Assembly: GCF_900156025.1 (NCBI RefSeq)
Contig: NZ_FTMO01000004.1
Location: 248,001-312,000 of the forward strand
DNA length: 64,000 nucleotides
Origin: Allobosea sp. TND4EK4
GTDB lineage: Bacteria; Pseudomonadota; Alphaproteobacteria; Rhizobiales; Beijerinckiaceae
Reading direction: 5' to 3'
Both the position numbers and the translations under genes were made by a program. The notes under the pieces were generated by a model. The model was given only the letters and a program-made list of their open reading frames with translations. It ran no database searches and was not told the origin of the DNA. Below are positions 1-64,000 of this stretch, piece by piece (position 1 is the stretch's first letter; each line of letters begins with the position of its first letter).

Positions 1-1
1 C

Positions 2-133
2 GGCCATGTCGAGACGGCCGCCGCCGATGTCGACCAGCGTCTGCAGCGCGCGCTCGGCGTGATCGGCGCCGTGATCGACCGCGTGCAGGAGCAGCAGCCG
101 GTCGAGGAAGAGGCAGCAGCCGAGACGGAGTGA
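2..133 (+). CDS. C-terminal end of a DUF4164-like protein (partial)
   Basis: An open frame enters from the left edge and stops with TGA at 131-133. About 43 residues are visible, acidic and Ala/Gln/Glu-rich, ending in EEEAAAETE. The pattern is helical or coiled-coil. It ends 36 bases before zapA on the same strand. In Rhizobiales a short coiled-coil DUF4164 protein usually precedes zapA, so that identity is inferred from position and composition. The start lies outside the window. Function is unknown; a link to cell division is suggested only by the neighbour. Confidence 0.6.
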   Translation, partial: GHVETAAADVDQRLQRALGVIGAVIDRVQEQQPVEEEAAAETE

Positions 134-169
134 CGCTTTCCGCGCAAGGAAGCGAAAGAGGGAGTTCCC

Positions 170-538
170 ATGCCGCAAGTCAACGTCATGATCGCCGGCA
201 AGGCCTACCGCATGGCCTGCGGCGAGGGCGAGGAGGCGCATCTTGAAGGGCTCGCGCGCTTCTACGACGAGAAGATCGGCGAGATGCGGCAGGCCTTCGG
301 CGAAATCGGCGATATGCGCCTGCACGTCATGGCCGCGCTGATGGTGGCCGACGATCTGCACGAGGCGAAGAAGCGCGCCGAGAAGCTCGAAGCCGAGCTC
401 GCGGCGATCCGGGGCGATGCCGGCGCGGCCGACCAGCGGCTCACCGAGGTCGAGGACCGGGCCGCCGAGGCGCTGGTGGCGGCTGCCGAGCGCATCGAGG
501 GCGTGGCGAAGAGCCTGGTGCCGGCGCCAGCGGGGTGA
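170..538 (+). CDS. zapA: Cell division protein ZapA
   Basis: This 122-residue protein resembles ZapA, which bundles FtsZ filaments at the division ring in the cytoplasm. The N-terminal MPQVNVMIAGKAYRMACG and the following EEAHLEGLARFYDEKI match the family's small beta-alpha head, including the E-E-x-x-L-x-x-L-A spacing. The rest is a coiled coil rich in Ala, Glu and Arg. A purine-rich AAAGAGGGAG lies just ahead of the ATG. Length fits alphaproteobacterial ZapA. A strong terminator follows, so DUF4164-zapA probably forms one transcript. Confidence 0.9.
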   Translation: MPQVNVMIAGKAYRMACGEGEEAHLEGLARFYDEKIGEMRQAFGEIGDMRLHVMAALMVADDLHEAKKRAEKLEAELAAIRGDAGAADQRLTEVEDRAAEALVAAAERIEGVAKSLVPAPAG

Positions 539-545
539 GCGGTGC

Positions 546-581
546 GGGGGAGCCCTTTGCCTTGACAGGAGGGGCTCCCCC
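546..581 (+). other. Hairpin after zapA
   Basis: GGGGGAGCCC at 546-555 pairs exactly with GGGCTCCCCC at 572-581 around a 16-base loop. It starts eight bases after the zapA stop, has no T-run, and precedes a better terminator at 598-629. It may stabilise the 3' end of the zapA message. Confidence 0.5.
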
Positions 582-597
582 CGAGCCTCTCCGCAAA

Positions 598-629
598 AAA
601 AGCCCCGGACGTTGCCGTCCGGGGCTTTT
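598..629. terminator. Bidirectional intrinsic terminator between zapA and pal
   Basis: AAAAGCCCCGGAC (598-610) pairs over 13 bases with GTCCGGGGCTTTT (617-629) around a six-base loop. The A-run on the left and T-run on the right make it work in both directions. It serves zapA (+) and pal (-), whose stop is at 656. Confidence 0.85.
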
Positions 630-655
630 CACTGTCAGGCCTTGCCTTGCGCCGA

Positions 656-1180
656 TCAGACGCCCGGCGAACCCGGGGCGCCGTCCAGCACCGTGACCGA
701 GCGGCGGTTCTGCGACCAGCAGGAGATGTCGTTGCAGACCGCGACCGGGCGCTCCTTGCCGTAGGAGATGGTGCGGATGCGGTTGGCAGCGATGCCGCGC
801 GAGGCGAGATAGTCGCGCACCGTCTGGGCGCGGCGGGCGCCGAGGGAGTAGTTGTATTCGCGCGTGCCGCGCTCGTCGGCATGGCCTTCGACGGTGAAGG
901 AGTAGCGCGGATAGCGCTGCAGCCAGCCGGCCTGCTTGTCGAGCGTGGCGGTCGCGGTCGAGGTCAGGTCCGTCGAGTCGGTCTCGAAGAAGACGCGGTC
1001 GCCGACATTGACGACGAAATCCTGGGCGCTGCCGGGGGTGGCGGCGCCGCCGGCGCCGAAGCCCGAGCCGCCATTGGCGTCGGCGTTCTGGTCCTTGGCG
1101 CAGGCGCCAAGCGCCAGCGTGCAGGCGAGGGCGGCGGCGAAGCGGACGGCACGGCCGCCGGAAAAGAGGGTGGTCAACAT
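656..1180 (-). CDS. pal: Peptidoglycan-associated lipoprotein Pal
   Basis: This 174-residue lipoprotein anchors the outer membrane to peptidoglycan and is pulled by the Tol motor at constriction. The signal peptide ends in the lipobox LALGAC, so Cys27 would be lipidated. After a short Gly/Ala linker comes an OmpA-like domain with VEGHADERGTREYNYSLG, then GARRAQTVRDYL and a terminal SYGKERP, which are typical peptidoglycan-binding residues. It is the last gene of tolQ-tolR-tolA-tolB-pal, separated from tolB by 234 bases, so it may also have its own promoter. Confidence 0.95.
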   Translation of the reverse strand: MLTTLFSGGRAVRFAAALACTLALGACAKDQNADANGGSGFGAGGAATPGSAQDFVVNVGDRVFFETDSTDLTSTATATLDKQAGWLQRYPRYSFTVEGHADERGTREYNYSLGARRAQTVRDYLASRGIAANRIRTISYGKERPVAVCNDISCWSQNRRSVTVLDGAPGSPGV

Positions 1181-1414
1181 GGCTGAACTCCGGGCGTTCT
1201 GATCGCGGGTGCTTCTGAGCTTGGGTTCTTGTCGGCGCCTGCTTCGAGGAGGGCGTTGAAAATCGAACCCATCAATGAAGCGTCAACCTAAACGAGACCT
1301 TGCCAGAACAAGGCGAAGTGGCGGCATTGCGGCATATGGTTAACCAAGTCTGAGACAATCCGTTCCCGGGGCTTGGCCGTGTTAGATCGGCAACACCACA
1401 GGGCGGCGGGCCGC

Positions 1415-2758
1415 TTAGCGGCCACCGCTCAGCAGGGGCGACCAGGTCGGATCCGAGGCGTAGGCCGGGGTCGGTACGGGCACTTCGACGCGGCCGGTGA
1501 TGTCGACCATGTAGAGCTTGCCGCCGGTCTCGCCGCCCGGGTCGCGGAAGAACATGATGTACTGGCCGTTCGGCGCCCAGTTCGGGGCCTCGTTGTGGAA
1601 GCCCTCGGTCAGGATGCGCTCGCCCGAGCCGTCGGGGCGCATCACGCCGATGCCGAAGCCGTTGGCGCTCTGGCGGGTGAAGGCGATCAGGTCGCCGCGC
1701 GGCGACCAGCTCGGCTGGGAATAGCGGCCCTGGCCGAAGGAGATGCGCTGGCCCTCGCCGCCGCCGGCGCCCATCACATAGAGCTGCTGGGTGCCGCCGC
1801 GATCGCTCTCGAACACGATCTTCGAGCCATCGGGCGCATAGGAGGGGGAGGTGTCGATCGCCGCGGTCGAGGTCAGGCGCTGGGTGGTGCGCGAGCCGAT
1901 ATCGATGGCGTAGAGATTGGCGTTGCCGCCCTGCTGGAGCGACAGCACGACGCGCTGGCCGTTGGGTGCGAAGCGCGGGCTGGAGGTCATGTCGGGGAAG
2001 TTGCCGACGATCTGGCGCTGGCCCGTCTCGATATTGAGCACCTGCACCCGCGGCTGCTCGCCAAGGCGCTGCGTCATGAACGCCACCTCCTGGCTCACCG
2101 GCGAGTAGCGCGGCGTCACGACCGAGGTGTCGCCATTGGTGAGGTAGCGCACATTGGCGCCGTCCTGGTCCATGATCGCCAGGCGCTTGCGGCGGTTCTC
2201 CTTGGTGCCGGATTCATCGACGAACACCACGCGCGTGTCGAAGAAGCCGCCGAGTCCGGTGACCTTGCTGAAGATCGCGTCCGAGATGATGTGGCCGACG
2301 CGGCGCGAATTGCTGGGGTCGGTGAAATATTGCTGGCCATCGGTCTGCGTGCCGGTGGCGACGTCCCAGAGGCGGAACTCGGCGCGGATGCGCCCGGCCT
2401 CGCGCGAGACGCGGCCGGTGACGAGCGCCTGGACGCCCGCGGCCTGCCAGGCCTGGAATTGCGGGGCGGCGTCGAAGGGCGGGTTCTTCTCGGGGAAGCG
2501 GGCCTTGTCGACGGGCAGGAAATAGCCGCAGCGCTTCAGGTTGTTGGAGATCACGCCCGAGACGAGGATGCCGCCTTCGCCCGCGAAATCGGCGATGGCG
2601 ATCGGCATCGGCTGGAACGTGCCGCCGCGCAGGTCGATGACGAGTTCCGCTTTCGCGGCGGCCGGCACCAGCAGGCTCGCGCCCGTCATGGCGAGAAGGC
2701 CGCGGCGCGTCGGCGCCGCAGAGAGGAAGGTGAGAGGGTTGCGGTCGATCAGGGTCAC
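1415..2758 (-). CDS. tolB: Tol-Pal system beta-propeller protein TolB
   Basis: A 447-residue periplasmic protein that shuttles between Pal and TolA. The N-terminus resembles a twin-arginine or Sec signal (RRGLLAMTGASLLVPAAAKA), followed by the small N-domain and a six-bladed propeller. The blades show repeated WD40-like stretches such as SPRFAPNGQRVVLS, SPSYAPDGSKIVFES and QPSWSPRGDLIAF. The start codon overlaps the tolA stop by four bases (ATGA), so translation is probably coupled. Length fits the family. Confidence 0.95.
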   Translation of the reverse strand: MTLIDRNPLTFLSAAPTRRGLLAMTGASLLVPAAAKAELVIDLRGGTFQPMPIAIADFAGEGGILVSGVISNNLKRCGYFLPVDKARFPEKNPPFDAAPQFQAWQAAGVQALVTGRVSREAGRIRAEFRLWDVATGTQTDGQQYFTDPSNSRRVGHIISDAIFSKVTGLGGFFDTRVVFVDESGTKENRRKRLAIMDQDGANVRYLTNGDTSVVTPRYSPVSQEVAFMTQRLGEQPRVQVLNIETGQRQIVGNFPDMTSSPRFAPNGQRVVLSLQQGGNANLYAIDIGSRTTQRLTSTAAIDTSPSYAPDGSKIVFESDRGGTQQLYVMGAGGGEGQRISFGQGRYSQPSWSPRGDLIAFTRQSANGFGIGVMRPDGSGERILTEGFHNEAPNWAPNGQYIMFFRDPGGETGGKLYMVDITGRVEVPVPTPAYASDPTWSPLLSGGR

Positions 2759-3963
2759 AGCACGTCCCTTGCGTCGAAATTGACGACGACATCACGCCAG
2801 TCGTCATAATAAGCGGCGAATTGAGCCGGGATGCGCAAAGGCGCGCAGCGGCGGGTGGCGGTCAGCGCCGAATCGGCGGCGACACGAAAGAGCGGATCGG
2901 CGGAGGAGTTCACCACGCCGGGCTGGCCGGCGAGCGAGCCGTCCGTGTTCAGCCTCATGCGCACGGTCGGCACGACATTGGCGCCGCCATGGGCGTTTGC
3001 GAGCGCGATCGGCACGTTCCAGCATTTCAGCAACTGGTCCTGGATGATGCCGATCAATTGTGCCTTGAGCGAGGGGCTGAGCTTCTGCGAGGAGCCGGTC
3101 TGCGTCCCCAGCGAGGCGGTGCGATTGACCTGCGGCGCGGAGGAGCCGGTCGACTGGGCCTTCTCCTTGGACTGGAGCAGGCGCTCGATATCGGTGGCGT
3201 TGAAGTTCTTGGCGATCTGCGCCTCCTTCTTCGCCTTCGCCTCGGCCTCCTGCTTGGCCTTTGCCTCGGCAGCGAGCTTGGCCTGCTTCTCCGCTTCGGC
3301 CTTCGCCTTGGCGGCGGCTTCGGCCTGCTGCTTGGCGAGCTTCTCCGCCTCGGCCTTGGCGAGCGCATCGGCCTTGGCCTTGGCCTCCGCCTTCGCCTTT
3401 GCCTGCTGCGCGTCGGCCTCGGCCTTCGCCCTGGCGGCGGCCTTCGCCTCCTCCTCGGCCTGCTTGGCCTTGGAGGCGAGCTCGGCGTCGGCGGCGAGCT
3501 TGGCCAGCTCCTCGCGCTTCTGCTCGGCCTCGCGCGCGGCGGCGGCCTCGCTCTTCTGCGGGGGCTGCTTGGGCGGCTCCGGCGGCTTGACGTCGGGCTT
3601 GGGCTGCTCGACCGGGCGGGCGGGCGGCAGCGGTGCCGAGGCGCTATCGTCGGCGGTCTTCAACTCGACGGGGCGCGATGGCGGGGCAGGCGCATCGACC
3701 TTGGCCTCGCCAGCCTCCTTGCGCTCGACGACCTCGGACTGGCGCTCGGCCCGCGGGGTCGGCTTCTCCTGAACCTTCTCGGCGTTGCGTTCGCCGCGCG
3801 TGATCTGGTTCAGCGCGTTGGGGTCGATCAGCTCGACGGCGATCGCCTCCTGATGCTCCGGCAGCGGCGCAGGCGACGAGAACGCCAGAAGCCCCACGAC
3901 GAGCGCCGTCGTATGGCCCAGCGCCGACACCAGCCAGCCAGGTTCGGAGGTCGAAAGCTTCAC
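2755..3963 (-). CDS. tolA: Tol-Pal system protein TolA
   Basis: A 402-residue inner membrane-anchored protein that links the TolQR proton motor to TolB/Pal. An N-terminal membrane helix (around LVSALGHTTALVVGLLAF) is followed by a Pro-rich stretch and a very long Lys/Ala/Glu-rich helix at about residues 125-255. A C-terminal TonB/TolA-like domain of about 120 residues has a Cys pair (LLKCWNVP and TRRCAPL). The helical domain is low-complexity and produces large spurious antisense frames. The ATG is 32 bases after tolR, and the stop overlaps tolB. Confidence 0.93.
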   Translation of the reverse strand: MKLSTSEPGWLVSALGHTTALVVGLLAFSSPAPLPEHQEAIAVELIDPNALNQITRGERNAEKVQEKPTPRAERQSEVVERKEAGEAKVDAPAPPSRPVELKTADDSASAPLPPARPVEQPKPDVKPPEPPKQPPQKSEAAAAREAEQKREELAKLAADAELASKAKQAEEEAKAAARAKAEADAQQAKAKAEAKAKADALAKAEAEKLAKQQAEAAAKAKAEAEKQAKLAAEAKAKQEAEAKAKKEAQIAKNFNATDIERLLQSKEKAQSTGSSAPQVNRTASLGTQTGSSQKLSPSLKAQLIGIIQDQLLKCWNVPIALANAHGGANVVPTVRMRLNTDGSLAGQPGVVNSSADPLFRVAADSALTATRRCAPLRIPAQFAAYYDDWRDVVVNFDARDVL

Positions 3964-3995
3964 GCGACGAATATCCTTGGCGATCCTCTGGCCGT

Positions 3996-4445
3996 TCAGC
4001 GGGAACTCGGTTCGGTCACCAGCGCGACGCGCTTGAAACCGGCGGCGGTGATGGTCGACATGACCGAGGCGACGCGGCCGTAATCGACCTGCTTGTCGCC
4101 GCGGACATAGATGCGCTCGTCAAAGCCCTGCTTGGCCATCGCCTGCAGCTTGGCGGCGAGGTCCGGCTCCAGCGTCGGCTCGTCCTGCAGGAAGATCTGG
4201 CCCTTGCTGTCGATCGCGACGGTCACCGGCTTCTGGTCGACATTGATCGGCTTGGCGCCCGTCTGCGGCAGATCGAGCGGGACGCCTGTCGCAATCAGCG
4301 GCGCGGCGACCATGAAGATGATGAGCAACACCAGCATGACGTCGATGAACGGCGTCATGTTGATCTCGGCGATGGCGCGATGGCGGCGGGAGCGCCGGCC
4401 ACGGCGACCTCCGCCCTGCGCGCCCGAGGCAGCGGACATACCCAT
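3996..4445 (-). CDS. tolR: Tol-Pal motor subunit TolR (ExbD family)
   Basis: A 149-residue ExbD/TolR protein. After a basic N-terminus (GRRGRRSRRHRAIAEINM) comes one membrane helix beginning TPFIDVMLVLLIIFMVAAPL. It contains the conserved Asp that takes part in proton transfer. The periplasmic part includes the DLPQTGAKP and ERIYVRGDKQVDYG motifs of the family. It lies 11 bases after tolQ and is surely co-transcribed. Confidence 0.95.
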   Translation of the reverse strand: MGMSAASGAQGGGRRGRRSRRHRAIAEINMTPFIDVMLVLLIIFMVAAPLIATGVPLDLPQTGAKPINVDQKPVTVAIDSKGQIFLQDEPTLEPDLAAKLQAMAKQGFDERIYVRGDKQVDYGRVASVMSTITAAGFKRVALVTEPSSR

Positions 4446-4456
4446 CGGTCAGGTCC

Positions 4457-5167
4457 TCACGCGGCCATGCGTTCGTCGATCTGCCGCGACAGGATCGCGG
4501 AGAATTCGTCGGCGAAGGCTTCCAGGCGCCCCTGCGCCTTGGCGACGTCGGCCTGCAGCCGGTTATAGGCGATGAGCGCGGGAATCGCGGCGAAGAGACC
4601 GATGGCGGTGGCGAAGAGCGCTTCGGCAATGCCCGGCGCCACGACGGCCAGCGAGGAGTTCTTGGACACCGCGATGGCGGTGAACGAGGTCATGATACCC
4701 CACACGGTGCCGAACAGGCCAATGAAGGGCGCGGCCGAAGCGATGGTCGAGAGCACGAGGAGCCGCGACTCCAGCCGCTCGGTCTCGCGCTGGATGGTGA
4801 CGTCCAGCACCTTGTCGATGCGCTGGGAGAGGCTTGCGATCGAGCGCGTGCCGTTCTCGAAGGAGCGCTTCCATTCGCGCATCGCCGCGACGAAGACGGC
4901 CGCCATGTCGTTGACCGGCCGGCTGGCGAGGTCTCGATAGAGCTCCTCCAGCGAACGGCCCGACCAGAACACCTCCTCGAAGGCGTCCATGTCGCGACGG
5001 GTGCGGCGATAGAGCAGCGTCTTGTCGACGATGATGGACCAGCACCAGATCGAGGCGCCGATCAGCCCTATCATCACCAGCTTGACGACGATGTGTGCGT
5101 GCCAGAACAGCGTCCAGAACGACATGTCGATCTGCGGCGCGGCCTGCGCGACATCCGCGGGGTTCAT
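4457..5167 (-). CDS. tolQ: Tol-Pal motor subunit TolQ (ExbB/MotA family)
   Basis: The inner membrane proton channel subunit of the Tol motor, 236 residues from the chosen ATG. The frame continues upstream, but the ATG at 5167 has a strong AAAGGA seven to eight bases ahead and gives the usual family length and N-terminus ([18 protein letters not shown]). Three membrane helices are visible: [37 protein letters not shown] and [20 protein letters not shown]. The last two carry the conserved Thr/Gly/Pro signature. First gene of the tolQRAB-pal operon. Confidence 0.94.
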
Positions 5168-5472
5168 TCTGTCGTCCTTTTTTGCCTGGCGATACCGGCC
5201 GGTCTCCCGGCCCATACCCTGCCATACGCGCCACGGGGCACCCCGCGACGCCGCCCGATCCACGATCCGGGGAATGCCGTGTCCTTCAATCGCCTTTGAA
5301 TCCGGCGAAAGATGGGCCAAACCGGGGTTTCCTGCGAACCGCATGCACGCGATCGAGTTAAGCCTCCGGCAAGGTTAATGCCGGGTATACGCATGCGCGT
5401 CGGACGGCGTTTCGAGCCCTGGGGGTGCAGCGATCTCCCGCCATTCGCCGGAGAGCCTTGTTTTCTCGGCAT
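5168..5472. other. Divergent intergenic region, tolQ / Rrf2 gene
   Basis: About 300 bases without a convincing gene. It must hold the promoter of the tol operon (leftward) and that of the Rrf2 gene (rightward). Short AT-richer patches occur near 5373-5390 and at 5460-5490, but I could not assign clear -35/-10 boxes. Confidence 0.4.
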
Positions 5473-5495
5473 CATGTAATTATAGAAGTTACATG
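5473..5495. promoter_or_regulatory. Inverted repeat over the Rrf2 gene start, probable autoregulatory operator
   Basis: CATGTAA (5473-5479) pairs with TTACATG (5489-5495) around nine AT-rich bases. The right arm contains the ATG of the Rrf2-family gene. Rrf2 regulators commonly bind such AT-rich dyads at their own promoters, so autoregulation is inferred. The half-site ATGTAA/TTACAT recurs at 7237-7255. Confidence 0.5.
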
Positions 5496-5945
5496 AAAAG
5501 AGACAGCCGCCTGTCGGGCCTTCTCCACGTTCTGCTGCATATGGCGGGGCGCGACGTCCCGGTCACGTCCGAGCACCTCGCCCGCATCATGCAGACCAAC
5601 CCGGTGGTCATCCGGCGGATCATGGCGGGCTTGCGCAAGCGCGGCTATGTCAGCTCCGGCAAGGGCCACGGGGGCGGCTGGGTCCTGGCCCGCGACCTCG
5701 CCGAGATCACCCTGCGGGACGTCCATGAAGCGCTCGGCGAGCCCGAACTCCTCGCGATCGGACACCGAACCGAAGCGCCCTCCTGCCTGATCGAACAAGC
5801 GGTCAACGCGGCGCTCGCGGACAGCTTCCGCGAGGCCGAGGCCATGCTGCTGGCGCGTCTCGGCACCGTGACGCTCGCCATGCTCCACGCCGATTTCAGT
5901 GCGCGTCTCGCCCTGCGAGGACGCGCGGAAGGGTCCTGCCCATGA
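5493..5945 (+). CDS. Rrf2-family transcriptional regulator
   Basis: 150 residues. The N-terminal winged helix-turn-helix has [20 protein letters not shown] as recognition region and [19 protein letters not shown] as wing, typical of Rrf2 proteins. The three-cysteine cluster of Fe-S members (IscR, NsrR, RirA) is absent: only Cys98 and Cys149 are present. This suggests a thiol-based or ligand-based sensor of the YwnA/HypR kind. Its stop overlaps the start of a methyltransferase gene by four bases. An inverted repeat covers its own start codon. The true signal is unknown. Confidence 0.88.
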
Positions 5946-6649
5946 CGACCGGCTGCGTCCAGCCTGCCCGCAATGCCGCCAACAGCTTCAAGAATCCGGA
6001 AGCCATCGCCAATTATGCCGAAGGTCCGCCGCGCTTCGTTCCGGGCTTCGAGGCGCTGCACCGCATGACGGGAGTCCTGCTTGCGGAAACCGCGCCCGCC
6101 CAGGCGCGCGTGCTGGTGCTGGGAGCCGGCGGCGGGCTCGAACTCGGGGCCCTTGCCCAGGCGCAGCCCGATTGGCGCTTCGTCGGCGTCGATCCATCCG
6201 ATCCGATGCTCGACATGGCCCGGCGGACGCTCGGGCCACTGATGCAGCGCATCGAATTGGTGCATGGTTATATCGACGATGCGCCGGCCGGTCCGTTCGA
6301 TGCGGCGACCTGCCTGCTGACGCTGCATTTCCTCGATGCGGCCGAGCGCCTGCGCACAATGCAAGCCCTCCACTCGCGGCTCAAGCCCGGTGCGCCACTC
6401 GTCACCGCGCATAGCAGCTTCCCGCAAGATCCGGCGTCGCGACCAACCTGGCTGTCGCGGTACGCCGCCTATGCGGTCGCAGCGGGCGCCAATCCCGAGC
6501 AGGCTGCCTCGGCGCGCGCTGCGGTCGACGCGCATCTCAACCTGCTCGATCCCGGCGAGGACGAGGATATTCTGCGCGATGCGGGGTTCTCCGACATCGC
6601 GATGTTCTACGCCGCCTTCACGTGGCGGGGTTGGATCGCCCGCGCCTGA
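5942..6649 (+). CDS. Class I SAM-dependent methyltransferase
   Basis: 235 residues with a Rossmann-type methyltransferase fold. Motif I is [15 protein letters not shown] at about residues 57-71, followed by an acidic residue in [16 protein letters not shown], and motif IV-like [13 protein letters not shown]. The substrate cannot be told; the overall pattern resembles small-molecule methyltransferases. It starts inside the Rrf2 stop codon (ATGA), so the two form a translationally coupled operon, and the enzyme is probably the regulator's main target. A strong hairpin follows. Confidence 0.85.
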
Positions 6650-6690
6650 AGAGCCTTTGCCTGGCAACCCGTGTGCGGTCGCACGGAGAA

Positions 6691-6718
6691 CGCCCGCCCC
6701 GGTTGCCCGGGGCGGGCG
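6691..6718. terminator. Strong hairpin between methyltransferase and DUF2852 genes
   Basis: CGCCCGCCCCGG (6691-6702) pairs perfectly with CCGGGGCGGGCG (6707-6718) around TTGC. A run of T lies about a dozen bases further on the plus strand. It separates convergent genes and probably terminates the methyltransferase transcript. Confidence 0.7.
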
Positions 6719-6752
6719 CTTGAGATGCTGTAGTTTTTTGAACTCGGCAGCT

Positions 6753-7211
6753 TCAGCCGGCGCTCGCCTGCGGCTCGGGCCTGTCGCCGGTCTGCCGGTC
6801 GCCGCGGCGCTCGGCCATGAACTGGTCGAACTCGGCCTTGTCGCGGGCCATTCGCAGCCGGGCCAGGAAGTCCTGGAACTCCTTCTGCTCGTCCTCGAGG
6901 CGGCGCAGCGTCTCCTGACGGTACTCGTCGAAGGCGCTGTTGCCGCTGGAGGGGCCGCGGCCCCATCCGCCGAAGCCACCACCGAAGCCTTCGCGGCCGG
7001 CCATGCGCTCGCGCATGCGGTCCATCTTGGCCTGCAGCCGGCTCATCCGGTGTTCGTAACGGTCTCCGCCGAAACCACAACCCATGCGTCCACTCCAGAA
7101 CAGAAAGGCCAGGGTCGCGAGACCCAGAGGCCAGAACACGATGAAGCCGAGAACCGCGAAGGCGATCCAGGCTCCCTTTCCATATTCGTCAAGCTTGGCG
7201 ACGATCGGCAT
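6753..7211 (-). CDS. DUF2852-like membrane protein
   Basis: 152 residues from the chosen ATG, which has a near-perfect GGAGGAGG four bases upstream. The frame is open for 54 more codons, but they look non-coding. One or two membrane segments near the N-terminus (GAWIAFAVLGFIVFWPLG and ATLAFLFWSG) are followed by a cytoplasmic region rich in Arg, Met and Glu (RMSRLQAKMDRMRERMAG) and a coiled-coil segment (EYRQETLRRLEDEQKEF). This matches DUF2852, an uncharacterised alphaproteobacterial family. A perfect dyad lies 26 bases upstream of the start codon. Confidence 0.75.
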   Translation of the reverse strand: MPIVAKLDEYGKGAWIAFAVLGFIVFWPLGLATLAFLFWSGRMGCGFGGDRYEHRMSRLQAKMDRMRERMAGREGFGGGFGGWGRGPSSGNSAFDEYRQETLRRLEDEQKEFQDFLARLRMARDKAEFDQFMAERRGDRQTGDRPEPQASAG

Positions 7212-7236
7212 TGTCCTCCTCCAGGTGATCTCGTGA

Positions 7237-7255
7237 ATGTAAATCACATTTACAT
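7237..7255. promoter_or_regulatory. Perfect dyad upstream of the DUF2852 gene
   Basis: ATGTAAAT (7237-7244), CAC, then ATTTACAT (7248-7255): two perfect eight-base arms. It sits 26 bases upstream of the DUF2852 start, where an operator would be expected. The half-site matches the dyad over the Rrf2 start at 5473-5495, though spacing differs by two bases. A TetR gene lies just upstream on the same strand. Confidence 0.5.
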
Positions 7256-7411
7256 ATCTGGATCCGGCAAGCCCGGTTGTCAAGATCGGGCGCCAGCGGC
7301 TCAGCAGGATGTGGGAGCAGCGCCGTCCGTCACAATAGCGCCTGCCGAAAGATCGCAGGCGCGATTCGATCACGCCGGCGGGCGGTTATCGGCGGATGGG
7401 GCTCCCTGCCC

Positions 7412-8059
7412 CTATTCCGGCGGGCGACGGTCGAGGCCGAGGCCCTGCAGGTAGATCAGCATGCCGGCCTCCAGCAGCTCGGCGGCCGACATCGGCAAGG
7501 GGCGGCGACCGCCATCGGCACGGCCGAACAGGGCAGCGATGCCGTGGGACATCGCCCAGATGTGCAGCGCCATCATCAGGGCAGGCGGGCGCTTGCCCTG
7601 CGGCAGCCGCGCGATCAGCGCCTCGGCGGCCTGGCGCAGATCGGCGAAGGCAAGGTCGGCGGCGGCGCGCAGCGCGGGGCTGGCATCGAGCGGAACGCCG
7701 GCCTCGAACATCGCGGAATAATAGGCCGGCTCGTCATGGGCGAAGGCGAGATAGGCGCGTCCGAGGCGGTGGAACGCGGTCTCGGGGTCGGGGCGGCCCT
7801 GGTCCCAGGCCTTTGACAGCGCCGTCTGGAAGGCCTCGAAGCCGCGGGTGGCGACATCGGCGAGCAACTCGTCCCGGTCGCGGAAATGCCGGTAGGGCGC
7901 GGCGGGGCTGACGCCGGCCATGCGGGCGGCCTCGGCGAAGGTGAAGCCGTTGGGGCCCTTTTCGCCGATCAGGCCGAGCGCGGCCTTCACCAGCTCCTCC
8001 TTCAGGTTGCCGTGGTGATAGCCGCGGGGCGTATCGGGGCGGTCGCGCTTCCAGCTCAT
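7412..8059 (-). CDS. TetR/AcrR-family transcriptional regulator
   Basis: 215 residues. The N-terminal helix-turn-helix runs from about residue 16 (GNLKEELVKAALGLIGEKG) through FTFAEAARMAGVSPAAPYRH, with the usual HFRDRDELL that follows TetR recognition helices. The C-terminal half looks like the WHG-type ligand domain (AYLAFAHDEPAYYSAMFE, MMALHIWAMSHGIAALFG). It lies 61 bases downstream of ybgC on the same strand. Its target is unknown; the dyad at 7237-7255 before the next gene is one candidate. Confidence 0.88.
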   Translation of the reverse strand: MSWKRDRPDTPRGYHHGNLKEELVKAALGLIGEKGPNGFTFAEAARMAGVSPAAPYRHFRDRDELLADVATRGFEAFQTALSKAWDQGRPDPETAFHRLGRAYLAFAHDEPAYYSAMFEAGVPLDASPALRAAADLAFADLRQAAEALIARLPQGKRPPALMMALHIWAMSHGIAALFGRADGGRRPLPMSAAELLEAGMLIYLQGLGLDRRPPE

Positions 8060-8120
8060 GTGAGGAGCGCTAACATGGCGCCACGCGCAGCGTCGAGGCC
8101 GCCGGTTCCCGTGCGACGGG

Positions 8121-8525
8121 TCATTCGTCGAGCATGAGTCGCTTGCGCAGTCCGTCCGGGATGCGGCGGGCCCGGCCGCCGCCGACGCAGGCGACCTTCA
8201 CCTGCGCCGTGATCAGCACCTCCTCGCCGCGCAGCACGCGCTGCTCGAGTTCCATCGTCGCCCCGCGCGCCTCGACCGAGCGCGTCTCGACAGTGAGCAG
8301 ATCGTCCATCACGGCGGGGCGCAGGAAATCGATGGTCATCTTGCGCACCGCGAAGCCGAGCGCGGTCTCCCCGTCGAAGAGCTCGCGCTGCTCGATCCCG
8401 AGCGCGCGGATCAACTCGGTCCGGCCACGCTCCATGAAGCGAAGATAGGAGGCGTGGTAGACGACGCCGGAAAAATCCGTGTCCTCGTAATAGACGCGGA
8501 CGGGGAGGCGGTGGGTCTGGCTCAT
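8121..8525 (-). CDS. ybgC: Tol-Pal associated acyl-CoA thioesterase YbgC
   Basis: 134 residues from the ATG at 8525, giving the family's length and N-terminus (MSQTHRLPVRVYYEDTDFSG). The YYEDTDFSGVVYHASYLRF stretch is the hot-dog thioesterase signature with its catalytic Asp. YbgC hydrolyses short-chain acyl-CoAs and is associated with the Tol system. In related genomes it directly precedes tolQ. Here more than 3 kb of accessory genes (TetR, DUF2852, methyltransferase, Rrf2) separate them. Confidence 0.9.
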   Translation of the reverse strand: MSQTHRLPVRVYYEDTDFSGVVYHASYLRFMERGRTELIRALGIEQRELFDGETALGFAVRKMTIDFLRPAVMDDLLTVETRSVEARGATMELEQRVLRGEEVLITAQVKVACVGGGRARRIPDGLRKRLMLDE

Positions 8526-8677
8526 GCTGGTTCTCTTTCGCCGGAAGGCCATAGCCCATCCCGGCGTGCCTGGGAAAGCGTGCCGCCTGCGACGATCCTT
8601 CCCGGAACGGTCCCGCCGCGAGCGGCGTTGCCCAAGAGCACCAAGCTCAGGCGCTACCACCGAAAAGGAGGCTGATC

Positions 8678-9187
8678 ATGGCTCAATCCACCAGGGCGAC
8701 CGCGAGGCTGCTCGACAAGACCGAAGCCGAGTTCGTCGAGCGCACGCAGCGGGCCGTGATCGTGACGCTCTCCGATCAGGACCTGCGGGAGTTGGGCATG
8801 CAGTTGCGGCAGCGGCGCGACAAGGCTCGCGATGCGGCACGCCGGCAGAAGCGCGAGATGCGCGGCAAGGCGGAGCCCAGGGGCGCCCGTCCCGCGAGCG
8901 ACAACAGCGGCACGAAGCAAAAGGCCGACGCGCTGACGGGGGCGTTGAAGCGAATCGGCGCGGAGAGCACCCGGCGGACCGAGAAGGAGAGGGGGCCGAG
9001 CCAGCGCAGCCTCGCCCGCAAGGCGCTCGCCGCCAAGCAGCGCCAAACCGCGCGGGAACGGCCCACAAACCGCACGGCGGGAGAAGGGATGCGGCCGATC
9101 GGCAATCCGAAGGCGGCGAAATCAGGCGCGCTGAACGATGCCGGCGCCCGCCCGGCGATGATGCGCGCGAAGATCGCGCGGCGCTGA
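8678..9187 (+). CDS. Highly basic hypothetical protein
   Basis: 169 residues, unrecognised. A strong AAGGAGG seven bases before the ATG supports it as a real gene. The first ~45 residues look helical (LLDKTEAEFVERTQRAVIVT, SDQDLRELGMQLRQRRDKAR). The rest is rich in Arg, Lys, Ala and Gly with little hydrophobic content, so it is probably disordered and could bind nucleic acid. It is the only plus-strand gene between ruvB and ybgC. No function is claimed. Confidence 0.6.
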   Translation: MAQSTRATARLLDKTEAEFVERTQRAVIVTLSDQDLRELGMQLRQRRDKARDAARRQKREMRGKAEPRGARPASDNSGTKQKADALTGALKRIGAESTRRTEKERGPSQRSLARKALAAKQRQTARERPTNRTAGEGMRPIGNPKAAKSGALNDAGARPAMMRAKIARR

Positions 9188-9229
9188 GCGCAGGAGAAAT
9201 CGGACCACCAGCCCTGCCTGCGCTCAGCG
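9182..9229. terminator. Shared hairpin across two convergent stop codons
   Basis: A 13-base arm at 9182-9194 (core CTGAGCGCAGG) pairs with 9217-9229 around a 22-base loop. It covers the stop codons of both converging genes (9185-9187 and 9224-9226). There is no T-run, so termination in either direction is inferred. Confidence 0.45.
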
Positions 9230-9769
9230 TTTGCAGGGCTTGTTCATGAAGGAGCCGCAGTCATAGGGCTGCGAAAGCTGTTCGCGGACCGAATAATCCT
9301 TGCCCTCGAAGCTATTGACGATGTCGTCGATGCGCCAGCCGCCGTTCTCTCGTAGCATCTTGAACGCGACGACCGTCGGCTTGCCGAAACTTCGGAAATT
9401 GGCGAGCACCGTCGCCTTGCCAGCCGCGACCGGGATCGTGTCGAAGCTCAGCTTTTTCACCTCGCCGTCCTGGCCGTTGAGGAAGGGATCGGCGCCAATC
9501 TGGCCCATCTCGCCGCTCTCCTCCTGATAGAGGTCGTCGCGGGCGAAGAGGGCGGCAAGGCTCCTGGTCATCAGCTTGTCGCGATGCGGCGGGCGCCAGG
9601 CCGGCGGCGGGGCCTTGCCCTTGGCCGAGAGCGTCTTGATCGTGACCGCGTAGGCCTCTTCGACCGGGCCGCGCGGAACTTCGTCGCCGGCGCGGGCCGA
9701 GGCCGCCATGAAGGCGCAGAGACCCGTCAGGGCAAGTGCCAGTGCAACATTGCGAAGGATCTTCGTCAC
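9224..9769 (-). CDS. Secreted hypothetical protein, DUF3828-like
   Basis: 181 residues with a clear Sec signal peptide ([18 protein letters not shown], cleavage after ARA). The mature part has a fold reminiscent of DUF3828/NTF2-like periplasmic proteins: a helical start, then alternating strands such as [20 protein letters not shown] and [10 protein letters not shown]. It ends in a two-cysteine tail ([12 protein letters not shown]) that could form a disulfide. The start overlaps the ruvB stop by four bases, so it is the last gene of the ruvA-GNAT-ruvB transcript. Function unknown. Confidence 0.7.
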
Positions 9770-10818
9770 GCTTCTTCCTCCCCCTCCCCGAACAGCCCGA
9801 ACTGCGCGCTCTCCCGCGAGGGCTCGGGCATGCCGAGATGGCGGAAGGCGTGGGGCGTCAGGAGCCGTCCACGCGGCGTGCGCTGGATGAAGCCCTGCTG
9901 GAGCAGGAACGGCTCGATGATCTCCTCGATCGCATCGCGCGGCTCGGAGAGCGAGGCGGCGATGGTCTCGATCCCGACCGGCCCGCCGCCGAAATTCACC
10001 GCGACGGTTGTGAGATAGCGCCGGTCCATCTGGTCGAGGCCGATGGCGTCGACATCGAGCAGCGACAGCGCCTTGTCGGCGACCTTGCGGGTGACGATCG
10101 GGTCGCCGTCGACGATGGCGAAATCGCGCACGCGCCTGAGCAGGCGGCCGGCGATGCGGGGCGTGCCGCGGGAGCGCTTGGCGATCTCGTTGGCGCCATC
10201 ATCCGACATCGGCACGCCGAGCACGCGGGCGCCGCGCGCGACGATGCCCTGCAGTTCCTCGACCGTGTAGAACTGGAGGCGGATCGGAATGCCGAAGCGG
10301 TCCCGCAGCGGCGTCGTCAGCAGGCCGGCGCGGGTGGTGGCGCCGACGAGCGTGAACTTCGGCAGGTCGATCTTGACCGAACGCGCCGCCGGGCCCTCGC
10401 CGATGATGAGATCGAGCTGATAGTCCTCCATCGCGGGATAGAGGATCTCCTCCACCGCCGGATTGAGGCGGTGGATCTCGTCGATGAAGAGCACGTCGCG
10501 CTCTTCGAGATTGGTGAGCTGGGCGGCGAGGTCGCCGGCCTTGGCGATGACGGGACCCGAGGTCGAGCGGAAATTGACGCCGAGCTCGCGCGCGACGATC
10601 TGCGCCAGCGTCGTTTTGCCCAGGCCGGGCGGACCGACGAAGAGCACATGGTCGAGGGCATCGCCGCGGCTTTTGGCAGCATTGATGAAGACCTGGAGGT
10701 TGGCGCGCGCTGCCGCCTGGCCGGTGAAATCCGACAGCGACAGCGGCCGCAGCGAGCTTTCGCTGTCGTCGTCGCGGCGTTCGGCCGTCATCAGCCCGGA
10801 GCGCTTCGGCTCGCTCAC
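9766..10818 (-). CDS. ruvB: Holliday junction branch migration helicase RuvB
   Basis: The AAA+ motor that drives RuvA-bound Holliday junctions. Walker A GPPGLGKT is at residues 62-69, Walker B at [11 protein letters not shown], sensor 1 at [10 protein letters not shown], and the C-terminal winged helix ends around [10 protein letters not shown] chose the GTG at 10818, which overlaps the upstream GNAT stop by four bases (GTGA) and has a GGAG ahead; this gives 350 residues. An ATG at 10791 is the alternative and would remove nine residues. Confidence 0.94.
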
Positions 10819-11327
10819 AGAACGATCTCCAGTTCCAGTGCGTCGTGGATCGGGATGCCCTTGTATCCCGTCTCGATGATCGTCGGAACGATGGAGCGAT
10901 AGGCATCGATGGCGTCGAGATAAAGCCCCGAGAGACGGAATCCGCGGCGTTGATAGAAGGTCAGGCCGGGCATGTTGTCGTTCGTCACCATCGCCTTGAG
11001 CCGGCCGGCCCCGGCCTTGCGGGCGGCCGCGACGACCTCGTCGAGCATTCGGATCGCGATGCCTTCGCCGGGCTTCAGCGAGTGGAGCGCGCAGAGATAG
11101 GCGTTCTCGCCGCGCAGCGTCCAGCTCGCCAGCGCGGCCGTGCTGCCGTCGGGAGCGTACAGGCCGAGCGCGTCGATCTCCGCCACGTCGTAGACATGGA
11201 GACCGATCATCATGCTGTGCGAGCCCCATGTCGCCAGCATGATCGCGAGAAGCTCGCTCTTGTCGGTGACGAGACGCAGTTCGAGCCTGCCGATGGCGAT
11301 CTCGCCGGCCTCGCGCAGCGGGCTCAC
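10815..11327 (-). CDS. GNAT-family N-acetyltransferase inserted between ruvA and ruvB
   Basis: 170 residues. The acetyl-CoA binding region is seen as [20 protein letters not shown], a variant of the R/Q-x-x-G-x-G/A loop, followed by [20 protein letters not shown], the typical GNAT motif B with a Tyr before RRGF. Its substrate is unknown. It overlaps ruvA and ruvB by four bases at each end, so it is firmly part of the operon. In most bacteria ruvA and ruvB are adjacent, so this is an unusual guest. Confidence 0.85.
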
Positions 11328-11941
11328 TTGGCCAGCTCCTTGAGGCCCAGCCGGATGAGCTGGGCGGTGCCGGCTCCGTCGCCGGCCGCCCTTGCGGCAG
11401 CGGCCACCGCAGCAACCGCCTGCGCCTGCGGGTAGCCGAGATTGGCGAGAGCCGAGACGGCGTCGGCAACCGGCTGCGGCAGCGTCCGGTCTTCCAGGGC
11501 GCCTGAGAGCTGGGCGAGGCTGGGATCGACATGGCCGAAAGCGGGCGCCTTGTCCTTGAGCTCTGCGCAGATGCGCTGCGCCAGCTTGGGGCCGACGCCG
11601 GGCGAGCGCGCAATCGCAGCCTTGTCGTTGGTGGCGATGGCGGTGGCGAGCCCGCCGGGATCGAGAGTCGAGAGGATCGCGAGCGCGACCTTGGCGCCGA
11701 CGCCCTGCACCGCCTGCATCAGCCGGAACCAGTCCCGCTCATTGTCCGACATGAAGCCGTAGAGCCGGATCGCATCCTCGCGCACATGGGTCTCGATCGC
11801 GAGCACGGCCGCCTCGCCGGGCTTGGGAAGCCGCTGCAGCGTGCGTGCCGAGCATTGCACGACATAGCCGACGCCCTGGACGTCGATGATGACGTGATCC
11901 TCGCCATAGGAATCGATCACGCCCTTGAGCTTGCCGATCAT
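11324..11941 (-). CDS. ruvA: Holliday junction DNA helicase subunit RuvA
   Basis: 205 residues. It begins [19 protein letters not shown], the OB-fold domain that grips the four-way junction. Two helix-hairpin-helix motifs follow ([18 protein letters not shown] and [18 protein letters not shown]). A flexible linker leads to domain III, which contacts RuvB ([20 protein letters not shown]). Length and order are standard. ruvC lies 162 bases upstream, across a palindromic repeat. Confidence 0.95.
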
Positions 11942-11969
11942 TGCAACACCCCTCCGCGGGTCGTCCCGG

Positions 11970-12063
11970 GCGACCGCAGGGAGGCCCGGGATCCATTCCG
12001 GAACCTAACCCAGCGGCGCTCCGGAATGGATCCCGGATCTCCGCTACGCTGCGTCCGGGATGA
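11970..12063. repeat. REP-like palindromic repeat, family A
   Basis: Located between ruvC and ruvA. CCGGGATCCATTCCGGA at 11986-12002 pairs over 17 bases with 12020-12036. Outer arms GTCGTCCCGG and CCGGGATGAC bracket it. The same GTCATCCCGG...ATGGATCCCGG...CCGGGATGAC plan recurs at 42983-43081 and, in part, at 44512-44600. Confidence 0.8.
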
Positions 12064-12103
12064 CACGGAGGGTGCTGAGATCCTGCGGTGGCTCATCACG
12101 ACC

Positions 12104-12616
12104 TCACCCCGCCCGCATCTGCGCGACCAGCGCGCGCATGCCGCGATGCTGGGCGTGGCAGATCGCGACGGCAAGCGCATCTGCTGCGTCTGCCGAACTG
12201 GTCTCGGCCTTGGGCAGCAATACGCGGATCATCGCCTGGACCTGCTTCTTGTCGGCATGGCCGACGCCGACCACCGTCTTCTTGACGAGGTTGGCGGCAT
12301 ATTCGGCGACGTCGAGCCCCGCCAGCGCAGGCACGACCAGCGCGATGCCGCGCGCCTGGCCGAGCTTCAGGGCCGATTGCGGGTCGCGGTTGATGAAGGT
12401 TTCCTCCACCGCCGCCTCGTGAGGCTTCTGCGTGGCGAGAACCCGTTGCAGCCCCTCGTGGAGCTGGCGCAGGCGCTCGCCGAGCGGGGCCGCGCCGTCG
12501 CTCTCGATGCAGCCGCAGGCGACGAAGGAGAGCCTGCTGCCCTCCGAGACGACGACGCCCCAGCCGGTCTTCCGAAGACCGGGGTCGATGCCGAGAATGC
12601 GAATCGGTGGGTTCAT
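12104..12616 (-). CDS. ruvC: Crossover junction endodeoxyribonuclease RuvC
   Basis: 170 residues. It resolves Holliday junctions moved by RuvAB. The RNase H-like core starts [18 protein letters not shown], with catalytic Asp in GIDPG. A Glu follows in [20 protein letters not shown], and the C-terminal acidic pair is in [18 protein letters not shown]. Length fits the family. It is first of the ruvC-ruvA-GNAT-ruvB string; the REP element between ruvC and ruvA may affect downstream expression. Confidence 0.95.
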
Positions 12617-12801
12617 GTCGGGCGCAGCCTAAACCTTGGACACGCTTTGTTCCATGCGGTGCCCTAACGTTTCCTTCCCGACTTCGGTCTTCCGATGAGC
12701 GGCGTGCATCGGTCGCATCACGCGGACGGGGGTTGTCGCAGGCGCCGCTTTGACAGCTGGTGACCGCCTGCTCCCATTTCGAGCCCTCTGACCCGGACAG
12801 T

Positions 12802-13581
12802 ATGACCGAACTCCTGGCCTTCCTGTTTCCCGCCGTCTCGACGGCCGGGCTCGCCGTCCTGATCCTGGCGACGCTGCTCGGCGGGCTCGTGCGCGGCTTC
12901 ACCGGCTTCGGCTTCGCGATGGTGTTCATGCCGCTGGCCTCGATGGTGATCGGCCCGGTCGCTGCGCTCGGGCTGATCTGGTGCATCGACGCGCCCTTCG
13001 CCCTGCCGATCGCGCTGCGCAACGCCCGGCAGGCGGAATGGCGGGAGGTGGCGCCGCTGCTGCTGACCGCGACGCTGGCGCTGCCGGCCGGCATCTGGCT
13101 GCTGATCTGGCTCGACCGCGAGACGATGCGCTGGATCCTCGCCGGGCTGATCCTCACCGCCGTCGCCCTGATGGCCTCGGGCTGGCGCTATCACGGGCGG
13201 CCGGGCATCCCGCTCTCGCTCGGCGTCGGCGTGCTCTCGGGGTTGTTCAACGGCATGGCCTCGATCGGCGGCATGCCGCTCGCCGTGTTCTGGCTCGGCG
13301 CCCAGCGCAACGACCGGCACAAGACCCGCGCCAATCTGCAGACTTTCTTCGGCGTCTCGACCCTGATCTCAGGCACCATCCTCTGGCGCAACGACATCCT
13401 GACGATGACCGCGCTGACGATGGCCCTGCCGCTGATGGCGGTCTATGGCGCCGGCATGTGGGCGGGCACGCATGGCTTCCGCCTGGCCGACGAGTCCACC
13501 TTCCGCCGCATCGCCTATGCGGTGATCCTGCTGAGTGCGCTGGTCAGCCTGCCGCTTTGGGACGGGTTCGTGGGGCGATAA
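12802..13581 (+). CDS. TauE/SafE-family sulfite exporter-like permease
   Basis: 259 residues, strongly hydrophobic, with about seven to eight membrane helices. The family's GGLVRGFTGFGFAMVFMPL motif sits at the end of the first helix, and a related half-repeat GVLSGLFNGMASIGGMPL occurs mid-protein, as in TauE/SafE (UPF0721) permeases. These move sulfur oxyanions or organic anions; the actual substrate is unknown. I start at the ATG (MTELLAFLF); an in-frame GTG 14 codons upstream is possible. It lies alone between ruvC and yebC on the opposite strand. Confidence 0.85.
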   Translation: MTELLAFLFPAVSTAGLAVLILATLLGGLVRGFTGFGFAMVFMPLASMVIGPVAALGLIWCIDAPFALPIALRNARQAEWREVAPLLLTATLALPAGIWLLIWLDRETMRWILAGLILTAVALMASGWRYHGRPGIPLSLGVGVLSGLFNGMASIGGMPLAVFWLGAQRNDRHKTRANLQTFFGVSTLISGTILWRNDILTMTALTMALPLMAVYGAGMWAGTHGFRLADESTFRRIAYAVILLSALVSLPLWDGFVGR

Positions 13582-13617
13582 GCACCGCTCCCGTCATTAA
13601 TGACGGTGGAGACGTCC

Positions 13618-14361
13618 TCAGCCGAGCTTGGCCATGATCTCGTCGGATATCTCGAAATTGGCGAAGACGTTCTGGACGTCGTCGTCATTGTCGAGGGCTT
13701 CCATCAGCCGCATCATCGAGGCGGCCTTGTCCTCGTCGAGCGGGGCGCTGGTGGTGGGGCGCCAGACCGGCTTGGCCGAGGCCGGCGCGCCGAGGGAGGC
13801 TTCCAGCGCCTTGGAGACCTCGTTCAGGCTGTCGAAGGCGCACAGGATGGTGTGCCCGTTCTCGTCCGAGATCACGTCGTCGGCGCCGGCCTCGATCGCC
13901 GCTTCCATGACCTTGTTGGCGTCGCCGGCCTCCGGCGGATAGGTGATCTCGCCGACGCGGTTGAACATGAAGGAGACCGAGTTGCTCTCGCCCAGCGCGC
14001 CGCCCGATTTGGTGAAGTAGGAGCGGACGGCGGAGGCGGTGCGGTTGCGGTTGTCGGTCAGGGCCTCGACGATGACGGCGGCGCCGCCCGGGCCGTAACC
14101 CTCGTAGCGGACCTCGTCATAGTTCTCGCCCTCGGCGCCGGAAGCCTTGTTGATGGCGCGCTGGATGTTGTCCTTGGGCATGTTCTCGGCCCGCGCGGCG
14201 AGCACCGCCATGCGCAGGCGCGGATTCATGTTGATGTCGGGCATGCCCATCTTGGCGGCGACGGTGATTTCGCGGGCCAGTTTCGAGAACAGCTTGGAGC
14301 GCACCGCGTCCTGCTTGCCCTTGCGGTGCATGATGTTCTTGAACTGAGAATGGCCGGCCAT
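13618..14361 (-). CDS. yebC: YebC/PmpR-family translation/transcription regulator
   Basis: 247 residues with the hallmark N-terminus [18 protein letters not shown] and the downstream [16 protein letters not shown] and [19 protein letters not shown]. YebC proteins act as DNA-binding regulators or ribosome-associated factors in different species. Length and residues are standard. It is on the same strand as ymdB and fthC upstream, and in related genomes it precedes ruvC, as here apart from the interposed TauE gene. Confidence 0.95.
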
Positions 14362-14471
14362 GGGACTCCGTTGCCTTCTTGCGAGGTTGCGGATGGAAAC
14401 GCTGCTGGAAGCCGGGCCTTATAGGCGCCGGGCGCGGCTGCGCGCAAGCGGCGCGCATCCGGCCTGAAAAC

Positions 14472-15296
14472 TCAGGAAATCCAGGCTTCGGGCCATGCCT
14501 GGCCAAGATGGGGGCCGACCCGCACCGGCCAGACCGCCTTCGCCAGCCCCGTGGCATCGTCGATCTCGACCGCGACGCCCGAAAGCGTGCCTTCGCCCGT
14601 GGAGGGCTCGAGCCGCGCCCCGGGGGTCTTCTGGAGGAAGCGGCGCACCGGCTCGTCCTTCTGCATGCCGAGGATGGAATCGTAATCGCCGCACATGCCG
14701 GCATCCGACTGATATGCGGTGCCGCCCGGCAGGATGCGCGTGTCCGAGGTCGGGACATGAGTATGCGTGCCGACGACGAGGCTGGCGCGCCCGTCGAGGA
14801 AATAGCCCATCGCCTGCTTCTCGCTCGTCGCCTCGGCATGGACATCGACGACCACGGCATCGGCAACTTCGCCGAGGGGGCAGGCGGACAGTTCGCGCTC
14901 GACCGCCGCGAAGGGGTCGTCGAGGGCGTCCATGAACAGCCGCCCCATCACGTTGACGACGAGGATGCGGGCGCCGTTGCGGGCCTCGATCACGGCGGCC
15001 CCGCGGCCGGGCGTGCCGGGCGGATAATTCGCCGGGCGAACCAGACGGTCCTGCCGCGCGATGAAGACCAGCGCCTCGCGCTGGTCCCAGGAATGATTGC
15101 CGAGGGTGACGACATCGGCGCCGGCGGCCAGGATCTCGTCGCAGATCGCCTCGGTGATGCCGAAGCCGCCGGCCGAGTTCTCGCCGTTGATGATCACGCA
15201 GTCGAGCCGCCACTCCTCGCGCAGGGCCGGCAGGCGCTCCTGAACCGCGATCCGGCCCGGGCGGCCGACGATGTCACCGAGGAAGAGAAGTCGCAT
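14472..15296 (-). CDS. ymdB: YmdB-like metallophosphoesterase (TIGR00282 family)
   Basis: 274 residues. Metal ligands are visible in MRLLFLGDIVGRPGR, VIINGENSAGGFG, VTLGNHSWDQ and VGTHTHVPTSD, the order expected for this binuclear phosphodiesterase family. Bacillus YmdB hydrolyses cyclic nucleotides, but the role in alphaproteobacteria is not settled. It starts 54 bases after fthC on the same strand and is probably co-transcribed with it. Confidence 0.9.
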   Translation of the reverse strand: MRLLFLGDIVGRPGRIAVQERLPALREEWRLDCVIINGENSAGGFGITEAICDEILAAGADVVTLGNHSWDQREALVFIARQDRLVRPANYPPGTPGRGAAVIEARNGARILVVNVMGRLFMDALDDPFAAVERELSACPLGEVADAVVVDVHAEATSEKQAMGYFLDGRASLVVGTHTHVPTSDTRILPGGTAYQSDAGMCGDYDSILGMQKDEPVRRFLQKTPGARLEPSTGEGTLSGVAVEIDDATGLAKAVWPVRVGPHLGQAWPEAWIS

Positions 15297-15350
15297 GAAC
15301 GGGGTCCGGGGGCAGGAAGACCCTCTCCCTCGCGCGAAAGCCCGGCGGAA

Positions 15351-15938
15351 TCAACCGCAGCGGATGGTTTCCCGCTCGGTCACGATCCAGTCGAGGCGCT
15401 TGTCGTGCGGCTCCTCGGGAACCGTGCCGATCTCCTGCGCCGCGTAACCGATGCCGATGCTGACGGTCTGCCCGAGGTCCGAAAGCGCGCGGTCGTAATA
15501 GCCCTTGCCGTAGCCGATCCGGTAGCCGCGCCGGTCGAAGGCGGCGAGCGGAACCAGCAGGATGCGCGGCTGCACCTCCGGCTGCTGCGGCGGCGGGACG
15601 AGCGTGCCGAAGCCGCCGGGCACGATCGGCTCATAGGGCGCCCATTGCCGGAAGATCATCCGGCCGCCGACGATGGCCGGCAGGCACAAAAGCAGGGCGC
15701 GACGGTTCAGCTCTTCGAGAATCGGCCGGGGGTCGGCCTCCGAGCGCATCGGCCAATAGGCGGAGACCGGTCCGCCCTGTCCCCAGACCGGCAGTTCCAG
15801 CACCTGCCGGGCGATGTCGGGGTCCCATTCGAGCCGGTCGTCGATCTCGAGCGCATCGCGTCTCGCGAGGGCGGCATCGCGCAGCGCTGCCTTGCGGAGC
15901 GCCGCCTCGGAGCGCGGTTGAGCGGAGAGATCGGTCAT
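15351..15938 (-). CDS. fthC: 5-formyltetrahydrofolate cyclo-ligase
   Basis: 195 residues from the ATG at 15938. It converts 5-formyl-THF to 5,10-methenyl-THF using ATP. Family motifs are VSAYWPMRSEADPRPIL (substrate loop), PLAAFDRRGYRIGYGKGYYD (the conserved G-Y-G-x-G-Y-Y-D loop) and a late GIGYAAQEI. The start lies eight bases past the 3' end of 6S RNA, the classical ssrS-ygfA arrangement, so it is probably read from the 6S transcript. Confidence 0.93.
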   Translation of the reverse strand: MTDLSAQPRSEAALRKAALRDAALARRDALEIDDRLEWDPDIARQVLELPVWGQGGPVSAYWPMRSEADPRPILEELNRRALLLCLPAIVGGRMIFRQWAPYEPIVPGGFGTLVPPPQQPEVQPRILLVPLAAFDRRGYRIGYGKGYYDRALSDLGQTVSIGIGYAAQEIGTVPEEPHDKRLDWIVTERETIRCG

Positions 15939-15945
15939 GAAGGTT

Positions 15946-16101
15946 GCGGAGCCACCTCGGCCGTGGAGTTTTGAATCCCGGGACACCTACAGAAGTAGGT
16001 GGGCGCCGTGTGCCCGGCTCCAAGGATCCGGGCAGGGACAGCTCCCTAGGGAGTCGTATGGGCCCGGGGAATGCTGTCTCGCACGCACCAGGCAGCCCCG
16101 C
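15946..16101 (-). ncRNA. ssrS: 6S RNA (SsrS)
   Basis: A region of about 156 bases without coding features, directly upstream of fthC. A 12-base closing stem forms between GCGGGGCTGCCT (5' end, complement of 16101-16090) and AGGTGGCTCCGC (3' end, complement of 15957-15946), with one G-U pair and a G-U step. Inside are two long imperfect arms and a hairpin CACCTAC-TTCT-GTAGGTG, which fits the open-bubble plan of 6S RNA. 6S RNA traps sigma-70 RNA polymerase in stationary phase. Ends are approximate. Confidence 0.8.
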
Positions 16102-16257
16102 TTCGCCAATGTAGGCGCCGCGCCGGCAAAGCGCCAGAGCGATCTTGGGAGGCCGCAGCCGATTTTTCCGGCCCGGACGCAATTTCGTTCATATTTTGGC
16201 CGCGGAGACCGCGCCTATATGATAACCGGCAATATTATCAGGAGACCGATTTCGTCC

Positions 16258-17172
16258 ATGACCCGCCCAAGCCTCGCCCGCTTCCTCGTCCGGCCGGCCT
16301 TGCCGGCCCTTGCGCTCGCGGCCGGCCTTCTGGGCGCGAGCCTGCCGGCTTCCGCGCAGGATGCCGCCGATCTCCTGGTGCGCGTCACGCGCTTGGAAAA
16401 CCAGCTGCGCCAGCTCTCGGGGCAGATCGAGCAGCTGACCTTCGAAAACAAGCGGCTGACCGACCAGCTCGGCCGCTTCCAGCAGGATGTCGATTTCCGC
16501 CTCAACGAGAAGGGTGGCGGCAGGGCTCCCGCGGCCACGCCTCCGGCCGGCGGTGCGCCGGCCGGCACGCAGCAGCGCCAGCGCCGCGGCGACGTCTTCG
16601 ACCCGAGCACGCAGCGGGGCGCGGCAGGCGCTCCCCAGCCTCTGGGCGGCGGGATCGCCGGCATCATCGAGGAGGAGGGCCCGGCCACCGGCCAGCCGCT
16701 CGATCTCCAGGGCGTCGGCCGCCCGGTCCAGAACGGCGTCGCGGTCGCGCCGCGCGGCCAGAGCGTCGCTGCGGCGAGCGGCCCCACCACCGCCAAGGAA
16801 GCCTATGATTCCGCCTATGCTTCCCTCCAGCGCCGGGAGTACGAGCAGGCCGAAATGGGCTTTCGCCAGTTCCTGCAGGCCTATCCGCGCGACCGGCTGG
16901 CCGTGGATGCCACCTACTGGCTTGGGGAGAGCTACATGCAGCGCCAGCGCTATCGCGAGGCGGCCGAGCAGTTCCTGAAGATCTCGAAGGAATCGCCTCG
17001 CGCCACCAAGGCTCCCGACAGCCTGCTGCGCCTCGGCATGGCGCTGAACGGGCTGGGCGCCAAGGAACAGGCCTGCGCCACCTATGCGAAGGTCGGCGTC
17101 GACTACCCGCAGGCCTCGACCTCGGTGCGCTCCGCCGTGGCACGCGAGCGCCGCCGCTCCGGCTGCGCTTGA
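16258..17172 (+). CDS. cpoB: Cell division coordinator CpoB (YbgF), Tol-Pal system
   Basis: 304 residues. The ATG at 16258 has an AGGAG 13 bases ahead and starts a Sec signal peptide ending LPASAQD. A short coiled coil follows (VTRLENQLRQLSGQIEQLTF), which trimerises in CpoB. After a Pro/Gly-rich linker come three TPR-like repeats starting at AKEAYDSAYASLQRREYEQA, with the typical DATYWLGESYMQRQRYREAA. The protein works with TolA and PBP1B at the septum. In relatives it follows pal; here it is 15 kb away in the opposite orientation. Confidence 0.9.
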   Translation: MTRPSLARFLVRPALPALALAAGLLGASLPASAQDAADLLVRVTRLENQLRQLSGQIEQLTFENKRLTDQLGRFQQDVDFRLNEKGGGRAPAATPPAGGAPAGTQQRQRRGDVFDPSTQRGAAGAPQPLGGGIAGIIEEEGPATGQPLDLQGVGRPVQNGVAVAPRGQSVAAASGPTTAKEAYDSAYASLQRREYEQAEMGFRQFLQAYPRDRLAVDATYWLGESYMQRQRYREAAEQFLKISKESPRATKAPDSLLRLGMALNGLGAKEQACATYAKVGVDYPQASTSVRSAVARERRRSGCA

Positions 17173-18227
17173 GCGCGCTGCCGGAACGGGCAGGGGAGGC
17201 CGCCGGCGCGATCGCTGCCGACGAGGCGGCGGCGTTCTTCGCGCCTCTTGCCCGGGAAACCCGCCTGCTCGTCGCGGTGTCGGGCGGGCCGGATTCCGTT
17301 GCGCTCACGGGCCTGCTCGCGGCCTGGGCGCTGGGCGAAGGCCGTCCGGCGCTGCATGCCGCGACCGTCGATCACGGGCTGAGGGCCGAATCCGCCGATG
17401 AGGCGGCCGCGGCGGGCTTCTTGTGCGAGCGCCTCGGGGTGCCCCACCGCATCCTGCGGTGGGAGGCGCCGAAGCCGGCGAACGGGGTGCAGGCCGCGGC
17501 CCGCGCCGCGCGTTACGACCTGCTGGCGCGGGAGGCGTGCCGTCTCGGCGGTGCGGCGATCGTCACCGCGCACACGCTCGACGACCAGGCGGAGACGCTG
17601 CTGATGCGCATGGCGCACGGTTCGGGGCCGGCCGGTCTCGCGGGCATGCGTTTCCGCAGCCGCCGCGGCGAGGCCGAGATCCTGCGCCCGCTGCTCGATG
17701 TCGCAAAGGCTCGGCTGATCGCGACGGCGCAGGCGCGCGGGCTGCCATTCGTGCATGATCCGAGCAACGCCAATCCACGCTTCGAGCGGGTGCGGTGGCG
17801 GGCAGCAGCCGCTTTCCTGTCCGAGCATGGCCTGGATGCGGCGAGGCTCGGCCTCCTGGCGCGGCGCATGACGCGGCAGGAGGAGGCGCTTGATGCCCTT
17901 GCCGCCGCGGCGCTGGAGCGTGTCCGCATGGTGTCGCCCGTCGAGGGCATGATGCGGCTCGGGCTCGGCGCGATCGCCACGGAGCCCGACGAGATCCTGC
18001 TGCGGGTCGTTGCGAAAGCCCTGGCGGAGATGGCCGATGCCGCCGAGAGCTATGGCCGGCTCGAGCGGCTGGAGGCCTGCGCCGCTGCCCTGCGCGCCGC
18101 CCTGCGGGAGGGCGTCGCCATGCGGCGGACATTATCCGGCTTCATCCTGTCGCTCGATCCCGGTGGGCTGCTGACGATCCGGCCGGAGGGCCGGCGCAGA
18201 CGCGGCGTTCACCCTGCGACATCATAG
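17169..18227 (+). CDS. tilS: tRNA(Ile)-lysidine synthase TilS
   Basis: 352 residues. It attaches lysine to C34 of the AUA-reading isoleucine tRNA. The ATP-binding PP-loop SGGPDS is at residues 38-43, with ATVDHGLRAESADEA and the HTLDDQAETLLMR core that follows. The start is TTG, overlapping the cpoB stop by four bases (TTGA), which supports translational coupling. The C-terminal part is short and Arg-rich, as in alphaproteobacterial forms. Confidence 0.92.
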   Translation: MSALPERAGEAAGAIAADEAAAFFAPLARETRLLVAVSGGPDSVALTGLLAAWALGEGRPALHAATVDHGLRAESADEAAAAGFLCERLGVPHRILRWEAPKPANGVQAAARAARYDLLAREACRLGGAAIVTAHTLDDQAETLLMRMAHGSGPAGLAGMRFRSRRGEAEILRPLLDVAKARLIATAQARGLPFVHDPSNANPRFERVRWRAAAAFLSEHGLDAARLGLLARRMTRQEEALDALAAAALERVRMVSPVEGMMRLGLGAIATEPDEILLRVVAKALAEMADAAESYGRLERLEACAAALRAALREGVAMRRTLSGFILSLDPGGLLTIRPEGRRRRGVHPATS

Positions 18228-18350
18228 TGCTGCTGCGCATGCGCTTTCCCTAGCGTTTCTCTTGGCAAGGGCCTGCGCCGCACCTAAGTTGATCATGAAT
18301 GAAATCCAGGCCTCTTCCGGTTGGTCCCGGCAGGCCCGATCGGACTGGTG

Positions 18351-20276
<1,926 letters not shown>

Positions 20277-20295
20277 AGCGGACCGGTGAAGGATC

Positions 20296-20325
20296 AAAAA
20301 GGGCGGCCGCAAGGCCGCCCTTTTT
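20296..20325 (+). terminator. Intrinsic terminator of ftsH
   Basis: AAAAAGGGCGGCC (20296-20308) pairs perfectly with GGCCGCCCTTTTT (20313-20325) around a GCAA tetraloop. It lies 20 bases after the ftsH stop and ends with a T-run. Confidence 0.9.
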
Positions 20326-20341
20326 GCGTCGCCAGCCGCTC

Positions 20342-20438
20342 CGTCGTTGCGAGGAGCGGCGACGAGCCAACCCGGCGGGACGGCCCCGGACGGTTCAGCC
20401 CAGCCCTCCTGGATTGCTTCGCCGTGCTCGCAATGACG
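20342..20438. repeat. REP-like palindromic repeat, family D
   Basis: CGTCGTTGCGAG at the left end faces CTCGCAATGACG at the right, with GGATTGCTTCGCCGTG inside. It fills most of the gap between ftsH and glmM. The remaining ~140 bases up to glmM hold no gene that I can see, only the glmM leader. Confidence 0.7.
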
Positions 20439-20581
20439 AGGTGCTTGATGCAAGCGGCCAATTCCTGTGGTTGGCCGCTGCCCACTTGTCACCCTCCGTC
20501 ACAATTTGTGAGAAGGCGGTGAGGCGTTTTGGCTATAGAAGGCAGGAAACCGGGCACGATGCCTGCTGGAATCACATCGGA

Positions 20582-21925
20582 ATGACACGCAAATATTTCG
20601 GGACGGACGGCATTCGCGGGCGGGCCAACGGCGTGATCACGCCGGACCTTGCCCTGAAGGTCGGCCAGGCGACGGGGCTCGCTTTCAGCCGCGGCGACCA
20701 CCGCCACCGGGTGGTGATCGGCAAGGATACGCGGCTCTCCGGCTACATGATCGAATACGCGATGGTGGCCGGCTTCACCTCGGTCGGCATGGACGTGATG
20801 CTGCTCGGGCCGATGCCGACGCCCGCGGTGGCGATGCTGACGCGCTCGATGCGGGCCGATCTCGGCGTGATGATCTCGGCCTCCCACAACGCCTATGAGG
20901 ATAACGGCATCAAGCTGTTCGGTCCCGACGGCTACAAGCTCAACGACGAGGTCGAGCGCGAGATCGAGGCGCTGATCGATGCCGATCTCGGGCCCCGGCT
21001 TTCGACCTCGCAAGATCTCGGCAGGGCCAAGCGCATCGACAGCGCCGCCGCCCGCTATGTCGAATTCGCCAAGCGCACCATGCCGCGCAACATGAGCCTG
21101 GAGGGCCTGCGCATCGTGCTCGATTGCGCCAACGGCGCCGGCTACAAGGTCGCGCCCGAGGCTCTGTGGGAGCTGGGGGCGGAGGTCATCACCATCGGCG
21201 TCGAGCCGGACGGCTTCAACATCAACCGCGAGGTCGGCTCGACCCATCCCGCCACGCTGGTGAACAAGGTGCGCGAGCTGCGCGCCGATGTGGGCATCGC
21301 GCTCGACGGCGACGCGGACCGGGTGCTGATCGTCGACGAGCAGGGCCAGGTCGTCGACGGCGACCAGTTGATGGCGGTCATCGCCCGCTCATGGCTGGAG
21401 GATGGCAGGCTTTCGGCGCCAGGCATCGTCGCCACCGTGATGTCCAATCTCGGGCTGGAGCGCTACCTGGCCGGCCTGGGGCTCTCGCTGGCCCGTACCG
21501 CGGTCGGCGACCGCTATGTGCTGGAGCACATGCGCAACCACGGCTTCAACCTCGGCGGCGAACAGTCCGGCCACATCATCCTCTCCGATTTCGGCACGAC
21601 CGGCGATGGGCTGGTGGCGGCGCTGCAATTGCTCGCCGTGGTGAAGCGGATGGACAAGCCCGTTTCCGAGGTCTGCCACTGCTTCGAGCCGCTGCCGCAG
21701 ATCCTGAAGAATGTCCGCTACAGGGCCGGCAAGCCGCTGGAGCAGCAGCCCGTGCTGAGCGCCATCGAAGCGGCCAAGCAGCTGCTCGGGGCCAGCGGGC
21801 GCCTCGTGATCCGCCCCTCCGGCACCGAGCCGCTGATCCGGGTGATGGCGGAGGGCGACGACCGCGACCTCGTCGAGCGCGCGGTGGACGATGTCGTCGA
21901 GGCGGTGACGAAGGCGGCGGCCTGA
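20582..21925 (+). CDS. glmM: Phosphoglucosamine mutase GlmM
   Basis: 447 residues, the usual length. It converts glucosamine-6-P to glucosamine-1-P for peptidoglycan and LPS precursors. The start [16 protein letters not shown] is canonical. The phosphoserine loop is [14 protein letters not shown] with Ser101 as the likely active residue, the metal loop is DGDADR, and the sugar loop is GGEQSGHI. The phosphate loop is [13 protein letters not shown] near the end. Follows ftsH as in related genomes. Confidence 0.96.
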
Positions 21926-21934
21926 TCAGGCTGC

Positions 21935-22012
21935 GTCATGCTCGGGCTCGACCCGAGCATCATTCCTGCTGAGATTCTCGGGTCTGCGCTTTGCTTCGCC
22001 CGAGAATGACGC
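21935..22012. repeat. REP-like palindromic repeat, family B
   Basis: ATGCTCGGG (21938-21946) pairs with CCCGAGCAT (21952-21960) around CTCGA. A second arm pair, ATTCTCGGG and CCCGAGAAT, follows. It lies between the converging glmM and SDR genes. Related copies are at 23975-24075 and 58004-58106. Confidence 0.8.
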
Positions 22013-22021
22013 CTGACTTGC

Positions 22022-22789
22022 TCACACCACCGCGGTCAGCCCGCCATCGACCATCAGCAGATGTCCGTTGACGTAGTCCGATGCGGCCGAGGAGAGGAAG
22101 ATCGCGGCGCCGATCAGCTCCCTGGTCTCGCCCCAGCGGCCGGCCGGCGTGCGGTTGCAGAGCCAGCTCGAGAAGGCCTCGTCCGCCATCAGGGCGGCGT
22201 TGAGCTCGGTCGCGAAATAGCCGGGGCCGATGGCGTTGGACTGGATGTTGTGCTTGCCGAGTTCGGCAGCGAGCCCGCGGGTCATCATCTTCACGGCGCC
22301 CTTCGAGGCCGTGTAGGGGATGATGGTCGGCCGGCCGAGTTCGCTCTGAACCGAGCCGATATTGACGATCTTGCCGCGCCTGCGCGGCACCATCCGCTTC
22401 GTCACAGCCTGGGTGACGTAGAACACCGCGTGAAGATTGGTGTTCATCAGTTCGTGCCAGCCCTCGACGGGGAATTCCGTGATCGGCGCGCGCTTCTGCA
22501 TGCCGGCATTGTTGATCAGGATGTCGATCGGACCGATCTCCGCCTCGATCGCGGCGATGCCCGCCTCGACTGCCGGCTGGTCCGTCACGTCGAAGGCCGC
22601 GACCGAGACCTTGCGGCCTGCGCCGGCGAGGCTGTTACGGGCCCGTTCGAGCTTGGTCTTGTCGCGGCCGTTCAGGACGACATGGGCGCCGGCCTCCGAC
22701 AGCCCTTCCGCCATGGCGAGCCCGATGCCCTGGCCCGATCCGGTGATCAGGGCGATCTTGCCTTCCAGGCTGAACAGCGACAGTGACAT
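22022..22789 (-). CDS. idnO: SDR oxidoreductase, probable gluconate 5-dehydrogenase
   Basis: 255 residues from an ATG with a GAGGG ahead. The Rossmann motif is ITGSGQGIGLAMAEGL, then NNAGMQKRAPITEF and the catalytic Y-x-x-x-K in PYTASKGAVKMM. In idonate catabolism IdnO reduces 5-ketogluconate to gluconate. The assignment rests on the SDR sequence type and on the divergent neighbour, which looks like L-idonate 5-dehydrogenase. A different sugar-acid substrate is possible. Confidence 0.75.
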   Translation of the reverse strand: MSLSLFSLEGKIALITGSGQGIGLAMAEGLSEAGAHVVLNGRDKTKLERARNSLAGAGRKVSVAAFDVTDQPAVEAGIAAIEAEIGPIDILINNAGMQKRAPITEFPVEGWHELMNTNLHAVFYVTQAVTKRMVPRRRGKIVNIGSVQSELGRPTIIPYTASKGAVKMMTRGLAAELGKHNIQSNAIGPGYFATELNAALMADEAFSSWLCNRTPAGRWGETRELIGAAIFLSSAASDYVNGHLLMVDGGLTAVV

Positions 22790-22834
22790 GACCGGTCCCT
22801 CAGGAATGCCGTCTTCGGATGGCAGTTTGGATTT

Positions 22835-22876
22835 GCGCTCTGAGCGCCTGCTTGGGTAAGCAGCTTTCAATCGATT
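22835..22876. promoter_or_regulatory. Candidate operators between idnO and idnD
   Basis: The 138-base divergent gap holds a perfect 13-base palindrome GCGCTC-T-GAGCGC (22835-22847) and a second palindrome AATCGATT (22869-22876), centred on CG like many LacI-family sites. No regulator gene is adjacent. Their role is inferred from position only. Confidence 0.3.
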
Positions 22877-22927
22877 AGACAACGATGCGGCAGTCGTCAT
22901 CCCCGCATCATCGGGAGGCCTGAAACC

Positions 22928-23965
22928 ATGCGCGCCGTCGTCATCCACGCCGAGAAGGATCTGCGCGTCGAGCAGACCACCGCCCCGGGGCTCAAGCCCC
23001 ATGACGTGCGCGTGCGGATCGAGGCCGGCGGCATCTGCGGCTCAGACCTGCACTATTATCTGCACGGCGGCTTCGGCACGATCCGGGTGCGCGAGCCGCT
23101 GATCCTCGGCCACGAGATCGCCGGCCGGGTCGAGGCGGTGGGCGAGGAGGTCTCGCGGGTGAAGCCGGGCGACCGCGTCGCGGTCAATCCCAGCCGCGCC
23201 TGCGGCCATTGCCGCTATTGCCAGATGGGCCTGCAGCAGCATTGCACCGACATGCTGTTCTACGGCTCAGCGATGCGCTTTCCGCATGTGCAGGGCGGCT
23301 TCCGCGACGTGCTGGTGGTGGAAGAGCGGCAGGCGGTGAAGGTGGCGCCGGGCGTGACCTCGTCCCAGGCTGCTTTCGCCGAGCCACTGGCGGTGTGCCT
23401 GCATGCCGCCAAGCGCGCGGGCTCGCTCCTCGGCAAGCGCGTGCTGGTCACCGGGGCCGGGCCGATCGGCGCGCTCACCATCGTCGCGGCCAAGGCGGCA
23501 GGCGCGGCCGAGATCGTCGCGACCGACGTGGTCGACGGGCCGCTGCCGGTGGCGCTCAAGATGGGCGCCAAGGCTGCGATCAACGTCATGGCCGAGCCCG
23601 ATCGGCTCAAGGAAGAATACGGGGCCGAGAAGGGCGCCTTCGACGTGATGTTCGAGGCCTCTGGCAACCAGCACGCGCTGACGGGCGCCTTCGACGTGGT
23701 CCGCTCGGGCGGGACGATCGTTCAGATCGGCAATGGCGGCCAGTTCACGCTGCCGATGAACGTCGTCGTCGCAAAGGAGTTCGAGCTGCGCGGCTCCTTC
23801 CGCTTCCACGAGGAGTTCGCCTGGGCGGTCGACATGATCGGTTCGGGCACGATCGACCTGTCGCCGCTGCTCACCGCCACGGTGCCGGTCGAGCGGGCCG
23901 TCGAGGCCTTCGACCTCGCCGCCGACAAGTCGAAGGCGATCAAGGTTCAGCTGGATTTCGCCTGA
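22928..23965 (+). CDS. idnD: Zinc-type L-idonate 5-dehydrogenase
   Basis: 345 residues, medium-chain dehydrogenase. The catalytic zinc region is GGICGSDLHYYLHGGFG and GHEIAGRVEAVGEEV. The structural zinc cysteines are in SRACGHCRYCQMGLQQHC. NAD binding is VLVTGAGPIGALTIVAAKAA. The SDLHYYLHGG signature is shared by idonate dehydrogenases. Oxidises L-idonate to 5-ketogluconate, which the divergent SDR could then reduce to gluconate. Confidence 0.82.
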   Translation: MRAVVIHAEKDLRVEQTTAPGLKPHDVRVRIEAGGICGSDLHYYLHGGFGTIRVREPLILGHEIAGRVEAVGEEVSRVKPGDRVAVNPSRACGHCRYCQMGLQQHCTDMLFYGSAMRFPHVQGGFRDVLVVEERQAVKVAPGVTSSQAAFAEPLAVCLHAAKRAGSLLGKRVLVTGAGPIGALTIVAAKAAGAAEIVATDVVDGPLPVALKMGAKAAINVMAEPDRLKEEYGAEKGAFDVMFEASGNQHALTGAFDVVRSGGTIVQIGNGGQFTLPMNVVVAKEFELRGSFRFHEEFAWAVDMIGSGTIDLSPLLTATVPVERAVEAFDLAADKSKAIKVQLDFA

Positions 23966-23974
23966 GGTACAGCC

Positions 23975-24075
23975 GCCATTCTCGGACGCCATGAAACGGC
24001 GACCCGAGAATGGCGGAAAGAGAGGCGCCGGAGCCGCGTCCGGCACGAGATGCTCGGGTCAAGCCCGGGCATGAC
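23975..24075. repeat. REP-like palindromic repeat, family B
   Basis: GCCATTCTCGG...CCGAGAATGGC forms the left hairpin and GATGCTCGGG-TCAAG-CCCGGGCATG the right one. It lies between converging idnD and fhs. The right half is nearly identical to the copy at 58004-58106. Confidence 0.8.
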
Positions 24076-24090
24076 GGTCGCGAGCCGCCC

Positions 24091-25764
24091 TCAGAACAGC
24101 CCCTCGATCTGCCCCTGGGCATCGATATGGATGCGCTCGGCGGCCGGCTCTCGCGGCAGGCCGGGCATGGTCATGATGTCCCCGCAGATCGCGACGACGA
24201 AGCCGGCGCCGGCCGAGAGCCGCAGTTCGCGCAGCGGCACGGTGTGGCCCGACGGAGCGCCGCGCAGCGCCGGGTCGGCCGAGAAGGAGTACTGGGTTTT
24301 CGCGACGCAGACCGGCAGGTCGCCGAAGCCGGCCTCCTCCAGCTCGGCGAAACGGGCTTCCAGTTTTGCCGGGACGCTGACGCCTTCGGCGCCGTAGATC
24401 TCGCGGGCGACCGTTTCGAGCTTCTGGCGCAGCGGCATCGCATCGGGGTAGAGCGGCGCGAAGTCGGCCTCGCCTTCGTCGGCGAGTGCGGCGACCTTGC
24501 GGGCAAGCTCCTCGGTACCGGCGCTGCCGTCCGCCCAATGGCGGCAGATCACGGCTTCGACGCCGAGATGATTGCGGCAGAAGGAGCGGATCAATTCGTG
24601 CTCGGCGGCGGTGTCGCTGGTGAAGTTGTTGATCGCCACGATCGGCGGCACCCCGAACTTGCGGATGTTGCCGACATGGCGGGCGAGGTTGGCGAGCCCC
24701 GCCTCCAGCGCCTTGAGGTCTTCGCCGCCGAGCGCGTCCCTGGCGAGGCCGCCATGCATCTTGAGCGCACGCACCGTGGCGACGACGACCGCGGCGGCCG
24801 GCTTCAGGCCCGCCTTGCGGCACTTGATGTCGAAGAACTTCTCGGCGCCGAGGTCGGCCCCGAAGCCCGCTTCGGTCACGACGTAGTCGGCGAGCTTGAG
24901 CGCCGCCTTCGTCGCGATCACCGAATTGCAGCCATGGGCGATGTTGGCGAAGGGGCCGCCATGGACGAAAGCGGGCGTGCCCTCCAGCGTCTGGACGAGG
25001 TTCGGCATCAGCGCGTCCTTGAGCAGGACGCTCATGGCCCCGGTGGCCTTGAGGTCGGCGGCGGTGACGAGGCGCTTGTCGCGGGTGCGGCCGATGACGA
25101 TGCGCCCGAGGCGCGCCTCCAGATCGGCGGCGTCCCTGGCAAGGCAGAAGATCGCCATCACCTCCGAGGCGACGGTGATGTCGAAGCCGTCCTCGCGCGG
25201 GAAGCCGTTGCCGGCTCCGCCGAGCGATGAGACGATGGAGCGCAGGGCGCGGTCGTTCATGTCAAGCACGCGGCGCCAGGCGACGTGGCGCGTGTCCAGG
25301 CCCAGGCCGTTGCCCCAGTAGACATGGTTGTCGATCAGGGCGGCGAGCAGGTTGTGCGCGCTGGTGATGGCATGGAAGTCGCCGGTGAAGTGCAGGTTGA
25401 TCTGCTCCATCGGCACGACCTGGGCATAGCCCCCGCCGGCCGCGCCGCCCTTGATGCCGAAGCAGGGGCCGAGCGAGGGCTCGCGCAGCGCGATCATCGT
25501 CTTGCGGCCGATGCGCTTCAGGCCGTCGCCGAGGCCGACCGTGGTGGTGGTCTTGCCTTCGCCGGCTGGTGTCGGGCTGATGGCGGTGACCAGGATCAGC
25601 TTGCCGTCAGGACGTGATGCGAAATCCGGGATCGCGCCGGTCTCCACCTTGGCGATGAAGCGGCCATAGGGGTTGAGCGCTTCGTCCGGAATGCCGGCTG
25701 TCTCGGCGATCGCGGCAATGGGCTTCAGCGTCGCGGCGCGCGCGATCTCGATATCGGTCGGCAT
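24091..25764 (-). CDS. fhs: Formate-tetrahydrofolate ligase
   Basis: 557 residues, the expected size. It makes 10-formyl-THF from formate, THF and ATP. The ATP-binding loop is [20 protein letters not shown], followed by [20 protein letters not shown]. The start ([16 protein letters not shown]) has a CGAGGGA ahead and excludes about 97 upstream codons with poor coding character. Together with the formaldehyde genes at 30.7-33.2 kb it would let the cell move formate into the folate C1 pool. Confidence 0.96.
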
Positions 25765-26053
25765 CCGTCCCTCGGGTCGATGTGAGGCTCCGTCGCTCCC
25801 GGGGCGAAGCCGCGGCGACACTGGCCGAAGGCGTGAGCCTCGCCAAGAGGTTTCAGCAGCGTGGCGGCTGCGATGCACAGCAGAAGCGGCGATGTTCCCG
25901 GTCTGTCTTTTGACAGGGGATCCTCTGGCCGATGCTGCTAACCCTGCGGCAAAAGCTGGTGGCGCGCGTCTTGCGGATGAAGGCCACTGGCGGCTACGAA
26001 AGATGTGCCGGCAACAGGCGATGACCGATCTCCGTGCCCCCGAGGAAGCGACC

Positions 26054-27553
26054 ATGGATCAGCGGATCTGGCCAGCCGGGGACAGCGCGGTCGCTAACCT
26101 CCTGCGCGGCTGGACGGGTGCCGAGACGGCGCTCGGTGCGCCAGCCGACTGGCCGGTGGTGCTGCGCAAGGCGCTCCAGCTGATCCTGCCGTCGCCGTCG
26201 CCGATGGTGCTGCTCTGGGGCGAGCAGGCGCTGATGTTCTACAATGACGGCTATGCCGCGATCGCCGGGGCACGGCATCCGCAAATCCTCGGGATGAGCG
26301 CCTATGAAGGCTGGCCGGAAGTCGCGGATTACAACCGCGAAGTCGTGACGCGCGTCTTCGCCGGCGAGACCTTGTCCTACCGCGATCTCTCCTTCGTGCT
26401 CTATCGCAATGAGCGCCCGGAAGAGGTCTGGCTCGATATCGACTACAGCCCGATCCCCAACGAAACCGGGGTGACCGTGGGTGTACTCGCCATCCTGACC
26501 GAGACCACCGAGCGGGTGAAGGCCGAGGAACTGCTGCGCCGGCGCGAGCGGGAACTGGCGCAGGTGCAGAGGATCGGGCGAATCGGCGGGCTGGAAGTCG
26601 ATCTGCGGTCGGGCTTCCGAAACCGCCGTTCGCCCGAATATCTCACGATCCACGGCCTGCCGCCGGATGCGGCGCAGGAGAGCCATGAGGCGTGGGTCGC
26701 GCGGATCCATCCGGAAGACCGCGCCGCCGTCGACAAGCATTTCCGCGATACGCTGGCTGGCGATGCGATGGAGTACCAGGCCGAATACCGGATCGTCAGG
26801 CCCTCCGACGGGCAGGTGCGCTGGATCTCGGCGGTTGCGCAGATCGAGCGTGACGCGCAGGGCCGGGCGCAGCGCCTCGTCGGCGCCCATCGCGACGTCA
26901 CCGAGCGGCGGGAGGCGGAAGCCGAGCAGCGGCTGCTGATGCAGGAGCTGGCCCACCGCGTGAAGAACACGATGGCGATGATCCAGGCCATCGCCTCGCA
27001 GACCCTGCGCAGCGCCGCATCGCTGGAGGCCGCCAACGAGTCCTTCACCGCCCGCCTCGGAGCCCTCGCCCGGGCGCATGACCTGCTGGTCAGCGGCCAG
27101 CGCGCGGACGCCAACATCGTCGATATCGTGCGCAGCATCATGGGCATCCAGGGCGACAGCAGGCGCTTCGACGTCGAGGGCGGCGATATCGTGCTGGGGC
27201 CGAAAGCGGCGCTGGCGCTGACGCTGATCCTGCACGAGCTGACCACCAATGCGGTGAAGTACGGCGCCTTGTCGAATGCCACCGGGCGCGTCGGACTGAG
27301 CTGGCGCGTCGACGAAATCGAGGGCGTGCACCAGTTCCGCCTGCGCTGGCAGGAGAGCGGCGGACCGCCGGTCACGCCGCCTTCGCGCAGCGGCTTCGGC
27401 TCGCGGCTGATCGCCCGCTCCTTTCCCGGCGCACGGGAAGGGACGGCCAGCGTCTTTCTGCCGGGCGGACTGCTGTTCACGCTCGACGCGCCGTTCGACG
27501 CTCTGGCCGGCGGGCGGGAGGAGGGCTTTCTTCCAAGCGCCGCGTCGCCATAG
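26054..27553 (+). CDS. PAS-domain HWE-family sensor histidine kinase
   Basis: 499 residues from an ATG preceded by GAGGAAG; an ATG 11 codons upstream is possible. Two PAS-like regions are visible, about residues 35-155 ([20 protein letters not shown]) and 175-285 ([17 protein letters not shown]). The kinase core has phospho-acceptor His301 in [20 protein letters not shown] and the N-box [13 protein letters not shown], characteristic of HWE/HisKA_2 kinases. There is no membrane segment, so it is cytoplasmic. HWE kinases in alphaproteobacteria often serve light or general stress responses; no partner regulator is nearby. Confidence 0.85.
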
Positions 27554-27618
27554 CGCTCGCGTCGGCTGCTCCTGGCGTGGTATCGGCAGCGGGACTTGGT
27601 CCAGACAGGGTTCCGCCG

Positions 27619-29148
27619 ATGCCGCCTCGTCCCGTAATGCTGATGATCCTCGACGGCTGGGGCTGGCGCGAGGAGTCCGAGAACAACGCGATCAAGCTGG
27701 CCAGGACACCGAATTTCGACCGGTTCTGGGCCTCGTCGCCACGCGCTTTCCTGCGCACCTCCGGCCTCGATGTCGGGCTGCCAGAAGGGCAGATGGGCAA
27801 TTCCGAGGTCGGCCATCTCAATCTCGGGGCGGGCCGGGTGGTGATGCAGGACCTGCCGCGGATCAACCAGGCGATCACGGACGGTTCGATCGCGCAGGCT
27901 CTGGCGGGGAGCGGGCTGATCGCGGCGCTGAAGGCCAGCAGCGGCGCCTGCCATCTGCTCGGCCTCGTTTCACCCGGCGGCGTCCATGCGCATCAGGATC
28001 ATGCCGTCGCGCTTGCCCGGATCGTCACCGCGCAGGGCATCGCGGTGAAGGTCCACGTCTTTACCGACGGGCGCGATACGCCGCCGCAATCGGCGGCCGA
28101 TTATGTCAGGACCTTCGAGGCGGCGCTGCCCGCGGGCGCGGCCATCGCCAGCCTTTCGGGCCGCTATTACGCGATGGACCGGGACAATCGCTGGGAGCGC
28201 GTCGAGCAGGCCTGGCGGGCGATGGTTCTGGGCGAGGGACAGCGTTTCGCCGATGCGCAGGCCGCGATCGCTGCCGCCTACGCCGGCAACGTCACCGACG
28301 AGTTCATCCTGCCGGCCGCGATCGGCAGCTATGACGGCATGAAGGACGGCGACGGGATTCTCAGCTTCAACTTCCGCTCCGACCGCATCCGCGAGATTCT
28401 CAACGCGGTCCTGGAGCCGGACTTCGCCGGCTTCGCGCGGCCGCGGGTGCCGCATCTCGCCAAGGCTGTCAGCATGACCTCCTACAGCGCCGAGCTGGAC
28501 AAGGTGATGCCGGCGCTGTTTCCGCCGCAGACGCTCGGGAACGGGCTGGGCGAGACGGTGGCCAAGGCCGGGCTCAGGCAGATCCGCATGGCGGAGACGG
28601 AGAAGTATCCGCACGTCACCTATTTCTTCAACGGAGGCGAGGAGACGCCCTATCCGGGGGAAGACCGGGTGATGGCGCCTTCGCCCAAGGTCGCGACCTA
28701 TGATCTGCAGCCGGAGATGTCGGCACCGGAACTGACGGCCAAGGCCGTGGAGGCGATCGAGTCAGGCCGCTACGATCTCGTGATCCTCAATTTCGCCAAC
28801 ACCGACATGGTCGGCCACACCGGCATGCTCGCCGCCGCGATCAAGGCTGCCGAGGCGGTGGATACGGGACTCGGGGCCATCGCGGCCGCGGTGCTGCGGC
28901 AGGGCGGGGCGCTGCTGGTCACGGCCGATCACGGCAATGCGGAGCTGATGGTCGATCCCGTCACGGGCAAGCCTCATACGGCCCACACGACCAACCCGGT
29001 GCCGCTGATGCTGATCGAGGGCCAAGAGCAAGGATCGCAGGCGCACGCCCTGGCCGATGGGCGCCTCGCCGACATCGCGCCGACCCTGCTGGCGCTGATG
29101 GGCCTGCCGCAGCCGGCGGAGATGACCGGGCAGTCGCTGCTGCGCTGA
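27619..29148 (+). CDS. gpmI: 2,3-bisphosphoglycerate-independent phosphoglycerate mutase
   Basis: 509 residues. It interconverts 3- and 2-phosphoglycerate using two Mn2+. The start MPPRPVMLMILDGWGWRE carries the first metal Asp, the phospho-acceptor is Ser62 in GQMGNSEVGHLNLGAGR, and later ligands are in NFANTDMVGHTGM and VTADHGNAELM. An in-frame codon 14 residues upstream is a less likely start. Confidence 0.95.
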   Translation: MPPRPVMLMILDGWGWREESENNAIKLARTPNFDRFWASSPRAFLRTSGLDVGLPEGQMGNSEVGHLNLGAGRVVMQDLPRINQAITDGSIAQALAGSGLIAALKASSGACHLLGLVSPGGVHAHQDHAVALARIVTAQGIAVKVHVFTDGRDTPPQSAADYVRTFEAALPAGAAIASLSGRYYAMDRDNRWERVEQAWRAMVLGEGQRFADAQAAIAAAYAGNVTDEFILPAAIGSYDGMKDGDGILSFNFRSDRIREILNAVLEPDFAGFARPRVPHLAKAVSMTSYSAELDKVMPALFPPQTLGNGLGETVAKAGLRQIRMAETEKYPHVTYFFNGGEETPYPGEDRVMAPSPKVATYDLQPEMSAPELTAKAVEAIESGRYDLVILNFANTDMVGHTGMLAAAIKAAEAVDTGLGAIAAAVLRQGGALLVTADHGNAELMVDPVTGKPHTAHTTNPVPLMLIEGQEQGSQAHALADGRLADIAPTLLALMGLPQPAEMTGQSLLR

Positions 29149-29161
29149 GCGCGAACAAAAA

Positions 29162-29184
29162 CGGCGCGGAGATGATCCGCGCCG
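29162..29184 (-). terminator. Intrinsic terminator of the outer membrane protein gene
   Basis: CGGCGCGGA (29162-29170) pairs with TCCGCGCCG (29176-29184) around GATGA. On the minus strand it is followed by TTTTTGTT. It lies 29 bases past the stop of the minus-strand gene that ends at 29213. Confidence 0.8.
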
Positions 29185-29212
29185 CTTCGCTGTTCTGATC
29201 CGGTTGCCCGGC

Positions 29213-30091
29213 TCAGTATTTGCGCACCACCGGCGCCGGCGCGTAGGCGACCGGCTCGGGCGTGCCGCAGCAATTCGGATCGCCGAAGTTCCAGCGCATG
29301 CCGATGCGGAAATCGTGGCTGTCGATGTCCTTGGCCTTGAGCGGGGCGTAGGTCTCGGCGGCGAAGGCGTTGGTGATCCGGCCCGAGCGGGCATCGCCGA
29401 GGTTCAGGTAGCGATAGCCGAATTCGAGGGTCAGGTTCTTGTTCACCTCGTAGCCGACGCCGGCCATCAGGGCCCAGGCGAGGCCGGTCTTGGAGCCGCT
29501 GGCGGCGCTGCCCAGCGTCGGCGAGATCGGGCCGTTCGGGTAGTTGGCGTAGACGATGCCCTGGTCGGTCAGCCCTTCGATGCGGTTGTTGGCGAAGCCG
29601 ATGCCGCCGCCGATATAGGGCGTCAGGCAGTTCCAGGTTCCAAGGTCGATGTAGCCGTTGAACAGCGTGACCAGCGAGGTCAGGTTGCCCTTGTAGGTGT
29701 TGGTCTGCGGGCCGCGGGCGAAGGGGTTGTAGATCGTGTCGTTGACGCCGATCGAGGACGAGCCGCGATACTCGCCCGTGATGTCGGCGCGGAACCAGTT
29801 GTTGAAGCGATAGCCGATGCCGAGGCCGCCGAAGAAGGCTGCGTTGCTCTTCGAGCCGCCGAAGAAGCTGCCGCCATACTGCGTGACATCATCCTGCTGG
29901 TACTTGCCGATGCTCTGGACGCCGACACCGATGTCGCCGCGCAGGTAGACGCCGCTGGTGATCGTGCCCTTGAGGCCGAGCGGCTCCGGGGGCGGGGGAG
30001 GCGGAGCGTAGGCGAGGTCGGCGGCCTGGGCCGCTGCGGATGCGCCGAGAGCCAGGGCTCCCGCCAGCGCAAGAGATTTCAGGCTGCCCAT
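29213..30091 (-). CDS. Omp25/Omp31-like outer membrane beta-barrel protein
   Basis: 292 residues from an ATG with GAAGGA ahead. The Sec signal peptide (SLALAGALALGASAAAQAAD) is followed by a Pro-rich linker and an eight-strand style barrel with alternating strands such as AFFGGLGIGYRFNNWFRADI and LTLEFGYRYLNLGDA. The protein ends in a C-terminal aromatic residue. It resembles the Omp25/RopB/Omp31 surface proteins of Rhizobiales. A CC pair (DPNCCGTPEP) near the end is unusual for barrels. Monocistronic with its own terminator. Confidence 0.85.
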   Translation of the reverse strand: MGSLKSLALAGALALGASAAAQAADLAYAPPPPPPEPLGLKGTITSGVYLRGDIGVGVQSIGKYQQDDVTQYGGSFFGGSKSNAAFFGGLGIGYRFNNWFRADITGEYRGSSSIGVNDTIYNPFARGPQTNTYKGNLTSLVTLFNGYIDLGTWNCLTPYIGGGIGFANNRIEGLTDQGIVYANYPNGPISPTLGSAASGSKTGLAWALMAGVGYEVNKNLTLEFGYRYLNLGDARSGRITNAFAAETYAPLKAKDIDSHDFRIGMRWNFGDPNCCGTPEPVAYAPAPVVRKY

Positions 30092-30237
30092 GGCAGTGTC
30101 CTTCGCGTTTGCGCGGCGCAAAGAACGCAAGGCCGCGCGAGTTACCCAACGCGAAGACGGTGGCAGCAATTTCCTAACCGACACTTAACCTTAAGCGCTA
30201 ACCTTACTTTTCGCTGAAAGCTCCGACCGGGCTCTTG

Positions 30238-30666
30238 TCAGGGCTGAGCGGCCGCCTGCGTCGTAGTCTCCCGCGAAGCCTGGCGGGCCTTGCCGGCCAG
30301 CGCCTCGAACTCCTTGCGGATCTCCTCGATCTTGTCGGCGTCGAGCTCCTCCAGATCGAGCAACTCGTTGCGCGCGCCCTCGATGCGGTTGATCAGCTCG
30401 TCGAGCTTGATCTGCATCGCCGCGGTGTCGCGGTTCTGGCTGTTCTGGATGATGAAGACCATCAGGAAGGTGACGATGGTCGTCGAGGTGTTGATCACCA
30501 GCTGCCAGGTGTCGTTGAAGCCGAAGATCGGGCCCGACAAGCCCCAGACCACGATCAGACCTGCCGCGACCACGAAGGTCTGCGGCTTGCCCGCCCATTG
30601 AGAGACCGCCTGCGACAGGCGCGTGAAAAACGAGCGGTCGCTCTGCGGCAGTCTGCGCTTGGCCAT
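30238..30666 (-). CDS. Low-affinity iron permease family protein
   Basis: 142 residues with two membrane helices (FVVAAGLIVVWGLSGPIFG and LVINTSTTIVTFLMVFIIQ) followed by NSQNRDTAAMQIKLDELI, the signature of the PF04120 family. The cytoplasmic C-terminus is a coiled coil. Despite the family name, which comes from a fungal Fet4-like domain, the bacterial function is unproven. It stands alone between the outer membrane protein and fghA. Confidence 0.85.
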   Translation of the reverse strand: MAKRRLPQSDRSFFTRLSQAVSQWAGKPQTFVVAAGLIVVWGLSGPIFGFNDTWQLVINTSTTIVTFLMVFIIQNSQNRDTAAMQIKLDELINRIEGARNELLDLEELDADKIEEIRKEFEALAGKARQASRETTTQAAAQP

Positions 30667-30732
30667 GATGTGTTCCCCAGCGTGTCGGCGTCTTCACCGA
30701 AACGCGAGGAAACGCGGGGCGTTCCCGGCCTG

Positions 30733-31569
30733 CTAGGCGCTCAAGCGTTCCGCATGCCAGGCAATGTGCTGGGCCATGAAGGTCGAGACGAAGTTGTAGG
30801 AGTGGTCGTAGCCCTCCCGCATCGTGAGCTGCAGCGGGATGCCGGCCGCAGCGCAGGCGACCTCCAGCAATTGCGGGCGCAGGCCTTCCTCGAGAAAGCC
30901 GTCCGCAGTGCCCTGGTCGACGAGCAGGTCCCGGACGCGATGACCGTCCGCGATCAGCAGCGTCGCGTCATAGGCGCGCCAGCCGGCTTCGTCGGTGCCG
31001 AGATATTTCTCGAAGGCGGGGCGGGACCAGCCGGCGGTCGAGGGCTGGCTGATCGGCGCGAAGGCGGAGACTGAAGCGTAGCGGCCGGGGTTCTTCAGCG
31101 CCAGCGTGATCGCGCCGTGGCCGCCCATGGAATGGCCGAAAATGCCCTGGCGCGTCATGTCGAGCGGGAAGTTTTTGGTGACCAGTGCCGGCAGCTCGTC
31201 GCGGATATAGCTCTCCATGCGGTAGTTCTTGGCATAGGGCTCCTGCGTGGCGTCGAGGTAGAAGCCGGCGCCCGAGCCGAACTGCCAGTTCCCGGGCTCG
31301 TCGGGCACGCCCTCGCCGCGCGGGGAGGTGTCGGGGCAGATCACGGCAAAGCCGTTGGCGGCGGCCGCGGCGCGATACTCGCCCTTGTCCATCACGTTCT
31401 GATGGCTGCAGGTGAGCCCCGAGAGATACCACAGCACCGGAACCGGGCCCTCCTCCGCCTGATGGGGCAGGTAGATCGCAAAGGTCATCGGGCAGGCGCA
31501 GGCCTCGCTGTCATGGCGATAGACGCGCTGCGAGCCGCCGAAGGCCTTCGAGGCCGAGAGGAGTTCCAT
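30733..31569 (-). CDS. fghA: S-formylglutathione hydrolase
   Basis: 278 residues of esterase D type. It hydrolyses S-formylglutathione to formate and glutathione. The nucleophile elbow is FGHSMGGHGAITLAL, and the N-terminal SGLTCSHQNVMDKG matches the family. The catalytic His is in REGYDHSYNF. It is the third gene of a formaldehyde pathway after frmR and the class III alcohol dehydrogenase, separated from the latter by a 130-base palindromic repeat. Confidence 0.95.
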   Translation of the reverse strand: MELLSASKAFGGSQRVYRHDSEACACPMTFAIYLPHQAEEGPVPVLWYLSGLTCSHQNVMDKGEYRAAAAANGFAVICPDTSPRGEGVPDEPGNWQFGSGAGFYLDATQEPYAKNYRMESYIRDELPALVTKNFPLDMTRQGIFGHSMGGHGAITLALKNPGRYASVSAFAPISQPSTAGWSRPAFEKYLGTDEAGWRAYDATLLIADGHRVRDLLVDQGTADGFLEEGLRPQLLEVACAAAGIPLQLTMREGYDHSYNFVSTFMAQHIAWHAERLSA

Positions 31570-31597
31570 GGGGCGTTCCTTCTGCTTGCGCGACCTT

Positions 31598-31727
31598 TGT
31601 CATTCCGGGGCTTCGCGAAGCGAAGAACCCGGAACCCATGACCGGGCGATTGTCCCCGGTTGCGTTGTCAAAGGTCACACTGGTCGTGGGTTCCGGGTTC
31701 AGCGCTATGCGCTGCCCCGGAATGACA
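31598..31727. repeat. REP-like palindromic repeat, family C
   Basis: TGTCATTCCGGGGC at the left end and GCCCCGGAATGACA at the right form the outer stem. Inner arms GAACCCGGAACCCATGACC and GGTCGTGGGTTCCGGGTTC nearly match. It lies inside the frmA-fghA transcription unit and could pause, terminate or protect the message. Confidence 0.85.
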
Positions 31728-31766
31728 GGGTGTATTGCCCTGCTGATGCGGCGGTAACGCGGCGCC

Positions 31767-32879
31767 TCAATAGACCACGACCGACCGGATCGACTTGCCC
31801 TCGTGCATCAGGTCGAAGCCGTGGTTGATCTCGTCGAGGCTGAGCTTGTGGGTGATCAGGTCGTCGATGTTGATCTTGCCCTCCATGTACCAGTCGACGA
31901 TCTTGGGCACATCGGTGCGGCCCCGCGCGCCGCCGAAGGCCGTGCCCTTCCAGACGCGGCCGGTGACGAGCTGGAACGGGCGCGTCGCGATCTCCTTGCC
32001 GGCCTCGGCGACGCCGATGATGATCGACTCGCCCCAGCCGCGATGGCAGCATTCCAGCGCCTGGCGCATGACGTTGACGTTGCCGGTGGCGTCGAAGGAG
32101 AAGTCGGCGCCGCCGCCGGTGAGATCGACGATCGCCTGGACGACCTTGTCGTTGCCGACCTCCTTCGGGTTGATGAAGTCGGTCATGCCGAACTTGCGCG
32201 CCATCTCCTGCTTGGCCGGGTTGATGTCGACGCCGATGATCTTGTCGGCGCCGACCATGCGGGCGCCCTGGATCACGTTGAGACCGATGCCGCCGAGCCC
32301 GAAGACCACGACATTGGCGCCCGGCCAGACCTTGGCGGTGTAGATCACCGCGCCGATGCCGGTGGTGACCCCGCAGCCGATATAGCAGATCTTGTCGAAG
32401 GGGGCGTCCTCGCGGACCTTGGCGAGTGCGATCTCGGGCAGGACGGTGAAGTTGGAGAAGGTCGAGCAGCCCATATAGTGGAACACCTCGCCGCCGTCGC
32501 AGGAGAAGCGACTGGTCCCGTCGGGCATTACGCCCTGGCCCTGCGTCGAGCGGATCGAGGTGCAGAGATTGGTCCGGCGCGACAGGCAGGACTTACAGCT
32601 GCGGCATTCGGGCGTGTAGAGCGGGATGACATGGTCGCCCGGCTTCAGCGAGGTCACGCCGGCGCCGACCTCGCGGACGATGCCGGCGCCCTCATGGCCG
32701 AGGATCGCGGGAAACTTGCCTTCCGAATCCAGCCCGGAGAGCGTGTAGGCGTCGGTGTGGCAGATGCCGGTCGCCATCACCTCGACCAGGACCTCGCCGG
32801 CCTTCGGGCCGCCGATCTCGATGGTCTCGATGGTGAGCGGCTTGCCGGCTTCCCAGGCGACGGCGGCGCGGGTCTTCAT
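31767..32879 (-). CDS. frmA: S-(hydroxymethyl)glutathione dehydrogenase (class III ADH)
   Basis: 370 residues. It oxidises S-hydroxymethylglutathione, formed from formaldehyde and glutathione, with NAD+. Catalytic zinc ligands lie in [14 protein letters not shown] and [14 protein letters not shown], the structural zinc in [16 protein letters not shown], and NAD binding in [17 protein letters not shown]. Length and motifs are standard for class III enzymes. It starts 28 bases after frmR, so the regulator and enzyme share a transcript. Confidence 0.96.
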
Positions 32880-32907
32880 CGGGCGGTTCCTTCCTCGGTT
32901 TCTCGGG

Positions 32908-33207
32908 TCATTTCAGATAGGGGCGGATCACGCGCATGATCTCGCCGATCTCGGCCGGCTCGCTCGCCGGTGCATGGTCACGGGCGACGTGGTCTCCGCA
33001 GGCCTGGCCCATCAGCGTCTCGCGCAGATGGCTTTCCAGCACCTCGGCCATCAGCCCGGTGGCGGCGCCGCGCAGGGCCGAGAGCTGCTGCAGCAGGGCG
33101 CCGCAAGGCTCGCCGCGCTCGACGGCGGCGATAAGCGCATCGGCCTGGCCGCGAATGCGCCTGAGCCGCGTCACGGCGCGCTTCTTCTCTTCGGGCGTAT
33201 GCGGCAT
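32908..33207 (-). CDS. frmR: Formaldehyde-sensing repressor FrmR (CsoR/RcnR family)
   Basis: 99 residues. The start [20 protein letters not shown] is nearly that of E. coli FrmR. Pro2 and Cys35, the pair that formaldehyde cross-links in the E. coli protein, are both present ([11 protein letters not shown]), as is the His of [12 protein letters not shown]. The C-terminal tail is longer than in E. coli and contains Cys70 and two His residues. It is likely to repress frmR-frmA-fghA until formaldehyde appears. Confidence 0.9.
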
Positions 33208-33294
33208 CGGCGCTCTGATACTGGGGTGGAGTATCTGCGCACAGTTCTAGGATGCCGGGCCGGAGCCGTCAACGCGGCCGCGATGCCGCAGCCC

Positions 33295-33864
33295 TCAGCC
33301 CGCCGGCGTGAGGCTGCGGATCCGCGCCAGCCCGAGCGGGGCAATGTCGGCGAGTTCGGCCAGCGGCTTCCAGGCGGCGGCATGGACCTCCTCGATCTGG
33401 GCGACGAGCGGGGCGTCCGGATCGGCGAGGAAGAGATATTGCAGGTCGTGATGGACATGGGCCGGCTCGCCGCGCGCGGGCTTGCCGGGGACGTCGTGGC
33501 TGTCGATGACGAAGGGCAGGTCGCTGTCCCCATGCCAGGGATGCAGCCGCAGCCCCTGCACGCCGGTCTCCTCCAGCGCTTCGCGCGCGGCCGAGGCGTG
33601 GAAGCTCTCGGCATCCTCCCAATGCCCGCCGGGCTGGAGCCAGCGGCCGATCACGACATGGTCGATCAGCAGGATGCGGGCATGGTCGGGCGAGAGCACA
33701 TAGGCGCTGGTGGTGACATGGCCGGGAAAGGTGTCGCGCGAGTCGAGCGCATGGCCTTGATCGATCTGCCAGCGCAGCAGCGAGAGATGTTCGCGCGGGC
33801 CGGCCACCTCGGCGCGATAGCGCGCGACGGCGGCGGCGAGGCGGGCGGGGAAGGGCTGGGTCAT
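33295..33864 (-). CDS. Nudix hydrolase
   Basis: 189 residues. A full Nudix box is present: G-x5-E-x7-REALEE-TG (from GHWEDAESFHA to REALEETGV). A His-rich loop follows (EPAHVHHDLQYLFLAD). The substrate is unknown, a nucleoside diphosphate derivative by family. It lies 87 bases upstream of frmR in transcript order, and may or may not be part of that unit. Confidence 0.85.
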   Translation of the reverse strand: MTQPFPARLAAAVARYRAEVAGPREHLSLLRWQIDQGHALDSRDTFPGHVTTSAYVLSPDHARILLIDHVVIGRWLQPGGHWEDAESFHASAAREALEETGVQGLRLHPWHGDSDLPFVIDSHDVPGKPARGEPAHVHHDLQYLFLADPDAPLVAQIEEVHAAAWKPLAELADIAPLGLARIRSLTPAG

Positions 33865-34400
33865 GGGGTGGGTCTAGCCGATTCGAGGGCGGGTCGGCAG
33901 CAGGGCGCCAACCCGGCGCGTCCTGCCCGGGCTCGACCCAAGCATCCCGGGACGAGGCCGCGCCGGAAGCGCGACGCGATCCCCTCCCGCTTGTGGGGAG
34001 GGCTTCGCGCTCCGCCCGGGAAGGACGGGCAGGACAAATCCCCGCCCATGCCCCAGGCATGGCGGATGTGACGAGGGGCAGCGGAGCGCCGCGAGGCGCG
34101 TGGGTATCAGGTCCGCATCCGTTGAGCCAGGACGCGGCGCGACAGGATTGAGCCACCCGTCGCACGCCCCGTGGCGCTCCGCTTCCGGCGTTCTTCAGTC
34201 TCCGGGCCGCGCTTATCGGGCTGGCGTCGCATCCGCTGTTTCGTCCGCCTGGTGGCGCTTTCAGCCGCTGGCGCCGGGTTGCGGGAGGGGCCTGTCCCTC
34301 GCCGGCCCGACACGGCCTCGTCGTCCCCTGGCTCGCGAAACCCTTGCGCGCCACCTTGCCGTCCAGCGAGCTCCTCGCGCAGGGGCCGTATTACCCCCAG

Positions 34401-34545
34401 GGCGGTGCCCCGAAGCCTCCCGAGTCCGGCTTGTGAGACCGGCCGCAGGCGCCGCCCCCACCCCCACCAACGGCACACCTCCGGATGGCTGCCCCTCGGG
34501 GATGAGGTGGTGGCAGATTAAGGGCGGTGCGGGAGGCGGGGATTA
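34401..34545 (+). repeat. Diverged direct repeat, left copy
   Basis: Begins GGCGGTGCCCCGAAGCCT and ends GGCGGGGATTA. The copy at 35159-35278 begins GGCGGTGCCCCGAAACCT and has the same end. Matching blocks inside include CCGAGT, GCCGCA-GCGCCGC and CCTCCGGATGGC versus CTTCCGATGGC. The two copies flank the DUF559 gene. Confidence 0.65.
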
Positions 34546-34566
34546 GTCTTGCGCGGGACGCGCGGG

Positions 34567-34605
34567 GAACCCCTCTCCCGGATGGGAGAGGGGCAGGGGT
34601 GAGGG
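34567..34605. repeat. CCCCTCTCC-type palindrome, family E
   Basis: GAACCCCTCTCCCGGATGGGAGAGGGG forms a perfect hairpin, followed by CAGGGGTGAGGG. It shares the GAACCC(C)TCTCC start and GAGAGGGGCAGGG with the two larger arms at 34993-35136. Confidence 0.7.
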
Positions 34606-34648
34606 ACCGCCGTTGATCGTCGATGCGATCGGCGGCAGCATCACGGCC

Positions 34649-35008
34649 ATGGCATCCGAACAGCGCCATTTCGCGAGACGACTCCGGCGCCAAGCCACCG
34701 AGCCCGAGGACATCCTCTGGTCGCTGCTGCGCAACCGCCGGCTCGACGGGCTCAAGTTCCGCCTGCAGGTTTCGCTGCTCGGCTACACCCTCGATTTCCT
34801 CTGCCTCCAGCGCAAGCTCGTCATCGAACTCGACGGCGCCCAGCATGACGCCGAACGCGACCACGACGCGGCGCGCACGCAGGAGATCGAGCGCCACGGC
34901 TTCACGGTGATCCGGTTTCGGAATGAGATGGTGCTGAACGACCGCGACGCTGTCATCGCCGCCATCCGCGGGGGGCTCGGAACCTCAACAGAGAACCCTC
35001 TCCTGTAA
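34649..35008 (+). CDS. DUF559 (Vsr-like) nuclease-fold protein
   Basis: 119 residues from the chosen ATG; a TTG 12 codons upstream is also in frame. The sequence HFARRLRRQATEPEDILWSL, NRRLDGLKFRLQVSLLGYTL and KLVIELDGAQHD is the DUF559 pattern, a small domain related to very-short-patch repair endonucleases, with D...E-x-D in DFLCLQRKLVIELDG. DUF559 proteins are widespread, and the biological role is unclear. The last codons and stop lie inside the left arm of a long inverted repeat. Confidence 0.82.
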   Translation: MASEQRHFARRLRRQATEPEDILWSLLRNRRLDGLKFRLQVSLLGYTLDFLCLQRKLVIELDGAQHDAERDHDAARTQEIERHGFTVIRFRNEMVLNDRDAVIAAIRGGLGTSTENPLL

Positions 35009-35136
35009 GGAGAGGGCAGGGAGAGGTGTCGGCCGTTTTCCGCTTGAGGCTCAGCATGGCAGCGGTGAGGTCTGCGCCCCGCTGGTCCAGGGGCCGACAC
35101 CTCTCCCCTGCCCCTCTCCTTACAGGAGAGGGGTTC
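34993..35136. repeat. Long inverted repeat downstream of the DUF559 gene
   Basis: The left arm (34993-35034) and right arm (35092-35136) are reverse complements apart from three one-base length differences in C/G runs. Each arm itself contains CTCTCCTGTAAGGAGAG, so it can fold alone. Fifty-seven bases separate the arms. It resembles a two-copy REP (REPIN-like) arrangement. Confidence 0.8.
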
Positions 35137-35158
35137 TTCCAGCGTTTGGTCCAGTTTG

Positions 35159-35278
35159 GGCGGTGCCCCGAAACCTGCCGAGTTTGGCGTTCAAAGCCAG
35201 CCGCATGCGCCGCGCCTTTCCCCGCCAATGACTTGCCTTCCGATGGCCGTCCCGGGGGGTGGAAGGGGGCGGGGATTA
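35159..35278 (+). repeat. Diverged direct repeat, right copy
   Basis: Partner of 34401-34545. It starts directly after the long inverted repeat and ends 134 bases before the low-GC ATPase gene. The gap between has a short hairpin GGTCGCC-CTTGT-GGCGACC (35301-35319) and turns AT-richer from about 35330. Confidence 0.6.
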
Positions 35279-35412
35279 TTTCGTCGTTCGTACCCGTCAT
35301 GGTCGCCCTTGTGGCGACCGTCCCAGTCTTAGCTGATTGAAGGTTGCGTTCAAGGCTTGGATGTCGGGATAAGCCCGAACATAACGGGTGGGCCTTCGCC
35401 TGATATCTGACT

Positions 35413-37428
35413 ATGAGTATACGGATAAGTGCAACGTTTGGGGATGTTATGGCGCAGCTTTTTAAGCCTGATATGCCGGCGGTGCTGGAACGTACCCATC
35501 TTGCTGGACACGCCGACGCTTTCCTGCTGCCTGTCTATGAGGCGGGCTCGAATGCAATCCACTCTTTGCTCGACATCCACGGGGGCGCTAAGATCGCAGC
35601 CGAAGGCAAACTTGTGTTCTCGTTTTCCCTAGGCACAACGCCGGAAGAGTTCACCGTTACGATTTCCGACAACGGCTGCGGTCTCGATGACTCAAACTAC
35701 AAAGCTTTCCTCACACCTTTCACCGGTCACAAACTCAAGCGAGGCGGCAAGGGTTTTGGGCGCTTCGTGGCCTTCAAAGTGTTCAATGACGTCCTTTACC
35801 GCTCGAAATCGAAGGGGCCAAATGGCTCTATTGTCACCCGCAATTTCAAGTTCGATGTCTATGCCGACGAAGAGATCATCGATTTAATTGGCGGGAATGG
35901 TCCCGAATTCGATACGGGCTGTGCAGTCACTTTCAAGCAAATCAAGCCTTCCTATCATAAGAAGTGGGAAGAGCTGAATGCAGAGCGGATTTTGAATCAT
36001 CTCTCTAGCAATTTCCTGACTTACCTCGTCGACGGCCGCATGCCCGATACAAGAGTCTTTATTGGCGCAGAGGAGTTCGATCTACGTTCGCATTTCGCAA
36101 GCGTCTTTAGCCACGAAAAGACGCACGAGTTCCCGGTTGAGCTCAGAGATGCGTCATATCAATTCAAATGTGATGTATCACGCGTCGCCCGGGGGAAGCC
36201 GTTCGCCCGACATGCCCTGATGTTCTTTGCTGATAACCGATTGCTCGGCGCGGGGCGCGCTATTGAAAACAAACTTGGAAAATCAGCGTTCCAGAAATCA
36301 GACGGCAGTGAGTACGTTGTAATAGCTAGCTTGTCCGGCGAATTCTTCGACGAAAATGCAAACCAAGCGCGCACCTCATTGGAGGCAAGTGACGATGAGA
36401 TCCTAGAAATCGTTGATAAAGCCTGCCAAGCGATATTGGCTACAGAAAGCGAACAGCATGATAAGATAAAAAAGGACCAACGCGACGAGGTTGTTCAGTT
36501 AATTGCGCGGCATCCCCTATTACGGTATGGGCTTAATGGGATAACGATTGCCGACTACGTGAAGTCAAAGCCAAACAATTGGCGACAAGAGAACTTTGTC
36601 TCTGATCTTGCTGTTCAGCGTCTACGCGAAGAGAGGCGCTGGACGAGCTTTGTGCAAACTACCATCGCGAACAAGGAGCTTTTTGCTCAGCGGAAGGCGC
36701 AGCTTTTGCAGCGCGTCTCTGATACCTATCGTGACGCTCTTGCCGAATACATTGTGCATCGCAAGGCGGTTATCGAGGTAGCCGATCGCCTTCGAGGCGC
36801 GGATGACGCGGGCGATATGACGCGAGAGGACGCATTCCACCAACTGATGTTTCCGCGGCTTACAGATTCTGCGACTACTAAGTATTTCCAACACAATCTT
36901 TGGCTACTCGACGAGCGTCTGGCGTTCGTGTCTTACATATCGAGCGACCGCACGCTGCATGGAGGGCGACGCCAGTTAGGCGACAAAGTCACTGACGTCG
37001 CATTTTACGATGAGTGTTATGTCGCCGGCGGTCAAGGCAATACCTCCGTGGTTATTGTTGAGTTCAAGCGACCTGGGCGCGATGACTACAGTTTCGGACG
37101 CGAGGGGCAGGACCCGGTAAAACAAATACATGACACAGTTGAGTTTATTCGTGAGCGAAAATCATTCGTAACATCTTCTGGTAAGACAATAGATATACCA
37201 CCTTCGACACCTATCACGGCGATCATTGTTGCGGATATGGAGCCTACTCTGCGAAATTTGGCGCGGCGATACGATTTTGATGAAACGTGGGATAAAAAGG
37301 GCCTATTTAAGTACCATGAAGATTTCGATGTTTTTATCGAAATCCTTGGTTTCGATAAATTGATTTCCGATGCCGAGAAGCGCAATGCGGCATTCTTTGA
37401 GATACTATTAAACGACATGGGAAATTAG
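35413..37428 (+). CDS. GHKL ATPase with C-terminal D...ExK nuclease-like domain
   Basis: 671 residues, not recognised as a named family. The N-terminal GHKL ATP-binding fold is clear: Glu43 and Asn47 in PVYEAGSNAIHSLLD, DNGCG at 86-90, and the glycine-rich lid GGKGFGRF at 111-118. The middle (about 150-480) is strand-rich, then helical. The C-terminus has VTDVAFYDE with Asp528, VVIVEFKRP with Glu550 and Lys552, and Gln571 in DPVKQI: the order and spacing of PD-(D/E)xK nucleases of the Shedu/DUF4263 sort. Base composition is far lower in GC than its neighbours (29 of 60 bases in the line starting 36301). An ATG at 35449 with GGGG ahead is an alternative start. Single gene, no partner; possibly anti-phage. 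Confidence 0.8.
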   Translation: MSIRISATFGDVMAQLFKPDMPAVLERTHLAGHADAFLLPVYEAGSNAIHSLLDIHGGAKIAAEGKLVFSFSLGTTPEEFTVTISDNGCGLDDSNYKAFLTPFTGHKLKRGGKGFGRFVAFKVFNDVLYRSKSKGPNGSIVTRNFKFDVYADEEIIDLIGGNGPEFDTGCAVTFKQIKPSYHKKWEELNAERILNHLSSNFLTYLVDGRMPDTRVFIGAEEFDLRSHFASVFSHEKTHEFPVELRDASYQFKCDVSRVARGKPFARHALMFFADNRLLGAGRAIENKLGKSAFQKSDGSEYVVIASLSGEFFDENANQARTSLEASDDEILEIVDKACQAILATESEQHDKIKKDQRDEVVQLIARHPLLRYGLNGITIADYVKSKPNNWRQENFVSDLAVQRLREERRWTSFVQTTIANKELFAQRKAQLLQRVSDTYRDALAEYIVHRKAVIEVADRLRGADDAGDMTREDAFHQLMFPRLTDSATTKYFQHNLWLLDERLAFVSYISSDRTLHGGRRQLGDKVTDVAFYDECYVAGGQGNTSVVIVEFKRPGRDDYSFGREGQDPVKQIHDTVEFIRERKSFVTSSGKTIDIPPSTPITAIIVADMEPTLRNLARRYDFDETWDKKGLFKYHEDFDVFIEILGFDKLISDAEKRNAAFFEILLNDMGN

Positions 37429-37547
37429 TAGATTATCGATGCTAATTTTGAGCATTCAGATGTTTCGAATGCAATAGATTCCATGCTCGCAATTAGCAGA
37501 GGGCGCAGCCTTTCGGCGGCGCCCTTCATTCTCAAACCCTCGCCCCC

Positions 37548-39152
<1,605 letters not shown>

Positions 39153-39201
39153 GGTCATCCTCCGCATCGGGTGAAGCCATGCTCTCCCAAATCGATTGTT
39201 C

Positions 39202-39220
39202 CCGAAATGCCCGATTTCGG
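39202..39220. promoter_or_regulatory. Candidate operator upstream of aceB
   Basis: CCGAAAT (39202-39208), GCCCG, ATTTCGG (39214-39220): seven-base perfect arms, 50 bases upstream of the aceB start. The rest of the 280-base gap between aceB and the TadG-like gene shows no small ORF with a ribosome-binding site. Confidence 0.35.
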
Positions 39221-39432
39221 CGATCACTTGTTCCATATCGGAAAAGATGCGCGTGCAAAGACGGGGGTTCGGATCGCGCCGCAGCGCCGATTCAGACTGC
39301 GCTCGGGCCGCTGCATCGGCGGATTTTCACTCAAAATGCATAGATGCAGCGAGATTCTGCGGATCGGCTTCAGCAATTCGTAAGCCGGCGGCCTCATGGC
39401 TAAGGCCGAACGTGCCCTTCGGGATCAAGACC

Positions 39433-40725
39433 ATGTGCAAGAGAGGCCTCTTCCGCCGCTGGCTCGCCCGCTTCCGCGACGATCAGCGCGGCAATGTCAT
39501 CATGATCTTCGGGCTCTCGCTCGTCCCGCTGATGGGCGTGATCGGCGTAGCGGTGGACTACTCGCGCGCCAGCCGGGTACGGCAGACATTGTCCTCCGCC
39601 GTCGATTCCGCGGCGCTGATGGCGGCCCGCGACGCGCAGACGCTGACGGACGCCCAGCTCACCGACCGCATCAACAACTGGCTGAAGGCCAACCTGCCGG
39701 CGGACGTTCAGGACCAGTTCACGGGCGCCACCGTGGCGATCGATCGCAAGGCGCGGACCGTCAAGATCGTCGCGAACGGGAATGTCCCCGCGACGGTGGC
39801 GCAGGTCCTCGGCACGACCAATCTGCCCGTCTCCACCATGAGCCAGTCGACCTGGGGCACGAACACGATCGAGCTCGCGCTGGTGCTGGACAACACCGGC
39901 TCCATGTCGTCGAACAACAAGATGACGGCGCTGAAGCAGGCATCCAAGGATCTCGTGAAGATCATGCAGGACGCCACGCAGGAGACGGACCAGATCAGGA
40001 TCTCGATCGTTCCCTTCGCCACGCAGGTCCGGATCGACCGCAGTTTCCAGAACGAGCCGTGGATGCGATATGGCGCGACGCGAAATTGCAAGCAGGTCTG
40101 GAACTACCAGACCTGGCAGTACGAACAGCAGTGCGAAACCATGACCAAAGCGACCTGGGCCAAGTCGACCGGGGGCTGCATCCAGGACCGGGACCAGAGC
40201 TACGACACGAACGACAGTTACTCTTTCGGTTCCCAGGATCAGCAATACCCGGCCTATTGGTGCGCCGTGTCCTCGCTGGCTGAGATCATGCCGCTGACAT
40301 CCAACTGGAGCGCTTTGAATTCGCGCATCGACGCGATGACTCCGAGCGGCAACACCAACGTCACCATCGGTGCGGTCTGGGGCTGGACAACGCTGTCGCC
40401 GAACGCCCCGTTTACCGAGGCGAAGCCTTATGGCGAGCCGCGGCTGAAGAAATACATGATCCTGCTGACCGACGGCGACAACACGCAGAACCGCTATACC
40501 TCGAACCAGTCCCAGATCGACAGCCGGACGGCGCTGGCCTGCACCAATATCAAGGCCAGCGGCATCCAGCTCTACACGATCCGCGTCATGGACGGGAACG
40601 CGACATTGCTGCGCAACTGCGCGTCCTCGGCCAATATGTACTATGAGGTGACATCGGCCTCGCAGCTCAGCCCGATCTTCAAGTCGATCGCCGCCGAGAT
40701 CAGCCAGGTCCGCCTGACGCAGTGA
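39433..40725 (+). CDS. TadE/TadG-like pilus-associated protein with VWA domain
   Basis: 430 residues. An N-terminal membrane helix (GNVIMIFGLSLVPLMGVIGV) after a basic stretch, then VDYSRASRVRQTLSSAVDSA, is the TadG/TadE-like signature. A von Willebrand A domain begins IELALVLDNTGSMSSNNKM, where D-x-T-x-S replaces the usual MIDAS D-x-S-x-S. It contains MILLTDGDNTQN and ends near the C-terminus. Several cysteines and a Trp/Tyr-rich insert (TRNCKQVWNYQTWQYEQQC) lie in the middle. Such proteins are linked to Flp/Tad pili, but no tad cluster is here. Confidence 0.85.
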   Translation: MCKRGLFRRWLARFRDDQRGNVIMIFGLSLVPLMGVIGVAVDYSRASRVRQTLSSAVDSAALMAARDAQTLTDAQLTDRINNWLKANLPADVQDQFTGATVAIDRKARTVKIVANGNVPATVAQVLGTTNLPVSTMSQSTWGTNTIELALVLDNTGSMSSNNKMTALKQASKDLVKIMQDATQETDQIRISIVPFATQVRIDRSFQNEPWMRYGATRNCKQVWNYQTWQYEQQCETMTKATWAKSTGGCIQDRDQSYDTNDSYSFGSQDQQYPAYWCAVSSLAEIMPLTSNWSALNSRIDAMTPSGNTNVTIGAVWGWTTLSPNAPFTEAKPYGEPRLKKYMILLTDGDNTQNRYTSNQSQIDSRTALACTNIKASGIQLYTIRVMDGNATLLRNCASSANMYYEVTSASQLSPIFKSIAAEISQVRLTQ

Positions 40726-41341
40726 GTTCAGCCGGCGCCGGCAGGCCGGACAGGGCTGCGCAGCGCGCCAGGAAGTGCGCCTGCGCCGCCTCGGTCTCCA
40801 GCGGATCGAGCCAGGCGAGCACGTCGGCCGGCAGCGCCTTGGGGCGGCCGAAATAGGTCAGCGCCTCCTCCCGCGAAAAGCCCGCCAGACGTGTTGCCTC
40901 GAAGAAGGCGGCGATGGTGTCGGCCTCCTTCGTCTTCTTCTTCAGGATGGCCGGCGTCGTCGCCGGCAGGCCGAAGCGCAAATGGATCGCCGTGAGCAGG
41001 CGCAGTTCCACGCTCTTGTAGGCGTCGCCCATCACCACCTTGAACGGCGAGATCATGTCGCCGATGACATATTCGGGCGCGTCGTGCAGCAGGGCCATCA
41101 GGCGCCAGCCATCGCTCCAACCGGGGTTGAGGTGGCTCGCGATCGCCTCGACCAGCAGCGAGTGCTGCGCGACAGAGAAGGAATGGGCGCCGCGCGTCTG
41201 CCCGTTCCAGCGCGCGACGCGGGCGAGACCATGGGCGATGTCCTCGATCTCGACATCGAGCGGGGAGGGGTCGAGCAGGTCGAGCCGGCGGCCGGACAGC
41301 ATGCGCTGCCATGCGCGGGGCGGGGACGGCGTACGGGCCAT
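40700..41341 (-). CDS. HD-domain phosphohydrolase (YfbR-like)
   Basis: 213 residues from an ATG two bases past the tag stop. Metal-binding residues of the HD fold are visible in HSFSVAQHSLLVEAIA and MALLHDAPEYVIGDM, with the later Asp in KEADTIAAFF. The pattern resembles YfbR-type 5'-deoxynucleotidases of the HD superfamily. Substrate inferred only by family. The 3' end overlaps that of the convergent TadG-like gene by 26 bases. Confidence 0.85.
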   Translation of the reverse strand: MARTPSPPRAWQRMLSGRRLDLLDPSPLDVEIEDIAHGLARVARWNGQTRGAHSFSVAQHSLLVEAIASHLNPGWSDGWRLMALLHDAPEYVIGDMISPFKVVMGDAYKSVELRLLTAIHLRFGLPATTPAILKKKTKEADTIAAFFEATRLAGFSREEALTYFGRPKALPADVLAWLDPLETEAAQAHFLARCAALSGLPAPAELTASGGPG

Positions 41342-41343
41342 CG

Positions 41344-41988
41344 TCAGGCGGCCGGGCGCACGTCGCGCGCCAGGGCGGCGCATTCCTCGTAGCGGAAGCA
41401 GCCGGTGAGGTGATCGTTGACCAGCCCGCAGGCCTGCATGAAGGCATAGACGATCGTCGGGCCGCAGAAGGTGAAGCCGGCCTGCTTGAGCTCCTTCGAC
41501 ATCGCCTCGGAGAGCTTCGTCTGGGCGGGGACCTGCCCTTGCGTGCGGAAGCTGTTCTGCAACACGCGGCCGTCGAGATGCTTCCAGAGGAAATCGGCGA
41601 AGGGCTCGCGCTCGCTGATCCTGAGATAGGCCTGGGCGCTCCTGATCGTGCCCTCGATCTTGCCGCGATGGCGGATGATGCCGGGGTCGGCGAGCAGGCG
41701 GGCGACATCGGCCTCGCCGAAGCGCGCCACGACCTCCGGCTCGAAGCCGGCGAAGCCGGCGCGGAAGGCGTCGCGCTTGCGCAGGATCGTGATCCAGGAC
41801 AGGCCGGCCTGGAAGCCGTCGAGGATCAGCTTCTCCCAGAGTGCACGGGAGTCATATTCGGGCACGCCCCATTCGGTGTCGTGATAGGCAAGATAGAGCG
41901 GGTCGGTGCCCGGCCAGCGGCAGCGGAACTTGCCGTCCGGCCCTTCGATGGCGATCCGCTCTTCGCTCACGGCCATGCTCTCGCTCAT
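41344..41988 (-). CDS. tag: DNA-3-methyladenine glycosylase I
   Basis: 214 residues. It removes 3-methyladenine from alkylated DNA. The family start RCRWPGTDPLYLAYHDTEWG carries zinc-binding Cys and His, GFQAGLSWITILRKRDAFR is the helix-hairpin-helix region, and GFTFCGPTIVYAFMQACGLV with HLTGCFR complete the zinc site. Its start overlaps the ygfZ stop by four bases, so ygfZ-tag-HD hydrolase form one operon. Confidence 0.95.
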   Translation of the reverse strand: MSESMAVSEERIAIEGPDGKFRCRWPGTDPLYLAYHDTEWGVPEYDSRALWEKLILDGFQAGLSWITILRKRDAFRAGFAGFEPEVVARFGEADVARLLADPGIIRHRGKIEGTIRSAQAYLRISEREPFADFLWKHLDGRVLQNSFRTQGQVPAQTKLSEAMSKELKQAGFTFCGPTIVYAFMQACGLVNDHLTGCFRYEECAALARDVRPAA

Positions 41989-42872
41989 GCGGCGGCTCCG
42001 AAGCCCGGCTCGCCGGGGAAGGGGAAACGGATGAAGCCTGGCTTTTCGGCGAGATGGAACGCCAGCCCGCCCCCCAGCGGCGTCTCGCCCGCAGCGAGCG
42101 CATCCGCCAGCCGGTCGAGCCTCAGCATCGCAAGCGCCTTGCCGTCCGCCGTGGAGCCGATGGCGCCGAGGACCTTGCCGCCCGCCACGGCCTGGGCGCC
42201 CGTTTCCGTCGCGACGCCCTGATCGAACAGCACGGGCACGACGCGCGTGCGGGCTGTGCCACGGTGCTGCATCCGCGAGACCACCTCCTGCCCGATATAG
42301 CAGCCTTTCTTGAAGGAAACGCCGCCGAGCTGGTCGAGCAGCGCCTCATGCGGAAAGGTGTCGCCATAGGCGAAATCGCGCCCGCCGGCCGGCACGCCCA
42401 GCCCGACACGGCGGGCGTGATAGCTTTCGGCCCCGGCGTCGATGAGGCTTTCGACGCCCGCCACATCGACGACCGCCCGCTGGCCAAGGGCGGGCAGGCG
42501 CGGATCGTCATAGACAAGGCCCGCTTCCGCGGGCAGCGGCGCGCCATCGGCCGAGGCGAGCACGGCGCTCCGCTCCGTGAGGTCTTCGAGCGCGACCTTG
42601 GCGCGCAGCTTGTAGAGTTTCAGGCGTTTCATCAGATCGGGAATCTGGAGCAGGGGCGTGTCGAGCAGGAAGCCGCCACCATCCTCTTCGGACAGGGCGA
42701 CGATCAGGAAATCGCAGATGATCTTGCCCTGCGGAGTCAGCAGCGCGCCGTAACCGGCATGGCCAGGCGTCACCGCCTCCATGTCGTTGGTGACGAGGTT
42801 CTGCAGGAAGTCGCGCGCCTCCTCGCCGCTGACGCGGATGATGCCGCGGTCGATCAATCGGGTGGCGGACAT
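41985..42872 (-). CDS. ygfZ: Folate-binding Fe-S cluster repair protein YgfZ
   Basis: 295 residues from an ATG with AGGAG eight bases ahead. The family motif KGCYIGQEVVSRMQHRG, with its conserved Cys, is intact. The protein has a GcvT-like folate-binding fold (DFLQNLVTNDMEAVTPGHAG). It assists assembly or repair of certain Fe-S enzymes. First gene of the ygfZ-tag-HD hydrolase operon. Confidence 0.92.
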   Translation of the reverse strand: MSATRLIDRGIIRVSGEEARDFLQNLVTNDMEAVTPGHAGYGALLTPQGKIICDFLIVALSEEDGGGFLLDTPLLQIPDLMKRLKLYKLRAKVALEDLTERSAVLASADGAPLPAEAGLVYDDPRLPALGQRAVVDVAGVESLIDAGAESYHARRVGLGVPAGGRDFAYGDTFPHEALLDQLGGVSFKKGCYIGQEVVSRMQHRGTARTRVVPVLFDQGVATETGAQAVAGGKVLGAIGSTADGKALAMLRLDRLADALAAGETPLGGGLAFHLAEKPGFIRFPFPGEPGFGAAA

Positions 42873-42982
42873 GGTTTCGGACTCCTGCGGGCAGGGGCGA
42901 TAGGTAGGCGCATCGCTCCGTCTTCTCAACTCGCGTCGGCGCACGGTTTCGGCTAATCGCGTTGCATCCGTTCAACCGCGCC

Positions 42983-43081
42983 GTCATCCCGGGCGACCGA
43001 AGGGACACCCGGGATCCATGCCAGAACGGTTCAGGCATGGATCCCGGATCGGCGCCGCTTTCGCGGCTTGTCCGGGATGAC
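42983..43081. repeat. REP-like palindromic repeat, family A
   Basis: Outer arms GTCATCCCGG and CCGGGATGAC, inner arms CCGGGATCCATG and CATGGATCCCGG. The best-preserved copy of family A, lying between the divergent ygfZ and dihydroorotase genes, partly within their promoter region. Confidence 0.85.
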
Positions 43082-43130
43082 GGCGTGGTTCCGCATTTCC
43101 TTTGCAAAGCAACCCACCGGGAGCCCCGCC

Positions 43131-44468
43131 ATGCCGCAGATTTTCGACGTGATCCTCAAGGGCGGCACGGTGGTGAATCAGGACGGGCGGGTGCAGCGCG
43201 ACCTCGGCATCGTCGGCGGGAAGATCATGGCGCTGGGCGATCTCTCGATGGCCTCGGCCGGGGAGGTGGTGGATTGCACGGGGCTGCACATCCTGCCCGG
43301 CGTGATCGATTCCCAGGTGCATTTCCGCGAGCCGGGGCTCGATCACAAGGAGGATCTGGAGACCGGCTCGCGCGCGGCGGTTCTGGGCGGCGTCACAACC
43401 GTCTTCGAGATGCCCAACACCATTCCCCAGACCACGAGCCCCGAGGCGCTGGCCGACAAGATCGCGCGCGGGCGGCACCGCATGCATTGCGACTTCGCCT
43501 TCTGGGTCGGCGGCACGCATGAGAATGTCAGGGACGTGCCCGATCTTGAGCGCCTGCCGGGCGCGGCCGGGATCAAGGTGTTCATGGGCTCCTCGACAGG
43601 CGATCTGCTGGTCGAGGACGACAAGGGCGTCGCCGAGATCCTGAAGCGCACGCGCCGGCGCGCCGCCTTCCATTCCGAAGACGAGATGATGCTGCGCGAG
43701 CGGATGAACCTGCGGGTCGAGGGCGATCCGTCGAGCCACCCGGTCTGGCGCTCGCCGGAGGTGGCGCTGACCTGCACGAAGCGGCTGGTCCGCATCGCGC
43801 GGGAGACCGGGGCGCGTGTCCACATCCTGCACATCTCGACGGGCGAGGAGATGGTCTTCCTCAGGGATCACAAGGATGTCGCGACGGTCGAGGTGCTGCC
43901 GAACCATCTGACGCTGGTGGCGCCCGATTGCTATGAGCGGCTCGGCACCTATGCCCAGATGAACCCGCCGATCCGCGACGACAGCCACCGCCAGCGCATC
44001 TGGTGGGGCGTCGAGCAGGGCATCGTGGACGTGCTGGGCTCCGACCATGCGCCGCATACGCATGAGGAGAAGCACCACGCTTATCCCGCCAGCCATTCCG
44101 GCATGCCGGGCGTGCAGACGCTGGTGCCGATCATGCTCGACCATGTGAATGCCGGGCGGCTGACGCTGGAGCGTTTCGTCGACCTGTCGAGCGCCGGGCC
44201 GCAGCGCATCTTCGGGCTGGAAGGCAAGGGGCGGATCGCGGTCGGCTACGATGCCGATTTCACCATCGTCGACCTCAAGCGCCGCGAGACGATCACCAAC
44301 GCCTGGGGCGCCTCGAAATGCGGCTGGACGCCCTATGACGGCGTCACCGTGACCGGCTGGCCGGTCGGCACCTATGTGCGCGGCCAGAAGGTGATGTGGG
44401 AAGCCGAGATTGTGACGCCATCGCAGGGCGAGCCGGCGCGCTTCCTGGAAGCGCTGCCGCAGGGCTGA
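43131..44468 (+). CDS. pyrC: Dihydroorotase-like amidohydrolase
   Basis: 445 residues from an ATG with GGGAG ahead. It belongs to the class I dihydroorotase group of cyclic amidohydrolases, which close carbamoyl-aspartate to dihydroorotate in pyrimidine synthesis. Motifs include FREPGLDHKEDLETGSRAAV, EMPNTIPQTTSPE, the bridging Lys in GIKVFMGSSTGD, HILHIST, and LGSDHAPHTHEE. The first metal motif, normally H-x-H, reads Gln62-Val-His64 (DSQVHFREPG). It may still be active, or a paralogue with a changed site. Confidence 0.85.
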   Translation: MPQIFDVILKGGTVVNQDGRVQRDLGIVGGKIMALGDLSMASAGEVVDCTGLHILPGVIDSQVHFREPGLDHKEDLETGSRAAVLGGVTTVFEMPNTIPQTTSPEALADKIARGRHRMHCDFAFWVGGTHENVRDVPDLERLPGAAGIKVFMGSSTGDLLVEDDKGVAEILKRTRRRAAFHSEDEMMLRERMNLRVEGDPSSHPVWRSPEVALTCTKRLVRIARETGARVHILHISTGEEMVFLRDHKDVATVEVLPNHLTLVAPDCYERLGTYAQMNPPIRDDSHRQRIWWGVEQGIVDVLGSDHAPHTHEEKHHAYPASHSGMPGVQTLVPIMLDHVNAGRLTLERFVDLSSAGPQRIFGLEGKGRIAVGYDADFTIVDLKRRETITNAWGASKCGWTPYDGVTVTGWPVGTYVRGQKVMWEAEIVTPSQGEPARFLEALPQG

Positions 44469-44511
44469 GCAGGCCCGGCGACGGCTTGCCCATTCTCCCG
44501 GGAACCATTCG

Positions 44512-44600
44512 GTCATCCCGGACAAGCGGCAAAGCAACGCAGCTCCGGAATCCATTGTAGAGCCTTGCGCCCTTCGATGGGTCCGGGGTCAAGCGTGGGG
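44512..44600. repeat. Partial REP-like repeat, family A
   Basis: GTCATCCCGGACAAGC and CTCCGGAATCCATTGTAGA match the left part of the family A repeat; the right arm is degenerate. It fills most of the space between the dihydroorotase gene and the small gene ending at 44650. Confidence 0.55.
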
Positions 44601-44649
44601 CGAGAAATTGGGGGGCGAGAAATCCGATTCGGATTCTCAGGCCGCGTCT

Positions 44650-44922
44650 CTAGTGCCGCGTACCGCTGGTGAAGGCCCCGCAGCGGATCTTCTCCGGCAG
44701 CGCCTCGGCGAACACCGCGGTGGCTTCCTCGCCATAGGTCTCGACGAGGGTGCGCAAGCCCGCGAACAGAGCAGCGTGGGCGACGGCGTCGGAATCGAGC
44801 CCGTCCTGCTGCGCCTCCGCGAAGGCGTCCTCGACATAGCCATAGGCAACGCGGCGCGCATCGCCGTGATCATCGGCCAGATTCGGGTCGAGCATCGAGT
44901 CTTCGGGCTGGATTGACATCAA
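44650..44922 (-). CDS. Small acidic hypothetical protein
   Basis: 90 residues, unrecognised. It is acidic and helical (DDHGDARRVAYGYVEDAFAE, HAALFAGLRTLVETYGEEAT), without signal peptide or membrane segment. Codon third positions are GC-rich and the composition looks coding. No clear Shine-Dalgarno is seen, and it could start one codon later at a second Met. It stands alone between a REP element and an AT-richer gap. Confidence 0.6.
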   Translation of the reverse strand: MMSIQPEDSMLDPNLADDHGDARRVAYGYVEDAFAEAQQDGLDSDAVAHAALFAGLRTLVETYGEEATAVFAEALPEKIRCGAFTSGTRH

Positions 44923-45101
44923 AAGGGTCTCTGCGGCCTTCGATCTGATGCGAATCGCGGCGGTTATGCCCCGGATCGCGACGGTTGAGCGACCCTAAAA
45001 GCTTAGGACGTGCCAGTGCGGCACGCCAGCGCGGTGTTTAAGAAAGGTTAACGCGACCGGACGAATGCGCCTGAGCCGCGCATTCCGGCAACAGCTGTTG
45101 C

Positions 45102-45536
45102 CTATCCGCCATAGCGGCCGGCGAGGGCCCGCGACAACTGCTCGCCCTCTCCCGCCAGCCGCGCGGCGGCCTCCTGGCTGGCATCGGTGCAGGACCGATG
45201 CGTCAGCGCATAAGCCTTGAAGCCGCGGTTGAACGCGGCCGTCAGGCGGTTGCGGCGTTGCGGCGTGCGGCCCTCTGCCTCGACGAGGGCGGTCATGCGG
45301 TCATGCCAGTGCTGCGCCTCCGCAGCGCCGCAGAGCGTGCGCAGATAGGCCAGCGACCCGATGATTTCCGACAGCTTGAGCAACTGCGGTTCGTAGACCG
45401 GCCCCTCCGGCTCGGCCGGAGGGGGCTCCTGCCTTGGAGGGACTGGCTTGGCAGGCGCCGCCGGTCTCGGCTGCGCCGTTGCGCCCAGCGGCGCCAAGGC
45501 GAGCAGGATGGCGGCGATCAGCGCGCCTCGCTTCAT
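45102..45536 (-). CDS. TIGR02301-family secreted protein
   Basis: 144 residues. A signal peptide (GALIAAILLALAPLGATAQ) and a Pro-rich linker precede a helical domain with LLKLSEIIGSLAYLRTLCG and NRGFKAYALTHRSCTDASQ, matching a conserved Rhizobiales family of unknown function. Two cysteines may pair. The start overlaps the Nudix stop by four bases, as is usual for this gene pair. Confidence 0.82.
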   Translation of the reverse strand: MKRGALIAAILLALAPLGATAQPRPAAPAKPVPPRQEPPPAEPEGPVYEPQLLKLSEIIGSLAYLRTLCGAAEAQHWHDRMTALVEAEGRTPQRRNRLTAAFNRGFKAYALTHRSCTDASQEAAARLAGEGEQLSRALAGRYGG

Positions 45537-46012
45537 GAGCCGTCCGCCGCCAGGAAGAGGCGGTGGGCCTGCCTCAGCACCTCGCCGAGCTCGCGCGTCG
45601 TGGCGAGCCCGCCGAGCTTCAGCGGATCGGCCCACATGATCGCCCCGGCTTCGGGCCCCGGCTTCGGCTCGCCGGAGAGCCAGGCGCCGACGAAGGAGGC
45701 GACGACGAAGTGATGGGTGATCGCGCCCGAGCCGTCGCGCCCGAAAATCTCGACATGACGGTTGAAGCCGAGGATGCGGGCGCTGACGCCGACCTCCTCC
45801 TCCAATTCGCGCAAGGCGGCCTGCTCGAGCGTCTCGCCGGCCTCGACCTTGCCGCCCGGCAGGGACCAGAGCCGATCGGCGGGTGGCTTCGTGCGTGTGG
45901 CGAGCAGGACCTTCCCGTCCCGAAAGACGGCGACCGATGCCGCGAGCACCGGCCGGGCCGCGGCCTTACCCGTCGAGGGAAAGCGAATGACCTGGCCGCC
46001 GCCGGAGCTCAT
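45533..46012 (-). CDS. Nudix hydrolase
   Basis: 159 residues from an in-frame ATG (MSSGGGQVIRFPSTG). The Nudix box is GGKVEAGETLEQAALRELEE with the closing EVGV. The fold continues with HHFVVASFVGAWLSGEP. It is likely to hydrolyse a nucleotide diphosphate derivative, perhaps an oxidised nucleotide. It lies 16 bases after an SDR gene and is coupled to the TIGR02301 gene. Confidence 0.87.
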   Translation of the reverse strand: MSSGGGQVIRFPSTGKAAARPVLAASVAVFRDGKVLLATRTKPPADRLWSLPGGKVEAGETLEQAALRELEEEVGVSARILGFNRHVEIFGRDGSGAITHHFVVASFVGAWLSGEPKPGPEAGAIMWADPLKLGGLATTRELGEVLRQAHRLFLAADGS

Positions 46013-46028
46013 CGGGACAGCGCGCCGA

Positions 46029-46805
46029 TCAAACGTGCTGCCCGCCATTGATATGCAGCTCCGAGCCGGTGACGTAGCTCGAGGCATCGGTGCAGAGGAA
46101 GTAGATCGCCTTGGCGACCTCGTCGGTCTTGCCGAGGCGCCCCAGAGGCAAGGTCGCGACGATCTTTTCGGTGCCGGGCGAAAGGATCGCGGTGTCGATC
46201 TCGCCGGGCGAGATCGAGTTCACGCGGATCCCGAACGGGCCGAAATCGGCGGCCATCTCGCGGGTCAGGCTGGCGAGCGCCGCCTTCGAGGTCGCATAGG
46301 CGGCTCCGGCGAAAGGATGAACGCGGGAGCCCGCGATCGAGGTGACGTTGACGATGGCGCCCTTCGCCGCGGTGAGCTCGTCGAGCAGGCCACGCGCCAG
46401 CATGATCGGGGCGAAGAAATTGACCTGGAAAACCTTGTGCCAGTCGTTGAAGGAGGTGGTGGCGGCGCCGAGCCGGCTGCCATCGCGCCCCTTGGGCGAG
46501 ATCCCGGCATTGTTCACCAGCGCATGCAGCTTTCCGCCCTCGACCTGCAGGCGCTTCTTGATCTCGGCGATGCCGCGCATCGTGTCCTCGGGGTCTCCGA
46601 GATCGATCTGGACGTGGTCGTCCGCGCCGGAGGGCCAGGGACATTTGTCGGAGAAGGCCTGCCGGGAGCAGGACAGGATGCGCCAGCCCGCCATGGCGAA
46701 CTCCATCACCGTCGCATGACCGATGCCGCGGCTGGCGCCCGTCAGCAGCATGACCGGGCGCTGGCCGGGTTCCGTCTTGGGGAAATCGAATTTGGGCATC
46801 GCCAT
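46029..46805 (-). CDS. SDR-family NAD(P) oxidoreductase
   Basis: 258 residues of classical short-chain dehydrogenase type. Cofactor motif MLLTGASRGIGHATVMEF, NNAGISPKGRDG in the strand-4 motif, and catalytic Tyr/Lys in AYATSKAALASL. The substrate is unknown. It follows pdxH by 13 bases; pdxH-SDR-Nudix-TIGR02301 form a compact operon on the minus strand. Confidence 0.88.
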   Translation of the reverse strand: MAMPKFDFPKTEPGQRPVMLLTGASRGIGHATVMEFAMAGWRILSCSRQAFSDKCPWPSGADDHVQIDLGDPEDTMRGIAEIKKRLQVEGGKLHALVNNAGISPKGRDGSRLGAATTSFNDWHKVFQVNFFAPIMLARGLLDELTAAKGAIVNVTSIAGSRVHPFAGAAYATSKAALASLTREMAADFGPFGIRVNSISPGEIDTAILSPGTEKIVATLPLGRLGKTDEVAKAIYFLCTDASSYVTGSELHINGGQHV

Positions 46806-46818
46806 CGGCGGGGTTTCC

Positions 46819-47433
46819 TCAAGGGTAGAAGCGCGTCTTCGTCCACCCGGACGAGGCCGTTTCGCGGCGGAAGATCACGCGGTCATGCAGGCGGAAGGCA
46901 CCATCCTTCCAGAACTCGATATAGACCGGGGTGATGCGAAAGCCACGCCAATAGGGCGGGCGCGGAATCTCGCCGACACCGAACTTCAGCGTGTAGCTGG
47001 CCACGGCCTTTTCCAGCGCGAAGCGGCTCTCCAGCGGGCGCGATTGCTGCGAGGCCCAGGCGCCGATGCGGCTGTCACGCGGGCGGGACTGGAAATAGGC
47101 GTCCGATTCGGCATCCGACACGAGCGTGACCGTGCCGCGGATGCGCACCTGCCGTCGCAGGCTCTTCCAGTGGAACAGCAGGGCGGCCTTGGGCTGGCCG
47201 AGCAGTTCCTCGCCCTTCTGGCTTTCCGTGTTGGTGTAGAACACGAAACCGTCCGGATCATGGCCCTTCAGCAGGACCATGCGGCTGTTGGGCAGCCCGT
47301 CGGCATCGACCGTGGACAGCGCCATGCCGTTGGGATCGTTCGGCTCGGACTTCGTCGCCTCGTCGAGCCAGTCCTGGAACAGCGTGAAAGGCTCGTCGGC
47401 CTGCGTAAAGTCACCGCTCGTTAACCGTTCCAC
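46819..47433 (-). CDS. pdxH: Pyridoxamine 5'-phosphate oxidase
   Basis: 204 residues from a GTG start with AAAGGA nine bases ahead; a longer frame upstream lacks family similarity. It oxidises pyridoxine- or pyridoxamine-phosphate to PLP with FMN. Motifs include NAMALSTVD-type ([20 protein letters not shown]), [32 protein letters not shown] and the C-terminal [12 protein letters not shown]. First gene of the operon. Confidence 0.94.
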
Positions 47434-47555
47434 GTTTCTAATCCTTTGCGAACGACAAGGGGTTGGGCGAGCGGGTGGTAATCCGGTTCCGGAAGGCTGG
47501 TCTATATAGGGCAGGGGCAAAGCCGCGCCAAAGCCTTCCTGCGCGCCGGGCGGCC

Positions 47556-48017
47556 ATGCGCCGACATGCCGCGCTGGGCGCGGCTCTGCTCGGCCTGTTC
47601 TGTGCCGGCTGCTCGGTCTCGTTCCCGATCATCGGCCTGTCGAGCAAGGCCGAGGACGAGGTCGCGACCACCTCCTCGGTGTTGCCGGCGCGCGCGCCCG
47701 ACAAGGCGGCGGGGCTGGCCACGCTCGCCAGCGAGCTCGGGCCGGAGGATCTGCGCCGGGCGGATGCGGCGATGTCGGTGGCGCTCGACCCGCAGGGCAA
47801 CGGCGCCGCGGTGTCATGGGACAATCCGCAGAGCGGCATCAAGGGCTCCTTCGTCCCCGTCGGCGGGCCCTTCCTGCGCGCCGACGAGATCTGCCGCGCC
47901 TTCATCGCCAGCGTGCAGACGCAATCCAAGCCGCTCAAGCTGCAGGGCACGGCCTGCCGCCCGTCCGGCGGCGAATGGGCCGTGAAGGACATGGCCGCCT
48001 GGAAGGGCCTCGGCTGA
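47556..48017 (+). CDS. RT0821/Lpp0805-type surface lipoprotein
   Basis: 153 residues. The signal peptide ends in a lipobox (GLFCAGCS), so lipidation at the second Cys is likely. The mature part has [20 protein letters not shown] and [18 protein letters not shown], typical of the 17-kDa surface-antigen-like RT0821/Lpp0805 family. Role in the envelope is unknown. Divergent from pdxH with 122 bases between. Confidence 0.78.
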
Positions 48018-48142
48018 ACCGCAGGCTTCGACGGTTGTCGCCTCGGGTGTTGCGCACGGGCCACACCGTTCCCAGATAGAAGCCGAAGGATGGTCCGCGC
48101 GATGGGCTGTCCCGATATCGTATGGAAACGAGGTTCTTCCGG

Positions 48143-49069
48143 ATGCGCGACCCGTATCAGGTTCTGGGCGTTGCCCGCGGCGCCAGCGAAGCCGAGATCA
48201 AGAAGGCGTTCCGCAAACACGCCAAGCAGCTGCATCCCGACGCCAACCGGGACGATCCGAAGGCGCAGGACCGCTTTGCCGAGCTGAACTCGGCCTATGA
48301 GATCCTGGGCGACGACACCAAGCGCAAGCAGTTCGACCGCGGCGAGATCGACGCCGAGGGCAAGCCGCGCTTCCAGGGCTTCGAAGGCATGGGCGGTGCC
48401 GGCGCCCGCGGCGGCCGGGCCGGCGGCTTCGAGTTCAATTTCGGCCAGGGCGGCTCGCCCTTCGGCCGTGCCTCGGCCGGCGGCGGGGAGGCCGGCTTCG
48501 ACGCTTCAGAGATCTTCTCCTCGCTCTTCGGCGAGCAGGCGCGGCGCCAGCGCGGCCGGCCGGAGCCGCAGAAGCCGGCGGAGCAGAGCTTCACGCTCGA
48601 GGTGGCGTTGGCCGAGGCGGCGAACGGTGGCACGCGGCGCGTCAAGCTGCCGGGCGGGCGCGAGGTCGAGATCACCATTCCGGAAGGCGTCAGCGACGGC
48701 AAGGTGATGCGGCTGCGCGGTCTCGGCCAGACGGACCCGTTCTCGGGCGAGACCGGCGACGTGCTGATGACCATCAAGGTCAAGCCCGACTCCCGTTTCG
48801 TCGTGGACGGCAAGGATCTGCGCACGCGGGTCGCCGTGCCGCTCGCCAAGGCGGTGCTCGGCGGGCCGTTGCATGTGCCCACGCTGACGGGGGCTGTCGA
48901 GATGAGCATTCCGCCGCTGACCGGCACCACCAAGCAGTTCCGCCTGCGCGGCAAGGGGCTCAAAGGCGAGAAGGGGAGCGTCGGCGATCTCTTCGTGGCG
49001 ATCGACATCGAAATGCCGGCGAGCGATGCAGAGCTGACGGCGCTGATGAAGGCCCGCGCGGAATCCTGA
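48143..49069 (+). CDS. DnaJ-like chaperone without zinc finger (CbpA type)
   Basis: 308 residues. J-domain at 1-70 (MRDPYQVLGVARGASEAEIK) with HPD intact in KQLHPDANRDDP, then a Gly/Phe-rich region, then two C-terminal substrate-binding domains (FTLEVALAEAANGGTRRVKL, PLTGTTKQFRLRGKGL). The four CXXCXGXG zinc motifs of DnaJ are missing, as in CbpA. It would deliver substrates to DnaK. The ATG at 48143 gives the standard N-terminus; the frame opens seven codons earlier. Confidence 0.9.
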   Translation: MRDPYQVLGVARGASEAEIKKAFRKHAKQLHPDANRDDPKAQDRFAELNSAYEILGDDTKRKQFDRGEIDAEGKPRFQGFEGMGGAGARGGRAGGFEFNFGQGGSPFGRASAGGGEAGFDASEIFSSLFGEQARRQRGRPEPQKPAEQSFTLEVALAEAANGGTRRVKLPGGREVEITIPEGVSDGKVMRLRGLGQTDPFSGETGDVLMTIKVKPDSRFVVDGKDLRTRVAVPLAKAVLGGPLHVPTLTGAVEMSIPPLTGTTKQFRLRGKGLKGEKGSVGDLFVAIDIEMPASDAELTALMKARAES

Positions 49070-49192
49070 CGCGTCGGTGCCGGCGGGTGCCGGAGCCGAC
49101 GATTCAGCCGGGGAGACCGCTCTCGAAAGCGGTTCCCGTTTCGCCGGGACTGTTCTAAGAGACCTGCTCAATCGTTCATTCGCGGGTTTCCC

Positions 49193-50032
49193 ATGCCTGA
49201 TTCCAACGCCTCTTCGCCGACCGCCAATCTGCTCAAGGGCAAGCGCGGGCTCGTGATGGGCGTGGCGAACAACCGCTCCATCGCCTGGGGCATCGCCAAG
49301 GCGGCCGCGGACGCCGGTGCCGAACTCGCCTTCACCTATCAGGGCGATGCGCTGAAGAAGCGGGTCGAGCCCTTGGCCAAGCAGCTCGGCGGCCACCTCG
49401 TCGGCCATTGCGACGTCACCGATGCCGCGACGATCGACGCCGTTTTCGCCGAGGTCGAGAAGCTCTGGGGCAAGCTCGACTTCGTCGTCCACTGCATCGC
49501 CTTTTCCGACAAGGACGAGCTGACCGGCCGCTATGTCGACACGACAGAGGGGAATTTCTCCAAGTCGCTGCTGATCTCGGCCTATTCCTTCACGGCCATC
49601 GCCCAGCGGGCCGAGAAGCTGATGAAGGACGGCGGCGCGCTGCTGACGCTGACCTATTACGGCGCCGAGAAGTGGATGCCGCATTACAACGTCATGGGCG
49701 TGGCCAAGGCCGCGCTCGAGACCAGCGTCCAGTATCTCGCCGCCGATCTCGGGCCGGACAAGATCCGCGTCAATGCGATCTCGGCGGGACCGATCAAGAC
49801 CCTCGCGGCATCGGGCATCGGCGATTTCCGCTATATCCTCAAGTGGAACGAGTACAACTCGCCGCTGCGCCGCACCGTGACGATCGAGGAGGTCGGCGAG
49901 ACGGCGGTGTTCCTCGTCTCCGACATGTCGCGCGGCATCACCGGCGAGGTTCTGCATGTCGATGCCGGCTATCATGTCGTCGGCATGAAGGTGCCGACCG
50001 CGCCGGACATCACGCTCGACAAGGGCGAGTGA
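49193..50032 (+). CDS. fabI: Enoyl-ACP reductase FabI
   Basis: 279 residues. It performs the last reduction of each fatty-acid elongation round with NADH. The motif GLVMGVANNRSIAWGIAKA is the FabI cofactor site, and Tyr-x6-Lys is YNVMGVAK. GGALLTLTYYGAEKWMPHYN and SAGPIKTLAASGIGDF are also diagnostic. The target of triclosan-like inhibitors. Convergent with folK, whose stop directly abuts. Confidence 0.95.
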   Translation: MPDSNASSPTANLLKGKRGLVMGVANNRSIAWGIAKAAADAGAELAFTYQGDALKKRVEPLAKQLGGHLVGHCDVTDAATIDAVFAEVEKLWGKLDFVVHCIAFSDKDELTGRYVDTTEGNFSKSLLISAYSFTAIAQRAEKLMKDGGALLTLTYYGAEKWMPHYNVMGVAKAALETSVQYLAADLGPDKIRVNAISAGPIKTLAASGIGDFRYILKWNEYNSPLRRTVTIEEVGETAVFLVSDMSRGITGEVLHVDAGYHVVGMKVPTAPDITLDKGE

Positions 50033-50548
50033 TCAGGCCGCCAGCAGCGCGCTGAGTCGTTCGGTCGCTGCCTCGTCACGCCGGATTCCGTCATCGGGCA
50101 GCAGAGCCAGATGTGCCGCGACGGCCCTGCCGGCGACCAGGCGTTCGGGGTCGATCTCCGCCAGCGGGGCCAGAACGAAGGCCCGCTCGGACATGCGGGG
50201 ATGCGGGATCTGCAGGCCCTCGCGGTCGATCGTCTGGGTGCCGTAGGTCAGGATATCGATGTCGAGCGTGCGCGGCCCCCAGCGTTCGCCGCGCTCGCGC
50301 CGGGCCGCCTGTTCGAGGGCGAGGCAGAGCGAGAGCAGGTCCTCCGGCGAAAGCGTCGTCGCCATGGCCGCCGCCATGTTCAGGAATTCCGGCTGGTCGG
50401 TCCTGCCCCAGGGAGCCGTGCGCCAGACCGAGGAGAGTCGACCCAGCGCAATGCCCGGGTGGGTCCGCAGGCTGCGCAGCGCCGCGGCGAAGGCGGCGAC
50501 GGGATCGCCCAGATTGCCGCCGAAGGCGAGGGTCGCCTCAGTCGCCAC
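50033..50548 (-). CDS. folK: HPPK, 6-hydroxymethyl-dihydropterin pyrophosphokinase
   Basis: 171 residues from a GTG start that overlaps the folB stop by 11 bases. Motifs ATLAFGGNLGDPVAAFAAAL, SVWRTAPWGRTDQPEFLN, WGPRTLDIDILTYG and LQIPHPRMSERAFVLAPL are standard HPPK. It pyrophosphorylates 6-hydroxymethyl-dihydropterin for folate synthesis. The long upstream frame overlaps folB and is not coding. Confidence 0.93.
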   Translation of the reverse strand: MATEATLAFGGNLGDPVAAFAAALRSLRTHPGIALGRLSSVWRTAPWGRTDQPEFLNMAAAMATTLSPEDLLSLCLALEQAARRERGERWGPRTLDIDILTYGTQTIDREGLQIPHPRMSERAFVLAPLAEIDPERLVAGRAVAAHLALLPDDGIRRDEAATERLSALLAA

Positions 50549-50948
50549 GCTGGAAGCCCAGACGGATGCCCGCCGCCGCGAGCGTCGCCGGGATGGGCGG
50601 CGAGGGCTTGCGCAGCGTGACGACGACGCGCGTGACCGGCGGGAAGGCGGCGAACAGCGCATCGGCCACGGCCTTGGCCGCGGCCTCCAGCAGCTGGAAG
50701 CGGCGGCCCGTGAAGGCCTCGCTGACGATGGCGACGGCGCGGCCGTAGTCGACGGTGTCGGCAAGGTCGTCGCTGCTGGCAGCGGCGCGCAGATCGGCGT
50801 CGAGGACGAGATCGATCACGAAGCGCTGGCCGAGCCGCTCCTCCTCGGCGAAGACGCCGTGATAGGCGTAGATGTCCAGCTTCTCGATCAGGATCTGGCC
50901 GGCATCGTGCGCTGGGCGGGCGTCATGCGCTGCGCGAGCTTGGCTCAT
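50538..50948 (-). CDS. folB: Dihydroneopterin aldolase
   Basis: 136 residues from the ATG at 50948, which overlaps the folP stop by one base (TGATG). The family residues IEKLDIYAYHGVFAEEERLG and TVDYGRAVAIVSEAF are present, with the C-terminal VVVTLRKPSPPIP. It releases glycolaldehyde from dihydroneopterin. A His/Ala-rich leader of about 20 residues precedes the fold. Confidence 0.93.
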   Translation of the reverse strand: MSQARAAHDARPAHDAGQILIEKLDIYAYHGVFAEEERLGQRFVIDLVLDADLRAAASSDDLADTVDYGRAVAIVSEAFTGRRFQLLEAAAKAVADALFAAFPPVTRVVVTLRKPSPPIPATLAAAGIRLGFQRGD

Positions 50949-51784
50949 CAGAACACCTGCGTTTCGTCGGCGATGGCACGCCACACCTTCAGCGCATCGA
51001 CATGCGGCGCGACGTCATGGACGCGGATGAGGGCGGCGCCACGGCTGGCGCCGTAAAGATGCGCGGAGAGGCTGGCCGCAAGCCGCTCGGCCGGAACCTG
51101 CCGGCCGGTCACCAGCCCCAGCGTCGATTTGCGCGAGGCGCCGAGCAGGACCGGGCAGCCGAGGACGGCGAGGCGGTCGAGGTTCCGGATCAGGTCGAGG
51201 TTCTGGCGCGGCGTCTTGCCGAAGCCGATGCCGGGGTCGATCACGATCTGCCCCTGCGGCACGCCGGCCTGGCGCGCGATCGCGACGGAGCGCTCGAGGA
51301 AGCGCATCACCTCGGCCAGGATGTCCAGCGCGGCATCGATCGAGTCGCGGTTGTGCATCAGGACGATCGGTGCGCCGGCTGCCGCCGCGACGGCCGCGAT
51401 CCGCGGGTCGCGCTGGGCGCCCCAGACGTCGTTGACGATGGTGGCGCCAGCGGCCAGCGCGGCCTCGGCGACCTCGGCCTTCCAGCTGTCGATCGAGATC
51501 GGCGTGTCGCCGCGCGCCTTCAGCCCGCCGATGACCGGCAGCACGCGGGCGAGCTCCGTCGCGGCATCGATGACGGCATGGCCGGGCCTGGTCGATTCGC
51601 CGCCGATATCGAGGATTGCGGCCCCTTCCTCGGCGAGCTTCAGGCCATGGGCGATGGCCGCGTCGGCATCGGGGAGGAGGCCGCCATCGGAGAAGGAATC
51701 CGGCGTGACGTTGACGATGCCCATCACCAGCGGGGCGTCCAGCGCCAGCGTGCGGCCGTCCGGCAGGGTGAGGGAGGGTGGCAT
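50948..51784 (-). CDS. folP: Dihydropteroate synthase
   Basis: 278 residues. It joins the pterin pyrophosphate to p-aminobenzoate. Motifs: MGIVNVTPDSFSDGGLLPD, GGESTRPGHAVI, SIDSWKAEVAEAALAAGA and IDPGIGFGKTPRQNLDLI. First gene of the tightly packed folP-folB-folK operon. The sulfonamide target. Confidence 0.95.
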   Translation of the reverse strand: MPPSLTLPDGRTLALDAPLVMGIVNVTPDSFSDGGLLPDADAAIAHGLKLAEEGAAILDIGGESTRPGHAVIDAATELARVLPVIGGLKARGDTPISIDSWKAEVAEAALAAGATIVNDVWGAQRDPRIAAVAAAAGAPIVLMHNRDSIDAALDILAEVMRFLERSVAIARQAGVPQGQIVIDPGIGFGKTPRQNLDLIRNLDRLAVLGCPVLLGASRKSTLGLVTGRQVPAERLAASLSAHLYGASRGAALIRVHDVAPHVDALKVWRAIADETQVF

Positions 51785-51961
51785 CTGGAGGCGGTCCGGG
51801 CGGTCGAGGGTTGCAGGTCGTTGCGGCTGCGCTGCCCGCTATACACGACAGCGTTGCCGATCGGCCACCCGCCGCAGCCGAATGCAACCTGCATGGCCGG
51901 ATGGGTTCCCGGCGCGTCCGAAGCTTTTGACGAAGGCGCCGGCAGAGTGCAGAAGCCGGGC

Positions 51962-52558
51962 ATGGTCCCGCTCACGCTCCCGCACCGGCTCATCCTCGTC
52001 CGTCACGGCGAAACCGACTGGAATCGCGAAGGCCGGCTTCAGGGCGGGCAGGACATTCCCCTCAACCCGCTCGGGCGCGAGCAGGCGACCGAGGCGGCGG
52101 GGCGCCTGAAGGCGCTGGAACCCGGCTTCGGCGGGCTCGACTACATCTGCTCGCCGATGCAGCGGGCGCGCGAGACCATGGATATCCTGCGCCGCGAACT
52201 CGATATGGCGGCGGGCGAATACCGCATCGACGACCGGCTCAAGGAGCTCACCTTCGGGAGCTGGGAGGGCTTCACCTGGCGCGACATCCGCAAGGCGGAG
52301 CGCGAGCAGGCGGGCCTGCGCGAGCGCGACAAATGGGGCTTCGTGCCGCCGGGCGGAGAGAGCTACCGCATGCTCGCCGAGCGCGTGCGGCCGGTGCTGG
52401 AAGGCCTGACCCGCGAGACCGTGATCGTCAGCCATGGCGGCGTGGCGCGGGCCGTCCTCGCGCTGGTCGGCGCGGTCTCCCCGCGGAAGGCGTCCATGGT
52501 CGAGATCTGGCAGGGCAAGCTGCTCGTCGTCCGGGGCGACAAGGCCGACTGGCTCTGA
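51962..52558 (+). CDS. Histidine phosphatase family protein
   Basis: 198 residues from an ATG 177 bases after the divergent folP start. The phosphoglycerate mutase-like catalytic motif is LILVRHGETDWNREGRLQGG with the acceptor His, the second His is in VIVSHGGVARAVLAL, and the acid is in RLKELTFGSWEG. Substrate unknown; the annotation 'phosphoglycerate mutase' would be unsafe since gpmI is present at 27.6 kb. Confidence 0.87.
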   Translation: MVPLTLPHRLILVRHGETDWNREGRLQGGQDIPLNPLGREQATEAAGRLKALEPGFGGLDYICSPMQRARETMDILRRELDMAAGEYRIDDRLKELTFGSWEGFTWRDIRKAEREQAGLRERDKWGFVPPGGESYRMLAERVRPVLEGLTRETVIVSHGGVARAVLALVGAVSPRKASMVEIWQGKLLVVRGDKADWL

Positions 52559-52783
52559 CGGCGTTCCGCCGCATTCATGCCGGGTTCACGCACGATACGG
52601 CAGGACGATCATGCCAGTCAGGCCGCGCATGACCGGCGGGTTGCCTGTCCGGGAGATCGACCGGACGACGCAACGTCAAGCGGCAATACCGGTTCGTTTA
52701 GAGGTGCGTGCTAGGAACAGTCTCCTTCTGCCGCCCGTGATGCGGGATGCGGGGTCGTGGCTGTCGAAGCGCAGCGGGGCGCG

Positions 52784-55700
52784 ATGAACGATATGACGAA
52801 GCCGGGGGCGGCAGAGGCGGCCTTCGCCCATGCTCTCGGCATGCTGGCGGGCGACAAGCGCCCCGACCTGCTGCTTGACGAGGTTCTCGCCGAGATTTTC
52901 GCCGCAACGGTCGCCGAGCGGCCGCTGCACCCGGCGCTCGTCGTTCCCGGCCGCTCGCTGAGCTATGCCGAGGTCTGGGCGGCCGCCGGCCGGCAGGCGC
53001 GGGGCCTGCAGCTCGCGGGCGTCGGGCCAGGAGACATGGTCGGCCTGTGGATGCCGCGCGGCATCGACCTTCTGGTGGCGCAGATCGCGATCACGCGGGT
53101 CGGCGCGGCGTGGGTGCCCTTCGATGCTGAGGCGCCGGTCGAGCGTATTGCGACCTGCCTGAACGACGCTGCCGCCAAGGGCATCGTCACCTCTGCGGGC
53201 TGGACGGTGCGTGCCGAAGAAACGGAGCGCACGGTCTGGACGCCGGAAGCGCTCGATGCGGCCGCCGACGAGGTCGAACCGCCTGCGCGCGCACCTAGCC
53301 TCACCAAGGACCACCCGGCCTATCTGATCTACACCTCCGGCTCGACGGGGGTGCCCAAGGCGGTCGTCATCAGCCATCGCAACATCTGCCATTTCCTGCG
53401 CTCGGGGAACGCGTTCTACGGCATCGGGCCCGAGGATGTGGTGTTCCAGGGCGCCTCGGTCGCCTTCGACCTGTCGATGGAAGAGATCTGGACGCCCTAT
53501 CTCGTCGGCGCGACGCTGTTCGTCGCCTCGCCCGAGATGATGGGCGATGCGGAGAGGCTGCCGGCCATCCTGAGCGAGGCCGGCGTCACCGTCATCGACA
53601 CCGTTCCGACGCTGCTCGGCATCCTGCCGGCGGATGTGCCCTCGCTGAAGCTGATCCTGCTCGGGGGCGAGGCGCTGCCTCCCGCCATCGTCCAGAAATG
53701 GTCGCGGCCGGGCCGGCGCATCCTGAACACCTATGGGCCGACGGAGGCGACGGTGGTCGCCACCGCGGCCGAAGTCGTTCCCGGCGAGGTCGTCACGATC
53801 GGAACGCCGATCGCGAACTACACCGCCTATGTGGTCAGCGAGGATCTGCGGCTGGTGCAGCCGGGCGAGCAGGGAGAGCTGCTGATCGGCGGCCCCGGCG
53901 TCGCCAAGGGCTATCACGGCCGTCCCGAGCTGACGGCCGAGAAATTCATCGCCAACCCCTTCTCCAGCGTCGCCGGCGGAGACGATCCCGTTCTCTACCG
54001 CTCGGGCGATGCCGTCAGCCTCGACGCGAACGGCAACATCGTCTTCCACGGCCGCATCGACGACCAGATCAAGATCCGCGGTTTCCGGGTCGAGCTCGGC
54101 GAGATCGAATCCAAGCTCGCCGACGAGCCGGGCGTCGCCCAGGCGGCGGTCGTGCTGCGGACCGATGACGGCATCGAACGGCTGGTCGCCTTCGTCGTGC
54201 CGGAGCCGGGTGTGGGAGTCGACGGGCCGGCGCTGCGGGCCGCGCTGCGCGAGAAGCTGCCGCCCTACATGGTGCCGGCGCATTTCGAGGCGGCCGGATC
54301 GCTGCCGCGCATGGTCTCCGGCAAGGTCGACCGCAAGATGCTGAAGGCGGCGCCGCTGACAGCGCCGAGCTCGGACGGCGAGCAGGAGCCGCCGCGCAAC
54401 GCCACCGAGGCCGCGCTGCTGGAGGCGGCCAAGCGTGTGCTCGGCGCATCCAGCCTGCCGCTGGAAGCGGATTTCTTCATGGATCTCGGCGGGCATTCGC
54501 TGCTCGCCGCCCGCTTCATCTCGATCGTGCGCGAGACGCCGGCCTATGCCGGCATCACGCTGCAGGACGTCTATGGCGCGCGCACGCTGCGGGGGATGGC
54601 CGCGCTGCTCGAGGAGCGCGGCGTCGCCGCGACCGAGGACCTCTCCTTCACGCCGCCGCCCTTCCTGCGCCGCTTCCTGTGCGGGCTGGCTCAGGCGGCG
54701 GTGCTGCCGGTCATCATCGGGCTGTCGACGGCGCAATGGCTCGGCGTCTTCGTCACCTACATGATCATGTCGGGCGAGGACCTCTCGCTGGCCGGGCAGA
54801 TCGCGGCGCTGCTCGGCGTCTACGTGCTGATCGTCCTTGCCACCGGCTTCATCGCGATCGCCCTGAAATGGCTGGTGCTCGGGCGCACGAAGCCGGGCGT
54901 CTACCCGCTCTGGGGCGTCTACTACTTCCGCTGGTGGTTCGCGGCACGCGTCGCGGGGCTGGTCCATATCAAGTGGCTGCAGGGCACGCCGGTGATGCGC
55001 TTCTACTGGCGCCTGCTTGGCGCCAAGGTCGGGCGCGACGTCATCATCTCCGACTACGAGGCCGGCGCCATCGACCTCATCACGATCGGGGACGGCGCGA
55101 GCTTCGGCACCAAGACGACCTTCGCCAATGGCGAGGCGATCGGCGACAAGCTCGTCATCGGCCGCATCACCGTCGGCAAGGACGTGTCTGCCGGGGCCTC
55201 CGTGGTGCTCGGCCATGGCTCGGTGATCGGCGACAATGCCGAGATCGGCGACCTGAGCTCGATCGCGCCCGGCACGCAGGTCGGCGAGGCCGAGATCTGG
55301 GACGGGACCCCCGGCCGCAAGGTCGGCACGGTCGATCTCGCCACGCTGCCGGCGCGGGCGGAGGCCTCGGCCGGCAGGCGTGCGCTGCTGACGGCGTTCT
55401 ACATCTTCATGCTGATCGTCGTGCCGCCGGTCAGCCTGCTGCCGATCTTCCCGGCCTTCTGGCTGTTCGACAAGATCGACAACTGGATCGCGAGCTGGAC
55501 CGATATTTCCTATCTCTGGTTCCTGCCGATCCTGACCTGGCCGACCGCGATCGGCCTGATCGCCTTTACCGTCATCCTGATGGCGGGCTTGCGCTGGGTG
55601 ATCCTGCCGCGCGTCAGCACCGGCACCTACTCGATCCATTCCGGCTTCTACGCCCGCAAATGGACGGTGGCGCTGGCGACCGAGGTGACGCTGGAGACGC

Positions 55701-56803
55701 TCTCGTCGCTCTTCGCCACCATCTACATGCGGGCCTGGTACCGGCTGATGGGCGCGCATATCGGGCGTGGCGCGGAGATTTCCACCAACCTCTCCGGCCG
55801 CTACGACGTGACGGGCATCGGCGCCGGCAACTTCATCGCCGACGAGGTCGTCTTCGGCGACGAGGAGATGCGCCGCGGCTATATGCGCCTCGACCAGACG
55901 CGCACGGGCGAACAGGTCTTCGTCGGCAACGATGCCGTTGTGCCGCCGGGCTCGGTCATTCCCGACCGGGTCCTCATCGGCATCAAGTCGAAGCCGCCGG
56001 CCAATGACCGGATGCAGCCCGGGGACACCTGGTTCGGCTCACCGCCGATCAAGCTGCCGACGCGGCAGAAGGTCGATCTCGGGGACGACTGGACCTACAA
56101 GCCCTCGATGCTGAAGCAGGTCGGCCGCGGCCTGTTCGAGGCGCTGCACACCTCCTTCCCCTCGATGCTGTTCATCACCTTCGGCACCATCGCCGTCGAC
56201 CTCGTGCTGCAGCAGCGCATCAACGAGGGCGACTGGATCGGCCTCGTGGTCTCCTTCATGGGCGTCGCGATGCTGATCGCGATCGTGCAGGCGCTGATCT
56301 GCGCGGCCGTGAAGTGGGCGATGATGGGCGTCTACAAGCCGGTGATGAAGCCGATGTGGTCCTGGTGGGCGATGCGCACCGAGGCCGTGGCCGTGATGTA
56401 TTGGGGCCTGGGCGGCAAGGTGCTGTTCGACTATCTGCGCGGCACGCCGTTCCTGCCCTGGTTCCTGATGCTGTTCGGCGCGAAATACGGCAAGGGCGTC
56501 TGGCTGGACTCGACCGACATCACCGAGTTCGACTGCATACGAGTCGGCGATTTCTGCACCATCAACGCCCATTCGGCGCTGCAGACGCATCTCTACGAGG
56601 ACCGGGTGATGAAGGTCGGCCGCGTGCGGCTCGGCAAGGGCGTCTGCGTCGGCGCGGGTGCCACCGTGCTCTACGACACCCATGTCGGGGACTACGCGCA
56701 GATCGGCCAGCTCACCGTGATCATGAAGGGCGAGAACCTGCCGGCGCATACGCGCTGGGAAGGGGCTCCGGCGGTCCCGGCAGCGGCGCCCTTGCGGCAC
56801 TGA
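52784..56803 (+). CDS. Pls/PosA-type NRPS-like membrane enzyme
   Basis: 1339 residues from an ATG; a GTG nine codons upstream is also possible. An NRPS adenylation domain spans about residues 20-540: core A3 YLIYTSGSTGVPKAVV from residue 180, A5 NTYGPTEATVV, A7 YRSGDAV, A8 GRIDDQIKIRGFRVELGEIE and A10 MVSGKVDRKM. A carrier domain follows with DLGGHSLLAAR, the phosphopantetheine Ser at 572. There is no condensation domain. The C-terminal ~700 residues have about six membrane helices and three hexapeptide-repeat acyltransferase-like blocks (such as VIGDNAEIGDLSSIAPGTQV). This is the Pls/PosA plan, as in poly-lysine synthetase. Product unknown. Confidence 0.9.
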   Translation: MNDMTKPGAAEAAFAHALGMLAGDKRPDLLLDEVLAEIFAATVAERPLHPALVVPGRSLSYAEVWAAAGRQARGLQLAGVGPGDMVGLWMPRGIDLLVAQIAITRVGAAWVPFDAEAPVERIATCLNDAAAKGIVTSAGWTVRAEETERTVWTPEALDAAADEVEPPARAPSLTKDHPAYLIYTSGSTGVPKAVVISHRNICHFLRSGNAFYGIGPEDVVFQGASVAFDLSMEEIWTPYLVGATLFVASPEMMGDAERLPAILSEAGVTVIDTVPTLLGILPADVPSLKLILLGGEALPPAIVQKWSRPGRRILNTYGPTEATVVATAAEVVPGEVVTIGTPIANYTAYVVSEDLRLVQPGEQGELLIGGPGVAKGYHGRPELTAEKFIANPFSSVAGGDDPVLYRSGDAVSLDANGNIVFHGRIDDQIKIRGFRVELGEIESKLADEPGVAQAAVVLRTDDGIERLVAFVVPEPGVGVDGPALRAALREKLPPYMVPAHFEAAGSLPRMVSGKVDRKMLKAAPLTAPSSDGEQEPPRNATEAALLEAAKRVLGASSLPLEADFFMDLGGHSLLAARFISIVRETPAYAGITLQDVYGARTLRGMAALLEERGVAATEDLSFTPPPFLRRFLCGLAQAAVLPVIIGLSTAQWLGVFVTYMIMSGEDLSLAGQIAALLGVYVLIVLATGFIAIALKWLVLGRTKPGVYPLWGVYYFRWWFAARVAGLVHIKWLQGTPVMRFYWRLLGAKVGRDVIISDYEAGAIDLITIGDGASFGTKTTFANGEAIGDKLVIGRITVGKDVSAGASVVLGHGSVIGDNAEIGDLSSIAPGTQVGEAEIWDGTPGRKVGTVDLATLPARAEASAGRRALLTAFYIFMLIVVPPVSLLPIFPAFWLFDKIDNWIASWTDISYLWFLPILTWPTAIGLIAFTVILMAGLRWVILPRVSTGTYSIHSGFYARKWTVALATEVTLETLSSLFATIYMRAWYRLMGAHIGRGAEISTNLSGRYDVTGIGAGNFIADEVVFGDEEMRRGYMRLDQTRTGEQVFVGNDAVVPPGSVIPDRVLIGIKSKPPANDRMQPGDTWFGSPPIKLPTRQKVDLGDDWTYKPSMLKQVGRGLFEALHTSFPSMLFITFGTIAVDLVLQQRINEGDWIGLVVSFMGVAMLIAIVQALICAAVKWAMMGVYKPVMKPMWSWWAMRTEAVAVMYWGLGGKVLFDYLRGTPFLPWFLMLFGAKYGKGVWLDSTDITEFDCIRVGDFCTINAHSALQTHLYEDRVMKVGRVRLGKGVCVGAGATVLYDTHVGDYAQIGQLTVIMKGENLPAHTRWEGAPAVPAAAPLRH

Positions 56804-56849
56804 GCGCGTGAGGGCCGGTTTGACCGCCGGTCCCGCCGCGGACTAAGAC

Positions 56850-56871
56850 CCTGCGCAGCATCCTGCGCAGG
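56850..56871 (+). promoter_or_regulatory. Hairpin abutting the aroC start codon
   Basis: CCTGCGCAG (56850-56858) pairs perfectly with CTGCGCAGG (56863-56871) around CATC, ending five bases before the aroC ATG. It occupies the place of the ribosome-binding site, and the only purine-rich stretch (GCAGG) lies in its right arm. It may limit aroC translation, or end the upstream transcript. Confidence 0.5.
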
Positions 56872-56876
56872 CGTCC

Positions 56877-57995
56877 ATGTCCCATAATTCCTTCGGCCAT
56901 CTCTTCCGCGTCACCACCTTCGGCGAGAGCCATGGACCCGCCATCGGCTGCGTGGTGGATGGCTGCCCGCCGCTGATCCCGCTGACGGAAGCCGATATCC
57001 AGGGCGATCTCGACCGGCGCCGGCCGGGCCAGTCGCGCTTCACCACGCAGCGCCAGGAGCCGGACCAGGTGCGCATCGTCTCGGGCGTCTTCGCGCGCGA
57101 GAGCGACGGCGTGCAGGTGACGACCGGGACTTCGATCGGGCTGATGATCGACAATGTCGATCAGCGCTCGAAGGACTACTCCGACATCAAGGACAAGTAC
57201 CGGCCGGGCCACGCCGACTTCACCTATGACGTGAAATACGGCATCCGCGACTATCGCGGCGGGGGGCGTTCCTCGGCGCGCGAGACGGCGATGCGGGTCG
57301 CGGCGGGTGCCATCGCCCGCAAGGTCGTGCCCGGCATGGTCGTGCGCGGCGCTCTCGTCCAGATGGGACCGCACAAGATCGATCGCGCGAACTGGGATTG
57401 GGAAGAGGTCGGCCGCAACCCCTTCTTCTGCCCCGATGCGAAGGCTGCTTCCCTGTTCGAAAACTATCTCGACGGGGTGCGCAAATCCGGCTCCTCGATC
57501 GGTGCGGTGCTGGAGATCGTCGCCGAGGGCGTGCCGGCGGGGCTCGGCGCGCCGATCTACGGCAAGCTCGATTCCGAGATCGCGGCGGCGCTGATGAGCA
57601 TCAATGCGGTGAAGGGCGTCGAGATCGGGGACGGCTTCGGCGCGGCGGAGCTCTCCGGCGAGGAGAATGCCGACGAGATGCGCGCCGGCAATGACGGGCG
57701 CCCGCTGTTCCTCTCCAACCATGCCGGCGGCATCCTCGGCGGCATCTCGACCGGGCAGCCGATCGTCGCCCGCTTCGCGGTGAAGCCGACCTCCTCGATC
57801 CTGGCGACGCGGGCGACGGTGACGCGCAGCGGCGGCGAGGCCGAGATGTTTACCAGGGGCCGCCATGACCCCTGCGTCGGCATCCGTGCGGTGCCGGTGG
57901 GCGAGGCGATGGTCGCCTGCGTGCTGGCGGATCATTTCCTGCGGCACCGGGCGCAGGTCGGCGCGGTGGAGCCGCGCTGGCCTTTTCAAGATTGA
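56877..57995 (+). CDS. aroC: Chorismate synthase
   Basis: 372 residues. It makes chorismate from EPSP with reduced FMN. The start [20 protein letters not shown] includes the family signature [10 protein letters not shown], with the later [34 protein letters not shown] and [18 protein letters not shown]. Length is standard. It lies 73 bases after the NRPS-like gene on the same strand. Confidence 0.96.
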
Positions 57996-58003
57996 AGGCA
58001 GCC

Positions 58004-58106
58004 GTCATTCTCGGGCGGAGCGGAGCGCAGACCCGGGAATCTCCAACCGGACGAGGCGCCGAAGCAGCATCCGGTACGAGATGCTCGGGTCAAGCCCGAG
58101 CATGAC
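58004..58106. repeat. REP-like palindromic repeat, family B
   Basis: GTCATTCTCGGG opens a degenerate left hairpin; GAGATGCTCGGG-TCAAG-CCCGAGCATGAC is a strong right hairpin, almost identical to the one ending at 24075. It fills the aroC-ribB gap up to the possible ribB promoter. Confidence 0.8.
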
Positions 58107-58120
58107 GCGCGGACTTATGC

Positions 58121-58139
58121 ATTTCAGCCATACTGAAAT
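58121..58139. promoter_or_regulatory. Dyad upstream of the HTH-RibB gene, candidate operator
   Basis: ATTTCAG (58121-58127), CCATA, CTGAAAT (58133-58139). Perfect seven-base arms, 50 bases upstream of the start codon, between a REP repeat and the gene. The encoded enzyme begins with a Cro/CI-like helix-turn-helix, so self-binding is possible. No FMN riboswitch is recognisable here. Confidence 0.45.
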
Positions 58140-58189
58140 TGCGCGACTGCTTCATTGCGGATGAAGAGGGGCTGCCTTAGCTTGTCGGC

Positions 58190-59470
58190 ATGAAGCTCGA
58201 CGCCTTTCTCCGGCAGAACAAGATCGCGCGCAGCGCCTTCGCCCGCCAGGTCGGCCTGTCGCCGGCCAGCGTGACCGCGCTGTGCAACGACCAGTCCGCC
58301 TGGATTTCCCGCGAAAGCGCCGAGCGCATCGCCGCCGCCACCAAAGGCGCTGTCACTCCCAATGATTTTCTCGGCCTTTCGGGGTCGCGCGAGGCTGCCA
58401 TGTCCAACACTGTTGCAGAGACCATCGAAGCCTTCGCCCGCGGCGAGATCGTGATCGTCACCGATGACGACGACCGCGAGAACGAGGGCGATCTCATCGT
58501 CGCCGCCTCGCTGTGCACGCCGGAGAAGATGGCCTTCATCATCCGCAACACCTGCGGCATCGTCTGCGCGCCGCTGACCCCGAGCGAGGCGCGGCGCCTG
58601 CGCCTCGACCCGATGGTGTCGTCGAACGACGCGCCGCTCGGCACCGCCTTCACGATCACCGTCGACGTCAAGCACGGGCTGACCACCGGCATCTCGGCCG
58701 AGCAGCGCTGCAACACGGTGCGCGCGCTGGCGAACGGCAATATGGGCGCGACCGATTTCGTCCGGCCTGGCCATGTCTTCCCGCTGATCGCCAAGGAGGG
58801 CGGGGTGCTGATGCGCTCCGGCCATACCGAGGCCGCTGTGGATCTCTGCAAGCTCGCGGAGCTGCCGCCGGTCGGCGTGATCTGCGAACTCGCCAATGAC
58901 GACGGCACCGTGATGAAGGGGCCGCAGATCGTGGCCTTCGCCGAGAAGCACGGGCTGAAGCAGATCACGGTGGCGGATCTCATCGCCTATCGCCAGTCGC
59001 GCGAGAAGCTGGTCGAGCGGGTGCATTCCTTCCCGGTCAAGACCGAATTCGGCGAGATGACGGGGCATGTCTATGTCACCCCCTTCGACGACACGCAGCA
59101 TTTCGCCTTCGTCATGGGCAAGCTCGGGGACGGGGCAAAGGTGCCGGCTCGGCTGCACCGTGCCGATGTCGTGGCCGATGTCCTCGGCGGCTCCGGGGCG
59201 ATCCAGTGCGTGCTGAGGCGCTTCCAGGAGGAGGGGCGCGGTGTCCTCGTCTATCTCCGGGACGGCAGTGCCGGCGTGCCGATCAAGAGCGTCGACGAGG
59301 GCGATTCCGATTCGCTTCGCAACCAGCAATGGCGCGAGGTCGGGCTGGGCGCGCAGATCCTGCGCGATCTCGGTGTCGGCTCGATCGTCAACCTGGCGTC
59401 CTCGACCCGCTCCTATGTCGGCCTGAGCGGCTTCGGCATCGAGATCGTCGGCACGCAGCCGCTGGAGTGA
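58190..59470 (+). CDS. ribB: DHBP synthase with RibA-like domain and fused N-terminal HTH
   Basis: 426 residues in three parts. Residues 1-65 form a Cro/CI-like helix-turn-helix (FARQVGLSPASVTALCNDQS). Residues 71-280 are 3,4-dihydroxy-2-butanone-4-phosphate synthase: VTDDDDRENEGDLI, FVRPGHVFPL and RSGHTEAAVDL carry the metal and substrate residues. It converts ribulose-5-P for riboflavin synthesis. The C-terminal ~145 residues resemble GTP cyclohydrolase II but lack its three zinc Cys, as in RibBX proteins. An internal ATG at 58400 with GAGG ahead could give an HTH-free form. Confidence 0.9.
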   Translation: MKLDAFLRQNKIARSAFARQVGLSPASVTALCNDQSAWISRESAERIAAATKGAVTPNDFLGLSGSREAAMSNTVAETIEAFARGEIVIVTDDDDRENEGDLIVAASLCTPEKMAFIIRNTCGIVCAPLTPSEARRLRLDPMVSSNDAPLGTAFTITVDVKHGLTTGISAEQRCNTVRALANGNMGATDFVRPGHVFPLIAKEGGVLMRSGHTEAAVDLCKLAELPPVGVICELANDDGTVMKGPQIVAFAEKHGLKQITVADLIAYRQSREKLVERVHSFPVKTEFGEMTGHVYVTPFDDTQHFAFVMGKLGDGAKVPARLHRADVVADVLGGSGAIQCVLRRFQEEGRGVLVYLRDGSAGVPIKSVDEGDSDSLRNQQWREVGLGAQILRDLGVGSIVNLASSTRSYVGLSGFGIEIVGTQPLE

Positions 59471-59482
59471 GGGCTGCGCCGC

Positions 59483-59800
59483 TCACTGCAGCGGCGAGAA
59501 GAAGGTCGGCTTGATGATGCGGTTCTCCATCTTCTCGATGAAGGCCCGCGTCTTCGGGATGAAGGCGAGCCACTCCGGATCGGCCGCGAGACGGTCCCGC
59601 CGGATTTCGCGATCTCGGTAGTCGTCGTATCGCCAGATCATCATGACCTGGTTGAGTTCGCCGATGTCGGATTGAAACCAGGCGATGCAGGGCCCCAGGC
59701 AACGGCAATGCGGCCCGTAGCCTTCGGCGTGATACAGAGCGAGGTAATCCTGCACGAGCCCGACGCGGATCGTGTAGGTGCGCATCTCGAAGATCGCCAT
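59483..59800 (-). CDS. NIPSNAP family protein
   Basis: 105 residues from an ATG with GAGGA upstream. The sequence FEMRTYTIRVGLVQDYLALY and NQVMMIWRYDDYRDREIRRD is the NIPSNAP ferredoxin-like fold. A CRCLGPC motif in the middle is notable. Function unclear; family members are linked to vesicle and mitochondrial roles in eukaryotes. It lies 11 bases after the HDAC-like gene and is probably co-transcribed with it. Confidence 0.85.
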   Translation of the reverse strand: MAIFEMRTYTIRVGLVQDYLALYHAEGYGPHCRCLGPCIAWFQSDIGELNQVMMIWRYDDYRDREIRRDRLAADPEWLAFIPKTRAFIEKMENRIIKPTFFSPLQ

Positions 59801-59811
59801 CGCAGCCGTCC

Positions 59812-60741
59812 TCAACTGCCCATCAGCGCGCCGACATGGGCGGCCGTCGAGAGCGTCAGGGCCTGGAGATCGTAGCCGCCTTCCAGCACCGAGACGATGC
59901 GCCCGCCGCAGCGCCGGTCGGCAATCTCCATCAGCTTCGAGGTCGCCCAGGCGAAATCAGCCTCGCGCAGGTTGATGTCGGCCAGCGGATCGCGCCAATG
60001 CGCGTCGAAGCCGGCCGAGATGACGATGAGGTCGGGGCGGAAGGCATCGACCCGCGGCAGCACGGCGAGGTCGAAGGCTTCGCGAAAGGCGTCCGAGCCG
60101 TCGCCGGCGCCGAGCGCGACATTGACGATGGTGTCCTGCGTGCCACGCTCGGAGGGCGCGCCCGTGCCGGGATAGAGCGGCATTTCGTGGATCGAGGCAT
60201 AGAGCACGCTGGCGTCGTTCCAGAAGATGTCCTGCGTGCCGTTGCCGTGGTGGACATCCCAGTCGACGATGGCGACACGCCTGGCGCCGTGGGCCTGCTG
60301 GGCGTGACGCGCGGCGATCGCCGCCTGGTTGAAGAAGCAGAAGCCCATCGCCTTTTCCCGCTCGGCATGGTGGCCCGGGGGGCGCATGGCGCTGAAGGCG
60401 TTTCGGGCGCGGCCGGTCATCACCTCGTCGACCGCGAGGATCGCGCCGCCCACGCCGCGCAGTGCCGCCTCGACGGTTCCCGGTGACATCACCGTATCGG
60501 GGTCGAGCGCGACGAGGCCTTCCTCGGGGGCGGCGTCGAGCAGTTTCCGGATATGGGCCGGGGGGTGGCAGAGCGCGACCTGCTCGAGCGTTGCCTGCGG
60601 TGCCTCGAGCCGAATCAGCGCGGCGAAGGCCTCCGCTTCCAGCGCGCGCTCGACGGCCCTCAGCCGGTCCGGGCGCTCGGGATGGCCCTCGGGCATTTCA
60701 TGGCGCAGGCCGGCTGGATGCGTGATAAAGAGTGTGGTCAA
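59812..60741 (-). CDS. Histone deacetylase/acetylpolyamine amidohydrolase family protein
   Basis: 309 residues if the TTG at 60741 is used (LTTLFITHPAGLRHEMPEGH); a GTG 19 codons upstream is in frame. Zinc-hydrolase motifs of the family are RPPGHHAEREKAMGFCFFN, VDWDVHHGNGTQDIF and SAGFDAHWRDPLAD. Bacterial members deacetylate polyamines or lysine side chains. The start is uncertain, since neither codon has a strong ribosome-binding site. Confidence 0.88.
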   Translation of the reverse strand: MTTLFITHPAGLRHEMPEGHPERPDRLRAVERALEAEAFAALIRLEAPQATLEQVALCHPPAHIRKLLDAAPEEGLVALDPDTVMSPGTVEAALRGVGGAILAVDEVMTGRARNAFSAMRPPGHHAEREKAMGFCFFNQAAIAARHAQQAHGARRVAIVDWDVHHGNGTQDIFWNDASVLYASIHEMPLYPGTGAPSERGTQDTIVNVALGAGDGSDAFREAFDLAVLPRVDAFRPDLIVISAGFDAHWRDPLADINLREADFAWATSKLMEIADRRCGGRIVSVLEGGYDLQALTLSTAAHVGALMGS

Positions 60742-60973
60742 AGCTGTCTCAACCGGCGTTCCGGCGCGCGGGCTGGCAGAACGTGGCGCGATTGCCACGC
60801 TGCCGCAGGGAAAAGCCGCCGCCGCAGGAACAAGATTGCACCATTATCTGTTGCGGCCTAGTCCTTCGCCGGAACAGCGCCCCCGCGCGTCCAGCAGCGA
60901 CCGCGCCGACGCTACGAAGCGTTAACCATCGATTCATCATAATGGCAGCCTTCGGCTCGCTCTGGTGGAACCT

Positions 60974-61570
60974 ATGCAGAAGACCGTCTTCGTCGCCCTG
61001 GCCGCCGCGAGCCTGCTCGGCGCCTGCCAATACAGAAGCGTCGCCGCTCCGGAGCTTTCGGCGCGCGATGCCGAGTACATCGCGCTGGTGCCGAAGTTCG
61101 ATACCTATCTGCCCTATCTTCCCTACGAGATCGCCGACCCGACCGGACAGCCTCCCGGCACGATCTACATCGATACGAAGGCCAAGTTCCTCTACCTCGT
61201 TCTGCCGAACAAGAAGGCGATCCGCTACGGCGTCGCGACCGGCGACGAGGCCTATGGCTGGACGGGCGAGGCCGTCATCCAGCGCAAGGCCGAATGGCCG
61301 CGCTGGACGCCCCCGGCGGAGATGATCAAGCGCTGGCCCCATCTGAAGCCTGTCGCGGGCGGCATGACCGGCGGGCCGGACAACCCGCTGGGCGCTCGCG
61401 CGCTGTATCTCTACCAGAACGGCAACGACACGCTCTATCGCATCCACGGCACCAACGAGCCGGAGACGATCGGCCGGGGCGCTTCCTCGGGCTGCATCCG
61501 GATGCGCAACATCGACGTGATCGACCTCTACAACCGCGTCCCCGCCGGGGCGAAGGTGATCGTCGTCTGA
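60974..61570 (+). CDS. L,D-transpeptidase lipoprotein (YkuD family)
   Basis: 198 residues. A short signal peptide ends in lipobox SLLGAC, so it is probably lipidated at Cys18. The YkuD domain spans about 55-198 (IYIDTKAKFLYLVLPNKKAI) and the catalytic motif is HGTNEPETIGRGASSGCIRM with His, Ser, the nucleophile Cys and Arg. These enzymes make 3-3 crosslinks in peptidoglycan or attach proteins to it. The gene is followed by a clean terminator. Confidence 0.92.
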   Translation: MQKTVFVALAAASLLGACQYRSVAAPELSARDAEYIALVPKFDTYLPYLPYEIADPTGQPPGTIYIDTKAKFLYLVLPNKKAIRYGVATGDEAYGWTGEAVIQRKAEWPRWTPPAEMIKRWPHLKPVAGGMTGGPDNPLGARALYLYQNGNDTLYRIHGTNEPETIGRGASSGCIRMRNIDVIDLYNRVPAGAKVIVV

Positions 61571-61597
61571 TCGCCATCGGTCATCCGTAATGACCGG

Positions 61598-61622
61598 GCG
61601 GGGGCTACGGCTCCCGCTTTTT
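61598..61622 (+). terminator. Intrinsic terminator of the L,D-transpeptidase gene
   Basis: GCGGGGGC (61598-61605) pairs with GCTCCCGC (61610-61617) around a TACG tetraloop, with one G-T pair, followed by TTTTT. It lies 27 bases past the stop. Confidence 0.9.
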
Positions 61623-61681
61623 ATTCGGCCGGGCGTTTCAAGCCGGCCGGCGCCTCGGGACGGATATCGGGCAAGAAAAAA

Positions 61682-61709
61682 GGCCGGCGGGAGAAACTCC
61701 ACGCCGGCC
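61682..61709 (-). terminator. Intrinsic terminator on the minus strand
   Basis: GGCCGGCG-GGAG, AAA, CTCC-A-CGCCGGCC: a 12-base stem with one bulged A. On the minus strand the stem is followed by seven T. It implies a minus-strand transcript ending here, more than 400 bases beyond the aminotransferase stop. Confidence 0.8.
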
Positions 61710-61734
61710 AGTGATTGGGTCTCGAAGGGAGGCT

Positions 61735-61887
61735 TCAGTCGCAAACCGTGGCTGGGAACGGCTGGCCCGGAGGCCTTTCGTTCAGCATCCCGATCTTCGA
61801 ACGCGCCAGCATCTCATCCGGTTCCCGCTGCGGTCGCCTGAATCGCAGGCTCTCGAAGGGCAGGTGCTTCCGGCGCCGAGGCTCCAT
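61735..61887 (-). CDS. Possible small protein before the minus-strand terminator
   Basis: 50 residues from an ATG at 61887, basic at the start (MEPRRRKHLPFE) and ending in PFPATVCD. Codon third positions are mostly G/C. The stop lies 25 bases before the intrinsic terminator at 61682-61709, which otherwise has no gene. There is no clear ribosome-binding site and the frame is open further upstream, so this is tentative. Otherwise the 61.6-62.1 kb gap holds no gene that I can see. Confidence 0.35.
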   Translation of the reverse strand: MEPRRRKHLPFESLRFRRPQREPDEMLARSKIGMLNERPPGQPFPATVCD

Positions 61888-62077
61888 GAAGCTGGTGAAG
61901 ATGCTGTTGGGTCGCGCGGTCGCGATCACGGCTCCCTGGCTGATGTCTCGTGCCGAGGGGTCTCGATCCCGGCGCCGGCATCTAGGGCTGCCATCGCGAC
62001 GCTTGCGGGGCGCGATCGTGATCTGTTCGTGGCAAGCCGGCGCCGAACCGGGCCCGCTTTGCCACAATCAAGACGCA

Positions 62078-62103
62078 AAGAGCCAGGCTTGCGCCCGGCT
62101 CTT
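62078..62103 (-). terminator. Hairpin after the aminotransferase gene
   Basis: AAGAGCC (62078-62084) pairs with GGCTCTT (62097-62103), with extra GGC/GCC pairing inside. On the minus strand CTCTT is followed by TGCGTCTTG, a weak T-tract. It lies 23 bases past the aminotransferase stop, and leaky termination here could feed the small ORF further on. Confidence 0.45.
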
Positions 62104-62126
62104 CCAGTCATGCGCTGGGTCTCTGG

Positions 62127-63506
62127 TCAGGCGGCGAGGAGCCCCTCGGCCTTGGCCCAATCCAGTGTCTTGTTCAGGGCGCGTTCGGTGCGGTCGAACA
62201 TCTCATTGATTTCCGCCTCGTTGATGATGAGCGGCGGGCAGAAGGCGAGGCGGTCGCCCATCGCGCGGATCATCAGGCCTTCCTGAAGCGCGAAGGCCAT
62301 GGCCTTGGCGCCGACGCCCTTCTTCACCTCGAAGGCAGCCTTGGTCTGCTTGTCGCGGACGAGCTCCGCGCCGCCGATCAGGCCGACGCCGCGCGCCTCG
62401 CCGACGAGCGGATGCTCGACGAGCTTCTCCAGGCGCCTGATGAAGGTCGGCGAGACCTTCTTGACGTGATCGACGATCTTGTCGCGCTGGTAGATTTCCA
62501 GCGTCTTGACGGCCACCGCGCAGCCGACCGGGTGCCCGGCATAGGTGTTGCCGTGGCCGAAGGTGCCGATCTTGCGGCTCTGGTCGACGAGCACGTCATA
62601 GATCTTGTCGTTCATCATCACCGCGCTGAGCGGGAAGTAGGCGGAGGTGATCTGCTTGGCGAGCGAGATCGAATCCGCAGCCATGCCGTAGGTGGCGGTG
62701 CCGAACATCTCGCCGGTGCGGCCGAAGCCGGTGATGACCTCGTCCGAGATGAAGAGCACGTCGTATTTGGCGAGGACGGCGTTGATCTTCTCGAAATAGC
62801 CCTCGGGCGGCGTGATCGCGCCGCCGGCGCCCATCACCGGCTCGGCAATGAAGGCGGCGACCGTGTCCGGCCCCTCGCGCAGGATCATTTCCTCGAGTTC
62901 GGCGGCCATGCGCGAGGAGAAATCCTGCTCGCTCTCGCCAGGCTCGGCGAAGCGGTAGTGGTGCGGGCAGGAGGTGTGCAGGATGCCGGGCAGCGGCAGG
63001 TCGAAGTCGATATGGTTGTTGGGCAGGCCGGTCAGCGAGGCCGAGGCGACCGTGACGCCGTGATAGCCCTTCAGCCGCGAGATGATCTTCTTCTTCTGCG
63101 GCCGGCCGAGCGCGTTGTTGAGATACCAGACGATCTTGACCTGGGTGTCGTTGGCGTCGGAGCCGGAGGCGCCGTAGAACACCTTCGAGATCGGGACCGG
63201 GGCGATCTCCTTCAGCTTCTCGGCGAGCTCGATCGCCGGATCATGGCTGCGGCCGCCGAAGATGTGCTGGAAGGGCAGCTTCTTCATCTGCTCGTAGGCG
63301 GTCTCGATCAGCTCCTGGTTGGAGAACCCGAGCGAGGTGCACCAGAGCCCGGCCATGCCCTCGATATAGTCCTTGCCGGCGCTGTCGGTGACATAGATGC
63401 CCTTGCCGCTCTCCAGCACGAGGGGACCGTTCTCGCGATGGGTCGCGAGGTTCGTGTAGGGGTGAACCAGGGTCTCGATATCCCTGACGGCCAGATTCGA
63501 CAGCAT
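62127..63506 (-). CDS. Class III PLP-dependent aminotransferase
   Basis: 459 residues from an ATG with GGGAG ahead. It is of the omega-aminotransferase group: VTDSAGKDYIEGMAGLWCTS, FYGASGSDANDTQVKIVWYL, FISDEVITGFGRTGEMFG and the PLP Lys in SISLAKQITSAYFPLSAVMM. The sequence type is close to aminotransferases for beta-alanine, putrescine or amine substrates with pyruvate as acceptor. The exact donor is not determined. It is transcribed towards the L,D-transpeptidase gene. Confidence 0.9.
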   Translation of the reverse strand: MLSNLAVRDIETLVHPYTNLATHRENGPLVLESGKGIYVTDSAGKDYIEGMAGLWCTSLGFSNQELIETAYEQMKKLPFQHIFGGRSHDPAIELAEKLKEIAPVPISKVFYGASGSDANDTQVKIVWYLNNALGRPQKKKIISRLKGYHGVTVASASLTGLPNNHIDFDLPLPGILHTSCPHHYRFAEPGESEQDFSSRMAAELEEMILREGPDTVAAFIAEPVMGAGGAITPPEGYFEKINAVLAKYDVLFISDEVITGFGRTGEMFGTATYGMAADSISLAKQITSAYFPLSAVMMNDKIYDVLVDQSRKIGTFGHGNTYAGHPVGCAVAVKTLEIYQRDKIVDHVKKVSPTFIRRLEKLVEHPLVGEARGVGLIGGAELVRDKQTKAAFEVKKGVGAKAMAFALQEGLMIRAMGDRLAFCPPLIINEAEINEMFDRTERALNKTLDWAKAEGLLAA

Positions 63507-63680
63507 GGTGGGCTCCCGGTCCCTGTTGAATATACTTGCCACTCTACGCCGAATTGCCCGCAAATGTTGAGCGATTTTCTCGCGGCGCACGACAGACTCT
63601 GGCGCGGCCCGCTTGTGGCGGCAAGCCCCCGGCAGCCCTGTCGCAGCGCCAAGGCGGGTGCCGCGCCGCGGCTCCCGGCT

Positions 63681-64000
63681 TCAGTCCTTATCGGCTGCGC
63701 GTGCGAAATCGCGCCAGCGGATGACAAGGCGGTCGAGCTCGGCGAGCTCCGCGGGCGGAAGCCTGCCCAGGGTGTTGGCGACGAAATCCCGCTGGATGGC
63801 GAGGCCGGTCTCGGCGAGGCGCCGGCCTTCCGGCGTCAGATGCATGGCATAGGAACGCCGGTCGCCCGCAATCGCGCGGCGCTCGACCAGCCCGGCCTGG
63901 ACCAGCCGGTCGACGAGGCCGGAGACGTTGCCCTTGGTGACGTAGAGGCGCTCGGCAAGCTCGCTCTGGCTGATGCCCTCCTGCTCCGTCAGCGTCGAGA
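63681..64000 (-). CDS. MarR-family transcriptional regulator (5' end outside the window)
   Basis: About 105 residues are visible up to the TGA at 63683-63681. The winged helix is clear: GISQSELAERLYVTKGNVSG is the recognition region, LVDRLVQAGLVERRAIAGDR the wing with its DRR motif, and YAMHLTPEGRRLAETGL follows. The C-terminal dimerisation helix ends RDFARAADKD. The start lies beyond the right edge. It stands upstream of the aminotransferase gene with a 170-base gap and could regulate it. Confidence 0.9.
   Translation of the reverse strand, partial: STLTEQEGISQSELAERLYVTKGNVSGLVDRLVQAGLVERRAIAGDRRSYAMHLTPEGRRLAETGLAIQRDFVANTLGRLPPAELAELDRLVIRWRDFARAADKD

Follow-up and report, generated by a model that had tools for sequence, protein, structure and literature searches.

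The window, a stretch of 64,000 nucleotides from Allobosea sp. TND4EK4, contains an intact gene for a 671-amino acid protein in which a GHKL ATPase module is fused to a C-terminal nuclease domain (Table 1). The reading frame starts with ATG and has no internal stops; the opposite strand, read in the matching register, has many. A pseudogene or relic was rejected on the basis of the absence of stops and a dN/dS of 0.022. A first-pass annotation had described the gene as AT-richer than its flanks, and this is borne out: GC is 0.49–0.53 in the six 500-base segments that lie fully within the gene, versus 0.60–0.73 in the segments clear of it between 28000 and 45000. Overall, the gene has 50.1% GC and a GC3 of 0.55, compared with 67.2% GC for the window and a GC3 of 0.89 for the adjoining malate synthase gene. 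No promoter-like site was found on the strand of the gene, and terminator-like sites there were not above shuffle level. Elsewhere in the window, a 6S RNA at 15945–16101 (- strand; RF00013, 76.1 bits) is the sole Rfam match at the gathering threshold.

Table 1. Features of the gene and its surroundings, in window coordinates.
Feature	Position	Strand	Basis
GHKL ATPase-nuclease fusion, intact, 671 aa (paraMORC3 / VcSduA-type)	35413..37428	+	ORF, 96-sequence alignment, AlphaFold model
GHKL ATPase domain, ~residues 1–180: E43/N47, DNGCG 86–90, K107, GGKGFGRF 111–118	35413..35952	+	HATPase_c, fold matches, invariant residues; borders approximate
S5-type transducer/middle domain, ~residues 181–346: R276, R320	35953..36450	+	fold alignments, conservation
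Two long helices (392–419 and 421–462), ATPase-nuclease connector, probable coiled coil	36586..36798	+	predicted secondary structure
C-terminal PD-(D/E)xK nuclease domain, ~residues 463–671: E472, D528, E550-x-K552, Q571	36799..37425	+	conservation, strand/helix order, hhalign
Stretch missing at the corresponding place in close relative G009	33902..37501		flank matches
DUF559 (Vsr-like) gene in the stretch missing from G009, flanked by imperfect 121-nt direct repeats	34649..35008	+	PF04480, E 8.4e-38

A 3.6-kb stretch between a NUDIX gene and malate synthase contains the gene; in the close relative G009, the matches to these two sides are 65 bases apart. Among 30 malate synthase loci, including those of the window and of Bosea sp. 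Root483D1, the gene occurs within the 1.5-kb flank in these two only. NUDIX is ~135 and ~265 bases off in two loci (L178 and L183) and ~1.2 kb off in another (L187), and 24 others have no NUDIX match in the flank; these mixed distances and absences indicate that the spot next to malate synthase is variable. Root483D1 has the gene at the corresponding place, and the stretch shared with the window starts 36 bases before the ATG, with no blastn match over the DUF559 gene. The latter was therefore rejected as a demonstrated partner, as it is outside the common stretch. The DUF559 gene, which the first-pass annotation had listed beside the ATPase-nuclease gene along with a repeat mosaic, is real: the 121-nt direct repeats around it are 70% alike, and CCCTCTCC palindromes occur there as well. 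Together, the direct repeats and CCCTCTCC..GGAGAGGG palindromes enclose the gene within 34400–35278, and similar repeats match some other loci in the genus. A TTG at 34613 is an alternative upstream start for the DUF559 gene. The DUF559 gene and its repeats may form a small unit, either mobile or carried by repeats.

The structure of the protein was predicted with AlphaFold, which yielded a pLDDT of 90 with an alignment of 96 sequences as input and of 35 with the single sequence. Residues ~7–350 of the model align by fold to the ATPase modules of Hsp90, MORC2/3/4, and SMCHD1, with an S5-fold domain following the GHKL domain. The ATP motifs of the GHKL domain are intact, and every residue of the ATP site named in the first pass (E43, N47, D86-NGCG-90, and GGKGFGRF 111–118) is where it was placed, as is every nuclease residue named there (D528, E550-x-K552, and Q571). 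By sequence, the module is faint. Pfam and NCBIfam scans of the single protein gave weak GHKL matches only, HATPase_c being found at E 1.4e-4, under the curated cut-off; this model reaches 19 of 20 family members at E<=1. A sequence search of the PDB gave one chance-like match for the window protein (E 0.12) and weak GHKL matches for a 20-sequence profile. In both fold searches with the whole model, the ATPase module filled the best 50 rows, and no Shedu chain was among them, which bears on a Shedu fold in neither direction.

Conservation was evaluated in two sequence sets. The smaller (A1) consists of 20 sequences fetched by whole-protein searches. The larger derives from 122 loci (80 of 488 genome relatives kept, plus 42 viral), of which 112 satisfied our limits on length and coverage; a redundancy cut at 85% left 95, and the window protein brings the set to 96. 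Nineteen columns are invariant across the 96 sequences, among them E43, N47, D86, G88, G90, E472, H476, D528, E550, and K552. L496, W497, and D500 are also invariant, which for the genome loci follows by construction, as these were fetched through the pattern H-N-L-W-L-L-D-E-R at residues 494–502. Likewise, the invariance of G114 and G116 (96/96) is partly by construction, as one of the two patterns used to fetch viral loci contains both. In A1, all five of these residues are 20/20. Q571 is conserved in 94 of the 96 sequences, R276 in 95, and R320 in 93; the two arginines are candidate basic finger residues. With invariance or near-invariance across 96 aligned sequences, the residues named in the first pass are not due to chance. 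E472, the first residue of an E-D-ExK arrangement, was missing from that earlier list.

In the C-terminal domain, the secondary-structure prediction runs from a helix through three strands and a second helix to a last strand, and we read D528, E550/K552, and Q571 as occupying the positions classical for a nuclease of the restriction endonuclease (RE) fold. A profile of residues 436–671 from the 96 sequences was aligned by hhalign with a profile of ten Shedu proteins, consisting of a Vibrio fluvialis Shedu (P0002) and nine of 14 PF14082 loci. P0002 (459 amino acids) in turn matches Shedu chains of known structure, 8ti8 at E 5e-34 and 8ps4 at E 4e-7. The two profiles align over 148 columns (Prob 96.2, E 2.3e-9), and 13 controls scored at most 1.1 (0.2 for the N-terminal part and for the reversed target, 0.3 for the reversed query, and up to 1.1 for ten column shuffles). 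The aligned part comprises residues 490–658, in which D528, the ExK motif, and Q571 align with the equivalent Shedu residues; E472 is outside it. As judged by this profile comparison, the domain is homologous to the nuclease of canonical Shedu SduA.

The kinship is nonetheless distant, as single-sequence Pfam scans miss it: the window protein has no match to SduA_C (PF14082), and matches among members are weak (1/20 and 4/44 at E<=1, best E 0.032). The genome of the window likewise has no SduA_C match at E<=0.01. No PDB chain matched the profile of the nuclease domain at E<=10, although the PDB contains Shedu chains, and exact peptide patterns for the Shedu protein retrieved no relatives from viral contigs. 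Hence, of the earlier suggestion of a Shedu/DUF4263-like nuclease, the nuclease-like nature of the domain and its relationship to Shedu hold, whereas membership in canonical DUF4263 by the Pfam test does not.

The first-pass annotation could not match the protein to a named family, but it fits two published descriptions. According to Iyer, Abhiman and Aravind 2008 (PMC2292703), paraMORC3 proteins combine GHKL, S5, and RE-fold nuclease domains, the last with E-D-ExK, and occur sporadically; a subset found in proteobacteria and Bacteroidetes is standalone. The window protein has this nuclease signature, with E472, D528, and E550-x-K552 present in 96/96 sequences. The second is VcSduA (A1552VC_00276) of the Vibrio cholerae WASA lineage, described in Adams et al. 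2025 (PMC12137116) as a GHKL module with DUF4263, which its authors link to paraMORC3 and to Shedu type I-D. There, VcSduA is reported to confer protection on E. coli (against Drexlerviridae) and on V. cholerae (against phage X29), and mutants in ATPase E27 or nuclease K557 lose protection. The window protein likewise joins a GHKL module to a Shedu-like nuclease, and the catalytic Glu and nuclease Lys (E43 and K552) are conserved in 96/96 sequences. We assigned it to the VcSduA type by architecture, motifs, and residue numbering.

We therefore consider it likely that the protein is a single-gene anti-phage nuclease of the paraMORC3 / VcSduA type or, overlapping with this, one directed against mobile DNA. 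The earlier interpretation as an anti-phage ATPase-nuclease fusion is thus supported, with activity of the window protein being extrapolated from relatives. No PADLOC-DB 2.0.0 model matched the window protein at E<=10; up to three of 20 members had weak matches to unrelated-looking models (two members for one model and one for another, with possible overlap; best E 0.011), and PHROGs gave a single match, to phrog_6203 of unknown function (E 2e-7).

The family is wide and spread across phyla. A single short peptide pattern retrieved 548 stretches from the genome collection, 488 of which were relatives by tblastn. Viral contigs gave 106 stretches, with 45 relatives in 42 loci (L116–L157). Several of the viral-contig copies form deep branches of their own in a quick tree. 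Among phage records, one of 50,697 has a relative, and the V. fluvialis copy had no DNA-level match in E. coli genomes. Within 200 genomes, matches occur in 13 (own included), several of these being short or distant; five are in the genus (own, G013, G021, G036, and G047). The G036 copy is split near a contig end (C8:237637-239234 and C9:275-562), with a stop inside one piece. Given the patchy distribution and the empty site in G009, a core gene was rejected, and core single-copy status, which would have spoken against the earlier reading, was not found.

The nearest relative among the matches listed is that of Root483D1 (97% identity), followed by a Sphingosinicella MAG (57%). These two group with the window copy in the quick tree of 111 rows (support 100). 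The alphaproteobacterial clade to which the window copy belongs (33 rows, support 100) is apart from the Vibrionales copies. The copy of Bosea sp. BK604 is in a different subclade from that of the window, which indicates horizontal transfer. The genome of the window also encodes a second, very divergent GHKL-nuclease-like protein of 708 amino acids (G000:C24:29333-31459, - strand; L202:7334-9460), with 22% identity over residues 79–555 and motifs DIWLLSEE, ASDKPL, and IIEFKAP. Its gene adjoins a deaminase called dCTPase by PADLOC (E 4.7e-160).

Relatives are also carried by plasmids, with tblastn detecting them in 56 records (best identity 37.5%; 41 cover at least 80% of the query), 30 of which are conjugative by MOB-suite. 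The carriers include a Ti plasmid and further rhizobial plasmids, in which repC or repABC and integrase genes occur in the same stretch. This would suit an exclusion factor, carried by plasmids or islands, whose main targets are plasmids, conjugating DNA, or competing mobile elements, a reading that overlaps the favoured one, which allows for either kind of target. However, relatives also occur in the 42 viral-contig loci and in genome contigs, and VcSduA stops phages in both E. coli and its own host (PMC12137116). We regard a main role in plasmid exclusion as possible but on the unlikely side.

The surroundings of the family gene, a survey of which the first pass had proposed as a check, often include defence or toxin-antitoxin genes. 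Judged by annotation names, R-M, Shedu, CBASS, Abi, RnlAB, VapBC, or similar genes are present in 11 of 17 plasmid regions selected from the 56 records (10 of 17 if a lone N-6 methylase is left out; L020, L021, L028, L032, L034, and L035 are not counted). In a V. fluvialis plasmid (L024, 8562-11956), a same-strand type I R-M row is followed by a canonical Shedu gene and then by the GHKL-Shedu gene, the last two overlapping by 4 bases. A same-strand type I R-M row in Salinivibrio (L025) ends in the GHKL-Shedu gene without Shedu. In L115, a 460-amino acid ORF occupies the Shedu position. Type I R-M genes are near but on the opposite strand in L030, and CBASS-type genes are near in L031. At 43 loci, 276 PADLOC models match near ORFs and 110 match far ORFs at E<=1e-10, these being redundant models and not protein counts. 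The near set comprised 120 of 172 ORFs (48,226 amino acids) and the far set, more than 6 kb off, 120 of 144 (41,056 amino acids), drawn at random after crude ORF calling with ORFs over 1500 amino acids skipped. The far set may share islands and itself holds defence genes, and this crudely controlled comparison is no more than suggestive of an enrichment of defence genes near the family gene.

The rows in L024 and L025 and the R-M genes in L030 could mean that the protein is an accessory to R-M systems, linked or unlinked, and does not act alone; R-M roles are proposed for paraMORCs in Iyer 2008 (PMC2292703). On the other hand, 58 of 81 loci have no same-strand ORF within 60 bases on either side (by crude ORF calling), from which we conclude that the gene usually stands alone. 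In the window, each of the two close neighbours either lies at a greater distance or is encoded on the opposite strand, and VcSduA works alone in E. coli (PMC12137116). An accessory role is thus rather improbable.

By analogy with VcSduA and GHKL enzymes, from which both defence and the order of steps are drawn, the protein is most likely an ATP-gated nuclease that interferes directly with invading DNA. Two copies would pair, and ATP binding would close the GHKL heads and S5 domains around DNA as a clamp, as in Hsp90, MORC2, and MutL. Closure might then be relayed along the long helices to the PD-(D/E)xK domains at the C-terminus, where the sites formed by E472, D528, E550, and K552 would cut the invading DNA, with the host surviving. 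No methyltransferase is apparent among the larger ORFs scanned in the 3.6-kb stretch, and self is therefore probably told from foreign by the state of the DNA (ends, topology, replication) and not by a sequence mark. Nucleases of several defence systems act by abortive infection, and the protein could likewise be an effector that degrades host DNA once triggered. Yet VcSduA cultures were protected at every phage dose tested, which its authors find consistent with direct interference, and growth kinetics fit host survival (PMC12137116); such an effector seems quite improbable.

Selection on the gene was estimated from the window and Root483D1 copies, which differ at 21 of 671 amino acids. We obtained a dN of 0.016 and a dS of 0.72 (YN00: 0.015, 0.50), for a dN/dS of 0.022, in which dS may be inflated by synonymous drift towards high GC. 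Five neighbours compared between the same genomes have ratios of 0.21–0.39, about tenfold higher, and the dN of the GHKL-nuclease gene is 4–14 times lower than theirs. These neighbours are NUDIX, identified by domain scan, and four genes that we take to be malate synthase, HD-type, glycosylase-like, and YgfZ-like. Of 14 family pairs tried, eight yielded a ratio (0.022–0.24), the window/Root483D1 pair being lowest and L053/L019 next (0.025, with dS saturated). The gene is under strong purifying selection, and conservation exceeding that of the flanking genes runs counter to the expectation for a fast arms race. This branch may conceivably be kept for a steadier task outside such a race, such as reading a constant DNA feature (ends, topology) of incoming or replicating DNA or maintaining host DNA by means of the GHKL-nuclease clamp, although we think this rather doubtful. 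Host DNA repair or maintenance of a MutL or MORC kind in place of defence, with which the fold kinship to MORC modules and the low dN/dS would agree, is very unlikely in view of the patchy occurrence (13/200), the empty site, the AT-rich composition, the carriage by plasmids and viral contigs, and the spread across phyla.

The favoured reading, an anti-phage or anti-mobile-DNA nuclease, ties a gene missed by PADLOC-DB 2.0.0 models to a published defence family. The 96-sequence alignment supplies invariant residues for mutation and might serve as the seed of a family model. With dN/dS so low, the question arises whether this branch senses something that phages cannot easily change.

Among known systems, the ATPase modules of MORC, SMCHD1, and Hsp90 share the GHKL and S5-type transducer folds over residues ~7–350. 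To our knowledge, these are eukaryotic chromatin proteins or chaperones without such a nuclease domain. Canonical Shedu SduA (DUF4263 / PF14082; PDB 8ti8 and 8ps4) has a homologous C-terminal nuclease domain but, as in P0002, no GHKL module. No difference was seen from paraMORC3, compared by description and not letter by letter. VcSduA is likewise encoded by a single gene and combines an N-terminal GHKL ATPase, a middle clamp domain, and a PD-(D/E)xK nuclease at the C-terminus. The window protein differs in having 16 more residues ahead of the catalytic Glu. The Vibrionales members L024 and L025 are 28–29% identical to the window protein and have E27 and K556 (L024 numbered from its A1 start) in the positions of the two catalytic residues of VcSduA. 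Glu 27 and Lys 557 of VcSduA correspond in place to E43 and K552 of the window protein.
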